A model generated the notes under the pieces. The model was not told where the DNA came from, did no database searches, and saw nothing but the letters and a program-made list of their open reading frames with translations. Positions 1 to 64,000 of a DNA stretch of 64,000 nucleotides are shown here, piece after piece. How positions within the stretch are numbered: the stretch's first letter is position 1; the number at the start of each line of letters is the position of its first letter. The stretch covers positions 1,488,472-1,552,471 of the forward strand of contig OY282448.1 of NCBI GenBank assembly GCA_958296175.1. Reading direction: 5' to 3'. This DNA comes from an uncultured Chloroflexota bacterium. Its GTDB lineage: Bacteria; Chloroflexota; UBA11872. The translations under genes and the position numbers were made by a program.

Positions 1-105
1 GCCGCCAAGTACCGCGAACGCACGGCCCTGCGCGTGGCCTTCGCCTACGAACAGTCCGACCACGCCCCCGCCCGCCGCTGGCCGCGCCTGATGGAAGCGG
101 CGTAA
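1..105 (+). CDS. 3' end of an unidentified protein (partial)
   Basis: Frame 1 is open from the window edge to a TAA at 103-105, giving 34 C-terminal residues rich in Arg and Ala that end in RLMEAA. The start lies outside the window. No family can be named from so short a tail. The next plus-strand gene begins 112 bp downstream, so the two may belong together, but this is only position. Confidence 0.5.
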   Translation, partial: AAKYRERTALRVAFAYEQSDHAPARRWPRLMEAA

Positions 106-217
106 GCCGCGCCTCGATGTTCCCCGGCGGTCCGCCCGCAGATCACGCGCCCGGCGCACACCAGAACGAATCCAAGCCTCGGTCCACACAGCGGCCCATC
201 GTCGTCGACGCGGGCGC

Positions 218-2587
218 GTGAACGCCGCACGGTTCCGTGCGGCTTGGAGCGAGATTCGGCGCGTTGGCGGCGCGGGTGTCTTCTGGTACGCCGCAGCATG
301 CGCGGTCCTGCTGACCGCCGCCGCGGCGCTGCGCTTCTGGATGTTGCCGGAATACTATCTGTATTCCGACGAAGCGATTGCGGCCAATAACGCCAGCGGC
401 TCGCTTGCGGACGTCATCGACAACACCCGCCGCCGCAACTCGTCGCCGATTCTGTATCCCCTGGCCTTGTGGGCGGTGCAGCTGGTCGAACGCTCGGCCT
501 TCAGCATCCGTGTCATGCCAGCGGCGGCCAGCGTGCTGACCGTCGCCGCCCTGCTCGTCCTGCTGCCCCGCGCCGGGGTCGGTCGGTGGGCCGCCGGAAC
601 GGCGGCGCTGCTGGCCGCGCTGTCCGTCGAAGCGATCCGGCACGCCCAAGGCGCGCGGGAATACTCCATCGACACGCTGCTGGCGGTCCTGATGATCGCC
701 GGGCTTTTTCAGTGGCTGCGAGACGGCCGCAAAGCGTTGCTCAGCGCGTCGCTGTGCATAGCCCCGCTGCTTCAGTACGGCCTGGTGCTTTTTGGCGCCG
801 TCGTTATGGCCGCGGCGGTCATCTGCGCCCCGCCGAAGGCTTCTGGACGCGGCCATGCGCCGAGCCGCGGCGCAATCTGGAGCTGGCTGATGCGGCGCGC
901 CCCTCTGGTCTGGCCCGGCATCTTCTTCCTGGTCGGATGCGCCGTCAGCTTCGAGGTTACGTTGCGCCATCAGTGGCAGGAAGGCGGTTTCAATAGCGGC
1001 ATATATTTGTCACCGTATTACTACAAGGGAGGATGGGATGCCGCCGCGTTCCTGCAGTTTACGGTTGGTCGAATCTGGGAGCTTCTGACGTATCATATGC
1101 CGCTGGTCGTTGCGGCGTCGATGGTTGGCTTGTTGGCGGTTCTGTTGCTGACCGACGGAGTGCAACGCCTGGGGTCCCGCATTCGCCAGACGGCGCGGAC
1201 GGGACTGGGCGTGCAGACCGTCTGCGGCGTCGACGGAAGCGTTGGCGCCAACAGCGTGATATGGCTCCTGTTCTTGTTGTCCATGGCCATGGCTGCCGCC
1301 GCCGCCGCGTTGGGCGTCTATCCTCTTGGAGGCATCCGGCAAAACATCTTTCTGGGCCCCATCGTTTTCCTGGCCGCCGGCGCCGCCGTGCATTCGATCG
1401 CGGGCCGTTTGTCCTCGTTCACCCGCCGGACGCGGCTTGCGCCGTCCGCCCTCGCAGTGTCCGTCGGCGTAATCGTCGTTACCGGCGCGGCTGACGTGAG
1501 GAGCTACTACGCAGACGTCAGGCCTGATAATATCGATGCGATTTTGACGGTCATCCAAGAACGTGCGCAGGACGATGATATTGTGTATTCACATTTAGAT
1601 TTGCTTCCGCGGCTGATGTTTTCAGGGAAAGCGGTGGATAATTACCACTATACGACATCGTCGTGCACGACAAATCACATCGAAGGATGCGACCGAGAGA
1701 TGACCGAGGACCCCATCTCGATTGTCGAGGAATCGAATAAACGTCTCTGGGTGATTACCTTTTGGGACCTGCGTCCGTGGGAACGGTTTCAGGCAGACCG
1801 AGAAGCCGAGGAGCGGGTTTTCATCGAGCCAATCGTCGATCGCAGCGCCGGAAGTCACTATCTCCATCTGATGACGCCTGCCGCGCAGGTGTTCGACCGC
1901 TACGCGTCAGGCGAGCCGGTCGTCCGTTCCACCTTTGACTTATACGTCAAAGGGAATACCCTCGTCTACGTCAAGTCGCCGTGCGTTTTGGCCGACACGA
2001 AGGCGGGCTTCTTTCTGCACGCGGCGCCCGTCGACATAAGCGATCTGCCCGACGACCGCCGCCGGCACGGCTTCGTTAACCTGGACTTCGACCGGCGCGG
2101 CATGATGTTCGACGGGGCGTGCATGGTCTTAGCAACCCTGCCGAAGTATCCCGTCGCCAGCATTGTGACCGGCCAATTCCAAGCCACCGGCAGGCGTCCC
2201 GCGTGGCAGGCCGAACTTCCCCTGATAACGTCCGCCGCGCAGGCGTTCGACCGCCGCGCGTCGGACGAGTCGGCCGTCCGTTCCACGTTTGACGTATACC
2301 TCCAGGGGAAGACCCTTCGCTACGTCAAGGCCCCGTGCACCCTGGCCGACACGACGACGTTCTTCTTCCTGCACGTGGCGCCCGTCGACGTAAGCGACCT
2401 GCCCGTCGACCGCCGTCGCCACGGCTTCGACAACCTGGACTTCGGCTTCGGCCGGGACGGCATGATATTCGACGGAAAGTGCACAGTCCCAGTGACCCTG
2501 CCGGAGTACCCCATCGTCAGCATCCGGACCGGCCAATTCGCCGGCGAGGATCTCGTGTGGCAGGCGGAGTTACCCCTGGCGCCCTGA
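218..2587 (+). CDS. GT-C-type polytopic membrane protein with duplicated C-terminal domain
   Basis: A 789-residue protein starting at GTG. After one N-terminal hydrophobic helix comes an Asp-Glu pair (D51, E52, in YYLYSDEAIAANN). This is the position where the GT39/GT83 (PMT/ArnT-like) family carries its catalytic acidic pair in the first extracytoplasmic loop. About ten further hydrophobic segments follow to roughly residue 430, then a soluble part. Such enzymes move sugars from polyprenyl-phosphate carriers onto lipids or proteins outside the membrane. The last 235 residues are two near-copies of a domain of about 118 residues, which is not a usual part of the family. The substrate cannot be read from sequence. 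Recognition as GT-C rests on topology and the DE motif, so the exact family is uncertain. Confidence 0.75.
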   Translation: MNAARFRAAWSEIRRVGGAGVFWYAAACAVLLTAAAALRFWMLPEYYLYSDEAIAANNASGSLADVIDNTRRRNSSPILYPLALWAVQLVERSAFSIRVMPAAASVLTVAALLVLLPRAGVGRWAAGTAALLAALSVEAIRHAQGAREYSIDTLLAVLMIAGLFQWLRDGRKALLSASLCIAPLLQYGLVLFGAVVMAAAVICAPPKASGRGHAPSRGAIWSWLMRRAPLVWPGIFFLVGCAVSFEVTLRHQWQEGGFNSGIYLSPYYYKGGWDAAAFLQFTVGRIWELLTYHMPLVVAASMVGLLAVLLLTDGVQRLGSRIRQTARTGLGVQTVCGVDGSVGANSVIWLLFLLSMAMAAAAAALGVYPLGGIRQNIFLGPIVFLAAGAAVHSIAGRLSSFTRRTRLAPSALAVSVGVIVVTGAADVRSYYADVRPDNIDAILTVIQERAQDDDIVYSHLDLLPRLMFSGKAVDNYHYTTSSCTTNHIEGCDREMTEDPISIVEESNKRLWVITFWDLRPWERFQADREAEERVFIEPIVDRSAGSHYLHLMTPAAQVFDRYASGEPVVRSTFDLYVKGNTLVYVKSPCVLADTKAGFFLHAAPVDISDLPDDRRRHGFVNLDFDRRGMMFDGACMVLATLPKYPVASIVTGQFQATGRRPAWQAELPLITSAAQAFDRRASDESAVRSTFDVYLQGKTLRYVKAPCTLADTTTFFFLHVAPVDVSDLPVDRRRHGFDNLDFGFGRDGMIFDGKCTVPVTLPEYPIVSIRTGQFAGEDLVWQAELPLAP
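1880..2577 (+). repeat. In-gene tandem duplication, two copies offset by 354 bp
   Basis: The coding sequence from 1880 recurs from 2234, exactly 118 codons later. Both copies run from AAQ.FDR through STFD.Y..G.TL.YVK.PC.LADT, then FFLH.APVD.SDLP.DRRRHGF.NLDF, to QAELPL. The nucleotide match is strong enough to recognise by eye, with scattered substitutions and a small in-frame length change near NLDF. This is a recent domain duplication at the extracytoplasmic end of the membrane protein. Confidence 0.9.
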
Positions 2588-2625
2588 GCCGGCGCCCGCG
2601 GAAGCTGCGCGGGTCGCTCAGGCGC

Positions 2626-2943
2626 TTATCGCTTCAACCGCACGGCCGTGCCGTAGGCCAGCAGCTCCGCCGTGCCTGACATCACGTCGGCCGTGTTCAG
2701 GCGCACCTCCACCACGGCGTCCGCCCCCAGCGATTCCGCCTGCGCAATCATGCGCTGAAGCGCCTCGTCGCGCGCGTGCGCCATGAGCTCGGCGTATTCG
2801 CGAATCTCACCGCCGGCCAGCGAGCGCAACCCGGCCACGATGTCGCGTCCCACCGCCCGCGCGCGCACGCTGTTGCCCTGCACCAAACCCAGAATCTCCT
2901 CGATCTCCGCGCCCGGCACGCTGGCCGTGGTGGCAACGATCAT
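2626..2943 (-). CDS. YbjQ/UPF0145 family heavy-metal-binding-domain protein
   Basis: A 105-residue protein that matches the YbjQ (UPF0145) family in length and pattern: an N-terminal strand TTASVPG, the segment GLVQGNSVRARAVGRDI, a helix EYAELMAHARDEALQRMI, then GADAVVEVRLNTADV and a C-terminal YGTAV. The family forms small pentameric assemblies of unproven function, and the heavy-metal-binding name is historical. The start at 2943 is chosen because GAGGAG lies 7 bases upstream. The longer open frame to 3201 is Arg-rich and looks like GC-driven read-through. Confidence 0.85.
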   Translation of the reverse strand: MIVATTASVPGAEIEEILGLVQGNSVRARAVGRDIVAGLRSLAGGEIREYAELMAHARDEALQRMIAQAESLGADAVVEVRLNTADVMSGTAELLAYGTAVRLKR

Positions 2944-3207
2944 GCGGCGTCTCCTCGTCGAAAACAGCGTCTCGTCCTGACCGAGTCTAGCGCGAACTCG
3001 TCCGCAGGCGCGGGTCAGGACGATAGCGAGTGAGTCCATATCACCGTACAGCGCGAGCCCGTCCGCAGGCGCGGCCCGGCCTCGACGCCTCACGCCGCCG
3101 CCCGCGCCGCTCCTACGCCTTCCCCCGCCAGACGCCCGTTCGAGCGAAGCGAAGACACAAAGGGACGGACCGTAGGCGTGCTCCGTCGAGGGGGAACGCA
3201 AAAACCC

Positions 3208-4218
3208 TCAAGCGTGCGTGGACGGCGGCGGGTCGATCAGAGACGGAGAATCGAGCGCGGACGCCGCGTCGCCCCAGCCCAGCTCGGCGGCGCGGGCCTG
3301 CACCTCGCGGCGGCTGGGCAGGCTGACCAGCGGGCCAGGGCGTTCGACTTTGAGTCCCGCCGTCACCGTGGCCAGGCGCATCGACGCGTCGGGGGGCAAG
3401 CCCAGCAGTTCGCCCACGGCCAGCCCCCCGGCAAAGGCGTCGCCGCCGCCTTGCGCGCCGGCCACGCGGCGCGCCACGGTTGGCAGGCGCACCTCCCCGC
3501 CGTCCCAGGCCGCGTAAGCCCCCTGCTCGGCCATCGACACCGCCGCCAGGCGCGGCCCGTGCGCCAGCAACAGCTGCGCCAGCGTCTCGGGAGCGTCCGC
3601 GCCAAACACCGCCTGCCCTTCGTCGAACCCGCACAGCGCCACGTCCACCAGCGGCAGCAGCTCGTGCGCCGCGCGCGCCGCCGCGGCGCCGTCCCACAGG
3701 CGCGCGCGGTAGTTGAGGTCGAACGCAACCGCGGCGCCCGCCGCGCGCCCGCGCTCCGCCAGCCGCCGCGCGGCCGCCCGCGAGCTGGCCGAGATTGCCT
3801 GCGCAATGCCGTTCAGGTGCACCATTGCCACCCCGTCCAGGTCGACCCGCTCCATGTCCGCGGCGCTGACGGTCGAAGCGGCGCTGCCGCGCCGGTAGTA
3901 CCAGATGTCGTACGCCCCCTGCGGGCCTTGTTCCACCACGTACAGGCCGGTCGGCCCGCCGCCGCGCTCCACGTAACGCAAGTCGACGCCCAGACCTTGC
4001 CACTGGTTCAGCAGATAATCCCCGAACGGGTCGACGCCCAGCCGCGTGACGATGGCGCTGGACACGCCCAGACGGCGCGCGGCCACGGCCACGTTGAGCG
4101 CGTCGCCCGAATACGAGCGTTCCAGCCGGGCGGCGTCGGCCAGCGGCGCCTGACCGGAGAGTTCGATCATCACCTCGCCCAGGCTGACGAGCCGCGGAGA
4201 CAAGCAGGCGCCGGGCAT
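3208..4218 (-). CDS. PfkB-family sugar kinase (2-keto-3-deoxygluconate kinase-like)
   Basis: A 336-residue ribokinase/PfkB-fold kinase. The N-terminal region has GEVMIEL and GDALNVAVAARRLG, where the sugar binds. The C-terminal signature GGGDAFAGGL (near residue 256) holds the anion hole and the catalytic Asp. It transfers phosphate from ATP to a sugar hydroxyl. The spacing and the FDLNYRARLW motif resemble 2-keto-3-deoxygluconate or ribokinase-like members, but the substrate cannot be fixed. It sits downstream of glpX and a small exported protein on the same strand, with 3 bp between its start and the preceding stop, so co-transcription with sugar-phosphate metabolism genes is likely. Confidence 0.9.
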   Translation of the reverse strand: MPGACLSPRLVSLGEVMIELSGQAPLADAARLERSYSGDALNVAVAARRLGVSSAIVTRLGVDPFGDYLLNQWQGLGVDLRYVERGGGPTGLYVVEQGPQGAYDIWYYRRGSAASTVSAADMERVDLDGVAMVHLNGIAQAISASSRAAARRLAERGRAAGAAVAFDLNYRARLWDGAAAARAAHELLPLVDVALCGFDEGQAVFGADAPETLAQLLLAHGPRLAAVSMAEQGAYAAWDGGEVRLPTVARRVAGAQGGGDAFAGGLAVGELLGLPPDASMRLATVTAGLKVERPGPLVSLPSRREVQARAAELGWGDAASALDSPSLIDPPPSTHA

Positions 4219-4221
4219 CGC

Positions 4222-4731
4222 TCAGTTCCGTATGCCCACGCTGCGCGCCACGCGCCGGATTTGCAGCATGGCGCCCGCCTGCTTGGCCTGCGAGCGCGTG
4301 ACGGCGCGTTGAAACTGTCGGTTGGCCTCGATCACCTCGCCGGCCTCTATCAGCGCCGTCACCTCGTCCAACGCCGTCACCAGGTCGCGCAAGCCTTCCA
4401 CAAAGTCCCTGTGATGCCGCCGCACGCCCGACGGCGGGACGATCTCCTCCAGCGCCGCCAGCAGCTCGGTGTTCGAGGCGTGCAGCTCGCGGTACAGCGC
4501 CAGATAGGCCGCGGCGTCGCGCGATTCGCTGGCCACCAGCCGCGCAAACCGCTCGCCCAGACGCTCGTCCTCGCCGCTGGCGCTGGTTCGCAGCGCGTCC
4601 AGTTCGTCGATATAGGCGGCAATGGCGCGGCCGTTCACGGTTTCGCAGGCCGCGCCCAGCGTCAGCGCCAGGCCAACCGCCGCGCCGCCCAGCACCACGA
4701 ACCGCCGGACCAGCGCGCGTCCCGCCGTCAT
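4222..4731 (-). CDS. Small exported helical protein, unknown function
   Basis: I do not recognise a family. The 169-residue product has a positively charged N-terminus (MTAGRALVRR), a hydrophobic stretch (FVVLGGAAVGLALTLG) and a Cys at the end of it (GAAC). It could be a signal peptide or an atypical lipoprotein signal, since the lipobox is not canonical. The rest is predicted helical and charged, with many Ala, Glu and Arg. The start at 4731 is preferred because it places the signal at the N-terminus and lies 8 bp after the glpX stop. It sits between glpX and the PfkB kinase on the same strand. Confidence 0.6.
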   Translation of the reverse strand: MTAGRALVRRFVVLGGAAVGLALTLGAACETVNGRAIAAYIDELDALRTSASGEDERLGERFARLVASESRDAAAYLALYRELHASNTELLAALEEIVPPSGVRRHHRDFVEGLRDLVTALDEVTALIEAGEVIEANRQFQRAVTRSQAKQAGAMLQIRRVARSVGIRN

Positions 4732-4739
4732 CCGACCCC

Positions 4740-5732
4740 TCAGGCAATCAGCCGGATGGGACCCACGCGCTCGCGGTCCAACACCCGAATCGTGTCCACG
4801 AACCGAATCGTCGCGGCCGCCAGGTCCATCACCAGCGAGTGCGTGCGCGCCCCGCCGCCAAAAAATCTGACCCCGCGCAGCAGCTCGCCGTCCGTCACGC
4901 CGGTCATGCTGAAGGCAATGGCGCTGCCGCTGGCCAGATCCTCCGTGCACAAGACCTGCGATGCGTGGTTGTGGACGCCCATGGCCTCCAGGCGTTCCAC
5001 TTCGGCTTGGTTGCGGGGACGGAAGCGCGCCTGAATCTCGCCGCCCAGACAGCGCAGCGCCGCCGCGGCCAGCACGCCCTCCGGCGCGCCGCCGGTGCCC
5101 ATCACCACGTGGTCGGCCGTGCCGGCCACCGCCACCGACACCGCCGCCACCAGGTCGCCGTCGGCAATCAGCTTGATGCGCGCGCCAGCCTCGCGCACGT
5201 CCGCAATCAGCCGCCGGTGGCGCTCGCGGTCCAGCACGATCACGGTCAAGTCCGACACCTGGCGGCTCAGCGAGTCGGCAATGATTTGCAGGTTGGCTTC
5301 CACCGGATAGTCGATGTTCACGCGCCCCGCCGCCGGCGGGCCCACGATGAGCTTTTCCAAATACGTGTCGGGCGCGTGCAGCAGCCCGCCCGGCTCCGAA
5401 ATGGCCATCACCGCAATCGCGTTCGAGCGCCCGCTGGCCACCAGGCTGGTGCCTTCCAGCGGGTCCACCGCCACGTCCACGCGCTGCCCGTGCGGGTCGC
5501 CCACGTCCTCGCCGATGTAGAGCATGGGCGCTTCGTCGCGCTCGCCCTCGCCGATCACGATCCGCCCCGACAAGTGCACCGCCTCCAGCTCCCGCCGCAT
5601 GGCCTTCACCGCCAGCGCATCCGCCCGCGGCCCATCCCCATGCCCCATCGCCCGCGAACTGGCCACCGCCGCCGCCTCCGTCACCCGAACCAACGCCTCC
5701 GTCGGCGGCCCAGACGTCTCCACTCCGCTCAC
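4740..5732 (-). CDS. glpX: Fructose-1,6-bisphosphatase class II
   Basis: A 330-residue GlpX-type bisphosphatase of the lithium-sensitive phosphatase superfamily. Metal-binding motifs are intact: GEGERDEAPM (61-70) and DPLEGT (90-95), followed by the conserved MGTGGAPEGVLAAAAL. It hydrolyses fructose-1,6-bisphosphate to fructose-6-phosphate in gluconeogenesis, and in some bacteria also sedoheptulose bisphosphate. It heads a minus-strand unit with the small exported protein and the PfkB kinase. A fragment of its 5' end (codons about 10-52) is present again near 8535-8665 as part of a chimeric pseudogene. Confidence 0.95.
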   Translation of the reverse strand: MSGVETSGPPTEALVRVTEAAAVASSRAMGHGDGPRADALAVKAMRRELEAVHLSGRIVIGEGERDEAPMLYIGEDVGDPHGQRVDVAVDPLEGTSLVASGRSNAIAVMAISEPGGLLHAPDTYLEKLIVGPPAAGRVNIDYPVEANLQIIADSLSRQVSDLTVIVLDRERHRRLIADVREAGARIKLIADGDLVAAVSVAVAGTADHVVMGTGGAPEGVLAAAALRCLGGEIQARFRPRNQAEVERLEAMGVHNHASQVLCTEDLASGSAIAFSMTGVTDGELLRGVRFFGGGARTHSLVMDLAAATIRFVDTIRVLDRERVGPIRLIA

Positions 5733-5903
5733 AAACCCCCCACGCGCATATCCGCCAACAGCCGGCGGTGGTCGTTCATCGGGCCAGCTTACGGGATGCG
5801 TCGAGGAACTGGGCGCAACGGCGGCGCAGTCAGCCGGCGCCGCCGACGGCGGGCCCGTACGCAGCAGAAATGCCGTATGCTGCGGGGTGCGCCCAGAGCG
5901 GCG

Positions 5904-5925
5904 GCGGGAAGCGTAGACTTCCCGC
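5904..5925. other. Short perfect hairpin in the glpX upstream spacer
   Basis: Arms GCGGGAAG (5904-5911) and CTTCCCGC (5918-5925) enclose a 6-base loop. The site lies in the 265 bp between the divergent starts of glpX and the DUF262 gene. It has no T-tract, so it is not an obvious terminator. It could be an operator or chance in GC-rich DNA. Nothing else was recognised in this spacer. Confidence 0.3.
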
Positions 5926-5997
5926 GCCTAGCTCGATCGACTCGGGAGGGAACCAGGCGGCGGCCGCCGCGCCTGCAAACCGCAAGGAGACCCCAAA

Positions 5998-8265
5998 CTG
6001 AGCGATACGGCATTTACGCAGGTCACGTTTCCCCTGGGCACGCTCATCGACAACATCGCAATGGGCGAGATTGGGCTGCCAGATATCCAACGGCCGTTCG
6101 TCTGGCCAAACACCAAGGTGCGCGATCTGTTCGATTCGATGTACCGAGGGTATCCCGTTGGCTATCTGCTCTTTTGGGCCAACGGTCTGAGTGCTGGACA
6201 CAAGACCGTTGAGATAGGACGTCAAGCACCTGCGCCCAACAAGGTCATCGTCGATGGACAGCAACGGTTGACGTCGCTCTATGCCGTGGTGAAAGGCGTG
6301 TCCGTTGTTCGCAACAACTACAAGAGCGAGCGCATCCGTATCGCCTTCGATCCGATCGAGGAGAAGTTCGAGGTAGCGAGCGCTGCAATCGAACGCGACA
6401 GATCGTTCATCCCCGACATTTCAGAACTTTGGAGTAACAATGCCGACCTGTTTCAGATCGTAGGTGACTTTCTGAGCGGCCTGCGTTCTGTCAGAAACGT
6501 GACAGACGCCGAAGTCAAGCGAATTCAGGCGTCCATCGTGAAGCTCCAAGGGATGCTCAGATTTCCATTTACAGCCTTGGAGCTCTCGGCCGATACGTCC
6601 GAAGAAGCAGTTGCGGACGTATTCGTTCGAATCAACAGCCAAGGCAAGCCGCTCAACCAAGCCGATTTCATCCTGACGCTCATGTCGGTCTTTTGGGACA
6701 AGGGTCGAGAGGAGCTGGAAAGATTTTGCCGGCGGGCGCGCGTCCAGTCAGCAGGCGAACCGTCGCCCTACAACTCATTCATCGAACCCTCGCCGGACCA
6801 GATGCTGCGTGTGGGCGTGTGCCTGGCGTTCAAGCGCGCCAGACTCGAGCACGTCTACTCAATATTGCGCGGCAAAGACCTGGAAACCGGAGCGTTCAGC
6901 GCCGAACGCAGGAGCACCCAATTCACACAGCTGCGCGAGGCTCAGACGAACGTCTTGAACTTGCAGCACTGGCACGACTTTATGAACTGTCTCCGGCACG
7001 CCGGATACCGATCGCGCCGGATGATCAGTTCGCGGAATGCGCTGCTGTATGCCTACACGCTGTACTTGATCGGCAGGACGGAATACGGCATCGCCGAGCA
7101 CACGCTGCGGCAAGTCATCGCCCAGTGGTTCTTCATGTCAGCGGTGACCGGTCGATACACGGCATCGCCAGAGTCCCGGATGGAGTCGGACTTGGCCATG
7201 CTTCGAGGCGTGACTACCGCCGATGCGTTCGTGGACCGGCTGCGCAGCGCATGCAACGTTTCCCTGACGAACGACTTCTGGGACGTGACACTGCCCAACG
7301 ACCTTGCCACGTCGTCAGCCCGCAGCCCTTCGCTGTTTGCCTATGAGGCGGCGCTGGTGCTGCTGGATGCGCCGGTGCTGTTTTCCAAGCTCACGTTATC
7401 CGACATGATTGCCGAATCGCCTTCTGGCGTCACGTCCATCGAGCGTCATCGTCTGTTTCCTCGTGGATATCTGGCGAAACTCGGTATCACGGCAACCAGA
7501 GACGTCAATCAGATAGCAAACTTTGCGTACGTCGAATGGGCGGATAACGTCAGGGTCTCCGATAAATCCCCGGCGGAGTATCTGCCGCTGGCGAAACGAG
7601 ACCTCAGCGAATCCGGCTCGGTCAGTGAAATAGACATCGTGCAGATGTACAAATACCACGCGCTGCCCGACAATTGGGAGCACATGGACTACGCGGCGTT
7701 CTTGACGAGCCGCCGTGAACTCATGGCGAAGACTGTGCGCGATGGGTACGAGCGGATTGCCGCAAAGTCCGACACCGCAAAGCCATCTGACGAAATCGAC
7801 GTCGATGAGATCATCCGCAGCGGAGAGTCGGGTATCGTCGAGTTCAAGTCGACGCTGCGGGTCAACATGCACACAGGTCAACGCGATAAACGCATGGAAC
7901 AAGCCGTGCTCAAGACGTTGGCCGGATTCCTCAACAAGGACGGCGGCACGTTGATCGTGGGCGTCACCGACGACGGAACACCCGTTGGTCTCGACGCCGA
8001 CGGGTTCGACAACGAAGACCGCATGTGGCTGCATCTCGTCAACATGGTCAATCAGAATATGAGCAAGAGTGTGTGGGCCTTCATGCACGCCGATTTCGAC
8101 GACTCTACCGACGGCCGCGTCTTTGTGATCCGCTGCGAAAAATCCAGCGTTCCCGTCTACGTGACCGACGGCGACAACGAGCGTTTCTACGTGCGGACCG
8201 GCCCGTCGACGACCGAGCTTTCAGTCAAGCAAGCCTTGGAGTACGTCGGGCAATGGTTCAAGTAG
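5998..8265 (+). CDS. DUF262 (GmrS/ParB-like) protein fused to AlbA_2 DNA-binding domain; CTG start
   Basis: A protein of about 755 residues. The N-terminal DUF262 domain has the typical opening (VTFPLGTLIDNIAMGEIGLP, then DIQRPFVW at about 29-36) and the DGQQRLTSL motif near residue 87 that is needed for NTP hydrolysis in GmrS-type enzymes. The C-terminal part (from about residue 600) is an AlbA_2/Schlafen-like domain: ESGIVEFKSTLR, then GFLNKDGGTLIVGVTDDG. The usual GmrD partner domain DUF1524 is absent. I place the start at CTG 5998, because AAGGAGA lies 7 bases upstream and this start restores the conserved N-terminus that the first ATG (6061) would cut off. The likely role is defence against modified or foreign DNA. 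Base composition is AT-richer than the flanking metabolic genes, which suggests transfer. Confidence 0.85.
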   Translation: MSDTAFTQVTFPLGTLIDNIAMGEIGLPDIQRPFVWPNTKVRDLFDSMYRGYPVGYLLFWANGLSAGHKTVEIGRQAPAPNKVIVDGQQRLTSLYAVVKGVSVVRNNYKSERIRIAFDPIEEKFEVASAAIERDRSFIPDISELWSNNADLFQIVGDFLSGLRSVRNVTDAEVKRIQASIVKLQGMLRFPFTALELSADTSEEAVADVFVRINSQGKPLNQADFILTLMSVFWDKGREELERFCRRARVQSAGEPSPYNSFIEPSPDQMLRVGVCLAFKRARLEHVYSILRGKDLETGAFSAERRSTQFTQLREAQTNVLNLQHWHDFMNCLRHAGYRSRRMISSRNALLYAYTLYLIGRTEYGIAEHTLRQVIAQWFFMSAVTGRYTASPESRMESDLAMLRGVTTADAFVDRLRSACNVSLTNDFWDVTLPNDLATSSARSPSLFAYEAALVLLDAPVLFSKLTLSDMIAESPSGVTSIERHRLFPRGYLAKLGITATRDVNQIANFAYVEWADNVRVSDKSPAEYLPLAKRDLSESGSVSEIDIVQMYKYHALPDNWEHMDYAAFLTSRRELMAKTVRDGYERIAAKSDTAKPSDEIDVDEIIRSGESGIVEFKSTLRVNMHTGQRDKRMEQAVLKTLAGFLNKDGGTLIVGVTDDGTPVGLDADGFDNEDRMWLHLVNMVNQNMSKSVWAFMHADFDDSTDGRVFVIRCEKSSVPVYVTDGDNERFYVRTGPSTTELSVKQALEYVGQWFK

Positions 8266-8274
8266 CCCCGGCGC

Positions 8275-8665
8275 TTACGCAAACCGCAGCGGCGAGCCTA
8301 GCTGTCGAAACAGGGCAATGATGCTGTGGGCGGCTAGGGCGCTGGTTTTGGGGTTGGCGGTGCCGGGGCGGTTTTCCAGCCGCAGACGCATGGCGCCGAA
8401 CGAGCCGCGGGCTTTGACTTCGTGCACGTTGCCGGGCGCAGCGGGGTCGGCAATAACGCGCACGCGCAGGCGCGCCGCGTCCCCGGCGGCCAGCGCCAGC
8501 AGCGCCGCCGCGTTCACGTTTTGCGGAAATCCGCGCACCGCCTCCAGCTCCCGCCGCATGGCCTTCACCGCCAGCGCGTCCGCCCGCGGCCCATCCCCAT
8601 GCCCCATCGCCCGCGACCTGGCCGCCGCCGCCGCCTCCGTCCACCCGAACCAACGCCTCCGTGCG
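8275..8665 (-). pseudogene. Chimeric remnant: glpX 5' fragment joined to aspartate dehydrogenase 3' fragment
   Basis: Read on the minus strand, 8665-8535 repeats the 5' part of glpX (compare 5576-5705). 8544-8275 repeats the 3' part of the aspartate dehydrogenase gene (compare 11064-11333), including its stop. The join falls in the 10-base sequence GCACCGCCTC, shared by both parents at 5576-5585 and 11324-11333. Both parts keep long runs of identity with a few substitutions. An extra C near 8641 shifts the glpX frame and no glpX start is present, so this is not a working gene. The layout (complete glpX, cargo, nadX 3' joined to glpX 5', cargo, complete nadX) is what a tandem duplication joined at microhomology would leave. 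Confidence 0.88.
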
Positions 8666-8745
8666 CACGCTTCCACAGGACAGCGCGGCGCATGCATGCT
8701 AGGGTGGCGGCGCGCACGGCTCAGGCATGCGGGAAGGTGAAGAGC

Positions 8746-10968
8746 GTGACCGAGGAAGCTATGGAGCAAGCCTACGAAGAGGAGCGCAAAAAGCTGGAGC
8801 GTGTGATCCAGCATATAGAGGCCGGACAAAGCCAACTGAAATTGGCAGGGCAAACTCCTGTCCATCCTCGTGCATCCGCAGCTCCACTCAAAGAATTTTT
8901 AGGAGAGTACGGAGACGGATTGAACTTGGCGCTTGCGCAACCGTATTTTGGCCGTATTGACTATGCAGATCTTAGTGACACTGCAATTCGACCGGACATG
9001 TCAATCTATATTGGTGCCACTCAGATAATGAAAGAGGACGTTTGTTCTTGGACTGCTCCAGTGGCTCGGCTTTGGTATACCAATGAGTCAAGCTACACAG
9101 CGAGGGGCCAGGGTAGAAGATCAGAACGCAACATACCTGTAAGGGTAGATTTAAAGAGATTTCTGCGCATCAGAGATAAACAGCTTCTTGAGATCAACGA
9201 TATTTTCCGCAGGATGCTTGCAGGACCCACCGACATCGATAAGTCGGCGCTTGCAGACGCACTGAGCAGCGTTGGAGAAGATGGTCGTCGCCTTCAGGCC
9301 ATTATCGAGACCATTGAGCCGCACCAGTACGAGGCGATAGCAAATCAGCGGAATCCGGCCCTCATCGTACAGGGTGCTCCAGGGAGCGGCAAGTCCGAGA
9401 TCGGCCTGCATCGCATCGCGTACTTGCTCTCGCCGTTCAACGAAATCGAATCTGCCACGCCTCCGACCCCGGAGACGACGCTGTTCATCGGTCCTTCGAA
9501 GGCATTCCTCGAGTATGCAAGAGACGTACTCCCAACGCTCAACGTCTCGGCCGGCGTGCAACAAACAACACTGCGTGATTGGTTTTTGGACCGTCGGGCG
9601 ACTCGGCTGAGAGTTCGGGACGGTTTGCTCGGCAATTTGAACGATCAGGGTCGGATGAAGGTCGAGACGTTCAAAGGGTCGCTTGCCATGGCGGATATGC
9701 TGGACAAGCATGTCCGCAGACTGACCGAACGAGTTCGAAGGCAGTGCCGGGCTCTTTCGGGGTTCCCAATTGAGATCGACGCTGGGCGTAGCGTTCAGGT
9801 TATGACCAGCGACATTCAGAAAAGCCTGCAAGCTGCCCTGGCTCGTGCTTCAGATGGCACAGGGTTGAATAGCCGACGCCAGACCTTTCTACGGCTCGCG
9901 GCGGACGCTGTTCTTGAAAGATACTGGGAAATCAGGGATGCTTTCGGCGAGGACACCGAAAGTCGGCGGCGCACGGTGAGCCGGCAAGTTGCTGAGTACT
10001 GCAATGATGCGTGGCCACGGTACGACGTACGACGATCGTATGTAGCCTTGCTGCAAGATGTCGACACAGTACTCCGTCTGGCCCGAAACAACTTGTCGGA
10101 AGACGAAGCTCATACGCTGAAGGTATCGGCCGGCCGGATGCTCGACGGTGGGTTTCTGGACTCGGACGAGGGTGCGTTGACCTATCTGGACCATCTCTTC
10201 AATGGCACCATCAAACGGCAGTATCGGCACATCGTGGTGGATGAAGCGCAAGACGTTTCACCTATCGAGTTCAAATTGCTCAGCCTCGCCTCCACGAACA
10301 ACCTGTTCACGGTCTTGGGAGATTTAGCGCAACGTCTCACGCCATACCGAGGCATCCATCGGTGGCGTGCGCTCGACCGTGTGCTGGGCCGGGCCGAAAC
10401 CGCGGTTCAGTACGCCCGGTTGTCGTACCGTTCGAACAAGCACATCACCCGGTTCAACAATCGCATCTTGCGTCTGTTCAATAAAAGCCTGCCCGCGCCT
10501 ACGCCATTCGATCGAGACGGACACCGGCCTGAGATTCACAGACACTCCACCAACAACGCAATGCACCGTTGTGTCATCGAGGACCTGAGTCGCATTCGCT
10601 CGCTTCCAGGGTTTAGCGATGCGCGCATTGCAATACTGGCGCGTGACAGAAATATTTTCAACGAGTTTTACACAGGCTGTGTCGACGCCGGACGAGATGA
10701 CATTGAATTTGCCGACCGGAGCAGCTTCAGCACTTCTCGTACAATCCTGGCTCAAATCCCTGAGGTGCGCGGCCTGGAATATGACGCCGTCATCGTCCTC
10801 GGCGTCAATGTGTCTTTCTCCAACACGGAATTCAATCAAAAGCTGCTCTATTTGGCAACGACCAGAGCGAAGCACTATTTGGCTATTCACTGGGCACGTC
10901 GAATCTCACCAATTCTGACTGATATCTCGCTGCGAGGAATCCGTGAAGTCGACCGTAGGAATCAATAA
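8746..10968 (+). CDS. HelD-like superfamily 1 helicase (UvrD/HelD family)
   Basis: A protein of about 740 residues. An N-terminal charged coiled-coil stretch (MEQAYEEERKKLERVIQHIE) is followed by a region like HelD proteins (PYFGRIDYADL, IYIGATQIM, then WTAPVARLWYTN, matching the family DWRAPV..LFY). Walker A is GAPGSGKSEIG near residue 211, Walker B is VVDEAQDVSP near 496, and a late motif EVRGLEYDAVIVLG is present. HelD proteins are SF1 ATPases, and in Gram-positive bacteria they release stalled RNA polymerase. Divergent ones also occur in defence islands. The GTG start at 8746 follows GGGAAGG; ATG 8761 is an alternative. It sits inside the duplicated glpX-nadX spacer and is AT-richer than its neighbours. 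Confidence 0.85.
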   Translation: MTEEAMEQAYEEERKKLERVIQHIEAGQSQLKLAGQTPVHPRASAAPLKEFLGEYGDGLNLALAQPYFGRIDYADLSDTAIRPDMSIYIGATQIMKEDVCSWTAPVARLWYTNESSYTARGQGRRSERNIPVRVDLKRFLRIRDKQLLEINDIFRRMLAGPTDIDKSALADALSSVGEDGRRLQAIIETIEPHQYEAIANQRNPALIVQGAPGSGKSEIGLHRIAYLLSPFNEIESATPPTPETTLFIGPSKAFLEYARDVLPTLNVSAGVQQTTLRDWFLDRRATRLRVRDGLLGNLNDQGRMKVETFKGSLAMADMLDKHVRRLTERVRRQCRALSGFPIEIDAGRSVQVMTSDIQKSLQAALARASDGTGLNSRRQTFLRLAADAVLERYWEIRDAFGEDTESRRRTVSRQVAEYCNDAWPRYDVRRSYVALLQDVDTVLRLARNNLSEDEAHTLKVSAGRMLDGGFLDSDEGALTYLDHLFNGTIKRQYRHIVVDEAQDVSPIEFKLLSLASTNNLFTVLGDLAQRLTPYRGIHRWRALDRVLGRAETAVQYARLSYRSNKHITRFNNRILRLFNKSLPAPTPFDRDGHRPEIHRHSTNNAMHRCVIEDLSRIRSLPGFSDARIAILARDRNIFNEFYTGCVDAGRDDIEFADRSSFSTSRTILAQIPEVRGLEYDAVIVLGVNVSFSNTEFNQKLLYLATTRAKHYLAIHWARRISPILTDISLRGIREVDRRNQ

Positions 10969-11063
10969 CCGTTTGTAGCCGCGGCGAAGCCGTTCCCATA
11001 GCAACGACGACGAAACGCTAACCACGGCCCCTGGCTACGAGCCATCGATCCCTAAGCACCTGG

Positions 11064-11963
11064 CTATGCAAACCGCAACGGCGAGCCTAGCTGTCGGAGG
11101 AGGGCGATGATGCTGTGGGCGGCTAGGGCGCTGGTTTTGGGGTTGGCGGGGCTGGGGCGGTTTTCCAGCCGCAGGCGCATGGCGCCGAACGAGCCGCGGG
11201 CTTCGACTTCGTGCACGTTGCCGGGCGCGGCGGGGTCGGCAATCACGCGCACGCGCAGGCGCGCTGCGTCCCCGGCGGCCAGCGCCAGCAGCGCCGCCAC
11301 GTTCACGTTTTGCGGAAATCCGCGCACCGCCTCGGCGGGCGAGCCGTCGAACAGCTGGCGGCGTTCGGATATGCCGGCAACGTCGATCCCGCGCGCCGTC
11401 ACGTAGGGGGCGTCGGCCAGGGCGCGGGGCGGTTTGGTGGTGGTCAAGGTCACGGCGTCCAGCCGCCCCGCGCTGGCCGCGCGCACCACGTCCAGGGCGC
11501 CCAGGGCGCCGGAGGGCAGCCAGATGCGGGCGCCGCTGGCGCTGGCCTGCGCCAGCAGCTCGGCCAGGAACGCGGCGTCCTGCACGGCCCCGGCGCTCAA
11601 GGCCACCAGGTCCGCGCCGCGGCGCAGCACCTGCGGCGCAATGGCGCGCAGCGCGTCTTGTGAGGCGGCTTCCAGCACCGCGTCCACACGCGCCCAGTCC
11701 AGCTGCGCCAGGTCGTCTAGCACAGGAACGCCGGCCGCGCGCAGCTCCGCGCGCGCGGCTACGGTTTCGGGTTCCACGGCGGCTGCCAGGCGCACTCCGG
11801 GCACCGCGCCGGCGCGCACGGCGCGCGCCACCTCGGCGCCGATGGCGCCCAGGCCGGCGATGACCAGCCGCAGCGGCTGGCGCTCCGAGGGCGTTGGCGA
11901 CTCCAGGCCCACCCCCGCGCGGGGCCGGCTGGACACTGGCGGCGCATCCGGCGGGCGGACCAT
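11064..11963 (-). CDS. nadX: L-aspartate dehydrogenase
   Basis: A 299-residue NAD(P)-dependent enzyme. After about 30 unstructured residues comes a Rossmann GLGAIG (37-42). The middle has LPSGALGALD, and the C-terminal half has NVHEVEARG and NPKTSALAAHS, all typical of aspartate dehydrogenase (DUF108 domain). It oxidises aspartate to iminoaspartate or oxaloacetate with NAD(P)+, and can feed NAD synthesis. Eight bases separate its start from the stop of the dihydrolipoamide dehydrogenase gene, so the two are likely co-transcribed. Its last 90 codons are duplicated at 8275-8544. Confidence 0.88.
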   Translation of the reverse strand: MVRPPDAPPVSSRPRAGVGLESPTPSERQPLRLVIAGLGAIGAEVARAVRAGAVPGVRLAAAVEPETVAARAELRAAGVPVLDDLAQLDWARVDAVLEAASQDALRAIAPQVLRRGADLVALSAGAVQDAAFLAELLAQASASGARIWLPSGALGALDVVRAASAGRLDAVTLTTTKPPRALADAPYVTARGIDVAGISERRQLFDGSPAEAVRGFPQNVNVAALLALAAGDAARLRVRVIADPAAPGNVHEVEARGSFGAMRLRLENRPSPANPKTSALAAHSIIALLRQLGSPLRFA

Positions 11964-11971
11964 GGGCGGGA

Positions 11972-13381
11972 TCAGCGCGCGCTCCGCGGCAGGGGCAGGT
12001 GGATGGGGGCGTTGACGGCCTGCCAGGCCGATTCCGCGGTGGCTTCGGCAAAGGTGGGGTGCGCGTGAATGGTCTCGCGCAGGTCGTCCAGCGTGGCTTC
12101 CAGCCGAATGGCCAGCACGCCTTCGCTGATGATGTCGCTGGCGCCCGGGCCGATGACGTGCATGCCCAGAATCTCGCCGTGCGGCTGGCCGGCCACGATC
12201 TTTACGAATCCGTCGGTTTCCCCATAGGCGCGGGCGCGGCCCAGAGCCTGGAACGGGAACACGCCAACCTGCACGCCGCCCCGTTCGTCCCGCGCCTGCG
12301 CTTCGGTGAGCCCCACGCTGGCGATTTCGGGATGCGTGAAGGTGCAGGCGGGCACCGCGCTGTCGTCGTAGGCCGCGTCGTGCCCCAGCGCGTGCTCCGC
12401 GGCTACCACGCCTTGGTGCGAGGCGGTGTGGGCCAGCAGCCGGCCGCCGGTGACGTCGCCCACGGCGTAGATGCTGGGCACGTTGGTTTGCATGTGCTGG
12501 TCGACGGGCAGCCGCCCGTCTTCGACTCGAACCCCGGCCGACTCCAGGCCCGCGTCGTGCACGTTGGGGCGTCGGCCGGTGGCCAGCAGCACGTGGGAGG
12601 CTTGCAGGGTTTCCGTGTCGTCGTCGGACGCCAGCCCGACCTGCAGGCCGCCGCCGCGCTGGTCAATGGTCGTGATGCGCGTGCCGGTGCGCACGCGCAC
12701 GCCTTGCTGCACCAGAATCTTGCGCATGGCCGCGCTGACGTCCTGGTCTTCGTTGGGCACCACGCGCGGCAGCATTTCCACCAGCGTGACCTGGCCGCCC
12801 AGCAGCGCGAAGAGCGTGGCCCATTCCACCCCCACGGCGCCGGCCCCGGCCACCACGCAATGGTCGGGAACTGCGGTGAGCTCCAGGGCGCCGTTGCTGT
12901 CGATCACGCCGGGCAGGTCCACGCCCGGAATTGGCGGCGCGGCTGAGGACGAGCCGGTGGCCACGATGACGTTTGCCGCAAGTACCAGCTCGGTGCGGTC
13001 GGCCAGCGCCGTCTCCACGGCGCCGGGGCCGGCCAGCCGTCCGCGGCCGGCCAGCACCGTGACGTCCGCGGCGCCGAGCAGTCCCGCAATGCCGCGGGTG
13101 AGCTGGCGCACGATGCGGTCCTTGCGGGCGGCCATGGCCGGGTAGTCGGCCGCGGCGCCCTGCACCCTGACGCCGAACGAGGCGGCGTTTGCGGCCAGCT
13201 GATAGACCTCGGCGCTGCGCAGCAGCGCCTTGGTGGGGATGCAGCCGTGATTCAGGCACACGCCGCCCAGCGCAGACGCTTCGACCAGCGCCACGCGCGC
13301 GCCCAGCGCCGCAGCGCGCAGCGCCGCCACGTAGCCGCCGGGACCGCCGCCCAGAACGCAGATGTCCGCGTGGATGGGCAT
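11972..13381 (-). CDS. lpdA: Dihydrolipoamide dehydrogenase (E3)
   Basis: A 469-residue flavoprotein of usual length. FAD binding is shown by GGGPGG (11-16), the redox disulfide by C42 and C47 in VCLNHGCIPTKALL, the second nucleotide site by GAGAVGVEWATLF, and the C-terminal catalytic His-Glu dyad by HAHPTFAEA. It reoxidises lipoyl groups of 2-oxoacid dehydrogenase complexes with NAD+. The E1 and E2 genes of one such complex lie 15-20 kb away (28458-31901), so this E3 may serve it or another complex. The start at 13381 is chosen because it begins the conserved DICVLGGGPGG. The longer frame upstream is Arg-rich and not conserved-looking. Confidence 0.95.
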   Translation of the reverse strand: MPIHADICVLGGGPGGYVAALRAAALGARVALVEASALGGVCLNHGCIPTKALLRSAEVYQLAANAASFGVRVQGAAADYPAMAARKDRIVRQLTRGIAGLLGAADVTVLAGRGRLAGPGAVETALADRTELVLAANVIVATGSSSAAPPIPGVDLPGVIDSNGALELTAVPDHCVVAGAGAVGVEWATLFALLGGQVTLVEMLPRVVPNEDQDVSAAMRKILVQQGVRVRTGTRITTIDQRGGGLQVGLASDDDTETLQASHVLLATGRRPNVHDAGLESAGVRVEDGRLPVDQHMQTNVPSIYAVGDVTGGRLLAHTASHQGVVAAEHALGHDAAYDDSAVPACTFTHPEIASVGLTEAQARDERGGVQVGVFPFQALGRARAYGETDGFVKIVAGQPHGEILGMHVIGPGASDIISEGVLAIRLEATLDDLRETIHAHPTFAEATAESAWQAVNAPIHLPLPRSAR

Positions 13382-13500
13382 GGTTGGTTTCCAGTCGAAC
13401 GACGCCGCGAGGTCATTGTAGGCGCGGCGGCGGTGCGAAAGGACGGCAGCACGGTTGCAGGGCAGCGCGTCGGCGGGAACCGAACGCAGGAAGCCGCCGG

Positions 13501-14244
13501 TCAGGCGTAATAGTTGCGTGGAACGCGTTGAGCGTCGAACTCCCGCAGCGCAGCGTCGAGGTGTCGGCGGCCGCAGCGGCGCGAAATGCCGGCGTGGCCG
13601 GGGTAGAGCGCCTCGAAATCGAGGGCGTGCAGACGCCGCAGCGACTTGCCCAGCGCCTGAATCGAGCAGTCCGGCGTGGAGAGCAGCAGCACCGTGCCGC
13701 CGTGAAAGACGACGTCGCCGCCAAAAAGCCCGCGCCGGTCGTCGCCGTCCAGCAGAAACGAGACGTGCGCCGCGGCGTGGCCGGGCGTGGCGATGGTGCG
13801 CAGGCGCAGGTCGCCGACCGGGATGACGTCGCCGTCGCCAATCGAGGCTGCGCCGGGGCAGGGCGGCAAGCGGTAGTCCGCGGGATAGGTGCCGCCTCGG
13901 CGCGCGGCGGGCAGGGAGACCGCTTCCTCGTCGGCGTCGGCCAGCCACCCCGCCGCGTCGCCCGGGGCCAGCACCTCGGCGCCGGTGGCTTGGCGCAGCG
14001 CGGCCGCGCCGCCCGCGTGGTCGGCGTGCGCGTGGGTCAACGCAATCGTCGCGATATCCGCCGGGTCGCGCCCGCCCGCGCGCACGTTGTCCAGAATCCG
14101 TTCCGGTTCGAGACCTGCGCCGGCGTCGATCAGCGCCAGCGGCCCGCCGCCGTCGATCAGGTAGACGTGGCAGTCATAAGGATTCGACAGGCCGGCCCCG
14201 GCCCGCCCGCTGCCAACCAGACGCACGCGCGGCGTCAGGCGCAT
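13501..14244 (-). CDS. Metallo-beta-lactamase-fold hydrolase
   Basis: A 247-residue MBL-fold protein. The zinc motif THAHADHAGG (near 70-75) is intact, as are the later metal ligands in ATPGHAAAHVSF and FGGDVVF and a C-terminal PGHAG. These are the marks of glyoxalase II-like or Zn hydrolases. Its start overlaps the stop of the M20 peptidase gene by one base (TGATG), so the two are translationally coupled. The substrate is unknown. The pairing with an amidohydrolytic peptidase suggests a small catabolic step. Confidence 0.9.
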   Translation of the reverse strand: MRLTPRVRLVGSGRAGAGLSNPYDCHVYLIDGGGPLALIDAGAGLEPERILDNVRAGGRDPADIATIALTHAHADHAGGAAALRQATGAEVLAPGDAAGWLADADEEAVSLPAARRGGTYPADYRLPPCPGAASIGDGDVIPVGDLRLRTIATPGHAAAHVSFLLDGDDRRGLFGGDVVFHGGTVLLLSTPDCSIQALGKSLRRLHALDFEALYPGHAGISRRCGRRHLDAALREFDAQRVPRNYYA

Positions 14245-15389
14245 CAGGCCGCAAGCTCCGCAAAGGCGAGGCAGGTCATGCGGTAGACGTCCACGGCTTG
14301 TTCCAGTTGGTCGAGCGCGATCCACTCGTCGTCCGTGTGGCCTTGGGCAATGTCGCCAGGGCCCAGCACCACGGCCGGAATGCCGCCCACGCCGCTGAGC
14401 ATGGCGGCGTCGGTGGCGTATGCCACGCCCATGGGTTCCGTTGGCCGGCCGGCGGCGGCCACGGCCCGCTGCGCGGCCTGCACGATGGGCGCGTCGTGCG
14501 GCGTTTCGATGGCGGGGATGTCCACGTAGGGCGGGTCGCGGTCGATGCGCAGCTCGGCGTCCTCGGCGCGCAGCGCGTCGAGCGCCGCGTCCACGTGATG
14601 CAGCACCTCGGCGGAGGTGTCGCCCGGCACCAGGCGGCGGTCGACGTCGATGTCGCAGCGGTCGGGAACCACGTTGACGGCGGAGCCGCCGGCAATCGTG
14701 CCCACGTTCCAGGTTGCGCATCCCAGCACCGGGTGCGGGCGCTGCGCCAGCCACGGCTCGACGCCTGCCGCCAGCGCCGCCAGCGCGCGCGTCATGTCCA
14801 TGATGGCGTTGCGCCCCAGGTCGGGGGTGGCGCTGTGCGCGGCCACGCCGTGCGTGCGCACCCGCCAGCGCACCGCCCCTTTTTGCGCCGTGACGATGCG
14901 CAGCTGGGTCGGTTCGCCCACGATGGCCGCGTCCACCGCCAGGCCGCGCTCGGCCAGCGCGCGCGACCCGGTCATGCTGATTTCCTCGTCCACCGCGCCG
15001 GCCAGGCAGACGTCCACGGGAAAGGCCGGGTCCGCCCCGGCGGCGCGCAGCACGTGCAGCATGGCGGCCAGCGACCCCTTGGGGTCGGCGGCGCCGCGTC
15101 CGTAGAGCCGCCCCTGGGCCACGCGCGGATTCAGCGCGTCGGGCATGGGATCCAGCGCCACGGTGTCCAGATGGCATTCCAGCAACACCGTCGGCCGCCC
15201 GCCGCGGCGCACCCAGGCCAGCACGTTCGGCCGGCCGGGGGCCACCTCGAACGACTCCACGTCCGCGCCGGCCGCGCGCGCCAGCTCGGCCACGTGCTGC
15301 GCCAGCTCCCGCTCGCCCGGCCCACCGGGCAGGCTGCTGCTCACGCTGTCGATCGCCACCAGGCTGGCGAGCGTTTCCACAATCGACAT
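14244..15389 (-). CDS. M20 family metallopeptidase (acetylornithine deacetylase/desuccinylase-like)
   Basis: A 381-residue di-zinc peptidase of the ArgE/DapE/Acy1 family. Metal and catalytic motifs are visible: LECHLDTV, YGRGAADPKGSLAAM with the bridging Asp, DEEISMTGS with the catalytic Glu-Glu, and an embedded dimerisation domain between about 175 and 285. Such enzymes cleave N-acyl or small peptide amide bonds. No arginine or lysine biosynthesis neighbour supports a specific assignment. It is upstream of and coupled to the MBL-fold gene. 178 bp of minus-strand DNA precede it up to the start of the zinc-ribbon gene on the other strand. Confidence 0.9.
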   Translation of the reverse strand: MSIVETLASLVAIDSVSSSLPGGPGERELAQHVAELARAAGADVESFEVAPGRPNVLAWVRRGGRPTVLLECHLDTVALDPMPDALNPRVAQGRLYGRGAADPKGSLAAMLHVLRAAGADPAFPVDVCLAGAVDEEISMTGSRALAERGLAVDAAIVGEPTQLRIVTAQKGAVRWRVRTHGVAAHSATPDLGRNAIMDMTRALAALAAGVEPWLAQRPHPVLGCATWNVGTIAGGSAVNVVPDRCDIDVDRRLVPGDTSAEVLHHVDAALDALRAEDAELRIDRDPPYVDIPAIETPHDAPIVQAAQRAVAAAGRPTEPMGVAYATDAAMLSGVGGIPAVVLGPGDIAQGHTDDEWIALDQLEQAVDVYRMTCLAFAELAA

Positions 15390-15566
15390 GGGTCAGACGG
15401 TCATTCCACGCGGGACGGCCGCGCCAGTCTGACACGCGCGCCGCCGTGCCGGACGCGCCTCGGCGGCCGGGTCTGGAGCTTGGAACCCGCGCCGCGCAGC
15501 CTCGGCGGCCCGCGGCGCCCGATTTGCTAAGCTTACAAAAGACGAACAACCGTGTAACAATGACCC

Positions 15567-15788
15567 ATGACCACAACCGCGATGCGGCCAGCAGCGCCGC
15601 CGACAGCCGCGCGGCCGCCGCGGTCCGTCCCGCGCACCGCCGCGGCGGCCGTCCCGCCGTCCGCCCAGGTCTGCGCGCGTGTTCCGGCAATGCCGCAGCG
15701 TTCTGCCTGCCCTGACTGCGAGACGCCGTTGCAGCCTTTGGGGCGTTGCCTGTGGTGTCCGGCCTGCGGCTGGGGCGCGTGCGGTTAG
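15567..15788 (+). CDS. Small zinc-ribbon protein
   Basis: A 73-residue open frame whose last 30 residues form a clear zinc ribbon: ACPDCETPL, an 8-residue turn, then CLWCPACGWGACG. The two CxxC knuckles are like those at the C-terminus of several small or RNR-type proteins. The N-terminal 40 residues are Ala/Pro/Arg-rich and low in complexity. Its TAG stop shares bases with the TAA stop of the convergent isomerase gene (bases 15785-15788). An AT-rich patch just upstream (TTGCTAAGCTTACAAAAGAC) could hold a promoter. I infer a real but unrecognised small gene. The exact start (15567, or in another frame 15557) is uncertain. Confidence 0.5.
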   Translation: MTTTAMRPAAPPTAARPPRSVPRTAAAAVPPSAQVCARVPAMPQRSACPDCETPLQPLGRCLWCPACGWGACG

Positions 15789-16684
15789 CGAGGCCGATAC
15801 CAGCGGCGGGGTTTGTTGGAGGCGCGCCGCACGGGTCGAGCGCCCAGGCGTTGGCGCACGGCCTCCAGGTCGCGGCGCAACAGCTCCCGCGCCAACCTCG
15901 AGTCCGCCGGCGCCGGCGCCGCGCGTTCCGCGCGCCAGACGGGGCCGTCGGCGTAACGGCTTTCCAGCAGCGCGAAGACGTCCAGGCCGCGGCGCGTGAC
16001 TTCGTCCAGCAGCGCAGACCAGTCGGCAACGCCGTCCGCCAGCGGCGCCGGCGTGCGCGTCCAGCGGCCGTTGGCGTGGACGAGGGTCGAGTTCGTCACG
16101 CTCAGCGCCTGCACGTAATCGCCCAGCGCGTCCAGGTCGAGACGCCAGCCTTCCAGACCGAGCGGCCAGACCTCGCCCGGCGCCAGACACGCGCCCACGA
16201 ACCCGGGCCGGCGGTGCTGGAGCAGCGCCGCCGCATAGCCAGCCTGGGCCTGCAAGGAACCGGGCGTCTGGCGAATCAGCGCGCGCAGGTTCCAGCGGCG
16301 GCACAGCGTTTCCAGCCCGCGCAGCCCGGCCTGGGCGGTCTTGAGCGAGTCGTGGAACGACCGCTCGCCCAGCCGCGCCCAGGCCCCGTAGCGGATGTAG
16401 GGAATCCCCGCCTCGGCGCAGGCGGCGTGGACCGCGTCGGCGTGGTCGTCGAACGGCGAGGTGAGGTCGGTGGTCACCATCGTCACCGCCACGCCGAGGT
16501 CCGCACACGCGGCGCACGCCTCGACCAGGCCGCGGGGCTGCGCACAGTCGACCTGACCGCCGCGCGCGGCCACCAGGTCGACCGCGTCCAGCCCCAGCGC
16601 GCGCGCCTCCTGCGCCAGTTCGAGGGGCGGCCGCCCCGGAAACGCCGCGCCGGAGAGGACGTAGCGCGGGAACTCGTGCGCCAG
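15785..16684 (-). CDS. Sugar phosphate isomerase/epimerase-like TIM-barrel protein; CTG start
   Basis: A 299-residue xylose-isomerase-like TIM barrel (AP endonuclease 2 fold). The opening YVLSGAAFPGRPPLELAQEA, the segment LGLDAVDLVAARGG, the later VTMVTTDLTSPFDD and AGIPYIRYGAWAR, and a late ALLESRYADG fit that family. The enzymes isomerise or epimerise sugars or inositols using a divalent metal. I choose CTG at 16684, seven bases after an excellent GAGGAGG. The upstream open frame continues into the next gene and lacks a good ATG or GTG. The stop overlaps the zinc-ribbon gene stop. It lies 46 bp downstream of the membrane protein gene and is probably co-transcribed with it. Confidence 0.75.
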   Translation of the reverse strand: MAHEFPRYVLSGAAFPGRPPLELAQEARALGLDAVDLVAARGGQVDCAQPRGLVEACAACADLGVAVTMVTTDLTSPFDDHADAVHAACAEAGIPYIRYGAWARLGERSFHDSLKTAQAGLRGLETLCRRWNLRALIRQTPGSLQAQAGYAAALLQHRRPGFVGACLAPGEVWPLGLEGWRLDLDALGDYVQALSVTNSTLVHANGRWTRTPAPLADGVADWSALLDEVTRRGLDVFALLESRYADGPVWRAERAAPAPADSRLARELLRRDLEAVRQRLGARPVRRASNKPRRWYRPR

Positions 16685-16730
16685 CGGAGCGCCTCCTCGC
16701 CGTCGGCTGACCGAGCCTACCGCCGCCGAC

Positions 16731-19493
16731 TCAGCGGGACGGCATGTCGAAGACGTAGGTCTGGCGGAACAGCTGCGCGCTGCTGACCTCGCCATCGCGC
16801 ACGTGGACGTTGGCCAGGGGGAACGAGAGGTCGACAATGAAGCCGCGCCACCCCTCGAACGACACCCGGTAATCCCCGTGCAGCTCGGCCTCCCGCGCGG
16901 TCAGGGGCGGAAAGACGCGCCCGTCGATGGTTTCCGTGATGGTGCGCTGGCGCAGGTCGTAGTCGAACTCGATGCGCTGGGCGGGCATCGTGACGTGCGC
17001 AGCGCTTGGCCAAAAGCCGTGCGACGCCGGCGCGCCCTGCCGCGGCGATTCCTGATAGCTCAGCCCCACGTTGCCGCCTGTCCCGCTAGGGTTCGCCGTG
17101 ATGATGACGCCGCTGAAGCCCTCGCCGCGCAGGTCGACGTCCACCGATACCACGTGGCGCGCCGTATGATCGGTCAGCGGCGCGTCCACGGACGCGGATG
17201 CGGGCAGCAGCCGCGCCGCCGCCAGCTGCGGCTGGAAGCCGCCGCTCGCGCGAACCGTCGCCGCGGCGCCGCGGGCGGGCGGCAGCGTCAGCCAGGTCAG
17301 CCCGGGCTCGATTGGGATGCGGGCGCCGTCCGCCAGCAGCTCGCCCGGCGCGGCGGCCGCCACGCCAATCATGATGGACGCGCCGGCCGGCGCCGTCTCG
17401 GGCCCGACCGCTAGCCGGCCGTCGCGCAGCCCGAACTGCAGACTGCGGTCCGCCGGGACGCGCAGCGACCCCAACGCCGCTCCCAGATCGTTGGCCGTCA
17501 GCCGCTGGCCCGGCGCGTCCCGGTAGACCGTCCAATACGGCGAGGCGTGCACGGCGTCGGACGCCAGCAAGCCGTACGTGCGGGGATCGTCGCCGCTGTT
17601 CAGCACCAGATAGTCGTAGGTCAGATCGCCTTGCTCGTCGTATCCGTAAGCGAGGGAGCCGGTAAACGCGTACACGTCCCGTCCCACCAGCATCCCGGCG
17701 TACACACCCAGCGTACGAACCGCCCACGCCTGTTCCTGATGCGCGGGATAGTGAAACCCCAGCACGTGGCGGCTGAGCCGCCGCCGTTCGTCGGGCACCG
17801 GGTACGTGAGATTCTTGGCAAAGAATACCCGCGCGCCCACGGGAATCAGGTCGGCTGTGGCGCGCGCGTCGTGCGCAATGCGGCGTTCCACGTTCCACCC
17901 CGCGCCCTGCCAGTTCCACCAGACGCTCAGATAGGTGTTGTAGAGCAGCGCCGCCCCCAGCACCAGCGTCGGAACCGCGGCCGCGCGGCGCAGCGCCGGC
18001 TCGTAGACCGCCAGACGCTCGTTCAGCCAGCGGCTGGACGCCTCGCTCCAGAGCGCAAAGCGGCCGTGGTACAGGTTCGCAATGCCCGATGCCAGCAGCG
18101 TGGCGACCAAGAACGCCACGTAGGACTGGTTCTTGAAGTGGCCGTAGTGATATTCCGCGCCCGCCGCGACCCACCACATAAAGCCGGCAAACGCGCCTGC
18201 CATGGCCAGCGCCGCGCGCCGGTCGCCGCGCAGCGTGACCAGGCCCAGCAGCGCCAGCGCCAGCGCCGGCCAGAACAGCGCCCCCAGCACGGCGTTCAGC
18301 GCGGCCAGACCCTCCGGCCCCAGCAGCGTCTCGAACGGGCCGTCCCGCGGGATCAGCCGATAGGCCTGCAACCCGAAGGCCAGCTCCACGTCCACAAACT
18401 GCGTGTCGCCCCAGGCGTTCCCAAAGCTGCCGTCCAGGTCGCTGGTAATCCTGCCCAGCTGCGGCAGCGCAAAAGGGACGAGCCAGGCAATGCCCGGCGC
18501 GCCCAGCAGCACCGTGCCGCCCCCCAGCGTCAGCGCGCGGCGCAGCGTTGCCGCCCGCGCCGGCCCCCACGCCGTCAGCACGGCGACCAGCGTGACCGCC
18601 ACCACCAGATAGACCGCCGAGATCGCCCAGAAATACGACACCAGCAGCGCCGCGCTGGTCAGCGACGCCAGCCCCAGAGGGCGGCCGCCGCCGCCCCGCA
18701 GCGCCAGCAGCCCGGTGGCCGCCGCCACGGGGAACAGCGCAAACGACGCCGCGTGCGGCCCAAAGCCCATCTGCACAAACCAGAGCGGCAGCCCGTGCAG
18801 CGCGTAGAGCACGGCCGCCAGCGCCGACCGCCGCTCCGAGAGCAGCAGCCCCGCGCGCGCGAAGACGAACACCGACGGCACGCTCAGTGCCAGCAGCACG
18901 TACAACAGCGGCGCGTATGCGTGAAACGACGGCGTGTTCGACAAGATCGAGCCAATTGCCAGCAGATAGGGGAACCCCCAGCCGCGGGCGTGATTCGCCA
19001 GACCCTGGTACTCGAACTGAAACGGCCCCACGGCCAGCCCCTGCATGAAGACTGTGTCCCACTTCAGCGCTTCCGCCAGCGCCACGTACACGTCTTCGTC
19101 GGAATTGAGCCCCAGCATGGCCCCGGAGCGGGCGTGCAGATGCGGCAGGAAGGCCGCGCCCAGCAACAGCCCGCCGGCCAGCAACGCCAGCGTCTGCGGC
19201 CGCGTCGGCCGCGGCAGCCACCACCCGCTGCGGCGCACGCTCCAGGCCCCCAGCCCCGCCGCCAGCCCCAGCAGCACGGCCGTTGCCATCCGCATGTCCA
19301 TAACCAGGTTCAAGACATACGACCCCACGATCAGCGCCGCCGCGCCGACCAGCGGCACCAGCAGGACGCCCAGCGACCGCAGCTCGGGCGGCGCCAGCAG
19401 CCGCGTCAGCCCATATCCCGCCAACGTGAACGCGGCCAGCAGCGCCAGCGCCGCGGCCGCCGCTTCCAGGCCAACGGCCGCAATCTCCGGCAC
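16731..19493 (-). CDS. Large polytopic membrane protein, GT-C-like, with C-terminal extracytoplasmic domain
   Basis: A 920-residue protein with about 12-14 hydrophobic segments across residues 1-520 and a large soluble C-terminal part. The first long loop has LGLNSDEDVYVALAEAL, an acidic Asp-Glu-Asp motif at the place where GT-C transferases carry their catalytic acid. The C-terminal 400 residues are rich in beta-strand-like patterns and probably lie outside the membrane. It resembles bacterial GT39-like or DUF-type membrane proteins of the cell surface, but I cannot name a family. The start is GTG with no clear ribosome binding site. It is one of four large membrane proteins in the window with this general plan. 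Confidence 0.7.
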   Translation of the reverse strand: MPEIAAVGLEAAAAALALLAAFTLAGYGLTRLLAPPELRSLGVLLVPLVGAAALIVGSYVLNLVMDMRMATAVLLGLAAGLGAWSVRRSGWWLPRPTRPQTLALLAGGLLLGAAFLPHLHARSGAMLGLNSDEDVYVALAEALKWDTVFMQGLAVGPFQFEYQGLANHARGWGFPYLLAIGSILSNTPSFHAYAPLLYVLLALSVPSVFVFARAGLLLSERRSALAAVLYALHGLPLWFVQMGFGPHAASFALFPVAAATGLLALRGGGGRPLGLASLTSAALLVSYFWAISAVYLVVAVTLVAVLTAWGPARAATLRRALTLGGGTVLLGAPGIAWLVPFALPQLGRITSDLDGSFGNAWGDTQFVDVELAFGLQAYRLIPRDGPFETLLGPEGLAALNAVLGALFWPALALALLGLVTLRGDRRAALAMAGAFAGFMWWVAAGAEYHYGHFKNQSYVAFLVATLLASGIANLYHGRFALWSEASSRWLNERLAVYEPALRRAAAVPTLVLGAALLYNTYLSVWWNWQGAGWNVERRIAHDARATADLIPVGARVFFAKNLTYPVPDERRRLSRHVLGFHYPAHQEQAWAVRTLGVYAGMLVGRDVYAFTGSLAYGYDEQGDLTYDYLVLNSGDDPRTYGLLASDAVHASPYWTVYRDAPGQRLTANDLGAALGSLRVPADRSLQFGLRDGRLAVGPETAPAGASIMIGVAAAAPGELLADGARIPIEPGLTWLTLPPARGAAATVRASGGFQPQLAAARLLPASASVDAPLTDHTARHVVSVDVDLRGEGFSGVIITANPSGTGGNVGLSYQESPRQGAPASHGFWPSAAHVTMPAQRIEFDYDLRQRTITETIDGRVFPPLTAREAELHGDYRVSFEGWRGFIVDLSFPLANVHVRDGEVSSAQLFRQTYVFDMPSR

Positions 19494-19506
19494 GGCGGAT
19501 TACGAC

Positions 19507-19716
19507 CGCCGCCCGCGGCGCGCGCCGAGCCGGGCGCTGGCGAGGGGGATGTAGTTATGTGGAGAAGGCCGCCCCCAGCGCGCGCGGAGCCGGAGTCTGA
19601 CCCGCGAACTAGCCATCGGCTCGCTCTGGCCGCCCGCAGCGCGCGCGGAGCCGGATGCGAATGTGATGCTCAATGTCGCTGGCCCTGGGGCCGTCCCCAG
19701 CGCGCGCGGAGCCGGA
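19507..19716. CRISPR. CRISPR-like mini-array: four 28 bp repeats, spacers 32-33 bp, no cas genes
   Basis: Repeats lie at 19507-19534, 19567-19594, 19628-19655 and 19689-19716. The last three differ pairwise by only one or two bases and share the core CAGCGCGCGCGGAGCCGGA, with a period of exactly 61 bp. The first has four mismatches, as a degenerate terminal repeat would. The three spacers are unrelated to one another, and spacers 1 and 3 are clearly less GC-rich than the repeats. Repeat and spacer sizes match type I-E or I-F geometry, and the reverse strand has a CTCC...GGGG stem like many I-E repeats. No cas gene is in the window, and the array abuts the stop of a membrane protein gene. A non-CRISPR intergenic repeat remains possible. 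Confidence 0.45.
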
Positions 19717-19719
19717 GCG

Positions 19720-20661
19720 TCATCGACGCCGCGGGCCGTCCACCGCGTGCAGCAGACCGGTTCCGCCGGCAACGCCCAGCACGTGCCCCAGCCCGGCCGC
19801 GCCCCCCAGCGCGCCCCCCAGGCCGGTGGTCAGAATCACAATCGCGGCAAAGTTGCCCAGCGCCACCGCAAACGACCCCTGCACCAGCGGCGCCGAGAGA
19901 TGCAGCAACACCAGCTCGTTGGCGCCCAGCATCTGGATTCCCGACACCAGCGCCAGCGCCAGCGTTGGCACGGCCAGCGCCGCGCCCGTCACCATGCCGG
20001 CCAGGATCAGCACGGCGCTCATCGAGACCATCGTCCACCCCGGCCGCTCCCAAAACCGCAGCCGCGCGTTGCTGTAGGCAAATCCCGCGTCCACGCCCGT
20101 CACCATCACGTGCGGAACCACCATCCACAGCGCCGCGTGCGCCCCGGCCAGCGCCACCGTGTCGGCCAGCAGCAGAATGACGAACACCGAGGCAATCAGC
20201 GCCACGGGGCGCTCCGTCACGATGGTGGCCTGCGGCGGCTGCGTCAGAAAGAACGCCGCAAACTGCACGGCCAGCAGCGCCCCCAGCGCCACCAGCACCG
20301 GCAGCGCCGCCAGCGTCAGCGCCGGCGCCCGCCGCACCGCCGCGCGCAGCGCCTCGCCCGTCGTCGCCTCGGCGCCGGACGCCGCCCGATCGGCAATCAG
20401 CGCCAGCGCGCCCAAAATGCTCGGCCACAGCACCAGAATCGCCAGCAGCACCAGCGGGCCAACCGCCGCGGCGGCCGGCGAGCGGATGTAGACCAGTCCG
20501 GCGGCCAACCCGACCAACGCGCCCGCGCCCGCCCCCGCGCCCACCCCCAGCGCCAGGGCGCTCGGACGCGCGGCGGCAGAGATCGCAAATCCAACCGGCG
20601 CCAGCGGCCATAGCGGATCGCCGGCGCCTCGGTCCGACGACATGCGCATGGGTCGAGACAT
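19720..20661 (-). CDS. Polytopic membrane protein, unknown function
   Basis: I do not recognise a family. About 313 residues with six or more hydrophobic segments (for example VGPLVLLAILVLWPSILGAL, ALPVLVALGALLAVQFAAFF and VALIASVFVILLLADTVALA), and short charged loops. The composition resembles a small-molecule or DUF-type inner-membrane protein. The start could be 20661, 20649 or 20643, since three in-frame ATG codons follow one another and none has a strong ribosome binding site. It is transcribed toward the CRISPR-like array and divergently from the 3-hydroxyacyl-CoA dehydrogenase gene, 81 bp away. Confidence 0.65.
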   Translation of the reverse strand: MSRPMRMSSDRGAGDPLWPLAPVGFAISAAARPSALALGVGAGAGAGALVGLAAGLVYIRSPAAAAVGPLVLLAILVLWPSILGALALIADRAASGAEATTGEALRAAVRRAPALTLAALPVLVALGALLAVQFAAFFLTQPPQATIVTERPVALIASVFVILLLADTVALAGAHAALWMVVPHVMVTGVDAGFAYSNARLRFWERPGWTMVSMSAVLILAGMVTGAALAVPTLALALVSGIQMLGANELVLLHLSAPLVQGSFAVALGNFAAIVILTTGLGGALGGAAGLGHVLGVAGGTGLLHAVDGPRRR

Positions 20662-20730
20662 CGCGGGGCGGCAGGCAGTATATCCGCGAGGCATGCGTGC
20701 TCCCCGGAGGAATCGGATGGTCGACGACGC

Positions 20731-20868
20731 GGCGCTGCGCCCATGACCAGACCGGCAGACGAGCCCGCGGCAATCGGCGCTGCGCCCATGACCAGACCGG
20801 CGGACGAGCCCGCGGCGATCGGCGCTGCGCCCGTGACGAGGCCGGCGGACGAGCCAGCGGACGGCCCG
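20731..20868 (+). repeat. 45 bp coding minisatellite at the start of the next gene
   Basis: A 45 bp unit beginning ATGACCAGACCGGCAGACGA is present at 20743-20787 and 20788-20832 and partly at 20833-20868. The last 12 bases of the unit also precede the first copy (20731-20742). Each copy encodes MTRPADEPAAIGAAP or a close variant, and each begins with ATG or GTG, so copy number changes add or remove possible start codons without shifting the frame. Confidence 0.9.
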
Positions 20869-21852
20869 GCCCCGCGTGCGGCGGTGATTGGCGCGGGCCG
20901 CATGGGCCACGGCATCGCGCTCGAAGCCGCGCGCGCCGGCTTCCAGGTCGCCGTCTACGACAGCCAGCCCGGCCGCGCAGACGCAGCGATTGCCGAGGCC
21001 GAGCACGACGCCGCCGACCTCGTGGCCGCCGGCGTCATCGCGTCCACCGACGTCCCAGCCGTCATGGCGCGCCTCGCCCCCGCCCCGCAGCTGGAACGCG
21101 CGGCCGAGGGCGCCCAGGTCGTCTTCGAGGCCGTTGCCGAGGACCTGGCCATAAAGCGCGGCGTGTTTGCGCGCCTGGACCGCGCCGCGCCCCCCAACGC
21201 GCTGCTGCTGTCCAACACCTCCAGCATCCCCGTCAGCGACATCGCCGCCGCCTGCCAGCGGCCGCAGCGCGTGGCCCTCGCCCACTGGATACTGCCGCCC
21301 CACCTGATCCCCGTGGTCGAAGTCGCGCCCGGACGGCGCACCAGCGCAGCCGCCATCCAGGCCGTGCGCGCGCTGCTGGAACGCATGGGCAAGTGGCCAG
21401 TGGTGCTGCAGCGCGAACTGCCCGGTTACCTGATAAACCGCCTGCAATTCGCGCTGCTGCGCGAGGCCATGGAGCTGGTTGGCCAGGGCGTGGCCTCCGC
21501 CGAGGAAATCGACCTTGCCGTGCGCGGCTCCATCGCCCGGCGCATGCCCGCGCTGGGACTGTTTCGCCAGGCAGACCTCGCCGGGCTGGACGTATACCGC
21601 CAAATCTTCCATTACCTGGCCCCAGACCTCAGCCGCGCCGCCCGGCCCCCCGCCGCCTTGCGCCAGGCCGTAGACGCCGGCCACACCGGCGCCGCCGCCG
21701 GCCAGGGATTCCACGCCTGGACAGAAGAGCAGCGCGCCGCCTACACCCGCCGGCGCAGCGCCGAACTGATCCGCCAACTACGCGCCGACCAAACCGACCA
21801 GCCCCCCAGCACACCCAGCGGCAGCGCCAGCGCCAGCATCCCCTCCCCCTGA
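20743..21852 (+). CDS. 3-hydroxyacyl-CoA dehydrogenase family protein
   Basis: A 369-residue protein, or about 324 if translation starts at the third repeat. After the repeated N-terminal extension, a Rossmann domain begins at AAVIGAGRMGHG (50-57). LSNTSSIPVSDIA and the catalytic segment ALAHWILPPHLIPVVEV (His near 180) follow, then a C-terminal 3HCDH domain with PGYLINRLQFALLREAMEL. It oxidises 3-hydroxyacyl-CoA or a related beta-hydroxy acid with NAD+. The family also includes 3-hydroxybutyryl-CoA dehydrogenase and L-gulonate or lambda-crystallin-like enzymes, and the HWxxPP form leaves the substrate open. The N-terminal extension of 15-residue repeats is unusual. The C-terminal tail is low in complexity. 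Confidence 0.85.
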   Translation: MTRPADEPAAIGAAPMTRPADEPAAIGAAPVTRPADEPADGPAPRAAVIGAGRMGHGIALEAARAGFQVAVYDSQPGRADAAIAEAEHDAADLVAAGVIASTDVPAVMARLAPAPQLERAAEGAQVVFEAVAEDLAIKRGVFARLDRAAPPNALLLSNTSSIPVSDIAAACQRPQRVALAHWILPPHLIPVVEVAPGRRTSAAAIQAVRALLERMGKWPVVLQRELPGYLINRLQFALLREAMELVGQGVASAEEIDLAVRGSIARRMPALGLFRQADLAGLDVYRQIFHYLAPDLSRAARPPAALRQAVDAGHTGAAAGQGFHAWTEEQRAAYTRRRSAELIRQLRADQTDQPPSTPSGSASASIPSP

Positions 21853-21865
21853 AGGAGCGGTCAGG

Positions 21866-22052
21866 GTGAGGCCGAACCGTCCACTGCCTCTCTCCCCTCT
21901 CCCCGCACGCGAGAGACGGGCGCAGGGACGGGCGCAGGGACGGACGCAGGGACGTTCCCTTCTCCCGCGAGCAGGAGAGGGCAGGGAGGCGGTGGCGGGT
22001 CGGGGCCTGTCGAGTTTCCCCTCTCCCGCGAGCGGGAGAGGGTCAGGGTGAG
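21866..22052. repeat. Intergenic GAGAGGG palindrome cluster (element copy A) with 12 bp tandem repeat
   Basis: The region holds a perfect hairpin of 11 bp arms (22019-22029 and 22032-22042, CCCTCTCCCGC and its complement with a 2-base loop), followed by TCAGGGTGAGGG. An imperfect second hairpin lies near 21957-21981. A 12 bp unit (GACGGGCGCAGG) is repeated three times at 21915-21950. The same core palindrome and CAGGGTGAGGG tail recur at 36206-36405, 38337-38480, 41998-42034 and 48305-48420, always between genes. Confidence 0.8.
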
Positions 22053-22139
22053 GGTCTTCCGCCCCGGTGCGCCAGATGCTCGCCGCGCGTCACCCTCAGC
22101 AGCCTTTTCCACTCGTGACTGCTTGCAGCGCGGGCGGCG

Positions 22140-25100
22140 GTGGCCTACTATCCGTCGCGCTGCCGCAAGCGAGCCGAGGACCCGATCACCGTGGGCGTCA
22201 TCAACGTCTTCCTGGGCGGGACAGGGAAGTTCGTCGCCGAGGAACTGAAAGGCCTCTCGACGCATTACGACCTCGAGCTCCCAGCCTTTATCGCCTTCGA
22301 CCTGAGCCACGAGGACACGCACACCGGCATCTTTGCGCTGGGAAGCGACTTGCTGGCGCCGCACAAGAGCTTCCAGGACACCGTCAGCGGCGTGACGGTT
22401 CCCACCTGGGCGAACATGGACGCCGGCAAGGGGCTGGCGCCCAGCCCCCACCGTCCAGGGCCCAGACAGCGGCCCGAAGTCGCGGTCATGAGCCAGATTG
22501 CGCGCCAAATGCGGGACATCCCCGCGCTGGCCGATGGCCTCTGGGGGTTGCGCGCCTCGGGCCTGCCGGCTTTCGCCGCCTTCATGTCCCCCGACCTCAA
22601 GGGGGGCGAGGCCGATGCGTCCACGCAGTTCAAGCGGCGCGTGCGAGCCGCGCTGAATGCGGCGGGACCGGGCGGACAACCAATCACGGTCAACATCGTC
22701 GCCTCCACCGCTGGAGGCACGGGCGCCGGATTTTTTCTGCCACTTGCCCTCTGGCTGCGCCAAACACCAGTCCCTTCGAGTCTCACCATCAACCTCGTTC
22801 TCGTCGTGTCGAGCGCATTCGACAACGAGCCGCTCGATGCAGGCTCGAGCCTGCTTGCCATGCAAAGCAAAGGCCGCACCGGCACGTTTGCCATCATTCG
22901 CGAACTGGATCTGTTGCAACGCGCCGATCAGCAGACGACCTTTGCCGAGCGGCGTTTCCCAATCCACACCGGCAATACTGCTGACCTGACGTACCAGCTG
23001 GGCGAGCGCCTGTTCAATCGCGTCTACTGGGTGGGCCGCCGTGACGCGGATGTGGCGGCGAGGAAGGAAGACGTTTACGCCGAAACCGATCCGTTGGTGC
23101 GCATCCTCGGCGACGTTGAGGCCGCCAACAATCTGGATGCGAGGACCGGCGATGAGGCGCAGCGCCTGCTGCCGTCCGTCGTAACCATCGACTACCCGAG
23201 GCTGGACTATGCCCGCCGCGAGAGCAGCCGCTTGATCGAGCAAGCCATGCAACGGCTGATCGACGGCGGGCAGGCGCCCGATTTCGACCATGACTTCTTT
23301 GCCTACCCAGGCAACAATCCTGGTGCATTCGGCAAGTTTCTGAAAGACAATAAGTCTTTGTTGTCCGCCAATGAAATCGACGCCATGCCGAAGGCAGAGC
23401 CGAGAAATGTCGATGACCTCGTCGGTTCCTTCACGGACGAACATAACTTCGAACAGATTCCGAAAGGCGTCGCCCTACAACCTGCGGGGTACAATGCCAA
23501 TGCCGACCAGTGGACCGCATACTGCGAGGCGATGTCCAGCAACCTGGAACAGCGGCGGCAGCGGATCACGGAACGCATCGACCAGGTAGTACGCGACCGC
23601 GTTCTCGAGGAAGTCGAGTCGTACCGAAAGTACGTCGTGCGTGTTTCCAAAAAGCACCTTGCGCACGAGGGCGGCCCGTTCTCATTGGATTCGCTGGGAC
23701 GGACCATCGAGAAGCATGACGACGGACGGCGTCGGGTCGAGAAGTTCTTCGGCGAAGGGCTCAGTGCGATGCTCCCGGGGAACTTGAAGAGCCGCAAATA
23801 CTCGTCACCCGAGGGCGTGCGCGAACAAATCAAGGCGCAGTCCCGTGAAATGCAGAAGCCGCGTGCCGCAACGACGGACGGCGGGCTTTCACTGGGCAGA
23901 TGGGTCGTTACCGTGTTGGTAGCAGCGGTGTTCGGCGTCATCGCCTGGGCCCTCATCGGCACGGCTGGAAATCCAATCCCTGGAAACCCACTCCCCCGGT
24001 TCCTGGGCACCGTGGGGATAATCATACTTGTGGCCGCGGTGATGTTCAACCTCTTGAAGGGCAAGGGCAAAGGCAAGTCGACGGGTGAACTTCGCAGAGG
24101 GTCCGAGGCCGACCTGATCAGACGCTACGAGGACTGGATCTTTGCTTACGCAGGCTTTGCGCTGCTAAAAGAAATCAAGGAAAGTTTCGTCCCGAGCGCA
24201 CAGAAAGCCGTGCGCCAACTCGAGGAACGAGCAGACGAGCTCCGCACGGTCTACGAGGAACTCCAAGAGTCCGCGCATGCAGTGGCCATCGGCGAGTATC
24301 GACCTCCATTGCACTCGATAGGTCAAGTTGGGATCGACCCCGCCGGCCTTGACGTGTACACGTCGCAACTGATGGACGCACTCGTCCGCAGCATTCGCGT
24401 CATGCCGCGTTCGACGGGCAACAGTCTCATCACAGACCTGCGCATCGAGGTCAAGTCGCATGACGGGGGCGCGCCCATCACCGGCAACGTGCGCGAGTTG
24501 GCCGCGACGATTGAGGCGAAAAAAGCTGCTAAAGACCTCTACGGCGCGGCCACACTCGGGGAATTGAACTTTTCCAGCATCAACCAGGCCATTGACCGTC
24601 GCTCCACGACTGCGCTGGCCCACTACTTGCCGCTCACGTTTGCGGAGGCACTCAGGAAAGATGCTGGGGACGGTCACCTAGAATTGCTCGACGAGCACTT
24701 GGCCGCCTTAGTGCACATGTCGCCTGCCGGTGAGGGGCTGAGAGGCCAAGACCGCCGTAACAGCTCTGTGGACTGTAGGAAGACGAACGCAAACCTCCAG
24801 CGCCTATACGTCCCCTCGTCAGAAGTACAAGGACTCGTGGCTCGGTGCATGCAGGGCCAAGGCGGACTGCTGCGCGAACCCGTCATCCGAGCGCTCAGAG
24901 ACTGCATGGGTCCCGGCGGCACACCAATCGTCGTTCCCGCATTGGGAGCGTCGATTGCACTCCTGTCCCTATGGGCGCCAGACGAAAGCACTTTCGGTTG
25001 GTCGCCCACCAGTATCATGGACACCGACGAAGGTCATCGGGCGCACGACACATATTACGGCGCAACGCCCGCGGCGAAGGAAAGTGGATCTACGCGCCAA

Positions 25101-25772
25101 AGCGTCCGTAACTTCCACATCTTGCCCGAGCTGTCGGCTGCCGCAGCCATCGAGTGCGCCGTTGCGACGCCCGAGCCATTGGTTCCGAGCGTAACGGCGC
25201 GTCTACTGGGAAGCCATCCCGATTCTCAAGGGCCAACGTTGCTCGAGTTGTTTTATCTCCTGCGAACCGACGAAACGATCACGTCATCGACCGACCGTGA
25301 TCCCGTCGACCCCCTGCAGACCTGGAGCATCCAGCATGGCGGCCAGTCGATTCGACTGATTCGGCAGTCAGTGCTCGACTCGTCGGCTCAAAACGATGTC
25401 TTCGGAGGCGGTCGGGGGTTCGTGAATGCCTTCGACGCGTTCCAAGACTTCATGCTGTACGACGGCGTGCCCGGAGGCTTGCAGAAGAACCTCGGCAAAT
25501 TCGCCGTCTCTGTCGGCGCTGAAGCGATGTCGAAGGAGTGGGAGGACGTTGCCGAACTTGCACGCATGCAGACCTCACTCGTCCAGCGATGGGGGACGTT
25601 CGACAGGCGCAGATCCGCGGATGACGAGTACGCCGCTATGCGCGCCCTCCTGCGCGACGACGTTGACGAGATGGGGCGGGCAAAGGCGGCGCGGGATTGG
25701 CTGCGTGCCGTCGATTTCGTGCTAGCTGCAGGCCATCAGAGGCGGCTCCGACTTGCAGCCGCGCATGCGTAG
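22140..25772 (+). CDS. Tubulin/FtsZ-like protein with two internal membrane helices
   Basis: A 1210-residue protein. The N-terminal third looks like a divergent tubulin-superfamily GTPase: a first strand and loop ITVGVINVFLGGTGKFVAEE (16-35) and the nucleotide-phosphate loop NIVASTAGGTGAGFFLP (185-201), a match to the tubulin signature GGGTGS/TG. Two hydrophobic helices lie at about 585-605 and 621-640 (WVVTVLVAAVFGVIAWALIG and GTVGIIILVAAVMFNLL), followed by a basic GKGKGKS. The C-terminal half is soluble and unassigned. It starts at GTG with no clear ribosome binding site. The next gene overlaps it and codes for a vWA membrane protein, so they probably act together at the membrane. Large tubulin-like proteins beside vWA genes are known from comparative genomics; the function is unproven. 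Confidence 0.8.
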   Translation: MAYYPSRCRKRAEDPITVGVINVFLGGTGKFVAEELKGLSTHYDLELPAFIAFDLSHEDTHTGIFALGSDLLAPHKSFQDTVSGVTVPTWANMDAGKGLAPSPHRPGPRQRPEVAVMSQIARQMRDIPALADGLWGLRASGLPAFAAFMSPDLKGGEADASTQFKRRVRAALNAAGPGGQPITVNIVASTAGGTGAGFFLPLALWLRQTPVPSSLTINLVLVVSSAFDNEPLDAGSSLLAMQSKGRTGTFAIIRELDLLQRADQQTTFAERRFPIHTGNTADLTYQLGERLFNRVYWVGRRDADVAARKEDVYAETDPLVRILGDVEAANNLDARTGDEAQRLLPSVVTIDYPRLDYARRESSRLIEQAMQRLIDGGQAPDFDHDFFAYPGNNPGAFGKFLKDNKSLLSANEIDAMPKAEPRNVDDLVGSFTDEHNFEQIPKGVALQPAGYNANADQWTAYCEAMSSNLEQRRQRITERIDQVVRDRVLEEVESYRKYVVRVSKKHLAHEGGPFSLDSLGRTIEKHDDGRRRVEKFFGEGLSAMLPGNLKSRKYSSPEGVREQIKAQSREMQKPRAATTDGGLSLGRWVVTVLVAAVFGVIAWALIGTAGNPIPGNPLPRFLGTVGIIILVAAVMFNLLKGKGKGKSTGELRRGSEADLIRRYEDWIFAYAGFALLKEIKESFVPSAQKAVRQLEERADELRTVYEELQESAHAVAIGEYRPPLHSIGQVGIDPAGLDVYTSQLMDALVRSIRVMPRSTGNSLITDLRIEVKSHDGGAPITGNVRELAATIEAKKAAKDLYGAATLGELNFSSINQAIDRRSTTALAHYLPLTFAEALRKDAGDGHLELLDEHLAALVHMSPAGEGLRGQDRRNSSVDCRKTNANLQRLYVPSSEVQGLVARCMQGQGGLLREPVIRALRDCMGPGGTPIVVPALGASIALLSLWAPDESTFGWSPTSIMDTDEGHRAHDTYYGATPAAKESGSTRQSVRNFHILPELSAAAAIECAVATPEPLVPSVTARLLGSHPDSQGPTLLELFYLLRTDETITSSTDRDPVDPLQTWSIQHGGQSIRLIRQSVLDSSAQNDVFGGGRGFVNAFDAFQDFMLYDGVPGGLQKNLGKFAVSVGAEAMSKEWEDVAELARMQTSLVQRWGTFDRRRSADDEYAAMRALLRDDVDEMGRAKAARDWLRAVDFVLAAGHQRRLRLAAAHA

Positions 25773-28344
25773 TCGGCCGCAGGCGGTGCGGCATTTGTCT
25801 GCGGCGAGCGTGGCCGTGGCGGTGTCCACGGTTGTCGCCGTATTGCTCCTGGCCCTGCCGGCCACCGTCAGCGGGGACGCCCCCGACGCGGCCGACATCG
25901 TGCTTGCCATCGATCATTCCCTCTCGATGGAGCGCAGCGACCCCGACGGGGAGCGCGTCAGCGCCGCGCGCGGCCTGATCGACTCGATCGCCACGTTTAC
26001 CGATTCGTTCGACCTGCGCATCGCCGGCATTGGGTTCGGCAGCCCCCACGTGTTCGACGCGGCGTCGGCGCCGCGCATCATCCTGCCGCTCTCGGACGCG
26101 GAAACCCCAGGACTGCGCGAGGAGTTTCGAGTCGAGCGCATGTCGGGCACCGACTTTCAATCCGCGTTGTGTCTGGCCTGGCGCGTGGCCATCGGCATGC
26201 GGCCGCCCGTGGACGCGCAGTGCCCGCCGGCCGCGATCGACGCCGACCTGGGAACCACGCCCTCGGAAGACCCGGGGCGCGGGAAGGTCGTGGTGCTCAT
26301 CACCGACGGCGGACCCGCGCCGCTCGGCGGCGCGCTCGCGCAGTCGAGCGCGCCGGACGCCGCATGCCCGGCGGACGCGCTGGCGCAGATTGCCAGCACC
26401 GCGGACGAGGGCGTGTACATGTGCGGGCTGGCCGAATCCTGGGCCGCGCTCACCGCCAGATTTCCCGTCGAGCTGTTCGTCGTTGGCATCGACGCGCGCG
26501 ACCAATGGTTCCCCAACACGCAGAATGCGTGGCGCGAAATTACGCAGTGCGAAGGCGAGCAGGACTGCGACCGCCGCGTGGTGCGCGTGCCCGACCCAGC
26601 CGCGCTCACGCGCGAGATACTCGAGGCCGCAACGGGCGGGACCACGAACCTGTGCCTGCGGGACGAGGGCATCAGCAAGTGCATCTTGCCGGCGGGGTTG
26701 CGCGAGGTTCACTTCAACGTAACCAACGTGGGCGGCGACGATCGAATTACGGTGACAGCGCCCGACGGCCAGCGCGTGCATGAGGGCGACGGCCGCACAC
26801 AGGTTCGAACCGTTGGCCAATCGCAGCGCTGGCGAATCGTGGCGCCGGAAAAAGGCGAGTGGCGCGTCGAATCCGACCGGCAAGATTCCAGCCTCTTCAG
26901 CCTGATGCTCCCGGCGCAGTTTCAAGTTGCGCCGGCGCCGGCGGCGCCGTCCACGGAATCGAGCATCGCGCTGACGGCATCGCTGCTGACGGGGGATGAC
27001 ATCCACGCCGGCTCTCTGGAAAGCCAGCAATTCGAGCTCGAACTGGTGCACGACGGCCAGGACCAACCATCTCGCAAAGTCATGTTCCAGGGGGTGCAGG
27101 ACGGCGCAACGTTCGACGTCACGTCCGTCGACGGCGGCGACGCCATCGGCACGCTCGACATCGGCCGCTGGACGGCGCGGTTGTCGCAATTTATTCAGGA
27201 CCCGCTGACGGGCGAGCTCGACCGCCTGGTGTTTGGCAGCGTGACGTTCGTGGTGGCGGAACACGTGCCCACGCCCACGCCCACCCCAACACCTCCACCA
27301 ACGCCCACGCCCACCCCCACGCCAACCCCAACGCCGTCACCGACGCCCACGGCCACACCCACGCCAACGCCCCCGCCAACCCCCACGCCTTCGCCCACCC
27401 CCACGCCCGTCCCCACGCCCACGCCAACCCCGACCCCCGTACCGACCTGCGACGCCGCCGCGCCCAAAGACATCCGCTTCGAACCCGAGGAGCCGCAGGT
27501 CGACGCCTGGCGGTTCGGGTTCGACCCGAGCGAAGGTTTCACCTTCCGCTTCCGCAACACGCATGCAGCCGTGGTGTCCGAGCTGGAAGGTTGCGCGGCA
27601 GTTGCCGAAATTCAGGTGCGGCTGAACGCCGCGCCGTCTGGCGAAGCCGCGCCCGAGTGCCCGGACTGCGAAGCAACCGCAGCCGGTCTGCCGCCCGTGC
27701 GGGTCGAGGCCGCCGTGCCGCTGCCCGCAGGGGAGCGCGCCCAGTACGAGCGCAGCCTGTGGGTACAGGTCGATGGCGAATGGCAGTTGCTGGCGTCCGA
27801 GGAACTGACGGTCGTCGTGCCGGAATGGGCGGCATACGAGCCGTGGTCGAAGTGGGCCGTCTTGGCCGTGATCGGCATGCTCACGCTCGTGGGACTGTCC
27901 TACTACTCCACGCGAACCGTGCGCCACCGTCTGGACGACCACGACCACTACGACGACGACGGGACGCGCGTGTGCGACATCGACGTCGTGCAAGCCGACG
28001 GCCTGGGGGCGCCCATCGTCAGGCTCGGGTTCTTCGCCTGGCGCCGCGCGGCAATCGACCGGGACGAGGAAGTGCCGCAGGCGTACCTGTCGCTTGGATG
28101 GTTCGTGGCCGGCCCGCTGGTAGCTCGGTTCCGATCCCCGGCCCCGCAGGTGGATGATCTGCTCGACGACGAGCTGCAGTCGTCAGGCGCGGCCGCCGCC
28201 GGCCGCAACCTGTGGGCCGCCGTGCGCGGCATGCGAACGCTCCTGGTCGGACGGCGGCTGCGCCATAAGTCGTTCCAGATCAGCGAGGAGCGCGAAGGCG
28301 AACTCGAGCTGGTGCGGAGCACCGAGGCGGATCGGCTCGACTAG
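25753..28344 (+). CDS. vWA-domain single-pass membrane protein with Thr-Pro stalk
   Basis: An 863-residue protein. An N-terminal signal helix (VAVAVSTVVAVLLLALPATVSG) is followed by a von Willebrand A domain with an intact metal site: DHSLS (D54, S56, S58), SGTDFQSAL (Thr near 134) and ITDGG (Asp near 185). A beta-rich region, a stalk of alternating Thr-Pro of about 60 residues, a second domain, one transmembrane helix near 700-718 (WAVLAVIGMLTLVGLSYYST) and an acidic then basic cytoplasmic tail of about 145 residues follow. So the vWA domain lies outside and the tail inside, where the tubulin-like partner could bind. The start may be TTG 25753 (AGAGG 10 bases upstream) or ATG 25765; both overlap the upstream gene. 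Confidence 0.8.
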   Translation: MQPRMRSRPQAVRHLSAASVAVAVSTVVAVLLLALPATVSGDAPDAADIVLAIDHSLSMERSDPDGERVSAARGLIDSIATFTDSFDLRIAGIGFGSPHVFDAASAPRIILPLSDAETPGLREEFRVERMSGTDFQSALCLAWRVAIGMRPPVDAQCPPAAIDADLGTTPSEDPGRGKVVVLITDGGPAPLGGALAQSSAPDAACPADALAQIASTADEGVYMCGLAESWAALTARFPVELFVVGIDARDQWFPNTQNAWREITQCEGEQDCDRRVVRVPDPAALTREILEAATGGTTNLCLRDEGISKCILPAGLREVHFNVTNVGGDDRITVTAPDGQRVHEGDGRTQVRTVGQSQRWRIVAPEKGEWRVESDRQDSSLFSLMLPAQFQVAPAPAAPSTESSIALTASLLTGDDIHAGSLESQQFELELVHDGQDQPSRKVMFQGVQDGATFDVTSVDGGDAIGTLDIGRWTARLSQFIQDPLTGELDRLVFGSVTFVVAEHVPTPTPTPTPPPTPTPTPTPTPTPSPTPTATPTPTPPPTPTPSPTPTPVPTPTPTPTPVPTCDAAAPKDIRFEPEEPQVDAWRFGFDPSEGFTFRFRNTHAAVVSELEGCAAVAEIQVRLNAAPSGEAAPECPDCEATAAGLPPVRVEAAVPLPAGERAQYERSLWVQVDGEWQLLASEELTVVVPEWAAYEPWSKWAVLAVIGMLTLVGLSYYSTRTVRHRLDDHDHYDDDGTRVCDIDVVQADGLGAPIVRLGFFAWRRAAIDRDEEVPQAYLSLGWFVAGPLVARFRSPAPQVDDLLDDELQSSGAAAAGRNLWAAVRGMRTLLVGRRLRHKSFQISEEREGELELVRSTEADRLD
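27268..27450 (+). repeat. Thr-Pro coding microsatellite (stalk)
   Basis: About 180 bp of alternating ACx-CCx codons inside the vWA gene, encoding TPTPTPTPPPTPTPTP-type sequence with a few Ser, Ala and Val breaks. Such linkers form extended, often glycosylated, spacers that hold a domain away from the membrane or through the cell wall. Length is likely to vary between strains by slippage. Confidence 0.85.
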
Positions 28345-28457
28345 GTCCGGGCCGCGCACCGCCGCCAGATGCGGCTATACTCGCGCTTCGGTACAGTTGG
28401 GACGGCCGGGCATGGGCGAGCCGCACGCGGCCCGCCCACTCTGAACGGGGGCGTGGG

Positions 28458-29486
28458 ATGGCAGTGCGCGAAGCCGTGCGGGGTGACTCGGCCGATGGCG
28501 CCGCGGGGTCGGCCAACGGCGCGCTGGCGGGCTTGGACGACGCCAAGCTCGCCTGGGTCTACCTGATTATGCGGCGCATCCGCCGCTTCGAGGAAACGGC
28601 GGAAGAAGCCTTCCGCGCGGCCAAGATGCGCGGCGCGCTGCACTTCTACATCGGCGAGGAGGCCACCGCCACCGGCGTCTGCGCGGCGCTGGACGACGGG
28701 GACTTCATCACCAGCACGCACCGCGGCCACGGGCACTGCATTGCCAAGGGCGCGCGCATGGACAAGATGATGGCCGAGCTGTTTGGCCGCACCACCGGCT
28801 ACAGCGGCGGCAAGGGCGGCTCCATGCACATTGCCGACATCGAGCTGGGCAACCTGGGCGCCAACGGCATTGTGGGCGCGGGCATCCCCATCGCCGCCGG
28901 CGCCGCCCTGGGGTCCAAGCTGCGCAAGGACGGGCGTGTGACGGCGGCGTTCTTTGGCGACGGCGCCGGCCCCACCGGCGCCTTCCACGAAGGCGTGAAC
29001 GTGGCCGCCACCATGAACCTGCCAGTGGTCTTCGTCTGCGAGAACAACCAGTACGGCATGGCCACGCACGCCGACTTTGCCAACGCGGCCCAGATCAGCG
29101 CGCGCGGCCCGGCCTACGGCATTCCCAGCCCCATGGTGGACGGCAACGACGTGTTCGAGGTGTACGCCACCGCCGCGGCCGCCGTGGACCGCGCGCGCCG
29201 CGGCGACGGACCCACGCTGATCGAGGCGCGCACCTACCGGCAGAAGGGCCACACGGTGCTGGACCAGAAGAACTACCGCACCAAGGAAGAAATCGCGGCC
29301 TGGGTGGAGCGCGACCCTATCGAGCGCTTCCGAACCGCCGTGATCGAGGCCGACCGCCCGGTGATCGAAGACTTCGACGACATCGACGCGCAGGTCGAAC
29401 GCGAAATCGACAACGCGCTGGCCTTCGCCGAAGCCAGCCCCTGGCCCAACGTCGACGCCATCGAGCGCGACGTGTACGTGGAGTAG
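28458..29486 (+). CDS. Thiamine-diphosphate dehydrogenase E1 alpha subunit (pyruvate/acetoin type)
   Basis: A 342-residue alpha subunit of usual length. The thiamine diphosphate motif GDGAGPTGAFHEGVNVAAT begins near residue 168 and ends in ENNQYG. The conserved SGGKGGSMHIAD and the phosphorylation-loop-like YRTKEE are present. With the beta subunit it decarboxylates pyruvate, a branched 2-oxoacid or acetoin and passes the acyl group to lipoyl-E2. It starts at ATG after a GGGGGCGTGGG stretch. It is the first gene of a compact E1alpha-E1beta-E2 operon. Sequence alone does not settle pyruvate versus acetoin. Confidence 0.93.
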   Translation: MAVREAVRGDSADGAAGSANGALAGLDDAKLAWVYLIMRRIRRFEETAEEAFRAAKMRGALHFYIGEEATATGVCAALDDGDFITSTHRGHGHCIAKGARMDKMMAELFGRTTGYSGGKGGSMHIADIELGNLGANGIVGAGIPIAAGAALGSKLRKDGRVTAAFFGDGAGPTGAFHEGVNVAATMNLPVVFVCENNQYGMATHADFANAAQISARGPAYGIPSPMVDGNDVFEVYATAAAAVDRARRGDGPTLIEARTYRQKGHTVLDQKNYRTKEEIAAWVERDPIERFRTAVIEADRPVIEDFDDIDAQVEREIDNALAFAEASPWPNVDAIERDVYVE

Positions 29487-29491
29487 CTGTC

Positions 29492-30517
29492 ATGGCCGTG
29501 ACCATGCGCGACCAGCCGTCGACCGAGACGGCCGCGCGCGAAATCTTCATGAGCGAAGCCCTGCGCGAAGCTCTGGACGAGGAAATGCAGCGCGACCCCA
29601 CGGTCTTCGTGGTGGGCGAGGAAGTCGGCGTCTGGGGCGGCGCCTACGCCGTCACCGACGGCCTGCTGGCCAAGTGGGGGGCGGACCGCATTGTGGACAC
29701 CCCCATCGCCGAGGCCGCCATCGCCGGCCTGGGCATTGGCGCGGCGCTGACCGGCAGCCGGCCCGTGGCCGAGTTCATGTACAGCGACTTCATGGGCATT
29801 GCCATGGACCAAATCGTGAACCAGGCCGCCAAGAACCGCTACATGTTTGGCGGCAAAGCCAAGCTGCCGCTCACCTACCGCGCGCCCTTCGGCGCGGGCA
29901 CCGGCAACGCCGCGCAGCACACGCAAAGCCTGGAAGCCTGGTTCGCCCACGTGCCCGGTCTGAAGGTGATCACCGCCTCCACGCCCTACGACGCCAAGGG
30001 CCTGCTCAAGTCGGCCATCCGCGAAGACAACGTGGTCGTCATGTTCGAGCACAAAGCCATTTACGCCATGCGCGGCCACGTGCCAGAACATGAATATCTG
30101 GTGCCCATCGGCGTGGCGGACGTGAAGCGCGAGGGCACGGACGTGAGCGTGATTACCTACGCGCGCCAGGTGCACCACGCGCTGGAGGCGGCCGAGCAGT
30201 TGGCGGCCGAGGGCATCAGCGTGGAAGTGGTGGACATCCGCTCGCTCTATCCGCTGGACGCCGACGCCATTCTGCGCTCGGTGCGCAAGACGCATCGCGC
30301 CGTGGTGCTGTACGAGGCCGTGCGCTTCGGCGGGTTCGGCGCTGAGATTGCCGCGCAGATTCAGGAACTGGCTTTCGACGACCTGGACGCGCCCGTGCTG
30401 CGGGTCGGCGCGGCGCACGCGCCCGTGCCGTTTTCCGAGCCGCTGGAACGCGCCTCGTTCCCCGACGCGGCCAAAGCGGCGGCAGCCATCCGGCAGTCGC
30501 TCGAAGGCGTCCGCTAG
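29492..30517 (+). CDS. Thiamine-diphosphate dehydrogenase E1 beta subunit
   Basis: A 341-residue transketolase-like beta subunit. It has MSEALREALDEEMQRDPTVF with the conserved VVGEEVG, the loop ADRIVDTPIAEAAIAGLGIG, EFMYSDFMG, and a C-terminal transketolase domain with SLYPLDADAIL. It pairs with the alpha subunit in an alpha2beta2 heterotetramer and holds part of the thiamine diphosphate site. Its start is 5 bp after the alpha stop. Confidence 0.93.
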   Translation: MAVTMRDQPSTETAAREIFMSEALREALDEEMQRDPTVFVVGEEVGVWGGAYAVTDGLLAKWGADRIVDTPIAEAAIAGLGIGAALTGSRPVAEFMYSDFMGIAMDQIVNQAAKNRYMFGGKAKLPLTYRAPFGAGTGNAAQHTQSLEAWFAHVPGLKVITASTPYDAKGLLKSAIREDNVVVMFEHKAIYAMRGHVPEHEYLVPIGVADVKREGTDVSVITYARQVHHALEAAEQLAAEGISVEVVDIRSLYPLDADAILRSVRKTHRAVVLYEAVRFGGFGAEIAAQIQELAFDDLDAPVLRVGAAHAPVPFSEPLERASFPDAAKAAAAIRQSLEGVR

Positions 30518-30530
30518 GCAGGGCTGACAC

Positions 30531-31901
30531 ATGGCGACGGCCGTCCGCTTGCCCCTGATGGGCATGACCATGGAAGAAGGCAAAGTCTCGGCCTGGCTGG
30601 TGGACGAAGGGGCCGAGGTCGACAAGGGCCAGGAAATCCTGGAGTTCGAGACCGACAAGATCAACGCGCGCGTGGAGGCGCCCGCCGCCGGCATTCTGGG
30701 CGGCCTGGCGGCCCAGGCCGGCGACGTCGTGAAGGTGCAGGGCCTGCTGGCCTGGATTCTGGCGCCCGGCGAGACGCCGCCGACGGAAGACCCCACCCCG
30801 CCCGCGGGGTCGAGCACAGCGGCAGCGCCGGCGCCCGCGGCGCCCCCGCCGCCAATGCCGTCGCCGGCGCCGGCCGCTCCGGTTGCCGCCGCTCCAAGCG
30901 CCGCTCCGCCGAGCGCCGCGGCCCGTGCGCCGGCAGCGCCCGCCGCCATTGCACCCGCGCCCGCCGCCGCCCCGCCCGCGCCCGCGGCCGCTGCTGGCGG
31001 TCGGATCAAGGCTTCGCCGCTGGCCCGCCGCGTGGCGCGCGAGCTGGGCGTGGACCTGTCGCGGGTCCTCGGCTCGGGTCCAGGCGGCCGCATCATCCAG
31101 AACGACGTAACCGCGGCAGCCCACGCGGCCGTCAGTGCTCCCGCCGCGCCCGTGGCGACGCCCATCGCCGCCGCGCCGCCGTCAGCCGCCGCGCCCGCCG
31201 TCAGCGAGTTCCCGGCCGGCAGCGTCATTCCGCTGGAGGGCGTGCGCCGCGTCATCGCCGACCGCATGCAACAGAGCCTGCGCGAAAGCGCCCAGGTCAC
31301 CCTGGTCACCGAAGCCGACGGCCGCCGCTTCCACGAGCTGCGCACCGAACTGGCCGCCCGCCACGAACCCGCCCTCGGCTTCAAGATCGGCTACAACGAC
31401 CTGCTGATCCGCGTCTGCGCGCAGGCCCTGCGCGAGCACACGCGCGCCAACGCCAGCCTGGAAGGCGACGCCATTCGCCTGCACGACACGGTGAACGTGG
31501 GCCTTGCCATCGAAGCCGGCGCAGACTTGGTGGTGGCCAACGTCAAACACGCCGACCGCAAGTCCCTGGTCGAAATCGCCGCCGACCTGCGCGGCCTGGT
31601 GGAGCGCGCCCGCGCCAATCGACTGGAGCTGGACGACATCACCGGCGGCACCTTCACCATCACCAACCTCGGCCTCTACGGCATCGACGCCTTCACCCCC
31701 GTGCTAAACCCGCCCGAAGCCGCCATCCTAGGCGTCGGCGCGCTGCGCGAAAAAGCCGTCGCGCATGACGGCCAGGTGGCCGCGCACCTCTCCGTCACGC
31801 TCAGCCTCACCTTCGACCACCGCATTCTCGACGGCGCCCCCGCCGCCCGCTTCCTAGCCCGCATCCGAGAGCTGGTAGAACAGCCGTATCTGCTGCTGTA
31901 G
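30531..31901 (+). CDS. Dihydrolipoamide acyltransferase (E2)
   Basis: A 456-residue E2. The N-terminal lipoyl domain carries the modified Lys at K43 in FETDKINARVEAP. An Ala/Pro linker (about 80-155) is followed by the peripheral subunit-binding domain (KASPLARRVARELGVDLSRV, then GSGPGGRIIQNDV, about 160-195). A second Ala/Pro linker and the catalytic domain follow, ending in FDHRILDGAPAARFL with the active His and Asp. Only one lipoyl domain is present. It receives the acyl or acetyl group from E1 and passes it to CoA. The matching E3 gene is not in this operon but at 11972-13381. Confidence 0.93.
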   Translation: MATAVRLPLMGMTMEEGKVSAWLVDEGAEVDKGQEILEFETDKINARVEAPAAGILGGLAAQAGDVVKVQGLLAWILAPGETPPTEDPTPPAGSSTAAAPAPAAPPPPMPSPAPAAPVAAAPSAAPPSAAARAPAAPAAIAPAPAAAPPAPAAAAGGRIKASPLARRVARELGVDLSRVLGSGPGGRIIQNDVTAAAHAAVSAPAAPVATPIAAAPPSAAAPAVSEFPAGSVIPLEGVRRVIADRMQQSLRESAQVTLVTEADGRRFHELRTELAARHEPALGFKIGYNDLLIRVCAQALREHTRANASLEGDAIRLHDTVNVGLAIEAGADLVVANVKHADRKSLVEIAADLRGLVERARANRLELDDITGGTFTITNLGLYGIDAFTPVLNPPEAAILGVGALREKAVAHDGQVAAHLSVTLSLTFDHRILDGAPAARFLARIRELVEQPYLLL

Positions 31902-32081
31902 CAAATTGCTCGTCAATGCTGGAAAAGAAGGGCTGCTTCAAGCCCTGATCTCCAGCACAAACAAACTCACGCATCGCAACAAATGATCTCATCCGGTCTC
32001 CTCGGTGTTTTTGCTCTATGCATTCACATTACCTGCGCGCATCAAGGCGTCTCGGGGCTCAGACGATTCTGACTCCTGACG

Positions 32082-32933
32082 TTACCTTTCCTGAATCAAC
32101 CGCCACTTTCCTTCAACGAGGTAGATAAGGTCTTTGCGCCTCAGATCCACCTGAGCGCCCCGAACGCGGTGCTTCCATTCCCGACCGAAGTGGACGCCGT
32201 TGATGATACGGTCTATGTGGTCGTCGCACAGGTCGGGGTGAATACTGGCAATCATCGGGTGCATGTCGCGGGTTGTCAGCGGCTCATTTGCAAGAAGATA
32301 GAGGATGGTTCTGCAAAATATCGAATTCGCACTCTCGCCAGGTGCCGCCCGCAAGCTGCGCAACGACTCACGCGTGGCTTCTAATTCCGTCTCGAACGCA
32401 CTCCTTGCGCTGGCGCGCGCCGACTTCAACGCATCAGCGTGCTTTTGCGCGAGCGACTCGAATGCATCTGCCAGGCGGCTCAAATCATCGAATGCGATCT
32501 CGGACCCTAGGCTGCCGTAATCGGACAAGTCCCTGGCGATCTTTTTGACTGTGTGAGGATCTTGAATCTGAACTCCATATTCGTAGTTTTGATATAGCGA
32601 ACTTTTTGTTAGGTTTCCAGAGGTGATAATCGCTGTATGGTCATCGGCAACATATGCTTTCGCATGGAGGCCTGGAAGATGGCGGACGGTTGTGTCGGGA
32701 AAGTCCTTGCAGAACCTCGCAATTGATCTGGCGTCAAGTGATCCCTGGAGAATGCTGTCCGTAGATAGATTCGTGAGGAAAGTTACTTGCGGATGTTTCC
32801 TCTCGCAGATGGCCAGAGACAGCTGCTGCAGTGGCTGTTCGGTAATGTAAGGGGAAACCACGATGGCTTTGTGTTGAATTGAGCGTGCAAACTCGTCAAA
32901 TGCGTGAGCCCACGGGGACAACACCGTCCGCAT
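32082..32933 (-). CDS. Phospholipase D-like (single HKD) nuclease
   Basis: A 283-residue protein. One HKD motif is seen in LHAKAYVADDHTAIITSGNLT, with the preceding strand FLTN. A charged helical stretch (about 145-205) leads to a C-terminal winged-helix-like part (LTTRDMHPMIASIHPDLCDD, then LRRKDLIYLVEGKWRL). Single-HKD proteins act as dimers, often as nucleases in restriction or defence loci. Its base composition is visibly AT-richer than the flanking genes, and it lies opposite in strand to the E1-E2 operon. DISARM systems also have a PLD protein, but no DISARM core gene is nearby. Confidence 0.75.
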   Translation of the reverse strand: MRTVLSPWAHAFDEFARSIQHKAIVVSPYITEQPLQQLSLAICERKHPQVTFLTNLSTDSILQGSLDARSIARFCKDFPDTTVRHLPGLHAKAYVADDHTAIITSGNLTKSSLYQNYEYGVQIQDPHTVKKIARDLSDYGSLGSEIAFDDLSRLADAFESLAQKHADALKSARASARSAFETELEATRESLRSLRAAPGESANSIFCRTILYLLANEPLTTRDMHPMIASIHPDLCDDHIDRIINGVHFGREWKHRVRGAQVDLRRKDLIYLVEGKWRLIQER

Positions 32934-33239
32934 TTCAAGCTGACCGAGAAGCCCGAGACGTTGCTGCGATTTCCATCTAGCCTTGAAAAACTACGTCTGC
33001 CATCGGCGTTCAACCTGCGGGCGCATGCTCCAACCTGAACTGTCCTGAGAGTACCGCAAACGCGATGATTGGGAAAACTGGCCGCGATTGCGTCACGACG
33101 CAAGGGACGGTCTGGGGGAGAAGCAGCGGCTCGACCGGCTTCATCAGCCACGTGCGCCGCACTGGTCGGCGAAACCGCCACGGATGGCCAGAGCCGAATC
33201 TGGGACAGTTGGAACATTCGTGACCTGCGCGGACCAAAC

Positions 33240-33432
33240 CGACGGTCTCGTCAGCCGACACATCCAGATCGATCCCCGCTCGATGTCGCGGGGGAGGTAT
33301 GGCGTGGACACTGGTTGCCCGACATAAGCGTGGTTGGTCCTCGCGGCGAATCCTGACGGCACCGTCCCGCTGCGCGGCGGCCAGCAAGGCTGCCAGCCTC
33401 TGGCGCGATTCGGTGCAGGTGGAGACATTCAT
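33240..33432 (-). pseudogene. Degenerate Phd-like antitoxin gene
   Basis: The minus-strand frame begins MNVSTCTESRQRLAALLAAA, then DGAVRIRRED, close to antitoxins that begin with NV.YTESRQ.LA..L. It ends GIDLDVSADETVGLVRAGHE, the usual C-terminal tail. The middle part does not fit in that frame, but a neighbouring frame reads HAYVGQPVSTP, as if two opposite small indels occurred. No clean toxin gene follows, so I read it as a decayed antitoxin. It could also be a divergent protein that is still intact. Confidence 0.45.
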
Positions 33433-33500
33433 GGCGCTTGCCGGGATACCCGCGGTGGTAGCCTCCGAGTAAGAGAAGGAGCGAGGGCGAAGGGGTGTCC

Positions 33501-34238
33501 ATGACCATGTCCGTCACCGTCCCTACGCCTGCGGCCGCTTCTGTGGACCTTCCCACCGGCTCGATCGAGGGGTCCGACCTCTGGCGCAAGCGGCTCACGC
33601 TGCCTATGTACACCGCCGCCGAGACGGCCCGCTATACCCACGCCAAGCCGCAGACGATCGGCTATTGGTTCCGCGGCGGCGAGACGCGCGGGCCGGCGCT
33701 GCCAGGACGGAAGCCGGGGGAGCGCCTCAACTACCTCCAGGCCGTCGAAGCGGCGTTCGTCGCCGCGTTCAGGGGGTTTGGCGTCGGTTTGCGGAATCTC
33801 CGCGACGCCCATGCGTACTTCCAGGCGCTGCTCAAAACCGAATACCCCTTTGCAACGCAGCGGTTTTTCACGGAAGGCGCCCATGTCTTGAAAGAGTGGG
33901 GCGTCCGGCAGGCGCAGGCAGAGTTCACCGAGGTCGTCGTTGGCGACGAGCATGGCCAGCTGGCGTGGACCGAACTCCTGGGCGAGCGGTTCCACACGTT
34001 CGACTACGAACACGACCTAGCGCTGCGCTGGCACGTGGCGGGGCGCAATTCACCCGTCCAGATTGACCCGCGCGTCTCGTTCGGGTCGCCATGCGTGCGC
34101 GGGATTCCGACCTGGGCGCTGCGCGGCCGCTACGAGGCCGGCGCGTCGGTTGAGGAGATTAGTGCGGACTTCGGCCTCGAAGGCGTCGAGGTGGTTGCCG
34201 GCCTGACATTCGAGGGCATGGAACTCGAGGCGGCTTGA
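33501..34238 (+). CDS. DUF433 antitoxin with N-terminal helix-turn-helix
   Basis: A protein of about 245 residues. The N-terminal part has a MerR-like or excisionase-like helix-turn-helix (MYTAAETARYTHAKPQTIGYW). The C-terminal DUF433 domain is clear: IDPRVSFGSPCVRGIPTWAL, then GASVEEISADFGLEGVEV. DUF433 proteins are antitoxins of PIN-like (VapC45/DUF5615) toxins, and the helix-turn-helix probably represses the operon. ATG 33501 is chosen over GTG 33495, because GAAGGGG lies just upstream. The toxin gene overlaps its stop. Confidence 0.85.
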   Translation: MTMSVTVPTPAAASVDLPTGSIEGSDLWRKRLTLPMYTAAETARYTHAKPQTIGYWFRGGETRGPALPGRKPGERLNYLQAVEAAFVAAFRGFGVGLRNLRDAHAYFQALLKTEYPFATQRFFTEGAHVLKEWGVRQAQAEFTEVVVGDEHGQLAWTELLGERFHTFDYEHDLALRWHVAGRNSPVQIDPRVSFGSPCVRGIPTWALRGRYEAGASVEEISADFGLEGVEVVAGLTFEGMELEAA

Positions 34239-34630
34239 CCTTCTTCTTCGACCGGTGCGTCGGCGCGCAGATTCCCCGAGCCTTGCAAGCCTTCGAACGC
34301 TTTCCTGTCGACGTGCGCTTCCACCAGCAAGTCTTTGGCTCGGACCGGGCGGCCATGGCGGACGACGATTGGATGGAGTACGTGGCGCAGCAGGGCTGGA
34401 TCACGCTGACCCAGGATTACCGCTTCCATCGCGTACCTGCCACACTCGAAGCCGTCAGACAGCACGGCGCGGCAGTTTTTTATCTCTGGGGAGCGAATGC
34501 GCTCGCCTGGGAAACGACCGGACTTCTCCTCTGGACGCTTCCCCGCATGATCGAGCGCGCTCGGGACACCGCTCCGCCGTACGTATATAGAGTCGAGAAA
34601 AGCGCGAGCATCCGCGCCGTTTCGATCTGA
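34235..34630 (+). CDS. PIN-like toxin (VapC45/DUF5615 type)
   Basis: A 131-residue protein that begins TFFFDRCVGAQIPRALQAF, where the Asp is a probable metal ligand, and continues ADDDWMEYVAQQGWITLTQD with further acidic residues. This is the compact PIN-like fold of DUF5615-type toxins, which are probably ribonucleases held in check by DUF433 antitoxins. The start is TTG 34235, which shares bases with the upstream stop (TTGA), so the pair is coupled. The longer upstream frame has no better start. Confidence 0.8.
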   Translation: MTFFFDRCVGAQIPRALQAFERFPVDVRFHQQVFGSDRAAMADDDWMEYVAQQGWITLTQDYRFHRVPATLEAVRQHGAAVFYLWGANALAWETTGLLLWTLPRMIERARDTAPPYVYRVEKSASIRAVSI

Positions 34631-34728
34631 CCCGCGCCGACGTATCCCATACCAACGAGGCGGCGCAGATGACCGTCGCACTGCTGCGGCTGGCATGATG
34701 CGGGGGATGGGAGTGGGGAGTGGGGGTT

Positions 34729-35550
34729 ATGGAGCTGGTCGAGTCTCACGTGCATATTTGGACCATTGCGGATTCTCGGTACGGGAAGCATCCCGACTCG
34801 GACTTCACGCCGCAGATGGAGGCGGCGCCGGACGACCTGTTTGCGGCGCAGCGTGAGGTTGGCGGCGCGGCCTGGACGGTGTTGATTCAGCCGCGCTATT
34901 ACCTGTGGGACAATTCGTATCTGGCAGCGGCGGCCGAGCGGTATCCCGACCGTCTGGTGGTGGCGGGGCGCGTGGACCCCAGGGCGCCGGACGCGGCCGA
35001 GGCGCTGCGGGAGCTGATGCAGCGGCCGGGGCTGCGCGGCATCCGCCTGGCGCCCAACACGGACCCCGACCGCTGGCTGGATGACGCCGACCAGGACGCT
35101 CTGTGGGAGGCGGCGGCGGAGACCCAGGCCACCATCGGTTTGCTGATCGCCTGGCGGCAGCTTCCGCAGGCCGACGCCATGGCGGCGCGGCATCCCGGCG
35201 TTGCCATCGTGATCGACCACCTTGGGTCGCCCGATTACTCCGACCCAAGCTCGTTGGAGCATCTGCTGCGGCTGTCGGAGCGTCCTAACGTGTTCGTGAA
35301 GCTCTCCGGCTTTCCCCACGGGACGCGCGCGGCCTATCCCTACACTCAGGCCCACCCCTTCATCGAGCGCGTGTACCGGGCCTTTGGTGCGCAGCGCATG
35401 ATGTGGGGCACGGACTGGCCGGTGTGCCTGCCGCACGCGACCTATCGGCAGGCGTTCGACGCGGCCTGGGAGCTGCCGTTCCTGAGCGGCGACGACCGCG
35501 CCTGGATATTTTCGAAGACGGCGCGGCGCGCCTGGCGTATCGAGGGGTAG
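34729..35550 (+). CDS. Amidohydrolase family protein (COG3618-like)
   Basis: A protein of about 273 residues with a metal-dependent TIM barrel. The first metal motif is ESHVHIW at the N-terminus. Later conserved parts are GRVDPRAPDA, RGIRLAPN, IVIDHLGSPD, FVKLSGFPHG and GTDWPVCLPHATY with the catalytic Asp. COG3618-type enzymes include lactonases and 2-pyrone-4,6-dicarboxylate hydrolase-like proteins. The substrate is unknown. ATG 34729 is preferred to the GTG at 34720. Confidence 0.88.
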   Translation: MELVESHVHIWTIADSRYGKHPDSDFTPQMEAAPDDLFAAQREVGGAAWTVLIQPRYYLWDNSYLAAAAERYPDRLVVAGRVDPRAPDAAEALRELMQRPGLRGIRLAPNTDPDRWLDDADQDALWEAAAETQATIGLLIAWRQLPQADAMAARHPGVAIVIDHLGSPDYSDPSSLEHLLRLSERPNVFVKLSGFPHGTRAAYPYTQAHPFIERVYRAFGAQRMMWGTDWPVCLPHATYRQAFDAAWELPFLSGDDRAWIFSKTARRAWRIEG

Positions 35551-35601
35551 CCCGCAGCGGGCGGCGACGGAGAGGGGCGGCCCTGGTCGAGGCCGCGGGG
35601 T

Positions 35602-35650
35602 CGAAAAAAGATTTCCGGGTGCAAAGCCGGGCGGAGACTTTGCACCCGGA
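35602..35650 (-). terminator. Rho-independent terminator (minus strand)
   Basis: A perfect 13 bp inverted repeat (arms 35614-35626 and 35638-35650, 11-base loop) is followed on the minus strand by AAATCTTTTTTCG (about 35613-35602). It terminates leftward transcription. No coding gene ends just upstream on that strand, which is why a minus-strand RNA is suspected at 35651-36060. Confidence 0.8.
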
Positions 35651-36060
35651 TGAAGGCCGCGAAGCTCAGCCGGATGGCCGGCCGCCGCTCCTGAAGCTTC
35701 GAGCGCGGGCGGTCTTCCGCTGGGAAGCCGCCGCGCGGTCGTTCTCCGGCCAGGCGCGGCGGGCAGCAGCCCTGCCGCGCCTGACGTGGACGCCCGGCGC
35801 GTGCGGACCAGCCGCCCGACCGAGCTTCGCGAACTTCACAGAATCTTCGACCTTGTCAGCGCGGCCCTGCAGGGCCTGGCCGCGCCGCGTACAGGGCGCG
35901 AGGCGTTCCGTCCGAACATCCGCGCGCACCGCGCCTACGTACCCCGATGCGCCGCGCCGTTGCGGGGCGGCCGTTCGGCGCTGGGCGCTGGCCTGCATTG
36001 TCGTGCCTCCGGTGCGCGGATTCAACGTCGTCGACGGGTGACGCTTTGCATTTCAAGCGT
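35651..36060 (-). ncRNA. Candidate structured RNA upstream of the terminator
   Basis: This part of a 1 kb gap has no convincing coding frame on either strand. On the minus strand several stems can be drawn: arms GCGCGGCC...GGCCGCGC near 35865-35890, GGCGCGGC...GCCGCGCC near 35755-35783, and ACGCTT...AAGCGT near 36041-36060. The stretch ends at a strong intrinsic terminator and begins next to an AT-rich patch (36057-36115) that could hold a promoter. I looked for and did not find the conserved cores of RNase P RNA, tmRNA or SRP RNA. GC-rich DNA forms stems by chance, so this is tentative. Confidence 0.25.
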
Positions 36061-36205
36061 TAGCCATAGCGTAGTAACTCTTTGTCCCGCCAACTGTTGC
36101 AATTATCACAACTGTACTGGAGTTCGTCCGCAGGTATGGCCTGTGATGCGCGGGGCTGGCTGGGGGTTGGGGGTGCCGGTGCTTGCAAGGGTTGCCTGGG
36201 CGTCT

Positions 36206-36405
36206 CGGCGGCGAACCCTCACCCTGCCCTCTCCCTCGGGGAGAGGGGAAAGAGGCGGCCCGCGCCCTGGGGCGAAGGGGAGACGCGGCCCGTGCCCTGG
36301 GGCGAAGGGGGAGACGCGGCCCCGGGCGGTGGTGAGCGGCGGCGAACCCTCACCCTGCCCTCTCCCTCGGGGAGAGGGGAAAGAGGCGGCCCGCGCCCTG
36401 GGGCG
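36206..36405. repeat. 69 bp direct repeat carrying the GAGAGGG palindrome (element copy B)
   Basis: The 69 bp at 36206-36274 recurs at 36337-36405 almost unchanged, 131 bp apart. Each copy contains ACCCTCACCCTGCCCTCTCC followed by CTCGGGGAGAGGGGAAAGAG. The stretch between them is made of further related GGGGCGAAGGG units. It is a local amplification of the dispersed intergenic element, in the 1 kb between the amidohydrolase and the solute-binding protein gene. Confidence 0.85.
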
Positions 36406-36462
36406 TGGGGAACGACGCGGCTGGCGTTTTGGGGAGGGCGGATGCTCTGGGGGGCGTTAACG

Positions 36463-36503
36463 CCCTGCGCCCGGTCGGAGATGGGCTCCGACCGGGCGCA
36501 GGG
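36463..36503. other. Perfect 18 bp inverted repeat downstream of a solute-binding protein gene
   Basis: Arms 36463-36480 and 36486-36503 are perfectly complementary (CCCTGCGCCCGGTCGGAG and its complement) with a 5-base loop. No T-tract follows on either strand. It lies 66 bp past the stop of the minus-strand solute-binding protein gene, so it could stabilise the 3' end or pause polymerase. A GGCGTTAACGCC palindrome adjoins it on the left. Confidence 0.75.
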
Positions 36504-36568
36504 TCCCGGGGGCGGCGCGGGGGCGCCGACCTGGGGGCGCCGCTAACGGCGCCTTTTGGACTACGCCG

Positions 36569-38086
36569 CTACGGGTAGACCGGCGTCGACACGAACGGCG
36601 CGGGGCCGTCGTAGCTCGACAGGTGCCGCTCGCCCCAGTCCTGGCACGCCGCCAGCGACTCTTCGGGCGTCTGCTCCCCGACCCAGCCCTTCTGCCCCAG
36701 CGCCCGGTGCTGCAGCCACCACTCGCGCCAGGTGTTGAACGGGTACAGGCTCCGGTTGTCCGGGCGATCCGCGTACACCTTCAGCCACTTCATGCCTTCC
36801 GGCGGCGGCGCCAGCGACGTAGGCGCGCCGATCGCCGCCTTGTGCACGGGCATGTGTCCGCGGTCGATCCCCACCCGTCCCTGGTATTCCTCACCCGCCA
36901 GGAACACGGCCAGCGCGGTGGATTGCTCCTCCGTGCCGTCACGTCCGGCGCTGTTCGTCACCAGGTCCGGCTGGTCGTTCGTGCTGTGACCCGGCGGGCC
37001 GCCGTTGCCCGCAATCACTTCCGGCAGCAGCGTCCAGGTGAACCGGTCCTTGATCCGCGGCACTGCAAACCCGGTCGAGTACACCCGGCCCGACGGCCAG
37101 ATGCCAACCTTGCCCGCCGCGAACGGGTTCCCGAACTCCCCGCCCAGCTCTTTGACCTGATCCGCCGGCGGCGACGTCTCGTGCACGAAGATCTTGTCGA
37201 TCAGGTACTTCCAGGCGTCCACCGCTTCCGGCAGGTCGTACATCGTCTTCGTCAGACGGTCGTCGAACGGCTTCGCCATCCCGTTCGAGTACATCTGCGG
37301 CATGTACTGGAACTCGTAGTCGTCACGCGCCCACGACCCGTACTCCCCCGTGTCCGGGTTCGTCATCATCGCGTCCCACTCGGTCCAGTCGTTCCACGTC
37401 CAGCTGTTCTCGGTGTCCGGCAGCGTCACGCCCGCCGCTTCCGCCAGCGAGATGTTGGCCACGAAGCCGCTGATCGCGAACTGGAACGGCATCCCGAACT
37501 GCGGACCCGTCATATCCGTCGGCTGCGGAAACGAGTGGTCGATGTTGTTGAACGTGTACGCGTCCGGCAGGAAGTAGTAGTCCGCCTTGTTCACGTCCAT
37601 CTGCGGCAGCAAGTCCGAGATTTCCGTGAACGCCCCTTCCGCGTGGAAGCGCAGGAAGTCCGACTGCGACAACAGCGCCACGTGCGGCGCCGTCCCCGCC
37701 GCGAACTGGATCGCCAGACTGTCGATCAGGTTCGCCGCCGGCTCCAGCTTCACGAAAATGTCCGGGCGCTTCTCCGCGAACCGCGCCAGCCCCCACTGCA
37801 TCGCCGCCCCGCGCGGGCCGGCCGTGTGGTCGGTCACGAACCGAATCTCCGCGCTCTCCATCGCCGGCGCCGCTTCGGGCATGGCCGTGGCCGCCGCCGC
37901 CGCCTGCGTCATCGCCGGCGCCGCCGTGGCTTCGGCCATCGCCGTCGCCGCCGCCGGTGCCGCCGTCGCCGGTGCCGAGGCCGCCGGCGCGCTGCTCTCG
38001 CCGCACGCCGCCAGCGCCACCGTCGTCGCCGCCCCCATCCCCATGCCGGCCAGCACGCGCCGACGTGTCAGGGCTGAATGCTGCAT
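36569..38086 (-). CDS. Extracellular solute-binding lipoprotein (ABC sugar transport type)
   Basis: A 505-residue protein. The N-terminus has a twin-arginine motif (LTRRRVLAG, Arg 8-10) and a lipobox ending in C28 (ALAAC), so it is exported folded and lipid-anchored. A low-complexity Ala/Met/Thr/Pro linker of about 50 residues separates the anchor from the fold. The rest resembles family 1 sugar-binding proteins: FAEKRPDIFVKLEP, LLSQSDFLRFHAEG, FNPFAAGKVGIWPSG-type strands, and a Trp-rich C-terminal half. It would deliver sugars or similar solutes to an ABC importer, but no permease or ATPase gene is adjacent. The solute is unknown. Confidence 0.88.
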   Translation of the reverse strand: MQHSALTRRRVLAGMGMGAATTVALAACGESSAPAASAPATAAPAAATAMAEATAAPAMTQAAAAATAMPEAAPAMESAEIRFVTDHTAGPRGAAMQWGLARFAEKRPDIFVKLEPAANLIDSLAIQFAAGTAPHVALLSQSDFLRFHAEGAFTEISDLLPQMDVNKADYYFLPDAYTFNNIDHSFPQPTDMTGPQFGMPFQFAISGFVANISLAEAAGVTLPDTENSWTWNDWTEWDAMMTNPDTGEYGSWARDDYEFQYMPQMYSNGMAKPFDDRLTKTMYDLPEAVDAWKYLIDKIFVHETSPPADQVKELGGEFGNPFAAGKVGIWPSGRVYSTGFAVPRIKDRFTWTLLPEVIAGNGGPPGHSTNDQPDLVTNSAGRDGTEEQSTALAVFLAGEEYQGRVGIDRGHMPVHKAAIGAPTSLAPPPEGMKWLKVYADRPDNRSLYPFNTWREWWLQHRALGQKGWVGEQTPEESLAACQDWGERHLSSYDGPAPFVSTPVYP

Positions 38087-38141
38087 TCCCTATCTCCTCC
38101 GCCCCCCTCCCCCGCGGCCAGCGCGGGCGTGTTGGGGCACA

Positions 38142-38212
38142 GTCGACCTCGACCAGCCTTTGGGTAGCACGGCTCGCACGCGCGGCGCCGCATAAGGAAC
38201 GCCGAGGTCGAC
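38142..38212. promoter_or_regulatory. Inverted repeat upstream of the solute-binding protein gene
   Basis: Perfect 10 bp arms GTCGACCTCG (38142-38151) and CGAGGTCGAC (38203-38212) lie 56 bp upstream of the start at 38086, with 61 bp between their left ends, close to six helical turns. This fits two half-sites of a looping or cooperative repressor. Chance cannot be excluded. Confidence 0.35.
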
Positions 38213-38336
38213 GACTTCAACCCGCGTACCGTGACGCACCATCCCGCCGCTGTCAAGCCGATTCCATCCCCGCCGCCACGCCCACGCCCGCTCGCCTGCC
38301 GCGCGGGGGCGCCCCCCCAAGCGGCGTGCGCAGCGG

Positions 38337-38480
38337 CGAACCCTCACCCTGCCCTCTCCCTCAGGGAGAGGGGAAGATAAAGGAGCGCTTCCTGAAGGAG
38401 GGGGAAGAAAGGAGCGCTCCCTCAGGGAGCGGAGAGGAGGGAGAGGAGAGGGGCGCGCCCTCAGGAAGGGTGGAGGAGGG
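38337..38480. repeat. GAGAGGG element (copy C)
   Basis: Starts with GCGGCGAACCCTCACCCTGC, the same opening as copy B, and continues CCTCTCCCTCAGGGAGAGGGG with a perfect palindrome. Degenerate GGAGCGCTYCCTSARGGAGSG units follow. It fills the middle of the 490 bp between the solute-binding protein start and the end of the acetolactate-synthase-like gene. The remaining 100 bp on the right is strongly G-rich on the plus strand, with nothing recognisable. Confidence 0.75.
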
Positions 38481-38580
38481 CGCGGCGAGAGGCTTGGGCT
38501 GGACGGCTGGCTTTGGGTTGTGGGCGGGGCGGGTGGTTGGCTGGGACGATGGCGGTGCGATGGTGGCGGCCGGCGCCGCG

Positions 38581-40179
38581 TCAGCCGACGGGCGGCAGGC
38601 GGTATTCGATCAGGGTGGGTCGGCGCTGTTCGAAGGCGTGCGCAACGGCTCGGCCCAGCGCCGGCGGCGCGTCCACGGTCTCGGCTGCGGCGCCGAACGC
38701 ACGGCCGAGGGCGGCAAAGTCGGGATTGTGCAGGCGCACGTCCACGCTGCGCCCGCCAAAGTTGTCGCGGAAGTTGCCGTCGATGGCGGCGTAGGACGAG
38801 TCGTTGAAGACCACCGCCACTACGGGCAGCTGCTCGCGCATGGCCGTGGCCAGCTCTTCGGCCGTGAACAGGAACCCGCCGTCCCCGCTGAGCGACAGGA
38901 CGGGCCGCTGCGGGCAGGCCACCTGAGCGCCAATGGCGGCTGGCAGGCTGAACCCCAGGGTGCCGAAGTAGATCGGAAACATGTAGGAGCGGGGCGCGTC
39001 CACCGGAAACAATGCCGCTGCGCGGTAGCTGACCATCGTCATGTCGTTGACCAGCACGCCGTCCGCCGGCAGGGCCTGGCGAAGCTCGCGCAGGATCGCG
39101 GCGGCGCGCGGGTCGTCCAGGGCGTCTTGCGGATGTGCGCGCAGCTCCCGCACGGCTGTCAGGGTCTCCGGCGCGTCTGGCGGAGGCGCGTCGGGCAAGG
39201 CTTCCAGGATTTCGCTGAGCGCCGCCGCCGCGTCGGCGTGAATTGGCAGGCTGACCGGACGCGCGCGGCCCAACTCGCGGGCGGCGCGGTCGATCTGGAT
39301 CAGCGTGTCCGGCAGCGGCAGGCGTCCGTCGTCGGTGGCGCGCGCGCCCAGGCGGCAGCCCACCACCAGCGCCGCGTCGCGGGTGCGCAGGAAGTCGAAG
39401 AGCGCGTCGTCGCGCCGGTTCTTGCATCCCAGCGACAGCGGATGGGCGTCGCAAAACGCGCCTTTGCCGGTGTTGGATGTCAGCACTGGCGCCTGCAAGC
39501 GCTCGGCCAGGGCTTCGACCTCGGCGCCTGCGTCCATGGCGCCGCTGCCCAGCATGATGAGCGGCGCGCGCGCGCCGGCCAACAGTTCCGCCGCGCGCTC
39601 GACGGTTTGTGGGTCGGGGGCGCGCGGCGGGATGCGCAGCGGCGGCGGGACGTCGACCTCGGCGGTGGCCGTGAGCAGATGCAAGGGGATCTCGATACTG
39701 GCCGGACCCGGCCGGTCGCTGGAGACCGCGCGCACGCCGCGCAGGATGGCGGCGGGAATCTCGGCCACCGACGCCACGGTCTGATGGTGCGCCACCAGCG
39801 CGCGCAGCACGCCGGACTGATCCTTGATCTCGTGCAGCTCGCCCGTGTCCGGCGGGCGCGAGGGCGGGCCGAGCGACGTGGCGACGTGCAGCAGCGGCGA
39901 GGATTCGGCGTAGGCCTCGCCCAGCCCTGTGGCCGCGTTGGTCACGCCTGGGCCGGTGATGGTGGCCAGGCAGGCGATGCGGCCGGACGCGCGCGCGTAG
40001 CCGTCGGCCATGAAAGCCGCGCCCTGCTCGTGGCGGGTGATGACGACGCGGATGTCGGGCGCGTCGAGCAAGGCGTCGTAGAGCCCGCCGTTGTGCACGC
40101 CTGGGATGCCGAACAGCGCGGTCACGCCGGCCTGGCGCAGGCCGGCGACCACCGCCTGCCCGCCGGTGAGAGTTGGCAT
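38581..40179 (-). CDS. Thiamine-diphosphate enzyme of the acetolactate synthase large-subunit type
   Basis: A 532-residue enzyme with the three domains of the family. The N-terminal domain has FGIPGVHN and RHEQGAAFMADGYARASG with the catalytic Glu. The middle domain has PLIMLGSGAMDAG, and the C-terminal thiamine diphosphate motif is LSGDGGFLFTAEELATAMRE ending in FNDSSY. Candidates include acetolactate synthase, benzoylformate decarboxylase-like or sulfoacetaldehyde-type enzymes. No ilvN or ilvC neighbour supports branched-chain biosynthesis, so the reaction is left open. It is divergent from mnmE. The ATG at 40179 opens the conserved MPTLTGGQAVVAGLRQAGV. Confidence 0.88.
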   Translation of the reverse strand: MPTLTGGQAVVAGLRQAGVTALFGIPGVHNGGLYDALLDAPDIRVVITRHEQGAAFMADGYARASGRIACLATITGPGVTNAATGLGEAYAESSPLLHVATSLGPPSRPPDTGELHEIKDQSGVLRALVAHHQTVASVAEIPAAILRGVRAVSSDRPGPASIEIPLHLLTATAEVDVPPPLRIPPRAPDPQTVERAAELLAGARAPLIMLGSGAMDAGAEVEALAERLQAPVLTSNTGKGAFCDAHPLSLGCKNRRDDALFDFLRTRDAALVVGCRLGARATDDGRLPLPDTLIQIDRAARELGRARPVSLPIHADAAAALSEILEALPDAPPPDAPETLTAVRELRAHPQDALDDPRAAAILRELRQALPADGVLVNDMTMVSYRAAALFPVDAPRSYMFPIYFGTLGFSLPAAIGAQVACPQRPVLSLSGDGGFLFTAEELATAMREQLPVVAVVFNDSSYAAIDGNFRDNFGGRSVDVRLHNPDFAALGRAFGAAAETVDAPPALGRAVAHAFEQRRPTLIEYRLPPVG

Positions 40180-40318
40180 TGGGCTGGGTTCCGCCTTGCT
40201 GTGCGCGGCCGCCGCCGCGGCATGCGGCGCCAAGCCTAGCGCCCGCGGGAGGCCGAGGCGCGCGGGCGCGGGCGCAGGCAGTGCCGCGGCGGGGTTCTCC
40301 GACCGTTCGCTGGGGGAT

Positions 40319-40403
40319 GGGGTTGGGTCCCTTCCTGCGCGGTCGCCGTGGACCCGGACACTGGCGAGCGGACGGCGCGGGGGTTGGGTCCCTTCCTGCG
40401 CGG
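40319..40403. repeat. 24 bp direct repeat, two copies 61 bp apart, in the divergent spacer
   Basis: A 24 bp sequence (core GGTTGGGTCCCTTCCTGCGC) is at 40319-40342 and again at 40380-40403. It lies in the 289 bp between the divergent starts of the thiamine-diphosphate enzyme gene and mnmE, so it may be a paired operator. The second copy ends 66 bp before the mnmE start. Confidence 0.6.
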
Positions 40404-40468
40404 GCGCGGCGGGTATGCCAAGGTCTACTAGCAACGGGAGCGAACAGGAACCTGCGAAGGGCGCGCGC

Positions 40469-41842
40469 GTGAGGACGGGGGACGCCGACACCATTGCGGC
40501 CATTGCCACGCCGTTGGGCAGCGGGGGCGTTGGCGTGGTGCGGATGAGCGGGGCGCGCGCGCTGGCCGTCGCGCGGCAGGTCACGCGCCTGCGCCGCCGG
40601 CCCACCCCGCGGTATGCGCACCTGACCCGCGTGGTGGACGCCGAGGGCGCCCTGGTGGACGAAGCGCTGCTGCTGTGGATGCCCGGGCCGCGCTCATACA
40701 CGGGCGAGGACGTGGTGGAGCTGAGTTGCCACGGCGGGCCGGTGGTGCTGCGGCGTGTGCTGGACTGCCTGCTGGCGGCCGGCGCGCATCCCGCGGGCCC
40801 TGGCGAGTTCACGCTGCGCGCGTTTCTGAACGGCCGCATGGACCTGGCGCAGGCCGAAGCCGTGGCCGATCTGGTGGCGGCGCCCACGCCAGCCGCCATG
40901 ACGGTGGCGGCCAACCAGCTGGCCGGGCGCCTCTCCGACGCGGTGCGGGAGATGCGCGCCGCCTGCGTGGACCTGCTGGCGCAGCTGGAAGCCGAGGTCG
41001 ATTTCGACGAAGACGACGTGCCCGCCGCGGACCGCGCCGAGGTTGCGGCCACGCTGGCCGAGCTCGACCGGCGGCTAGAGGCGGCGCTCGCCTCCGCCCG
41101 GCGCGGGATCGTGCAGCGCCACGGCGTGCGCGCGGCGCTGGTGGGCAGCCCCAACGTGGGCAAGTCGTCGCTCATGAACGCTTTGCTCAGCAGCGACCGC
41201 GCCATCGTGACCGCCGTCCCTGGCACCACGCGCGACGTGCTGGAGGAAACCTTCGAGCTGGACGGCGCGCCGATCGTGCTCAACGACACGGCCGGCCTGC
41301 GCGCCACGTCGGACCCGGTGGAGCATCTGGGCGTGGAACGCACGGCGCGCGCGCTGGAGGGCGCGGACGTGGCCGTGCTGGTGCTGGACGCCAGCCGCCC
41401 GCTGCTGGGCAACGACGCGCTGGCGGCCGCGCAGGTGCGCCGCGCCGCCGCACCGGCCATCGCGGCGCTGAACAAGCGCGACCTGCCGCAGGCGCTGCGC
41501 CCGCGCGACGCCGCCCGTTTGCTGCCCGGCGCGGCGGTGGTGGAAACGACCGCTCTTGCCAACGACGTGGACGAGCTGCGCCAGGCGCTGCGCGCCGCCA
41601 TTGGGCTGGCGGGCGCCGACGGCGGCCTGGCGATGGTGGCCAGCGTGCGCCACCAGGACGCCCTGCAACGCGCCCGCGGCGAACTGGCCTCCGCCCGCCG
41701 CGCCGCCGCCGACGGCGAACCTTCCGACTTCATCAGCATCGGCGTCCGCGGCGCCGTGGACGCCCTGGGCGAAATCACCGGCGAATCCGCCACAGAATCC
41801 CTGCTGGACGCCATCTTCTCCAAGTTCTGCATCGGCAAATAA
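40469..41842 (+). CDS. mnmE: tRNA modification GTPase MnmE
   Basis: A 457-residue GTPase of usual length. The N-terminal folate-binding domain starts DTIAAIATPLGSGGVGVVRM. The central G domain has GSPNVGKSSLMNAL (P-loop near 227), DTAG and NKRD, and the C-terminus ends in FCIGK with the catalytic Cys. With MnmG it installs the 5-carboxymethylaminomethyl group on wobble uridine of certain tRNAs. GTG 40469 follows AAGGG by 8-9 bases; the upstream extension is read-through. No mnmG is nearby. Confidence 0.97.
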   Translation: MRTGDADTIAAIATPLGSGGVGVVRMSGARALAVARQVTRLRRRPTPRYAHLTRVVDAEGALVDEALLLWMPGPRSYTGEDVVELSCHGGPVVLRRVLDCLLAAGAHPAGPGEFTLRAFLNGRMDLAQAEAVADLVAAPTPAAMTVAANQLAGRLSDAVREMRAACVDLLAQLEAEVDFDEDDVPAADRAEVAATLAELDRRLEAALASARRGIVQRHGVRAALVGSPNVGKSSLMNALLSSDRAIVTAVPGTTRDVLEETFELDGAPIVLNDTAGLRATSDPVEHLGVERTARALEGADVAVLVLDASRPLLGNDALAAAQVRRAAAPAIAALNKRDLPQALRPRDAARLLPGAAVVETTALANDVDELRQALRAAIGLAGADGGLAMVASVRHQDALQRARGELASARRAAADGEPSDFISIGVRGAVDALGEITGESATESLLDAIFSKFCIGK

Positions 41843-41997
41843 CCGCCGGGAACCGCGTTCGCCTCGTCAGGCGCCGGCGGCTCCAGGCGCGGGAGGGCGC
41901 GGACCTTCGGAGAGGCGGGGGTGACTCCGGGTGCGGGGACTGGGCGCAGCGCTGCTGCTGCTAGTTTTTCGAGGCGGTGCGGCGGTTGCTTCTGGCG

Positions 41998-42034
41998 CCG
42001 ACCCTCACCCTAACCCTCTCCCTCGAAGGGAGAG
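41998..42034. repeat. GAGAGGG element (copy D)
   Basis: A single copy between mnmE and the FAD oxidoreductase: ACCCTCACCCTAACCCTCTC followed by CCTCGAAGGGAGAGGG, in the same orientation as copies B and C. The rest of the 335 bp gap shows nothing else recognisable. Confidence 0.75.
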
Positions 42035-42177
42035 GGAACATTTCTATCTTCTGCCGTCCCATCATGGTCGTGTCCGATATTCCTGGAAGGGGGCGGGATT
42101 AGGAGGGGAAGGGGGCTTGGTGCTGGTGAGCGCGAGGGCGTCAGATAGAGGTTGTTTTGCGTTGCCAGGCCGTCGCT

Positions 42178-43500
42178 TCACGCCGTGCTGGTGAGCGCGG
42201 GTTCGTCGGCTTGGAGTTGGGCGGCGCATTGTTTGGCGATGCGGACGTTGTAGTTGGTGCCGCGGTCTTCGGGATAGATCTGCGAGGTGTTGCAGATGTA
42301 GAAGCCAGGGATGGGAGAGGCATAAGGCGGTTTGCGGCGCTGGTAGCCGGCTTCGATGACCGGCTGGGCGACAGGGTCGCGGGAAATCCAGCCGTGTACG
42401 ATGTGGTCGCGCCGGAACTTGGGGAAGACGTGCGCGATGGGGTCGACGAAGCGGTCGATCAGAGTTTCGTCGTCGAGGTGGAAGAACTCGTGCTCTGGCG
42501 GGAGGTAGTTGCTGATATAGAGCAGCCGCGCGCCGCCGTAACGTTCGGGTTCGACCAGGTTGGTGTGTTCGATGAGACCGGCGAAGGGCAGGCGGCGGTC
42601 GCCGATGTTGGTCCAGTAATAGCCGGAGAGTTGCTCGCGGATGTGCAGCAGGCCAACGCATGCGCCCACGTAGGCGGTGGCGGCCAGCGTGTCGGTGAAG
42701 GCGCGCCGCGAGGCTGGCAGCAGGCGGCGGATGATGGGAAGTCCCACAGTGGCCACCACGGCGTCGGCCTGGACGGGCTGGCCCCGCACGCGCAAGGCGG
42801 GCGCGTTGGGTTCTCCGATGCCGATGGTTTGCACGGGCGCGCCCAGATGCAGTTCCGCGCCGCGGCTGGTGACGGAGCTGGCCAGCGCGTCCACGATCAC
42901 GCGGAAGCTGCCGCGGAAATAGCCCAAACGTTCGCGCCGTTTGTCGGGCGTGCGCGTGCGGGCGCGCGCCATCAGACGCGCCCACATCCAGGCCATGGAC
43001 ACGGACGGCCAGCGGTCGGCGAACTTGGCATGCAGCATGTCGGCGAAGATGGCGTCGAAGGCTTCGCGGCCCACGTAGCGCGGCATCAGCGCGGCGGCGG
43101 TCTGGTCTTCGAACTGTCGGTAGTCGCGCGTGCGCTGCAAGCGCAGCGTGCCGAGGCCCAGCCGCAGCCGCGCCCAGGGGCTGAGCGCACCGAACCGCAG
43201 CAGGTCCAGCGGCGAGGTGAAGGGATAGACCCGCCCCTGCGCGTAATAGCCCATCTGCGGTTCCAGCCACTCCAGCCGCTCGCCCACGCCCAGCTCGTTG
43301 GCCAGCGCGATTATGTGGCGGTCGTGGGTGAAGAGGTGGTGATAGAAACGCTCGATGGGTTCGCCGCCGACGTCGACGGTTGCCAGCTCGCCGCCGGGCC
43401 GCGGCGCGGCTTCGAACACGGCCACGGCGTGGCCCTGCTCGAGCAGCTGGTGCGCCAGGGTCAATCCGGTGATGCCGGCGCCGATGATGGCGATGTTCAT
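42178..43500 (-). CDS. NAD(P)/FAD-dependent oxidoreductase (protoporphyrinogen oxidase/amine oxidase-like)
   Basis: A 440-residue flavoprotein. The dinucleotide fold is at the N-terminus (IAIIGAGITGLTLAHQLLEQ) with RPGGELATVDVGGEPIERFY just after. The C-terminal FAD segment reads GFYICNTSQIYPEDRGTN. It belongs to the COG1232-like group, which includes protoporphyrinogen oxidase and carotenoid or glycan-associated amine oxidases. No haem or carotenoid gene is adjacent. The gene lies downstream of the Agl23-like and DUF2298 genes on the same strand (130 bp gap), so a role in surface glycan or lipid-carrier chemistry is possible. Confidence 0.85.
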   Translation of the reverse strand: MNIAIIGAGITGLTLAHQLLEQGHAVAVFEAAPRPGGELATVDVGGEPIERFYHHLFTHDRHIIALANELGVGERLEWLEPQMGYYAQGRVYPFTSPLDLLRFGALSPWARLRLGLGTLRLQRTRDYRQFEDQTAAALMPRYVGREAFDAIFADMLHAKFADRWPSVSMAWMWARLMARARTRTPDKRRERLGYFRGSFRVIVDALASSVTSRGAELHLGAPVQTIGIGEPNAPALRVRGQPVQADAVVATVGLPIIRRLLPASRRAFTDTLAATAYVGACVGLLHIREQLSGYYWTNIGDRRLPFAGLIEHTNLVEPERYGGARLLYISNYLPPEHEFFHLDDETLIDRFVDPIAHVFPKFRRDHIVHGWISRDPVAQPVIEAGYQRRKPPYASPIPGFYICNTSQIYPEDRGTNYNVRIAKQCAAQLQADEPALTSTA

Positions 43501-43630
43501 GCAAGATTTCCTGTCAGGTAGAGGCGGCCGTTGCCAGGCGAGGCGGGGAGTGAGACTGGAGTCCCGCGTTTGCGGGAATGGCAGAAGGAGCGGGGATGAC
43601 GGCCAAGGCGGGAATGGCGCGGGCCGGCGG

Positions 43631-45337
43631 TCATGGATGGAAGGGGCCGAGGGGGCCTTGGGTCAGCAAGTCGGTGCGGACGTAGAGCACGAAGTCGTAG
43701 GTGCCTATCGGCACGGGGGTTTCCTGGCGCAGGAACAGCCAGGCCGCAAACGATTCGCGCGCGGCGGGGTCTTGCAGGAACGACCAGAAGAAGCCGGCGT
43801 CCCAGGCTTTGTAGGCAAACTCTGGGAACCACGCGCGCAAGGCCATGCGGCGGCCCACGAACTCCGTGAGTTCGACGCCCAGCTCGTCGGCCGAGGCGGG
43901 GGACATGAACACCACGTCGGCGGTGCGCGTGTCGTCGATGGTGAGCTGCTTGGGGTAGCTCACGTTGTCGTAGTCGCGCAGATACCAGGCCAGCGGCCAC
44001 GCGTAATTGTTGTCCACCACCACGCGCACGTTCGCCCCTTTGCCGCTGCGCTGCGCCGCCTGCGCCACGACTTCGACGGCTTGGTCGGGCACCTCGGGGG
44101 CGGTTTGCACGTAGACCACGAAGTCGATCGGCACGTCGCCGCGCTGATAGGTGTTGGGCAGGGCGAACCAGAACGTCCAGCCCAGCAGCGCGCCGCTGAT
44201 CACGCCCAGCGCCAGGCGCCTTCCGCGTGGGGCGGGGTGGTCGAACCAGCGGCCGACCCACCAACTGGCCAGGAAGAGCGGCGGCCAGAGCAGATGCAGA
44301 ACCAGCCAGGGCGCCTTCTCGCCCGCGGCCGAGTATACGATCCAGGTCGCGGCGATCCACACGCCCAGCATGAAGGGCAGCAGGTTCCGCGCACGGCCTG
44401 CGCGGGTCAGCGCGGCGGCGCCCACGAACAGGGCAAATGGTTCGTACACGCCCAAGAACATCAGGTAATAGAACCAGGGCTGGTTCACGCGCTCCGATTG
44501 GTGGACGTCGGTCCAGTACTCGATGGAGCGAGTGAAGGCGTCGCGGAACCCGGGCAGGTGGGTGAAGAAGGAGGTGTAGAACAGGACGGTGATGCCCACG
44601 AACACGAGCGCGCCGTAGACCAGGTGATCGACGTCGCGCCCCAGCGCCCGGAAGGCCGTGAGCGCCTGGCGGCCCGGCGCGAACGCGTCGGGACCCTGGC
44701 GTCTGGCCGCGAGCGCCAGACCTCCCGCCGCCAGCAGCACCATCGCCAGGGCGAACCCGTGGATGAACGTGTTCTCCTTGGTGACAAAGGACAGGCCTAA
44801 GGCGACCCAGGCCAGATAGATCCACCGCGCCCGCGGCTGGCCGACGTAGCGCACGACCGCTCCCACGAGCACCAGGGTGAAGAAGGCGACGTAGATGTCG
44901 TTGCGGATGAAGCGGGAGTAGTAGAGAAACGACGTGGAGGTGGTTATGGCGGCCATGGCCAGGGGCGTGCCGGTGCGGCCCAGCTCGGGGCGCACCAGCA
45001 CCACGGCGGCCACGGCGGCCACGCCAAAAGCCGCGGGAATGACGCGGGAAAGCGCGTCGCTGACGCCGAATCCCCAAAACAGCAGCGTGTTGGCGAAGTA
45101 GAGCAGCGGGCCGTGGTAAGCGGGGTCGTAGACGTATTGCTTGCCGCTGAGCATGTCGTAGGACTCTTTGGCGTGGATGGCTTCGTCGTGGTGGATGGCG
45201 CGGCCGCCCAGGTCGACGAACCGCAGCGCGGCGGCGGCCGCCAGAATGAGCGCGTACAGCAGCCATTCGCCGCGCGTCCAGCCGAACCAGGCCGGTCGCG
45301 CCAGCCACACCGCCAGGGGCGACGAGGTGAAGGTCAT
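43631..45337 (-). CDS. Agl23/TIGR03663-like membrane protein (flippase activity-associated)
   Basis: A 568-residue GT-C-like protein. The first loop has GGRAIHHDEAIHAKESYDML with the acidic pair D51-E52, and about eleven hydrophobic segments follow. Further family marks are YHGPLLYFANTLLF and FLYYSRFIRNDIYVAFFTL. TIGR03663 members were tied to polyprenyl-linked glycan flipping or transfer in archaea and occur in Chloroflexota beside DUF2298 proteins. Its start overlaps the upstream DUF2298 stop by 4 bp, so the pair is co-translated. The exact reaction is not established. Confidence 0.88.
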   Translation of the reverse strand: MTFTSSPLAVWLARPAWFGWTRGEWLLYALILAAAAALRFVDLGGRAIHHDEAIHAKESYDMLSGKQYVYDPAYHGPLLYFANTLLFWGFGVSDALSRVIPAAFGVAAVAAVVLVRPELGRTGTPLAMAAITTSTSFLYYSRFIRNDIYVAFFTLVLVGAVVRYVGQPRARWIYLAWVALGLSFVTKENTFIHGFALAMVLLAAGGLALAARRQGPDAFAPGRQALTAFRALGRDVDHLVYGALVFVGITVLFYTSFFTHLPGFRDAFTRSIEYWTDVHQSERVNQPWFYYLMFLGVYEPFALFVGAAALTRAGRARNLLPFMLGVWIAATWIVYSAAGEKAPWLVLHLLWPPLFLASWWVGRWFDHPAPRGRRLALGVISGALLGWTFWFALPNTYQRGDVPIDFVVYVQTAPEVPDQAVEVVAQAAQRSGKGANVRVVVDNNYAWPLAWYLRDYDNVSYPKQLTIDDTRTADVVFMSPASADELGVELTEFVGRRMALRAWFPEFAYKAWDAGFFWSFLQDPAARESFAAWLFLRQETPVPIGTYDFVLYVRTDLLTQGPLGPFHP

Positions 45338-47520
45338 GGCGCGCGGGGCACCTCGAAGACGACGGTGCGGCCGGACGCAAAGACCAGCGGCAGCTCGCCG
45401 CGCAGCCGCTCGGTCGTGGACTGCCCGTAGCGTTCGATCTCCACGTCGCCAACCACCACGTGCGTGACCGCGTAACGGTCCAGGATGCCGCGCCGTAGGG
45501 CGGGGTCGTCGCTGGTGTAGACCGTGTCCACGTCGCGCGCGCGCGCCTCGATGCGCGGGTCGGGACCGCGCCAGAGTTCCTGGTGCTGGGTCCAGCCGAT
45601 CACGGAGGGGATGCCCGTCCAGGTCGAGATGCGGGAGTCGCCGGAGTAGGCGCGGCCCGGCGCTTCCAGCAGCACGGCGCCGCGCGGCGCGCGCGCGCGC
45701 AGCCAGGCGGCGGCCGCCGCCTCGTCGGGGCGCTGCCGCTGGATGGCCGCCAGGCCGTCCAGCGTGCCCGACAGCGGACTGTCCGCGGCCCTGGCCAGCA
45801 TGGCGCGGACGGGATAGTCGGCGGCAAGCACCGCCAGCAGGGCGAACCCGCCCAGGATGCCCGCGCGCCCGAGGGCCGCAGGCGCGCCCGCGGGGGCGGC
45901 CAGACGCCGCCAGGCCAGCACCAGCCCCGGCCCCGCGGCCACGGCCAGCAGCGTCCAGGCCTGATAGTGCAGCTTGAAGACCGTATTCATGCGCGCATAC
46001 GCGCCTTCGAAGAAGTCGTCAACGTAGAACACCTCGACCAGCGTAAGCAGCGCCAGGCCGGCCGCGATCAGCCAGCACAGCACGGCAGCGCCTGGATCAC
46101 GGCGCCGCCGCCACAGGGTAACGAGGCTCAGCGCCAGGAGCGCCGCCAGCGCGGCGGCAATCTCGCCGCGCGACGCCAGCACCAGCGCCGGCGCCGCCGC
46201 GCACGCCAGCAGCACATAGCCCCGCCCCCGCGGGCGGGAATCCCAGAGCAGGGCGGCCAGCGCCGCCAGCGCGGCGGCCAGCAGCAGGCCGAAAACTTGC
46301 AGATGGTCCAGCGCCTGGCTGCGAACGGTTACCAGCCCCACGCCGCGGCCGACCGGGATGTAGGTGGTCAGATAGGGAAGCCAGGCAACCGCGCCAACCG
46401 CCAGCGCAACGCCCGCGTCGACCGCCAGCGCCCGCCGCGGCCCCCGATGGCTGAACGCAACCAGCGCGGTTCCCAGCAGCACGAGGCCGGTGAAGGTAGG
46501 AACGTCCCAGGCGTTGAGCGCGTAGAGGCTGGCCAGCACCATGCCCGTCAGGCCCGCGCGCGCATAGCGCGGAAGACGCGCCTCGGGCGCGGGCCGCGCC
46601 GCGCGCAGCATCCACTGCACCGCCAGCGACACGGCGAGCAGCGTGTAGGGCAGCGCCATCACGTGCGGGTGCAGGTCGCCGAGGATGAAGGAGAAGGCCG
46701 GGAACTCGTTGATGGTGTAGTCGAGCAGCCCGCCGGCGTCCTCGCGCTGGATCGTGCGCGAGGCGCGCCAGCCAATGCCAGACCAGAAGCCGGACGACGT
46801 TTGCTCGGCGGCGTATTCGCGCACGACGGCCAAATTGCCAGCCAGCACCGTCAGCGCCAGGGCGGCGCCCGCCGCCAGCGTGCGGCCGCGGCGTCCCGCG
46901 CCGGTCAGGATGGCCAGGTCGTAGCCCGCCGAGGCCGCCGCCAGCGCGCTCAGCCCCAACAGGCTGGCCAGGGACAGGTTGAATCCAACGGCGGGGTGCG
47001 CGCCGCTCAGATGTGTGCCGAAGGCCGCCAGGGAATAGCCGAGGTAGTAGTAATTCACGGACTCGCCGGCGAACCACGGGTCGGGCGGCGGGAACGCGGG
47101 CGCGCGCGCTGCGGCGTTGAGCAGGGCGAAGTCCATCGGTTTTTCGGTGCCGATGATTTCCGGGTTCAGCCAGCGCATGGCTACGCCCAGCGCGTAGACC
47201 GCCAGCAGCAAGCCCACGCCCGCCGCCCACAGCCGGCGCCGCGCCCACAGCTCCGCGGCGTGCCGGCGGCCCAGCCAGGCCAGACCGGCGCTCGCCAGGG
47301 CGAAGAGCAGCAGCGCCGCCGCCGCCAGGCCGCGGCCGTTGGCGGCGAGACCCGTGGACAGCGCGGCCCAGGCAAGATAATGCGCAAGGAACATTCCCAG
47401 CGGCGCCGCCAGCAGCACGCCGCGCGACGGCAGACCGCGAAACAGCATGAACGCCCACGGCGCCCCCACGACGGCAAATACCAGCAACGCGCCAGGCCAG
47501 AGAATCTGGTCGATGGCCAA
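45334..47520 (-). CDS. DUF2298 (YYY-domain) polytopic membrane protein
   Basis: A 728-residue protein with about 15 hydrophobic segments. The signature region (about 119-160) reads EIIGTEKPMDFALLNAAARA followed by PAFPPPDPWFAGESVNYYY, which gives the YYY name. A later loop, FDLGDLHPHVMALPY-like (here FILGDLHPHVMALPY), carries conserved acidic and His residues. It belongs to the GT-C-like group found in Chloroflexota and archaea next to TIGR03663 proteins and probably acts on lipid-linked sugars. ATG 47520 starts it. Confidence 0.9.
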   Translation of the reverse strand: MAIDQILWPGALLVFAVVGAPWAFMLFRGLPSRGVLLAAPLGMFLAHYLAWAALSTGLAANGRGLAAAALLLFALASAGLAWLGRRHAAELWARRRLWAAGVGLLLAVYALGVAMRWLNPEIIGTEKPMDFALLNAAARAPAFPPPDPWFAGESVNYYYLGYSLAAFGTHLSGAHPAVGFNLSLASLLGLSALAAASAGYDLAILTGAGRRGRTLAAGAALALTVLAGNLAVVREYAAEQTSSGFWSGIGWRASRTIQREDAGGLLDYTINEFPAFSFILGDLHPHVMALPYTLLAVSLAVQWMLRAARPAPEARLPRYARAGLTGMVLASLYALNAWDVPTFTGLVLLGTALVAFSHRGPRRALAVDAGVALAVGAVAWLPYLTTYIPVGRGVGLVTVRSQALDHLQVFGLLLAAALAALAALLWDSRPRGRGYVLLACAAAPALVLASRGEIAAALAALLALSLVTLWRRRRDPGAAVLCWLIAAGLALLTLVEVFYVDDFFEGAYARMNTVFKLHYQAWTLLAVAAGPGLVLAWRRLAAPAGAPAALGRAGILGGFALLAVLAADYPVRAMLARAADSPLSGTLDGLAAIQRQRPDEAAAAAWLRARAPRGAVLLEAPGRAYSGDSRISTWTGIPSVIGWTQHQELWRGPDPRIEARARDVDTVYTSDDPALRRGILDRYAVTHVVVGDVEIERYGQSTTERLRGELPLVFASGRTVVFEVPRAP

Positions 47521-47592
47521 GCCTTTCCGCCGCCGCAGGCGCGCGCGAGCACACCGTCAGGATAACGACGGCGGCACGCCGTCCCCGTCCCG

Positions 47593-48250
47593 CAGCCGCG
47601 CCTGCCCGGAAGGGTCCACGCTGGAAGCGCGCAGCCCCACAGCCGCGCGCGGCAGGCTGCGCCGCGTTCGAGAATCAGGTCGCAGCAGGCCATGACCCCG
47701 CAGCCGCGCCTGCCCGGAAGGGTCCACGCTGGAAGCGCGCAGCCCCACAGCCGCGCGCGGCCTACCGCGCCGCGTTCGAGAACCAGGTCGCAGCAGGCCA
47801 TGACCCCGCAGCCGCGCCCGCCCGGAAGGGTCCACGCTGGAAGCGCGCAGCCCCACAGCCGCGCGCGGCCTGCCGCGCCGCGTTCGAGAATCAGGTCGTA
47901 GCAGGCCATGACCCCGCAGCCGCGCCCGCCCGGAAGGGTCCACGCTGGAAGCGCGCAGCCCCACAGCCGCGCGCGGCCTACCGCGCCGCGTTCGAGAACC
48001 AGGTCGCAGCAGGCCATGACCCCGCAGCCGCGCCTGCCCGGAAGGGTCCACGCTGGAGGCGCGCAAGCCCACAGCCGCGCGCGGCATACCGCGCCGCGTT
48101 CGAGAACCAGGTCGCAGCGGGCCATGACCCCACAGCCGCGCCCGCCCGGAAGGGTCCACGTTGGACGCGCGCAAGCTCACAGCCGCGCGCGGCAGGCTGC
48201 GCCGCGTTCGAGAACCAGGTCGTAGCGGGCCATGACCCCGCAGCCGCGCC
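47593..48250. repeat. 108 bp tandem repeat, six full copies, open in both directions
   Basis: Units start at 47593, 47701, 47809, 47917, 48025 and 48133, with a partial seventh at 48241. The period is exactly 108 bp, or 36 codons. Copies differ at a few sites, mainly a 6-8 base variable spot near unit positions 61-70 and single transitions. No stop codon falls in at least one frame on each strand, giving a 36-residue repeat (plus: MTPQPRLPGRVHAGSAQPHS; minus: a Cys-rich GCGVMACCDLVLERGA). There is no unique spacer, so it is not a CRISPR. It lies upstream of the DUF2298 gene and near the next gene on the right. Confidence 0.9.
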
Positions 48251-48304
48251 TGGCAGGCCGCGCCGCCGGCAGACGCCCCTTCCCATCTTCTCCCTTCCCT
48301 CTCG

Positions 48305-48420
48305 TTCTTTCCCCTCTCCCTGAGAGGGAGAGGGTTAGGGTGAGGGTCCACGCCGTCGAGCCAGAGATGATCGAGATCCGTCACCCTGCGAGGGAGAAGG
48401 ATAGGGTGAGGGTCCACGCC
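48305..48420. repeat. GAGAGGG element (copy E), two tails, abutting a start codon
   Basis: CCCTCTCCCTGAGAGGGAGAGGG forms the palindrome, followed by TTAGGGTGAGGGTCCACGCCG. The tail sequence is repeated at 48400-48420 (TAGGGTGAGGGTCCACGCCG), ending 3 bases before the ATG of the solute-binding protein at 48424. The orientation is opposite to copies B-D. Confidence 0.75.
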
Positions 48421-48423
48421 GCC

Positions 48424-49929
48424 ATGAACGCCGGCGCGCGGCGGCCGGCCGCGGTCTCGCGGCGGGAAGCTTTGCGTGCCGCCGTGAGCGCGGGGGCGGG
48501 GCTGCTGGCGGCCTGCACGCTGGAAACGGCGGGGCGCGAGCTGCCGCCGGTGACCCAGGCGCCGCTGGTGGTGGTGGCGCCGCCGCCGCTGCCGACGCCT
48601 ACCCCCGCGCCAACGCCCACCCCGGCGCCGGCCGCGACGGCGCCGCCGCGGGCCGCGCGGGCGGCCATCGGCTTCGAGACCTGGGGGCCGCCGGTGTTGC
48701 TGGACGCCATGCGCGGGTTCGTGCGCGCGTTCCGCAGAGAAGCGCCCTGGATCGACGTGTCCGCGCGGGCGGACAACGCGCTGTCGTCGGACGGGCTGCG
48801 CGCGCGGCTGCACGGCGGCGGCGGTCCCGACGTGGCCCGCATCGCGCCGGAGGACGTGTTCGACTTCACCGCCGCCGGGTTCCTGCACGGGCTGGGGGCG
48901 CGGACCGCGGCAGACGCCGAGCTGACCGAGGCCGCGCCGCGGGCCGTCGACGCGCGCGCGGGGCCGGGCGGCGAGCGCTCGGTGCTGAGCCTGGGCGCGG
49001 CCTACCAGTGCGTGTTCTACAACCTGCGCCACTTCGAGGACGCCGGGGTGTCGGCGCCCACGCGCTGGTCGGATGCGTGGACGGCGGCCGAGTTCGAACA
49101 GGCGGCGCGCCAGTTGACGATCGCCGACGAGACGCGCACGGAGCGCTTTGGGGTGGCCGCAATCCCGGCCTTTGCGCGTCCCGTGCTGGCCAGCGCCGGC
49201 GGCGGCCCGTCCACGTTTCTGGACGCGAGCCAGCAGGAATCGCGGCTGGCGGCGCCGGAACGCGAACGCGCCTTGGCGCGGCTGGCGGCCTGGCAGACCG
49301 AGCTGGCCATCGAACTGCCAACGCTGGAGCGCTTCACGGCGCCGTTCAGCGGAGGGCTGACGGCCATGTACATCGACCACAGCGACGTCGGGGCGCTGCT
49401 GCGGCCGTCGGTGGCCTGGGCGCTGGCGCCGCTGCCCGCCTGGCACGGCCGCGCGGCGCAGACGGAACGCGCCGAGGTGTGCGTGGGGATCGGGGCCGCC
49501 AGCCCCGAACCCGACGCCGCCTGGGCCTTCGCGCGCTTCCTGCTGGGACCCGAGGCGCAGCGCGCGCTGGCGCGCACGGACCTCCTGACGCCGTTTCGTC
49601 GGGAGGTGCTGGACGATCCGTCGTTCTTGGACCCGGTCCGACGCCCCGCGGACCGCACGCCGCTGGTCAACGCCGAGGCGCACGCCGCGCCGTCCCCCGC
49701 GCACCCGGGTTCCAAGACCTGGCACGCGCTGACCGGGGCGCCGATAGGCGCTGTGCGCAGCGGCCAGCGCTCTGCGGCGGAATTCTTGGCGCAGGCCGAC
49801 GACCTGATTACACGCCAACTCAGAATCCGCGGCTGGTCGGCCGCGCTCGACCGTCCCGGCTACCGCCAGCCCCTGCCCTTCGGCAACCACCTGCTGGCCA
49901 AGCTGATCGCAGCCGAGGCGCAAAGCTAA
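48424..49929 (+). CDS. Solute-binding lipoprotein (ABC transporter type)
   Basis: A 501-residue protein. The N-terminus has paired Arg (SRREALRAA, 13-14) and a lipobox ending in C31 (LLAAC), then a Pro/Thr-rich linker (LPTPTPAPTPTPAPAATAPP). The periplasmic-type fold has IGFETWGPPVLLDAMRGFV, a middle part with FGVAAIPAFARPVLASAGGG, and a C-terminal EAWAFARFLLGPEAQ-like helix (here DAAWAFARFLLGPEAQRALA). It is likely a sugar or peptide-binding partner of an ABC importer, whose other genes are not in the window. ATG 48424 is the likely start; the upstream frame runs back into the tandem repeat. Confidence 0.82.
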   Translation: MNAGARRPAAVSRREALRAAVSAGAGLLAACTLETAGRELPPVTQAPLVVVAPPPLPTPTPAPTPTPAPAATAPPRAARAAIGFETWGPPVLLDAMRGFVRAFRREAPWIDVSARADNALSSDGLRARLHGGGGPDVARIAPEDVFDFTAAGFLHGLGARTAADAELTEAAPRAVDARAGPGGERSVLSLGAAYQCVFYNLRHFEDAGVSAPTRWSDAWTAAEFEQAARQLTIADETRTERFGVAAIPAFARPVLASAGGGPSTFLDASQQESRLAAPERERALARLAAWQTELAIELPTLERFTAPFSGGLTAMYIDHSDVGALLRPSVAWALAPLPAWHGRAAQTERAEVCVGIGAASPEPDAAWAFARFLLGPEAQRALARTDLLTPFRREVLDDPSFLDPVRRPADRTPLVNAEAHAAPSPAHPGSKTWHALTGAPIGAVRSGQRSAAEFLAQADDLITRQLRIRGWSAALDRPGYRQPLPFGNHLLAKLIAAEAQS

Positions 49930-50161
49930 GCCAACCCCGCCGCCGCCCTCCTGCATTTTTCTCCCGCATCCCGCGCCGCCGCGGTATGGACCTCTCGGCG
50001 TTCGGCCCCGCAGGCGCGGGCCGCCGCGGCGTGTGTGTGTGCGGTGCCGCGACTGTTCGATCAGGCCTCGGCGTCGGTGCCCTCGTCCGTCTTTTGTACG
50101 TGGTATATCGTATGGTGTCTATGAAGCGTGGACCTGGCGCACGGCAGGAGTGAGGCGCGGC

Positions 50162-51397
50162 GTGGCCGGCGGGAAGGTCGAGCGGGAACGGCGCGTGATC
50201 GCGCATGCGGACCTGGACGCCTTCTATGCGTCTGTCGAGCAGCGGGACCGGCCAGAGCTGCGCGGCCGGCCGGTGATCGTGGGCGGCTCGCGCGAGGGGC
50301 GCGGCGTGGTGCTGGCGGCGTCGTACGAAGCGCGCGCCTCCGGCGTGCACGCGGCCATGCCCCTGCGCCGGGCTGCGCGGCTGTGCCCCCAGGCGGTGTT
50401 CATGCCCAGCCGCTGGCGGGCGTATTCCAACGCGGCGGCGCAGGTGCTGGAGGTGTTCCGGTCCTACACGCCGCTGGTCGAGCCGGTGTCGCTGGACGAG
50501 GCGTTTCTGGACGTGACAGGGTGCGAGCGCCTGTTTGGGCCGCCGCGCCAGCTCGCCGCGCATCTGCGCCGGGCCGTGCGCGCGGCCGTGGGGTTGCCGG
50601 TCTCGGTGGGCGTGGCCGCCACCAAAGGGGTGGCCAAGATCGCCTCCGAGGCGGCCAAGCCTGACGGCTGCCTGGTCGTGCCGCCGGAGCGCACGCGGCA
50701 GTTTCTGGACCCGCTGCCGGTGCGCAGGATCTGGGGCGTGGGGCCCACTACCGAGGCGCGGCTGGCGGCTGGCGGGATTCACACCATCGGCGACCTGGCG
50801 AACGGCGACCTGCAGCGCGTGGCTGCGCGTCCCGACGCGGCGCTGCGCACGACGCAGGCGCTAGCGAGGGGCCTGGATGCGCGGCCCGTGACGCCCTGGA
50901 CGCAGGCGAAGTCGGTTGGCAACCAAGTGACCTTCCCCCAGGATATCGACGACCTGGGGCTGATCGACCGCTACCTGCAGCAACTGACGGAGCACGTGGC
51001 CGCGCGCTTGCGCGCCAAGCGGCTGGCCGGGCGCACCGTCAGCGTCACGCTGCGCGGCGCCGACTTTCACACCCGCTCGCGCCAGGCCACGCTGGAAGCG
51101 CCGACGGACACGGCGGGGGATATCTTCGGCGCGGCGCACGCCTTGTTCCGCCGCATGGCGCGGCCGGGCGGCGTGTACCGGCTGGTCGGCGTGCACGTGT
51201 CGGGCGTGCGGTCGACGGCAGTGCAGCAGCTCGACTTGCTTGCGCCGCCCACCCGCGACCGCCGCGCGCTGGCGGCCGCGCTGGACACCGTGCGCCAGCG
51301 CTTTGGCGGCGCGGCCGTGACACAGGCGTCTCTGCTGGGGTCGAGCGCCCGCATGGACCAGGAGCGCTACGCCTGGCGCGACGACGTGCTCGGATGA
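50162..51397 (+). CDS. dinB: DNA polymerase IV (DinB family)
   Basis: A 411-residue Y-family polymerase. Catalytic residues are in IAHADLDAFYASVEQ (D17) and SLDEAFLDVTG (D110, E111). VGVAATKGVAKIASEAAKPDG is the palm/finger motif, RIWGVGPTTEARLAAGGI the helix-hairpin-helix, and a little-finger domain follows. It copies past DNA lesions with low fidelity. GTG 50162 is chosen with GAGG six bases upstream. The AT-rich TATATCGTATGGTG near 50105 may be the promoter. No clear LexA box was recognised. Confidence 0.95.
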   Translation: MAGGKVERERRVIAHADLDAFYASVEQRDRPELRGRPVIVGGSREGRGVVLAASYEARASGVHAAMPLRRAARLCPQAVFMPSRWRAYSNAAAQVLEVFRSYTPLVEPVSLDEAFLDVTGCERLFGPPRQLAAHLRRAVRAAVGLPVSVGVAATKGVAKIASEAAKPDGCLVVPPERTRQFLDPLPVRRIWGVGPTTEARLAAGGIHTIGDLANGDLQRVAARPDAALRTTQALARGLDARPVTPWTQAKSVGNQVTFPQDIDDLGLIDRYLQQLTEHVAARLRAKRLAGRTVSVTLRGADFHTRSRQATLEAPTDTAGDIFGAAHALFRRMARPGGVYRLVGVHVSGVRSTAVQQLDLLAPPTRDRRALAAALDTVRQRFGGAAVTQASLLGSSARMDQERYAWRDDVLG

Positions 51398-51420
51398 ACG
51401 TGCGTCCCGCGCCGGAACGG

Positions 51421-51575
51421 ACCCGCGCGGCGGCCCGGCGCCCCCGCGCCCCCGTTCCAATCCGTCAAAAAAACTCCGGATGGGGTAAACCCCGCGCGGC
51501 GGCGGCCTTCGAGTACGGCGGGGGGGCGCGCACAGCGGCTACGACGGGCAAACCCGGCGCGGCGGCGGCATTCAG
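51421..51575. repeat. Degenerate CGCGGCGGCGGC repeats between dinB and yjbQ
   Basis: Three related segments with core CCCGCGCGGCGGC lie near 51421, 51489 and 51552 (63-68 bp apart). The last two share about 26 bp (AAACCC.GCGCGGCGGCGGC.TTC.AG). The sequence is simple in composition, so this may be trinucleotide drift and not a defined element. Nothing else was seen in the 174 bp gap. Confidence 0.35.
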
Positions 51576-52012
51576 GCCAGCAGGCGCAGATCGACGCGGC
51601 GGGGTCGGGGGCCGTCGCATTCCACCAGGAGCACGTCTTGCCAGACGCCCAGGGCGAGGCGGCCGCGCGCGACGGGGACGATGACCTGGGCGCCAATGAG
51701 ACCGGCGCGCACGTGAGCGGCAGCGTTGTCTTCGGCGCCGCGGTTGTGGCGGTACTCGCCGCGCCAGGGCGCCAGGCGCTCGACGGCGCGCGTGAGGTCG
51801 TCCAGCAGCTCGGGCTCCGGCTCGTTCAGCATCAGGGCGCAGGTGGTGTGCGGCACGCTCACCAGCAGCAGGCCGTGCGCTTCGCGCCAGGCGGCGAGTT
51901 CGGTCTGAATCCGAGCGCCCAGCGGCAGGATGGCCGTGCGCGCGGGGGTGTCGATCTGAATGACGGCGTGCCGAGGCTGGGACGCCGGCCGAGGGGCGCT
52001 GCTGGGGTGCAT
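51572..52012 (-). CDS. yjbQ: YjbQ/UPF0047 family protein
   Basis: A 146-residue protein matching YjbQ along its length: VSVPHTTCALMLNEPEPELL, EDNAAAHVRAGLIGAQVIVP, and LALGVWQDVLLVECDGPRPR, where the conserved His and Glu lie. Some members have weak thiamine phosphate synthase activity; the physiological role is unsettled. The first 15 residues are low in complexity, so the start may be slightly later than 52012. Confidence 0.88.
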   Translation of the reverse strand: MHPSSAPRPASQPRHAVIQIDTPARTAILPLGARIQTELAAWREAHGLLLVSVPHTTCALMLNEPEPELLDDLTRAVERLAPWRGEYRHNRGAEDNAAAHVRAGLIGAQVIVPVARGRLALGVWQDVLLVECDGPRPRRVDLRLLA

Positions 52013-52145
52013 GGGGTCGATTCCTCGCGGGCGGCGGCGTCGGCTCAGGAAGTGCGCAGCGAGCTGGCCAGGTTCGGCCCGTCCGCGGCGGGCGTCGGTG
52101 TCAGGTTCGGATGCATCGGCCTGCGCAGCGGCGCGTCGTCAGTCG

Positions 52146-52895
52146 TCAGTCCGCGGCGGGCGGCGGCGTGAGCGAAAGGCTGCGCCAGCCGTCGGCGATG
52201 GCCAGACGGGCGGCATCGTCCAGCGTGCGGGCGGCCGCCGCGCCGTCGGGCGCGGGCTGGCCGCCGCGGTCGATCCACACCACGGGCATGCCGCTGCGCC
52301 GCGCGCCTTCCACGTCGTTGACCGGGTCGTCGCCGATCAGCACGCAGTCGGCCGCCGCGGCGCCCACGGCCCGGGCGGCGGCGGCAAAGATGCGCGGGTC
52401 GGGTTTTTGTGCGCCGACCTGGGCCGAGAACACGATGGGGTCGAGCAGCGGCGCCAGCCCGACCTCGGCCAGCACCAGGGGCAGCAGGTAGCTGTAGTTG
52501 CTGAGCACCCCCACGCGAACCCCCGCCGCGCGCAGCAGGTCTATAGCGGGGCGCGCGTCGGGCAGCGCGCGGGTCTCGAAGGCCTGGGCCAGCAGGTCGG
52601 CCACCTGGGCCGTGTCCAGCGTGGGCGGACAGTCGCCGCCCAGCGCCTGCACGTAGACGCGCGCGTCGTCCAGGCGCAGACGTTCCAGGTCGGCGGCGGT
52701 GCGGACCGCGCCGTAGTGCTGCTTGAAGTAGGCCATCTCGCGGCGCAGGGCGTCGTCCAGCCGCGCTCGCGGGAGCGCCGCCCCGCAGCGCCGCATGGCC
52801 TCGGCCATGACGTCGAACGGCGAGGGAGTCTCGGGAAAGTGGATCAGCGTGCCGTAGGCATCGAAGAATACGGCCGCCGGATATGCGCCAGGCAC
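52146..52895 (-). CDS. HAD-superfamily hydrolase
   Basis: A 249-residue phosphatase-type protein. Motif I is VFFDAYGTLIHF with the nucleophile Asp, motif II is GVLSNYS, the Lys is in QKPDPRIF, and motif IV is GDDPVNDVEGA. A helical cap lies between about 20 and 95. It probably removes phosphate from a small metabolite. GTG 52895 opens the conserved fold. The longer frame to 53048 is Arg-rich and overlaps the promoter region of the divergent transporter gene. Confidence 0.88.
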   Translation of the reverse strand: MPGAYPAAVFFDAYGTLIHFPETPSPFDVMAEAMRRCGAALPRARLDDALRREMAYFKQHYGAVRTAADLERLRLDDARVYVQALGGDCPPTLDTAQVADLLAQAFETRALPDARPAIDLLRAAGVRVGVLSNYSYLLPLVLAEVGLAPLLDPIVFSAQVGAQKPDPRIFAAAARAVGAAAADCVLIGDDPVNDVEGARRSGMPVVWIDRGGQPAPDGAAAARTLDDAARLAIADGWRSLSLTPPPAAD

Positions 52896-53061
52896 GGGCG
52901 CACGGTACCACTGGAACGGCGCGGCGCGGCGCGCGATTCGGCCGCTAGGCCCGAATCCGTCATCATCAGGCGGGCGCTGGCGGCGATAGGCGGCATGGCG
53001 GCGCCCGGCCGCGCGCTGCGTCGGCGGCGGCCGTCCCAGGTGGCGCACGACGGGAGGCAGC

Positions 53062-54405
53062 GTGACATCGATCCCCGCCGTGACGTCCTACCGCGCGATG
53101 GCGGCGTTCTTTCTGCCGCTGGCGGCGGCGCAAGTGTTGCAGACGCTGCGCAACCCGGTGCTGGACGCCGGCATTTCGCGCGCGCTGGACCCGGCCGCCT
53201 CGCTGGCCGCGTTCGCGGTGGTGGCGGGGGTCATCCAAATCCTGAGCGCGGGCGGCACGGCCATCCAGAGCGCCTACCTGGTGCTGGTGCGGGGGCGCGA
53301 GTCGGCCGCGCTCGTGCGCCGCTACGTGACGGGCTACACCAGCGTGGTCGTGCTGATCAGCGTGCTGCTGGCGCTGCCCGGCATCGGCGAGTGGTTTTTC
53401 CGCCACCTGATGGGCACGCCCGAGGCGCTGCTGCCTGCGGTGATGACGATGATGCGCATCTCGCTGGCCATCCCGCTGTTCAACCTGATCCGCATCTACT
53501 GCCTGGCGCAGCTGGCGCACCGGCGGCGCTCGGACCTGGTCTGGGTGGCGCCGGCCGCAGGGGAGGTGGTGCTGGTGGCGCTGGCGCTGGGGGTGATTCC
53601 GCAGCTGCCGACGCCCGGCAGCGTGAGCGGCGCGGTGGTGTGGCTGATCGTGGCCGCCGCCGAGGGGTTGCTGGCGCTGGCGCTGGTGCGGCGCGTCGAC
53701 CGCCGCGCGCCCTACGCGCGCGACCCGGCGCGCGAAGCGCCGCTGGACGTGCGTTACGTCACGAGCTTCGTGGTTCCGCTCATCATCACCCAGTTCGCGC
53801 TGACCATCGGCCATCCGCTGGTGAACGCGGGGCTGCTGCGGTTGCCGGACCCCGAAGCGTCGGTAGCGGCGTTTCGGGTGGCGTTCAGCCTGGGCATGCT
53901 GCCGCTGACGGCCATGGCGGCCTTGCGGCAGGTGGTGCTGGTGTTGGGGCGCGACCGGCACAATCAGCGGCGCGCGCGGCGGTTCGTCTACGCGCTAGGC
54001 CTGCTGATGGCGGGTCTGATGGCGCTGGTCGCGTTCACGCCGCTGAACCACGCCGTGATCACCGGGCTGGTGGGCGCGCCGGAGGCGCTGGCGCCCGACG
54101 CCATCACCGCCTTGCAGATTCTCACGGTGTTCCCGCTGGGCATGGCCGTGCGGCAGTTCTATCAGTCGATGACGATGAACCAGCGCAAGACGCGGCTGGT
54201 GGCGCTGACGGCCATGGCGCGGCTGGCGGCCATGACGCTGCTGCTGTTTGCGGCCGCGCCGCTGCTGGGCTGGGCCGGCGCGGGCGTGGGCGCGGCGGCG
54301 CGCATCGCCGCCATGGGCACGGAGGCGCTGGCCGCCTATCTCATCGGCCGGCGCTTCATGGGCCTCGACCCAGCCCGCCGGCCCAGCGCCGCGCCGCGCC
54401 GCTAG
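53062..54405 (+). CDS. MOP-superfamily (MATE/MurJ/ANK-like) membrane transporter
   Basis: A 447-residue polytopic protein with about 12 hydrophobic segments in two similar halves. The opening AMAAFFLPLAAAQVLQTLRN and LDPAASLAAFAVVAGVIQI, and a matching second half starting FVVPLIITQFALTIGHPLVN, show the internal duplication of MOP exporters. It could export a drug-like compound, a lipid-linked precursor, or pyrophosphate as ANK proteins do; sequence does not decide. GTG 53062 has GGGAGG seven bases upstream. Its TAG stop shares the palindromic CTAG with the stop of the convergent helicase gene. Confidence 0.8.
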   Translation: MTSIPAVTSYRAMAAFFLPLAAAQVLQTLRNPVLDAGISRALDPAASLAAFAVVAGVIQILSAGGTAIQSAYLVLVRGRESAALVRRYVTGYTSVVVLISVLLALPGIGEWFFRHLMGTPEALLPAVMTMMRISLAIPLFNLIRIYCLAQLAHRRRSDLVWVAPAAGEVVLVALALGVIPQLPTPGSVSGAVVWLIVAAAEGLLALALVRRVDRRAPYARDPAREAPLDVRYVTSFVVPLIITQFALTIGHPLVNAGLLRLPDPEASVAAFRVAFSLGMLPLTAMAALRQVVLVLGRDRHNQRRARRFVYALGLLMAGLMALVAFTPLNHAVITGLVGAPEALAPDAITALQILTVFPLGMAVRQFYQSMTMNQRKTRLVALTAMARLAAMTLLLFAAAPLLGWAGAGVGAAARIAAMGTEALAAYLIGRRFMGLDPARRPSAAPRR

Positions 54406-57400
54406 GACATGCTGTCCCGAGGTTTCCTGGTCGCCGTCCTGGTCGCCGCTGCGTTGCGATAGGCAGTTCCTAAGCCGTGAGCGGTTGGTTCTGGATACAT
54501 GACGGCCATCCCGATGATCTCGAGAGACGAACGCACGCCGCTCTTCTTGTCGATGTCATCCAATTTGGATTGGGTCTCGGCTTCGATCCGACGGTTCCAG
54601 CCGCGGTACATGGTTTGGAGTCTGGGGTTGAGATCGTCTCGTGCGAGCTGGCGCTCGTTGCGGCTGATCTGTCGTTCGGCGTGTGAGCGAACGGCCCGCC
54701 TGGCCTTGTCCGTCAGAATGCGTTCCCGCGCGCTGAAGGTGCTGGCAAGGTCCCTGAACTGAGCGAGCAGCGTCTGTTCCGCCTCTGCCATGAGCGCCTC
54801 GACATCGACGCCGGCATCCAATGCCGCATCCCTCGGCGCCGACATCTTCCGCAGCAATGCCTGCGCGCGCTCGACCGGGAACGTATAGACCCTCTGCGTC
54901 ACGCAATCGACGGTGGCGCAGAGAAGCTCCGCACGGTTCGTATAGCCTTCCAGCGAGCCGACGGCCCACACCAGCACCGCCGGCGTGTCCAGCATCTCCT
55001 GCGGGACCGCGGCCGAGCACCATGGCGTATCGGAGAGCGGCGTCTTTTCGAGGTGCCTTGCCAATAACAGCAGGGGGTGCCGGGCGTGGACGAACTCCGT
55101 TTCGTCACCCTCGGCCAGGAACGAGACTCTGGTCTTCGCTGTCTGGCCAACCTGGTTGCGAAAGCGGACGATCGCAGTCCGCGCATGGTGGGTTGCCGGG
55201 TACGCCGTTAGCAGGCTTCCGAGCGCGTCCCGCAAGGAATCGCTTCCGGATATCTCGAACTCTCCCATGGCGGTTTGCTTCATGCTGTTGGGCAGATGAT
55301 GCTCGATGGCGGCATGGGTGAAGCCCGCCAGTTCTTCCGGTGATAGGAATCCAGCTTCCGCGTCCTTGATTTCCTGCTGATCGGAGTCGATCAGCTGGCG
55401 GCCTTGCACCGAGATGACGCTCGACTCGGTTATCGTTTCCTTGTGCCGCTCGTTATTCGTGACCGCCTGGCTGATGCGCTCGAGCTGTTCTTCCTGTTGT
55501 CGCTGCGTCAGGCCGAGCCGGAAGACGTCTCGTTCGAACGAGGCGATAGCCTCGCCCAATATGACCTCGAGATCGCCCAGCGCGCGCTCGAAGACGTGCA
55601 GCCGCTCATACAGCCGCACCAGGATTCTCGCTTCAATCGTGCCTGCGCTGGCAAGACTGCTGACATAGACCTTGTCGGAGACCTGGCCAATCCGGTCGCA
55701 GCGGCCAATCCGCTGCTCGACGCGCATAGGGTTCCAGGGCAAGTCGTAGTTGACGACAACGTGGCAGTGCTCGAAGTCCAGTCCTTCCCCCGCCACTTCG
55801 CTGGCAAGAAGAATCTGAAACCTGCCTTGCCGAAACTCTGCGGCGATGCGCTCTCTGCTCTTTTCACCGCGGCGGCAGTCCTCGTCTCTGGCGGGGGTGG
55901 GGCCGTACATCAACTCCAGCGAGTAGCCGTTCTCGCGCAGCCTTTCCCGGAGGTAGTGGAGGGTGCCCCGGAACGTCGAGAAGATCATGACCCGGTCGGT
56001 CTTCAACTCGCTGAATGCATGTGTGAGGATCCGATTGAGCGCCTCGAGTTTTTGATCGTGCGACTGCAGCGCCGCCCGCGCGAGCGGTTCCAAGGCTTCG
56101 ACTTCGCGGCGGGTGAACCGCGCTCGATGCTCGTCGTCCTCGTCTTCGGTCGCATACGCAAGAACCTCGGCCGCCACGGCGGGGACGCAGCTGGCCGTGC
56201 GCCGTTCCGGCATCTGCGTTATGAACCCAGGCGGGTGTCCGTGCTCCAGCGCGCGCGTCAGGCAGACGTCGTACACCTCGTTGTAAAACGCCTGCTCCTC
56301 GGGGCTGAACTGGACGACCCTCGTGACGGCTTCCCGCGTCGGCCGGTCTTCATCCACGTCCGAGCGCAGCGTTCGCGTCATATAAGGGCTCAGCGCCTGC
56401 AAGTCGCGGGCCGTGTCGATCACAACCGTGCGCCGCCCGCGGTCGCCCAGGTCTGACTCGGACACAAGCTGTCGAAATGCCTTCCAGCCCGGTCGATTTC
56501 TCCCCCCGGCCGCCTCCAGCTCACCCATAACCGAGTCGGCTTCTCGCTCCCACCCCGGCGGCTGACGTCTCGCCAGCCGAATCCAGTCGTTCAGGCGCAT
56601 GTCCCAATGCTGCTGTTCCTCCAGCAAGTTCGGGTCCGCAGCTACGTCGACGCCCAGGGCGTCCATCAGATGAACGATGTCGTCCAGGCGGGTCTGCAGC
56701 GGCGTGGCGGTCAGGAATACCGCCGCTTTGGACCGCCCGCAGATGAGCCGCGCCACCGCGTGCGAGAGCGTGTCGGTATTGCGCAGATGGTGGGCCTCGT
56801 CGAATACCGCGAGGTCCCAGGTAACGGATGACGCCGCCAGCCGCTCGACGTGATTCTCCATGCGAATCAGTTCCAGGTTGACGACGGCCTTGGCGAACCT
56901 GGGCGGCAACGTGCCGTCGCGCTCCAGCGCCACCAGCGCCTGACGGACGCTCGCGGGCGACAGCGGTTCGAGCCGGAAGTCGAACCGCTGCAGCATCTCG
57001 TCGCACCACTTCCCAACCAGCGACTTGGGGCAGACCACCCACACGTTCTCCAGGCCGTGCGCCGTCCGGGATTCCAACTCCGCCCAGATCAGGCCCGCCT
57101 CGATCGTCTTGCCCGTACCCACGTCGTCCGCAATCAGCAGGCGCTGATCCGGCGACTCCAGCATCTTCTTGACCGGCAGGAACTGGTGGTAGAAGAGCCT
57201 GGTCCTGGACGCCCGGTACGACAAGAACTGGTCGGTCACCGGATGCTCGAGCCGCCGCCGGGTCAGAGCCGACCTGAAGGCGTCAGGACTCATTTCCACC
57301 AGGCCCGGAACCGGCTCGAGCTCGGCCAGCGGAACCAACTTGACGGCCCCATCGATGAAAACCCTGGCGTTGTCGCCAGAAACGCCAACGACCCATCCAA

Positions 57401-57455
57401 CGACGGAAGGATCAGCCCTGTATCGAGCTTTCGCGTCAGGGAGCAGATCGGACAT
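54402..57455 (-). CDS. RapA/SNF2-type DEAH helicase (defence-associated)
   Basis: A 1017-residue superfamily 2 ATPase. After an N-terminal beta domain (about 15-50), the Walker A is ADDVGTGKTIEAGLIW (K116) and Walker B is VFDEAHHLRN (DEAH 219-222). Motif III is FLTATPLQ, and the C-terminal helicase half ends in LPWNPMRVEQRIGRCDRIGQ. A long C-terminal region with coiled-coil-like charged segments follows. It resembles the large SNF2 helicases of defence islands (for example DISARM DrmD-like). It is second in an operon: its start is 11 bp after the ATPase-HNH stop, with AGGA nine bases upstream. The final 20 residues are low in complexity. Confidence 0.88.
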   Translation of the reverse strand: MSDLLPDAKARYRADPSVVGWVVGVSGDNARVFIDGAVKLVPLAELEPVPGLVEMSPDAFRSALTRRRLEHPVTDQFLSYRASRTRLFYHQFLPVKKMLESPDQRLLIADDVGTGKTIEAGLIWAELESRTAHGLENVWVVCPKSLVGKWCDEMLQRFDFRLEPLSPASVRQALVALERDGTLPPRFAKAVVNLELIRMENHVERLAASSVTWDLAVFDEAHHLRNTDTLSHAVARLICGRSKAAVFLTATPLQTRLDDIVHLMDALGVDVAADPNLLEEQQHWDMRLNDWIRLARRQPPGWEREADSVMGELEAAGGRNRPGWKAFRQLVSESDLGDRGRRTVVIDTARDLQALSPYMTRTLRSDVDEDRPTREAVTRVVQFSPEEQAFYNEVYDVCLTRALEHGHPPGFITQMPERRTASCVPAVAAEVLAYATEDEDDEHRARFTRREVEALEPLARAALQSHDQKLEALNRILTHAFSELKTDRVMIFSTFRGTLHYLRERLRENGYSLELMYGPTPARDEDCRRGEKSRERIAAEFRQGRFQILLASEVAGEGLDFEHCHVVVNYDLPWNPMRVEQRIGRCDRIGQVSDKVYVSSLASAGTIEARILVRLYERLHVFERALGDLEVILGEAIASFERDVFRLGLTQRQQEEQLERISQAVTNNERHKETITESSVISVQGRQLIDSDQQEIKDAEAGFLSPEELAGFTHAAIEHHLPNSMKQTAMGEFEISGSDSLRDALGSLLTAYPATHHARTAIVRFRNQVGQTAKTRVSFLAEGDETEFVHARHPLLLLARHLEKTPLSDTPWCSAAVPQEMLDTPAVLVWAVGSLEGYTNRAELLCATVDCVTQRVYTFPVERAQALLRKMSAPRDAALDAGVDVEALMAEAEQTLLAQFRDLASTFSARERILTDKARRAVRSHAERQISRNERQLARDDLNPRLQTMYRGWNRRIEAETQSKLDDIDKKSGVRSSLEIIGMAVMYPEPTAHGLGTAYRNAAATRTATRKPRDSMS

Positions 57456-57466
57456 TCAGAGGATTC

Positions 57467-60400
57467 CTAAGTTTTGAGGAGCTCGCAAAGGTACTTCCAG
57501 TGCGGGCCGCTGTAGCGGACCTCCTCGGTTACTGTAGTGGGGTCTTCGCTCCAGTTTTGATAGACATTCGCGAACTGAATCGACAAGCCAAAGTACGGGT
57601 TCCCGTTGAAGTCCGTTTTCTCAGACGCAGCGAGCACCGACGCTCGCATCTGTTCCACGTCTTCGAAGGGCCGGTGCGTCTCAGGGTTCGACAAAGACCA
57701 CGCGCCATACCGCACGAGAGCGTAGTGCCGCCCACAAAGACCCAGAAGGTCGCCGAAGTGATTGGTGCGGTGGCTTCTCCTTGGTGGCACGATGTGAACG
57801 ACAAACACTTGCAACTCGCTATTGGCAGGCATCGCGAACGAATCACCGCAGACCTGGCACCGCTTGCCGTAGTCGCCCTGCACCATGTCTCTGAACTCAT
57901 TTTCAAGCGCCGTACCTTGTGGCCCAAGCTCAGACCTTTTGACCACCCTAGGAACGTGAGCTTCATGCCGGCCCAGCCGATCCGACAGAATAGTATGGTG
58001 GATAGCTGACTTTCGAGTCTCAGGCCCGACTCCGGGAAGGATTACTGGCCTGTCCGGAGCATCGGGTGGGTTGGGTGTCTGGACTCCATAGAACAGCTTC
58101 GCAAACGAGGGTGTGGGACCATCAACCTCTGTATATTCACCGGGATCCACTTCAGGCTCATTGGTGCTGATCAACTCTTGCAATTTTGCAGCAGTCAAAT
58201 CATATTTTTTGATAAGCTTGATCGCCTCCGGTTCGATTCCATGTACACGAGCAATATGGTCAACTGCCGAGTTCTCCTGTCTCTCAACAGGCACCTTGAA
58301 TTTGATCTTTGATTGCAGAAAATCATTCTTGCTCCAATTGAGGTCGCTAAACACTGTCTCGGAAGGCAGCTTCAATTCGCCTTCTGCGTTCGGAACCCAA
58401 GGGGTTTCATTGAGCTGCTCTACAAAATGAGCATCAAATTGGTGAAAAATAGTTGTATAATAGAACCAGCTATACGTGCCAAAAAATGCTCCGCGATCAA
58501 ACTCAGCCAGTTCAGCCAACTCTTTCCAGAGCCACTTGGCCTTTTCTCTGCGCCGGCTTACTTTGAGCGTTGGAAGCTGTCTCAACAGCCCGTCAAGACC
58601 TCGCAGTGTCCAATTCTCTGAACCACACTCTCGGGTTATTACCCCATGTCCAGTTTCATCGATACGCATTTTGAGTTTCTCTTCATAAGTAAATTCGGAA
58701 GTGAACTCAATGCGCTGTAAGCGATCGGATGCACCACACTCGCTTAACAGCTTGCAAAAGCCCTTTGACAGCAGAGATTTATTAGCTTCATCAGGAAAGA
58801 GAACTTCAGAAATGCCATCGAAAAGTCTCTTCAAACGCTCGGTTGCCAAGTAGACGTGATCCGGTGTTGCCAGCCAATTCGTCTTTTCTCCGGCGTCGAC
58901 TGAAGGGACAAAGGTGGTTTCTTGCAGCTTGCTGATCAATCGACATCTCTGGGAGCTAGAATCGGTCTTCGAGGCCTTTAGAATGCGATCGAGGTCTTTT
59001 TCGTGGTCAATATCGCTGTCCGCCCCATTTTGTTGATATTTTGGCAGGAGGTTCAGGATCACGTCGTCCACGAGGTCCGGCTCGTTCAGCCCCAGCGATT
59101 GAAGAAATGAGCGTGCGTCCTCGCTTTTACAAACCGACTGCGCCACGGTAGGGAAATCTGTATAGGCGTCACTTGGGAGAAATGCCTGTGGTACACCATC
59201 CATCTCTGTGACAACGTGCTTTCCGCTATCAAGTCGCACTATTGGTATGTCGTAGTCGTTGAGGTGGCGCTGCAACCGTGGCTGAACGTTAAGGAACTCA
59301 TAGAGAGTGCGCACCCACTCGTCAGACTGCGACTCCAAGAATTGGCGGGTGAGTTTCCGTACAATGATTTCTGGGACTGTTTCGCTGATGCCTAGTTCCT
59401 GCATCAAATACATACGGACGTTTTGTGCCCGATCCTGTGTGATATCTCCACTGATCCAGGCAAGGTCGTGACGACTCGTGTAGAGGGTCGCAAGCTGACT
59501 GGGTGAAAAAAGCTCGCGAAGCGCTTCGGACCTACTCAACAAAGCGCGCGAGGAGAGCGTATATCCGCCGCCAAAGCGTGGGAGCAGTGGCTCAGTGGAT
59601 AGGGCTTGCTTCGTAGCCTCAAAGAGCGGTGCACGTAAAGGTGCAAGTGGACCTGTGCCGTATCGTTCGAGTGGAAGGCAGCGAAGCACGTCGGTGTCCA
59701 ATTCGCTCCGGTCTCGCAGCCAGCGGAGAGCATCCTGTAGCAAGGAAGCCGTTTCAGCGACTAGACATTTGTTCCACGAGTTACTCAGAGGAACGTTGTC
59801 TCGGTTTGGTGTGGTTCGATACGGGCCTTGTATAAGGAAGCCTAAATGTGTATCGAGCACTGTTGGGAAGAAGACCACAAGATGTGAACTTTCCTGGATT
59901 GGCCGAATCTCTTTTCGCTCAGAGTCGATCTCGAAAGCTATTTCGACCCGGCCGGCAGGGGTTGTGTCGTGGCACACTTCCCGAGAAAAGATCAACCATT
60001 CCTCGACAGCATCGTCATCGCCGTCGGCTTGGCCGATGACAGTTACTTTCCTAACATTGTCATCGACTGGCTTGCTCTCCCGGAGATAGCACCCCGATCC
60101 GCCGCCTTCGACGTTCCACGCTATCTCCTCAATGTGACGCAGAAACAGAAGTGTTCTGGATCCAAGATTGCGCAGCCCCTCTGATATTTCCTCATATCCT
60201 GACTCGTCTTCAGGCTTGAAGGGAAGCTGGATCACCGTCTTGTCGTCACGCTTGCCATGGATTTTTGGCGCGGCCTTCGGCCATACGAAGCTTTTGATGA
60301 CAAAGTCTTCGGTCCCTGAGTGAATCTCAGGCCGGTCGGTGAAAGCGTAGACCGACTTGAACCCTATGCCAAAGCGTCCAATGGCCCTGAGATCCTCTTT

Positions 60401-60691
60401 CTTTTCGGACTCAGCTATGCCGCAGATTCCTCGAACGTCCTTCTCGTTGAAGGGGTCGCCAAAGTGGCTGACTCGCAGGCGTCTTTGTGACAAGTTGAAT
60501 GTTACAGTTCGGGATCCGTTCCACCCGGCCGCACGCCTGCCCAAGGCGTCCTCGGCATTCTGTAGAAGCTCGAAGATGAAGTGCGTGCGGTCAGCGTAGT
60601 TGTCCGCGAAGATCTGATTTCCAATGCGGCCAATGTCCCAGCCGTAGCGCCCTTTGTTTTCCTTGCGTATCGACTCATAGTCCAGTGGCAT
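57467..60691 (-). CDS. Sacsin-like Hsp90-type ATPase with C-terminal HNH-like zinc domain
   Basis: A 1074-residue protein. The N-terminal GHKL/Hsp90 ATPase shows the N box FIFELLQNAEDALG (E41, N45) and the G box IGRFGIGFKSVYAFTD (about 104-119), as in sacsin-type proteins. A long middle region is helical and unassigned. The C-terminal part has CQVCGDSF, then VVHIVPPRRSHRTNHFGDLL and LCGRHYALV, an HNH-like arrangement of CxxC, His and C-x2-H zinc ligands (about 940-985). It heads the operon with the SNF2 helicase and is clearly AT-richer than the flanking genes. Together they look like a two-gene anti-phage or anti-plasmid system; the pairing is not one I can match with confidence to a named system. 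Confidence 0.85.
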   Translation of the reverse strand: MPLDYESIRKENKGRYGWDIGRIGNQIFADNYADRTHFIFELLQNAEDALGRRAAGWNGSRTVTFNLSQRRLRVSHFGDPFNEKDVRGICGIAESEKKEDLRAIGRFGIGFKSVYAFTDRPEIHSGTEDFVIKSFVWPKAAPKIHGKRDDKTVIQLPFKPEDESGYEEISEGLRNLGSRTLLFLRHIEEIAWNVEGGGSGCYLRESKPVDDNVRKVTVIGQADGDDDAVEEWLIFSREVCHDTTPAGRVEIAFEIDSERKEIRPIQESSHLVVFFPTVLDTHLGFLIQGPYRTTPNRDNVPLSNSWNKCLVAETASLLQDALRWLRDRSELDTDVLRCLPLERYGTGPLAPLRAPLFEATKQALSTEPLLPRFGGGYTLSSRALLSRSEALRELFSPSQLATLYTSRHDLAWISGDITQDRAQNVRMYLMQELGISETVPEIIVRKLTRQFLESQSDEWVRTLYEFLNVQPRLQRHLNDYDIPIVRLDSGKHVVTEMDGVPQAFLPSDAYTDFPTVAQSVCKSEDARSFLQSLGLNEPDLVDDVILNLLPKYQQNGADSDIDHEKDLDRILKASKTDSSSQRCRLISKLQETTFVPSVDAGEKTNWLATPDHVYLATERLKRLFDGISEVLFPDEANKSLLSKGFCKLLSECGASDRLQRIEFTSEFTYEEKLKMRIDETGHGVITRECGSENWTLRGLDGLLRQLPTLKVSRRREKAKWLWKELAELAEFDRGAFFGTYSWFYYTTIFHQFDAHFVEQLNETPWVPNAEGELKLPSETVFSDLNWSKNDFLQSKIKFKVPVERQENSAVDHIARVHGIEPEAIKLIKKYDLTAAKLQELISTNEPEVDPGEYTEVDGPTPSFAKLFYGVQTPNPPDAPDRPVILPGVGPETRKSAIHHTILSDRLGRHEAHVPRVVKRSELGPQGTALENEFRDMVQGDYGKRCQVCGDSFAMPANSELQVFVVHIVPPRRSHRTNHFGDLLGLCGRHYALVRYGAWSLSNPETHRPFEDVEQMRASVLAASEKTDFNGNPYFGLSIQFANVYQNWSEDPTTVTEEVRYSGPHWKYLCELLKT

Positions 60692-60751
60692 CGATCATGC
60701 AGCTCCGTGCTAAAGCGTCCAGCGTCCGGTCATTACGCTGTCCGCAGCCAT

Positions 60752-63403
60752 TCAGCCTACAACCAGGTTGATCAGGCGGCCTGTGCGGTAGAACACTTTG
60801 CGCAGCTTGCGGTCGTTGGTGTGGGCTTGGACGCGGGGGCTGTCCAGGGCTAGCTGGCGGGCGGCGGCTTCGTCAATGCCGGCGGGCGCTTGGATGCGGT
60901 CGCGCACGCGGCCGTTGACTTGCACCACCAGGGTGAAGGTTTCTTCGGCGGCCAGATCCGGGTCCCATTGCGGCCAGGCTTGCAGGTGAATGCTTTGCGT
61001 GTGGCCGGTGCGTTCCCAGAGTTCTTCGGCCATGAAGACGGCGCTGGGCGCCAGCAGCCGCAGGAAGGTATCGATGGCCTGCGTCCATGCGTCGGTGGCG
61101 CGCAGCCGCTCGTTGCCGACTTCCACCAGGAAGTTCGTGAACTCCATCAGCGCGGCGATCATGGTGTTGAACTTGAGCGCGTCGATGTCGTCGCTGACGC
61201 GCCGGATGGTCTGGTGTAGGCGGCGCTGGAGTTCGGCTGCCGCGTCGGGGTGGTCGGCGCGTTGGCGTTTGGTGTCGCCCATGGGCTGGTTCAGCACCAG
61301 GTTCCAGACGCGGCTGAGCCAGCGGGAGACGCCGATCAGGCCTTGCTCGCTCCAGGGCAGGGTGCGGTCGAACGGTCCCATGAAGAGCACGTAACAGCGC
61401 AGCGCGTCGCCGCCGGCGCTGGCGGCCACTTCGTCGGGCGTAACCACGTTGCGCCAGGACTTGGACATCTTGGTGGCGCGGAACTCCACCAGCGCGCGGC
61501 CGTTGCGCCGCGCGCGCGCGCCGGTCAGCTCGAAGCGCGCGTCCAGCGGGTAGCGCCGGAACGGCTGCGCCGCGACGGGGTTGTCGAAGGCGTCCAGACC
61601 CTCCGGCGCAACCACACGCGCGCCCTGCTGGCTATCGACGCGCAGACCGTCTTCGCTGGCCCAGCCCGGCTGGGCCAGCAGCATGCCCTGGTGGCGCAGA
61701 CGCGCGAACGGCTCCTGCAGATCGAGCACGCCGGCGTCGTGCAGCGCCCGGGTCCAGAAGCGCGCGTAGAGCAGGTGCATGACGCTGTGTTCGCTGCCGC
61801 CCACGTAGAGATCGACCGGCATCCAGCGGCGCACGGCGGCGGGGTCGAAGGCGCGGTCGTGGTCGTTGGGACTGCAGAAGCGCAGGAAATACCAGCTGGA
61901 GCAGGCAAAGCCGCCCAGGGTGTCGGTCTCGCGCCGCGCGTCGGCGCCGCAGCTGGGGCATGCGGTGTGCACCCAGTCCTCGGCGGCTTCCAGCGGCGAG
62001 CGCCCGCCCAGCTGTTGCGGGTCGAACTGTTCCACGCGCGGCAGCACCACGGGCAGCTGGTCTTCGGGCACGGGCACCTCGCCGCAGGCCTGGCAGTGCA
62101 CGATGGGGATGGGCGTGCCCCAATAGCGCTGGCGAGAGATCAGCCAGTCGCGCAGCTTGTAGTTGACGGCGGCGTTGCCTTTGCCCTGGGACCGCAGCCA
62201 CTCGGTGACCGCGCGCACGCCCTCGGCGGAGGCCAGACCGTCGAACGGGCCGGAGTCGACCATCACGCCCTGGCCCACGTAGGCGGCGGTCAGCGGCTGG
62301 CCGTCCCAGTCGGGCGGCGCGATGACGGTGCGGACGTCGAGGCCGTACTTGCGGGCAAACTCGAAGTCGCGCTCGTCGTGCGCCGGCACGGCCATGATGG
62401 CGCCGGAGCCGTAGGACATCAGCACGTAGTCGGCGATCCAGATGGGCAGGCGCTCGCCGTTGACGGGGTTCGCGGCGTAGCCGCCGGTGAAGACGCCGGT
62501 CTTGTCCGGGTCCAGCGCGGTGCGGTCCAGGTCGGACTTGCGCGCGGCGGCGGCGGCGTAGGCCTGCACCTCCGCGGCGCGGTCCGGCGTGGTGACGCGC
62601 TCGACCAGCGGATGCTCGGGCGCCAGCACCATGAAGGTGGCGCCGAAGAGCGTGTCCGGTCGGGTGGTGAAGACGGACAGGTCGTCGCCGGTCTCGGTGG
62701 TGAAGGTGACGTCGGCGCCTTCGCTGCGGCCAATCCAGTTGACCTGGGCGCGGCTGGTTTCCGGCGGCCAGTCGAGTTCGCGCAGGCCCTCGATCAGCTC
62801 CTCGGCGTAGTTGGTGATCTTGAAGAACCACTGCGTCAGCTCGCGTTGGGTGATGTCGGTGTGGCCGCGCCAGTCGGTGCCGTCGGCGTTGACCTCTTCG
62901 TTGGCCAGCGCGCCGCACATGGGGCACCACCACTGCATGCCCGAGGCGCGGTAGGCCAGGCCCTGCTCGTAGAGCTTGAGGAACATCCACTGGGTCCAGC
63001 GGTAGTAGTCCGGCTGGCTGGAGTCGATCTCGCGCGCCCAGTCGTAGGAGGTTCCGGCCAGTTCCAGCTGGTGGCGGTAGTTGGCGGTCCACTCTTTGGT
63101 GAGGTCGGCGGGGTGGCGTCCGGTTTCGATGGCGGCGTTCTCGGTCGGCAGGCCGAAGGCGTCCCAGCCCATGGGGTGCAGCACGTCGCAGCCGCGCATG
63201 CGCATCACGCGCGCCACCACGTCGTCGGGCACGTAGTTGCGCAGGTGCCCCACGCTGATGCCGTCGCCCGACGGATAGGGGAAGAAGTCCAGGCAGTAGA
63301 ACGTGGGGCGATCGGACGGCTCGGGTGTGCGGTAGAGGTCCTGCGCCGCCCAGCGCTGGCGCCACTTGGGATCGATCTCGGTGGGACGGAAGTCAATAGT
63401 CAT
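60752..63403 (-). CDS. leuS: Leucyl-tRNA synthetase
   Basis: An 883-residue class I synthetase of usual bacterial length. The HIGH motif is SVGHLRNY in PYPSGDGISVGHLRNYVPDD. MGWDAFGLPTENAAI follows. The editing domain has TTRPDTLFGATFMVLAPEHP, zinc knuckles are CPMCG and CPSCGAD, and the KMSKS motif is TKMSKSWRNVV near 643. It charges tRNA-Leu. ATG 63403 opens the protein. The defence operon is inserted directly downstream (60 bp). Confidence 0.97.
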   Translation of the reverse strand: MTIDFRPTEIDPKWRQRWAAQDLYRTPEPSDRPTFYCLDFFPYPSGDGISVGHLRNYVPDDVVARVMRMRGCDVLHPMGWDAFGLPTENAAIETGRHPADLTKEWTANYRHQLELAGTSYDWAREIDSSQPDYYRWTQWMFLKLYEQGLAYRASGMQWWCPMCGALANEEVNADGTDWRGHTDITQRELTQWFFKITNYAEELIEGLRELDWPPETSRAQVNWIGRSEGADVTFTTETGDDLSVFTTRPDTLFGATFMVLAPEHPLVERVTTPDRAAEVQAYAAAAARKSDLDRTALDPDKTGVFTGGYAANPVNGERLPIWIADYVLMSYGSGAIMAVPAHDERDFEFARKYGLDVRTVIAPPDWDGQPLTAAYVGQGVMVDSGPFDGLASAEGVRAVTEWLRSQGKGNAAVNYKLRDWLISRQRYWGTPIPIVHCQACGEVPVPEDQLPVVLPRVEQFDPQQLGGRSPLEAAEDWVHTACPSCGADARRETDTLGGFACSSWYFLRFCSPNDHDRAFDPAAVRRWMPVDLYVGGSEHSVMHLLYARFWTRALHDAGVLDLQEPFARLRHQGMLLAQPGWASEDGLRVDSQQGARVVAPEGLDAFDNPVAAQPFRRYPLDARFELTGARARRNGRALVEFRATKMSKSWRNVVTPDEVAASAGGDALRCYVLFMGPFDRTLPWSEQGLIGVSRWLSRVWNLVLNQPMGDTKRQRADHPDAAAELQRRLHQTIRRVSDDIDALKFNTMIAALMEFTNFLVEVGNERLRATDAWTQAIDTFLRLLAPSAVFMAEELWERTGHTQSIHLQAWPQWDPDLAAEETFTLVVQVNGRVRDRIQAPAGIDEAAARQLALDSPRVQAHTNDRKLRKVFYRTGRLINLVVG

Positions 63404-63472
63404 CGGGACAGGTTCGCCATGGCGCGCCGTGGGGTGCGGACCATTCTAGGCGGAACGGGGGCGCCGATGGAA

Positions 63473-63762
63473 CTAGCGCAGCCCGTGGTTCTCGATGAGC
63501 CGGCGCAGACCGTCGACGCCGATCGACGTCTGCTTCGGGCCCAGAATGGCGCGGAGCGTTCCCTGGGGGATGCGTGCGCCGCCGCGGTGCTTCTTCGTTG
63601 GAATGACGGTTACGCGCGTCGAGCGCGCGCCATCGGCGTCAAAGACTTGGCGTACGCGACGCCGTGCTTCGTGCGGCGTCTTGGCGCCCAGCCGTCGCGG
63701 CGCAGCAGCCGTTCCAGCTGCGCGCAGGTGATGGCGGGCAGGCGCGCGCGTCGAGGCGCCAT
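63473..63762 (-). pseudogene. Frameshifted HicA-type toxin gene
   Basis: The 290 bp segment is one base short of a whole number of codons. The first frame reads RLPAITCAQLERLLRRDGW and RRRTKHGVAYAK. The next frame reads VFDADGARSTRVTVIPTKKH, then GARIPQGTLRAILG and GLRRLIENHGLR. Together these rebuild a HicA-like toxin (RDGW, KHG, GTLRAIL). A one-base loss near the Tyr-Ala-Lys codons (about 63650-63660) breaks it. A sequencing error would have the same look. Confidence 0.7.
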
Positions 63763-63772
63763 CCCAAGCCTC

Positions 63773-64000
63773 TTACGCGAGCGCGGCTTCAGCCCGGGCT
63801 TCGCCGACGCCGATCGACATCGACCGAAATTGCGTAAAGACGGACCCGCGGTTCACCGGCACCCGGCGGGGAACTTCGTCGGGGGCGTGATGGAGGAACA
63901 GGGGAATCTTGTGGTTCTCGAAGAATCGTTCCAGCTCGTCCGCGTCCTGCAAGCTCTGGAGATGCAGAGCCACGAGGTCGGCCAGCTCCTCGGCGACCTC
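63773..64000 (-). CDS. HicB-like antitoxin, C-terminal part (partial at window edge)
   Basis: The frame is open from the right edge to a stop at 63773. The visible 75 residues read EVAEELADLVALHLQSLQDA, then ELERFFENHKIPLFLHHAPD and FTQFRSMSIGV. The position directly upstream of the HicA-like gene (10 bp), and the pattern of a helix followed by an ERFFENH.IPL segment, fit HicB-type antitoxins. The start and the N-terminal half are outside the window, so the family is inferred from context. Confidence 0.55.
   Translation of the reverse strand, partial: EVAEELADLVALHLQSLQDADELERFFENHKIPLFLHHAPDEVPRRVPVNRGSVFTQFRSMSIGVGEARAEAALA

Follow-up and report, generated by a model that had tools for sequence, protein, structure and literature searches.

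Can a tubulin-like GTPase be built into a membrane and work together with a receptor that faces outward? This question is raised by two overlapping genes in a 64,000-nucleotide stretch of a Chloroflexota genome (contig OY282448.1; the whole stretch is referred to as the window, and coordinates are given within it). The family to which the first gene belongs, FtsZl1 (Tubulin_2), and its vWA gene neighbours were reported by Makarova and Koonin, who predicted in 2010 that a machinery for membrane remodelling has FtsZl1 at its core (PMC2875224); a preliminary description of the locus had rightly stated that such neighbourhoods were already known from comparative genomics. A superfamily study of 2023 treated Tubulin_2 separately because it is sparsely distributed and irregular in architecture (PMC9871819). 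One crenarchaeal FtsZ-like protein has been noted to have N-terminal transmembrane (TM) helices (PMC2875224), and our literature search, made mostly outside subscription journals, found neither an experiment on the FtsZl1/Tubulin_2 family nor a membrane-spanning tubulin-like protein resembling the one described here. We conclude that the pair is very probably a single-chain, membrane-anchored version of the FtsZl1-vWA system. The family and its vWA neighbourhood were known; what is added is the architecture, in which a membrane hairpin lies within the chain that bears the GTPase motifs.

The first gene encodes a divergent Tubulin_2 protein

The open reading frame of gene 1 (22140-25772, + strand) counts 1210 codons from its first GTG, and the preliminary description had taken it at that length. 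The frame does exist, but GTG 22191 is the better start and gives a protein of 1193 amino acids (22191..25772), because the N-termini of congeneric proteins align with VGVINVFLGG: three of them open with MSTINVFLGG or MGVVNLFIGG (MSTINVFLGGSGKY or MGVVNLFIGGSGKY). To judge from this alignment, a start at 22140 probably adds 17 codons that do not belong to the gene, since the congeners lack them.

The protein matched Pfam Tubulin_2 (PF13809) over residues 25-260 of the 1210-residue frame with 33.3 bits (E 4e-8; curated cut-off 27), and in a search of the whole genome it matched with 36.5 bits (E 2.9e-9; cut-off 27). This match, the strand-helix pattern of a structure model and profile matches to FtsZ delimit a tubulin/FtsZ-like GTPase core of residues 1-360 (22191..23270, + strand). 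Within it, the T1 phosphate loop FLGGTGKF (22209..22232), whose GGTGKF motif forms residues 9-14, has invariant G9, G10 and G12, and T1 is kept in all four congeneric proteins apart from T/S variation. The T4 tubulin/FtsZ signature STAGGTGAG (22704..22730), contained in STAGGTGAGFFLP at residues 172-184, is invariant among the four, and S172 and GGTGxG are invariant across 29 aligned members of the Tubulin_2 family. The divergent GTPase signature claimed for the first gene is borne out both by the family match above cut-off and by the retained motifs. A conserved SVVTIDYPRL element follows at the 3' side of the core (23175..23204), and its proline is common to soluble Tubulin_2 proteins and the pseudo-tubulin paralogues considered below.

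The distance from canonical members of the superfamily is large. As in canonical FtsZ, CetZ and TubZ, the T1, T4 and T5 loops occur in the same order, whereas the length of 1193 amino acids, the membrane hairpin and the lack of a recognisable T7 loop or FtsZ C-terminal domain, both of them elements of FtsZ polymerisation, set gene 1 apart. It reached only 12.4 bits against PF00091 (cut-off 33) and gave no match to FtsZ_C or Tubulin_C. A comparison of the gene 1 family profile with canonical FtsZ from the phylum (24 proteins) gave matches at T1 (E 9e-5) and, in the correct order, at T4-T5 (E 0.003); reversed FtsZ sequences used as a control gave nothing comparable. Searched against the PDB, the core profile returned TubZ at the top, at the T4 motif (E 0.45), and the full family profile returned nothing but a repressor and proteins that are designed or helical.

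An AlphaFold model of the full-length protein was of moderate quality (mean pLDDT 59, pTM 0.37). Its N-terminal region shows the alternating order of strands and helices expected for the tubulin/FtsZ superfamily, and Foldseek matched the model to CetZ2, CetZ1 and tubulin with probabilities of 0.91-0.93 and E-values of about 0.2-0.3, ranked behind matches, none of them significant, that its long helices gave to dynamin-like proteins and helical pore-formers. The structural check proposed in the preliminary description thus returned a tubulin match of high probability but weak E-value; it does not refute the tubulin fold, to which the model lends moderate support.

Beyond the core no Pfam domain was found above cut-off. 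Long predicted helices occupy residues 438-555 (23502..23855; model helices 438-490, 499-527 and 540-555) ahead of the hairpin, and the C-terminal region (24081..25769), which is kept in the subfamily, consists of a helix of 70 residues (631-700) and a mixed domain whose model is poor. Helices 438-555 and 631-700 of the model give gene 1 the extended helical middle by which FtsZl1 is recognised.

Two transmembrane helices lie in the middle of the chain

The two mid-chain helices that had been proposed are well supported by hydrophobicity, and all TM assignments in this study come from hydrophobicity scales rather than from a trained topology predictor. TM helix 1 (residues 571-590; 23901..23960) scores 10.0 kcal/mol over residues 571-589 and TM helix 2 (residues 604-622; 24000..24056), which is followed by the basic stretch KGKGKGKSTGELRRG, scores 9.4 kcal/mol on the Wimley-White octanol scale; the range among the congeners is 6.8-11.3 kcal/mol, against at most 4.7 kcal/mol in control members of the family. 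Sequence identity among congeners is low in this stretch while hydrophobicity is retained, as expected of TM helices. The short loop between the helices is nearly uncharged and the stretch after helix 2 is strongly basic, a positive-inside pattern from which both large parts of the protein are predicted to be cytoplasmic.

A hairpin in this position distinguishes the subfamily from all other Tubulin_2 proteins with intact motifs that were counted. With the window excluded, 68 such proteins were available, three from congeners and 65 others; the hairpin is present in all four congeneric proteins when that of the window is included, and in none of the 65. The exact single-chain architecture is limited to four genomes, three of which are drafts.

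The second gene encodes a receptor-like vWA protein

Gene 2 (ORF 25753-28344, + strand, 863 codons) overlaps gene 1 by 8 nt if it starts at ATG 25765 (25765..28344, 859 amino acids) or by 20 nt if it starts at TTG 25753 (863 amino acids). The protein appears secreted and anchored, and the layout first proposed for it (overlap, signal peptide, vWA domain with a full MIDAS, Thr-Pro stalk, one TM helix and a tail) was confirmed; the complete order is signal peptide, vWA domain, β-sandwich, Thr-Pro stalk, second β region, one TM helix and a tail of 141 amino acids.

The vWA domain (25885..26652) was assigned from its MIDAS residues and from fold matches to SpaC and 4fx5. Numbered from TTG 25753, the MIDAS comprises D54-x-S56-x-S58 (25912-25926), T133 (26149-26151) and D185 (26305-26307), and all five residues are invariant among congeners. 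Pfam VWA_2 gave only a weak match below cut-off (E 0.015). The structure model of gene 2 is of low overall confidence; with it, Foldseek found the SpaC pilus adhesin (E 6e-9), gave a probability of 1.00 to both SpaC and the solved vWA protein 4fx5, and also retrieved integrin beta headpieces. By the fold match of this low-confidence model, gene 2 resembles the SpaC pilus-tip adhesin and integrin beta headpieces in having a vWA domain with a complete MIDAS followed by β-sandwich domains; it differs from them in its TM helix and cytoplasmic tail, and its own role in adhesion is putative.

The β-sandwich region after the vWA domain (26653..27252), drawn from the strands of the model, matched Pfam GBD_Hemicentin weakly and below cut-off (E 0.003). 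It is followed by the Thr-Pro stalk (27253..27438), which in one orthologue (genome G002) is replaced by a different, longer sequence. The single TM helix (27844..27918) precedes the conserved cytoplasmic tail (27919..28341), for which no Pfam match was found. Identity to the most distant congener is 38% in the tail and 37% in the vWA domain, compared with 28% in the β regions and TM helix. The protein has 11 invariant cysteines, every one of them on the outer side of the membrane and not in the tail, which, together with the positive-inside pattern around the hairpin of gene 1, agrees with the predicted topology of the pair. The tail was also compared with the vWA tails of other loci, some of which are of the FHA type, and showed no recognisable resemblance to them.

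The two genes occur together or not at all within the genus

Gene 1 was found in four of 13 genomes of the genus, and in these four, and only there, it is adjoined by the full vWA gene; the remaining nine have neither. The co-occurrence that had been proposed as a check is therefore seen, and the two genes were not found apart. Other matches of the vWA search in the genus lay only in or around the Thr-Pro stalk. All four congeners keep the same gene order and the genes overlap or nearly abut, whereas the flanking genes differ, so the pair appears to move or to be lost as a unit.

The nearest Pfam-annotated neighbours in the window are genes for 3-hydroxyacyl-CoA dehydrogenase and pyruvate dehydrogenase E1 and E2. 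In other congeners the pair sits on contigs other than those that carry the E1 dehydrogenase genes, and a search of 1.5 kb of upstream sequence did not turn up the 3-hydroxyacyl-CoA dehydrogenase gene. The E1 genes are themselves conserved in congeners, and a clean insertion of the cassette between conserved flanks is unsupported. No P-loop GTPase, protein kinase or OmpA gene was recognised among the flanking genes of the pair; such neighbours are frequent but not required in FtsZl1, and membership in the family stands without them. Two canonical ftsZ genes are present elsewhere in the same genome, which makes a role of gene 1 in division unlikely.

Two further features of these regions were recorded. 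A REP-like element, GGGAGAGGGT(C/T)AGGGTGAGG, occurs at 22035-22053, just upstream of gene 1, and again at 42003-42021 and 48327-48345; the genome holds 103 matches with at most two mismatches, and the reversed control pattern had none. Near the pair of one congener, a different second vWA gene (L028:4989-6380, 463 amino acids) lies on the opposite strand beside a gene for a MerR-like regulator.

Related loci divide the same parts among different chains

Of 400 Chloroflexota genomes, 45 gave Tubulin_2 matches, some of these matches being weak and on frames of ordinary FtsZ length. A first scan of a genome collection with the single gene 1 protein as query returned no relative, and viral contigs likewise yielded no relative of gene 1. 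Loci were compared in 37 stretches around the Chloroflexota matches and in 58 named loci from a further genome-collection scan. A vWA gene adjoins Tubulin_2 in many other Chloroflexota, in Bacteroidota and Clostridia and in some cyanobacterial loci, and in 20 of 68 surveyed loci it stands immediately before it.

A common order is a vWA receptor, a soluble Tubulin_2 protein with GGTGSG and then a large protein. In 18 of the loci, an automatic rule assigned a mid-chain two-TM hairpin to the product of the gene that follows the intact-motif Tubulin_2 gene. In several Chloroflexota this hairpin-type protein is itself a Tubulin_2 relative in which both T1 and T4 are destroyed, with GRLG in place of GGTG, for example. 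Direct Tubulin_2 matches to the next gene were obtained at L059 (E 1e-16) and, more weakly, at L075 and L078; the second protein of L117, which is without a hairpin, matched below the Pfam cut-off (E 3e-5). Family HMMs linked the pseudo-tubulins to the soluble proteins along their length, a result of iterated search and hence generous, and an independent profile comparison of pseudo-tubulins with soluble Tubulin_2 was only suggestive (E 0.0014). These sequence profiles suggest a tubulin fold for the paralogues.

The two-tubulin Chloroflexota loci (for example L059, L085, L090 and L075) share with the window a vWA receptor, a Tubulin_2 protein and a mid-chain hairpin, but there the hairpin is carried by a second, motif-less Tubulin_2-like paralogue and the intact tubulin is soluble. 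No second Tubulin_2-like hairpin paralogue was found in the 13 congeneric genomes with a profile that, as a positive control, recovered held-out members in two of four other genomes. In a tree, the gene 1 family fell among the intact-motif proteins and apart from the pseudo-tubulins, with long branches and an SH-aLRT of 85, which is not firm support. A profile comparison of the gene 1 family with the hairpin paralogues was not significant (E 0.008, probability 5%), and we therefore claim for the two hairpins only a similar position in the chain and not a common origin.

Several loci depart from the common order. In L059 (1-13510), PP2C and Ser/Thr kinase genes precede a vWA gene with an FHA cytoplasmic tail (5526-7814), which is followed by two Tubulin_2 genes; the locus looks like a phospho-regulated version of the vWA-Tubulin_2 system. 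FHA-type tails beside kinase and PP2C genes argue that the vWA tail has an intracellular signalling or binding role, and in the lineages that have them they point to signal-dependent recruitment. In L070 (9299-19840) a single frame of 3513 amino acids combines a pair of Tubulin_2 domains with several predicted TM helices, possibly a natural fusion of the tubulin pair. A contig binned as Acidithiobacillus ferrivorans (L117) carries a vWA-tubulin-tubulin locus very like that of the Chloroflexota locus L124, through either horizontal transfer or misbinning. Cyanobacterial loci (L101, L102 and L113 among them) mostly follow a different, fixed arrangement, with a one-TM protein of about 380 amino acids before Tubulin_2 and a protein of about 550 amino acids after it that has TM segments near residues 10, 110 and 165.

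Discussion

The window pair shares with FtsZl1 as defined in 2010 (PMC2875224) an FtsZ-like N-terminal core with GGTGxG, a helical middle, a unique C-terminal region, a neighbouring vWA gene with an intact MIDAS and a canonical FtsZ elsewhere in the genome. It differs in the two mid-chain TM helices of a chain with GTPase motifs, in a vWA gene that follows gene 1 rather than preceding it, in being a unit of two genes only and in its examined flanks, where genes for a kinase, P-loop GTPase or OmpA were not recognised. Among the relatives examined, the anchor is usually carried by a separate partner protein, and the window pair packs the GTPase-motif head and the anchor into one chain. Elsewhere a common design seems, from sequence comparison, to combine a vWA receptor with a catalytic tubulin that is soluble and a pseudo-tubulin that is held in the membrane. 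That receptor, GTP-binding tubulin and hairpin recur in several lineages with varying distribution among chains supports a membrane-held GTPase unit beside a receptor.

The explanation that we favour overall, and regard as reasonably probable, is that the tubulin-like GTPase and the vWA receptor form a local scaffold of the envelope. A cytoplasmic, GTP-binding tubulin-like head would sit on a helical stalk and be anchored in the inner membrane by the two-helix hairpin, while gene 2 would provide a single-pass receptor with its vWA domain outside on the Thr-Pro stalk and its conserved tail facing the tubulin-like protein. The tail would recruit or orient that protein, GTP binding and hydrolysis would switch its self-assembly at the inner face of the membrane, and a ligand or metal at the external MIDAS would set the site of assembly. 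The outcome would be a local membrane or envelope scaffold separate from the division ring. That the two proteins are functionally coupled, presumably by binding to each other, is likely; GTP-driven self-assembly of gene 1, with the polymerisation and GTP hydrolysis that it implies, has a little under an even chance. The contact with the tail, the link across the membrane (outside-in or inside-out) and the biological process are inferred.

The most serious alternative is a non-polymerising GTP switch or scaffold tethered to the membrane, with the nucleotide-binding head as a regulatory module of a receptor complex. We consider this less likely than the assembling scaffold but a genuine contender. 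The elements of the FtsZ filament are unrecognisable in gene 1, FtsZl1 proteins generally being without an identified T7 loop or FtsZ C-terminal domain (PMC2875224), and an integral anchor on each subunit would be unusual for a dynamic filament. Moreover, the Chloroflexota partner paralogues have lost their GTP motifs and are nevertheless retained, so the tubulin fold can serve without catalysis. In the gene 1 family, however, both the T1 and the T4 loop are strictly conserved, and the GGTGxG of T4 is intact in 68 proteins, although this motif was also the criterion by which they were counted.

A second alternative would make gene 1 a dynamin-like or pore-like machine, with its helices and hairpin acting as stalk and paddle to bend or perforate the membrane upon GTP hydrolysis. 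The top Foldseek matches of the whole model are hairpin-bearing helical pore-formers together with BDLP, Mgm1 and OPA1, and long helices do lie on either side of the hairpin in the model. These matches are non-significant (E 0.007 or worse, rmsd above 25 Å) and driven by the long helices, the head has the motifs of tubulin rather than dynamin, and the flanks of the hairpin are typical of ordinary TM helices, all of which make such a machine improbable.

About equally improbable is a system of defence or inter-bacterial conflict. vWA domains are reported to recur in NTP-dependent conflict systems (PMC7159879), and the patchy presence of the pair, in four of 13 congeners and at non-matching genomic places, would suit such a role. 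PADLOC, however, gave no match for the pair, no effector domain was found, no defence genes were recognised among the annotated neighbours, and the export of the vWA domain with its conserved cysteines suggests a role in the envelope. Finally, although the exact subfamily is confined to one genus, chance adjacency without joint function is very improbable for genes that stand in the same order, overlapping or nearly abutting, in four of four congeners despite differing surroundings, and whose counterparts have vWA directly before Tubulin_2 in 20 of 68 surveyed loci.

An integrin-like reading of the pair is plausible. More speculatively, the system may be a bacterial counterpart of the link between integrin and the cytoskeleton, in which an external metal-dependent domain is coupled through its tail to a membrane-embedded, GTP-driven tubulin assembly; in general, vWA-FtsZl1 systems would then work through an asymmetric tubulin pair made up of a soluble, catalytic member and a pseudo-tubulin held in the membrane, with both jobs done by one chain here.

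In summary, the membrane anchor would belong to the tubulin system itself, as a hairpin placed either in a motif-free paralogue or, as in the window, in the chain with the GTP motifs. The two-gene unit of the window is the smallest version found and hence convenient to reconstitute, and the comparison supplies a concrete and checkable model for a system predicted in 2010.
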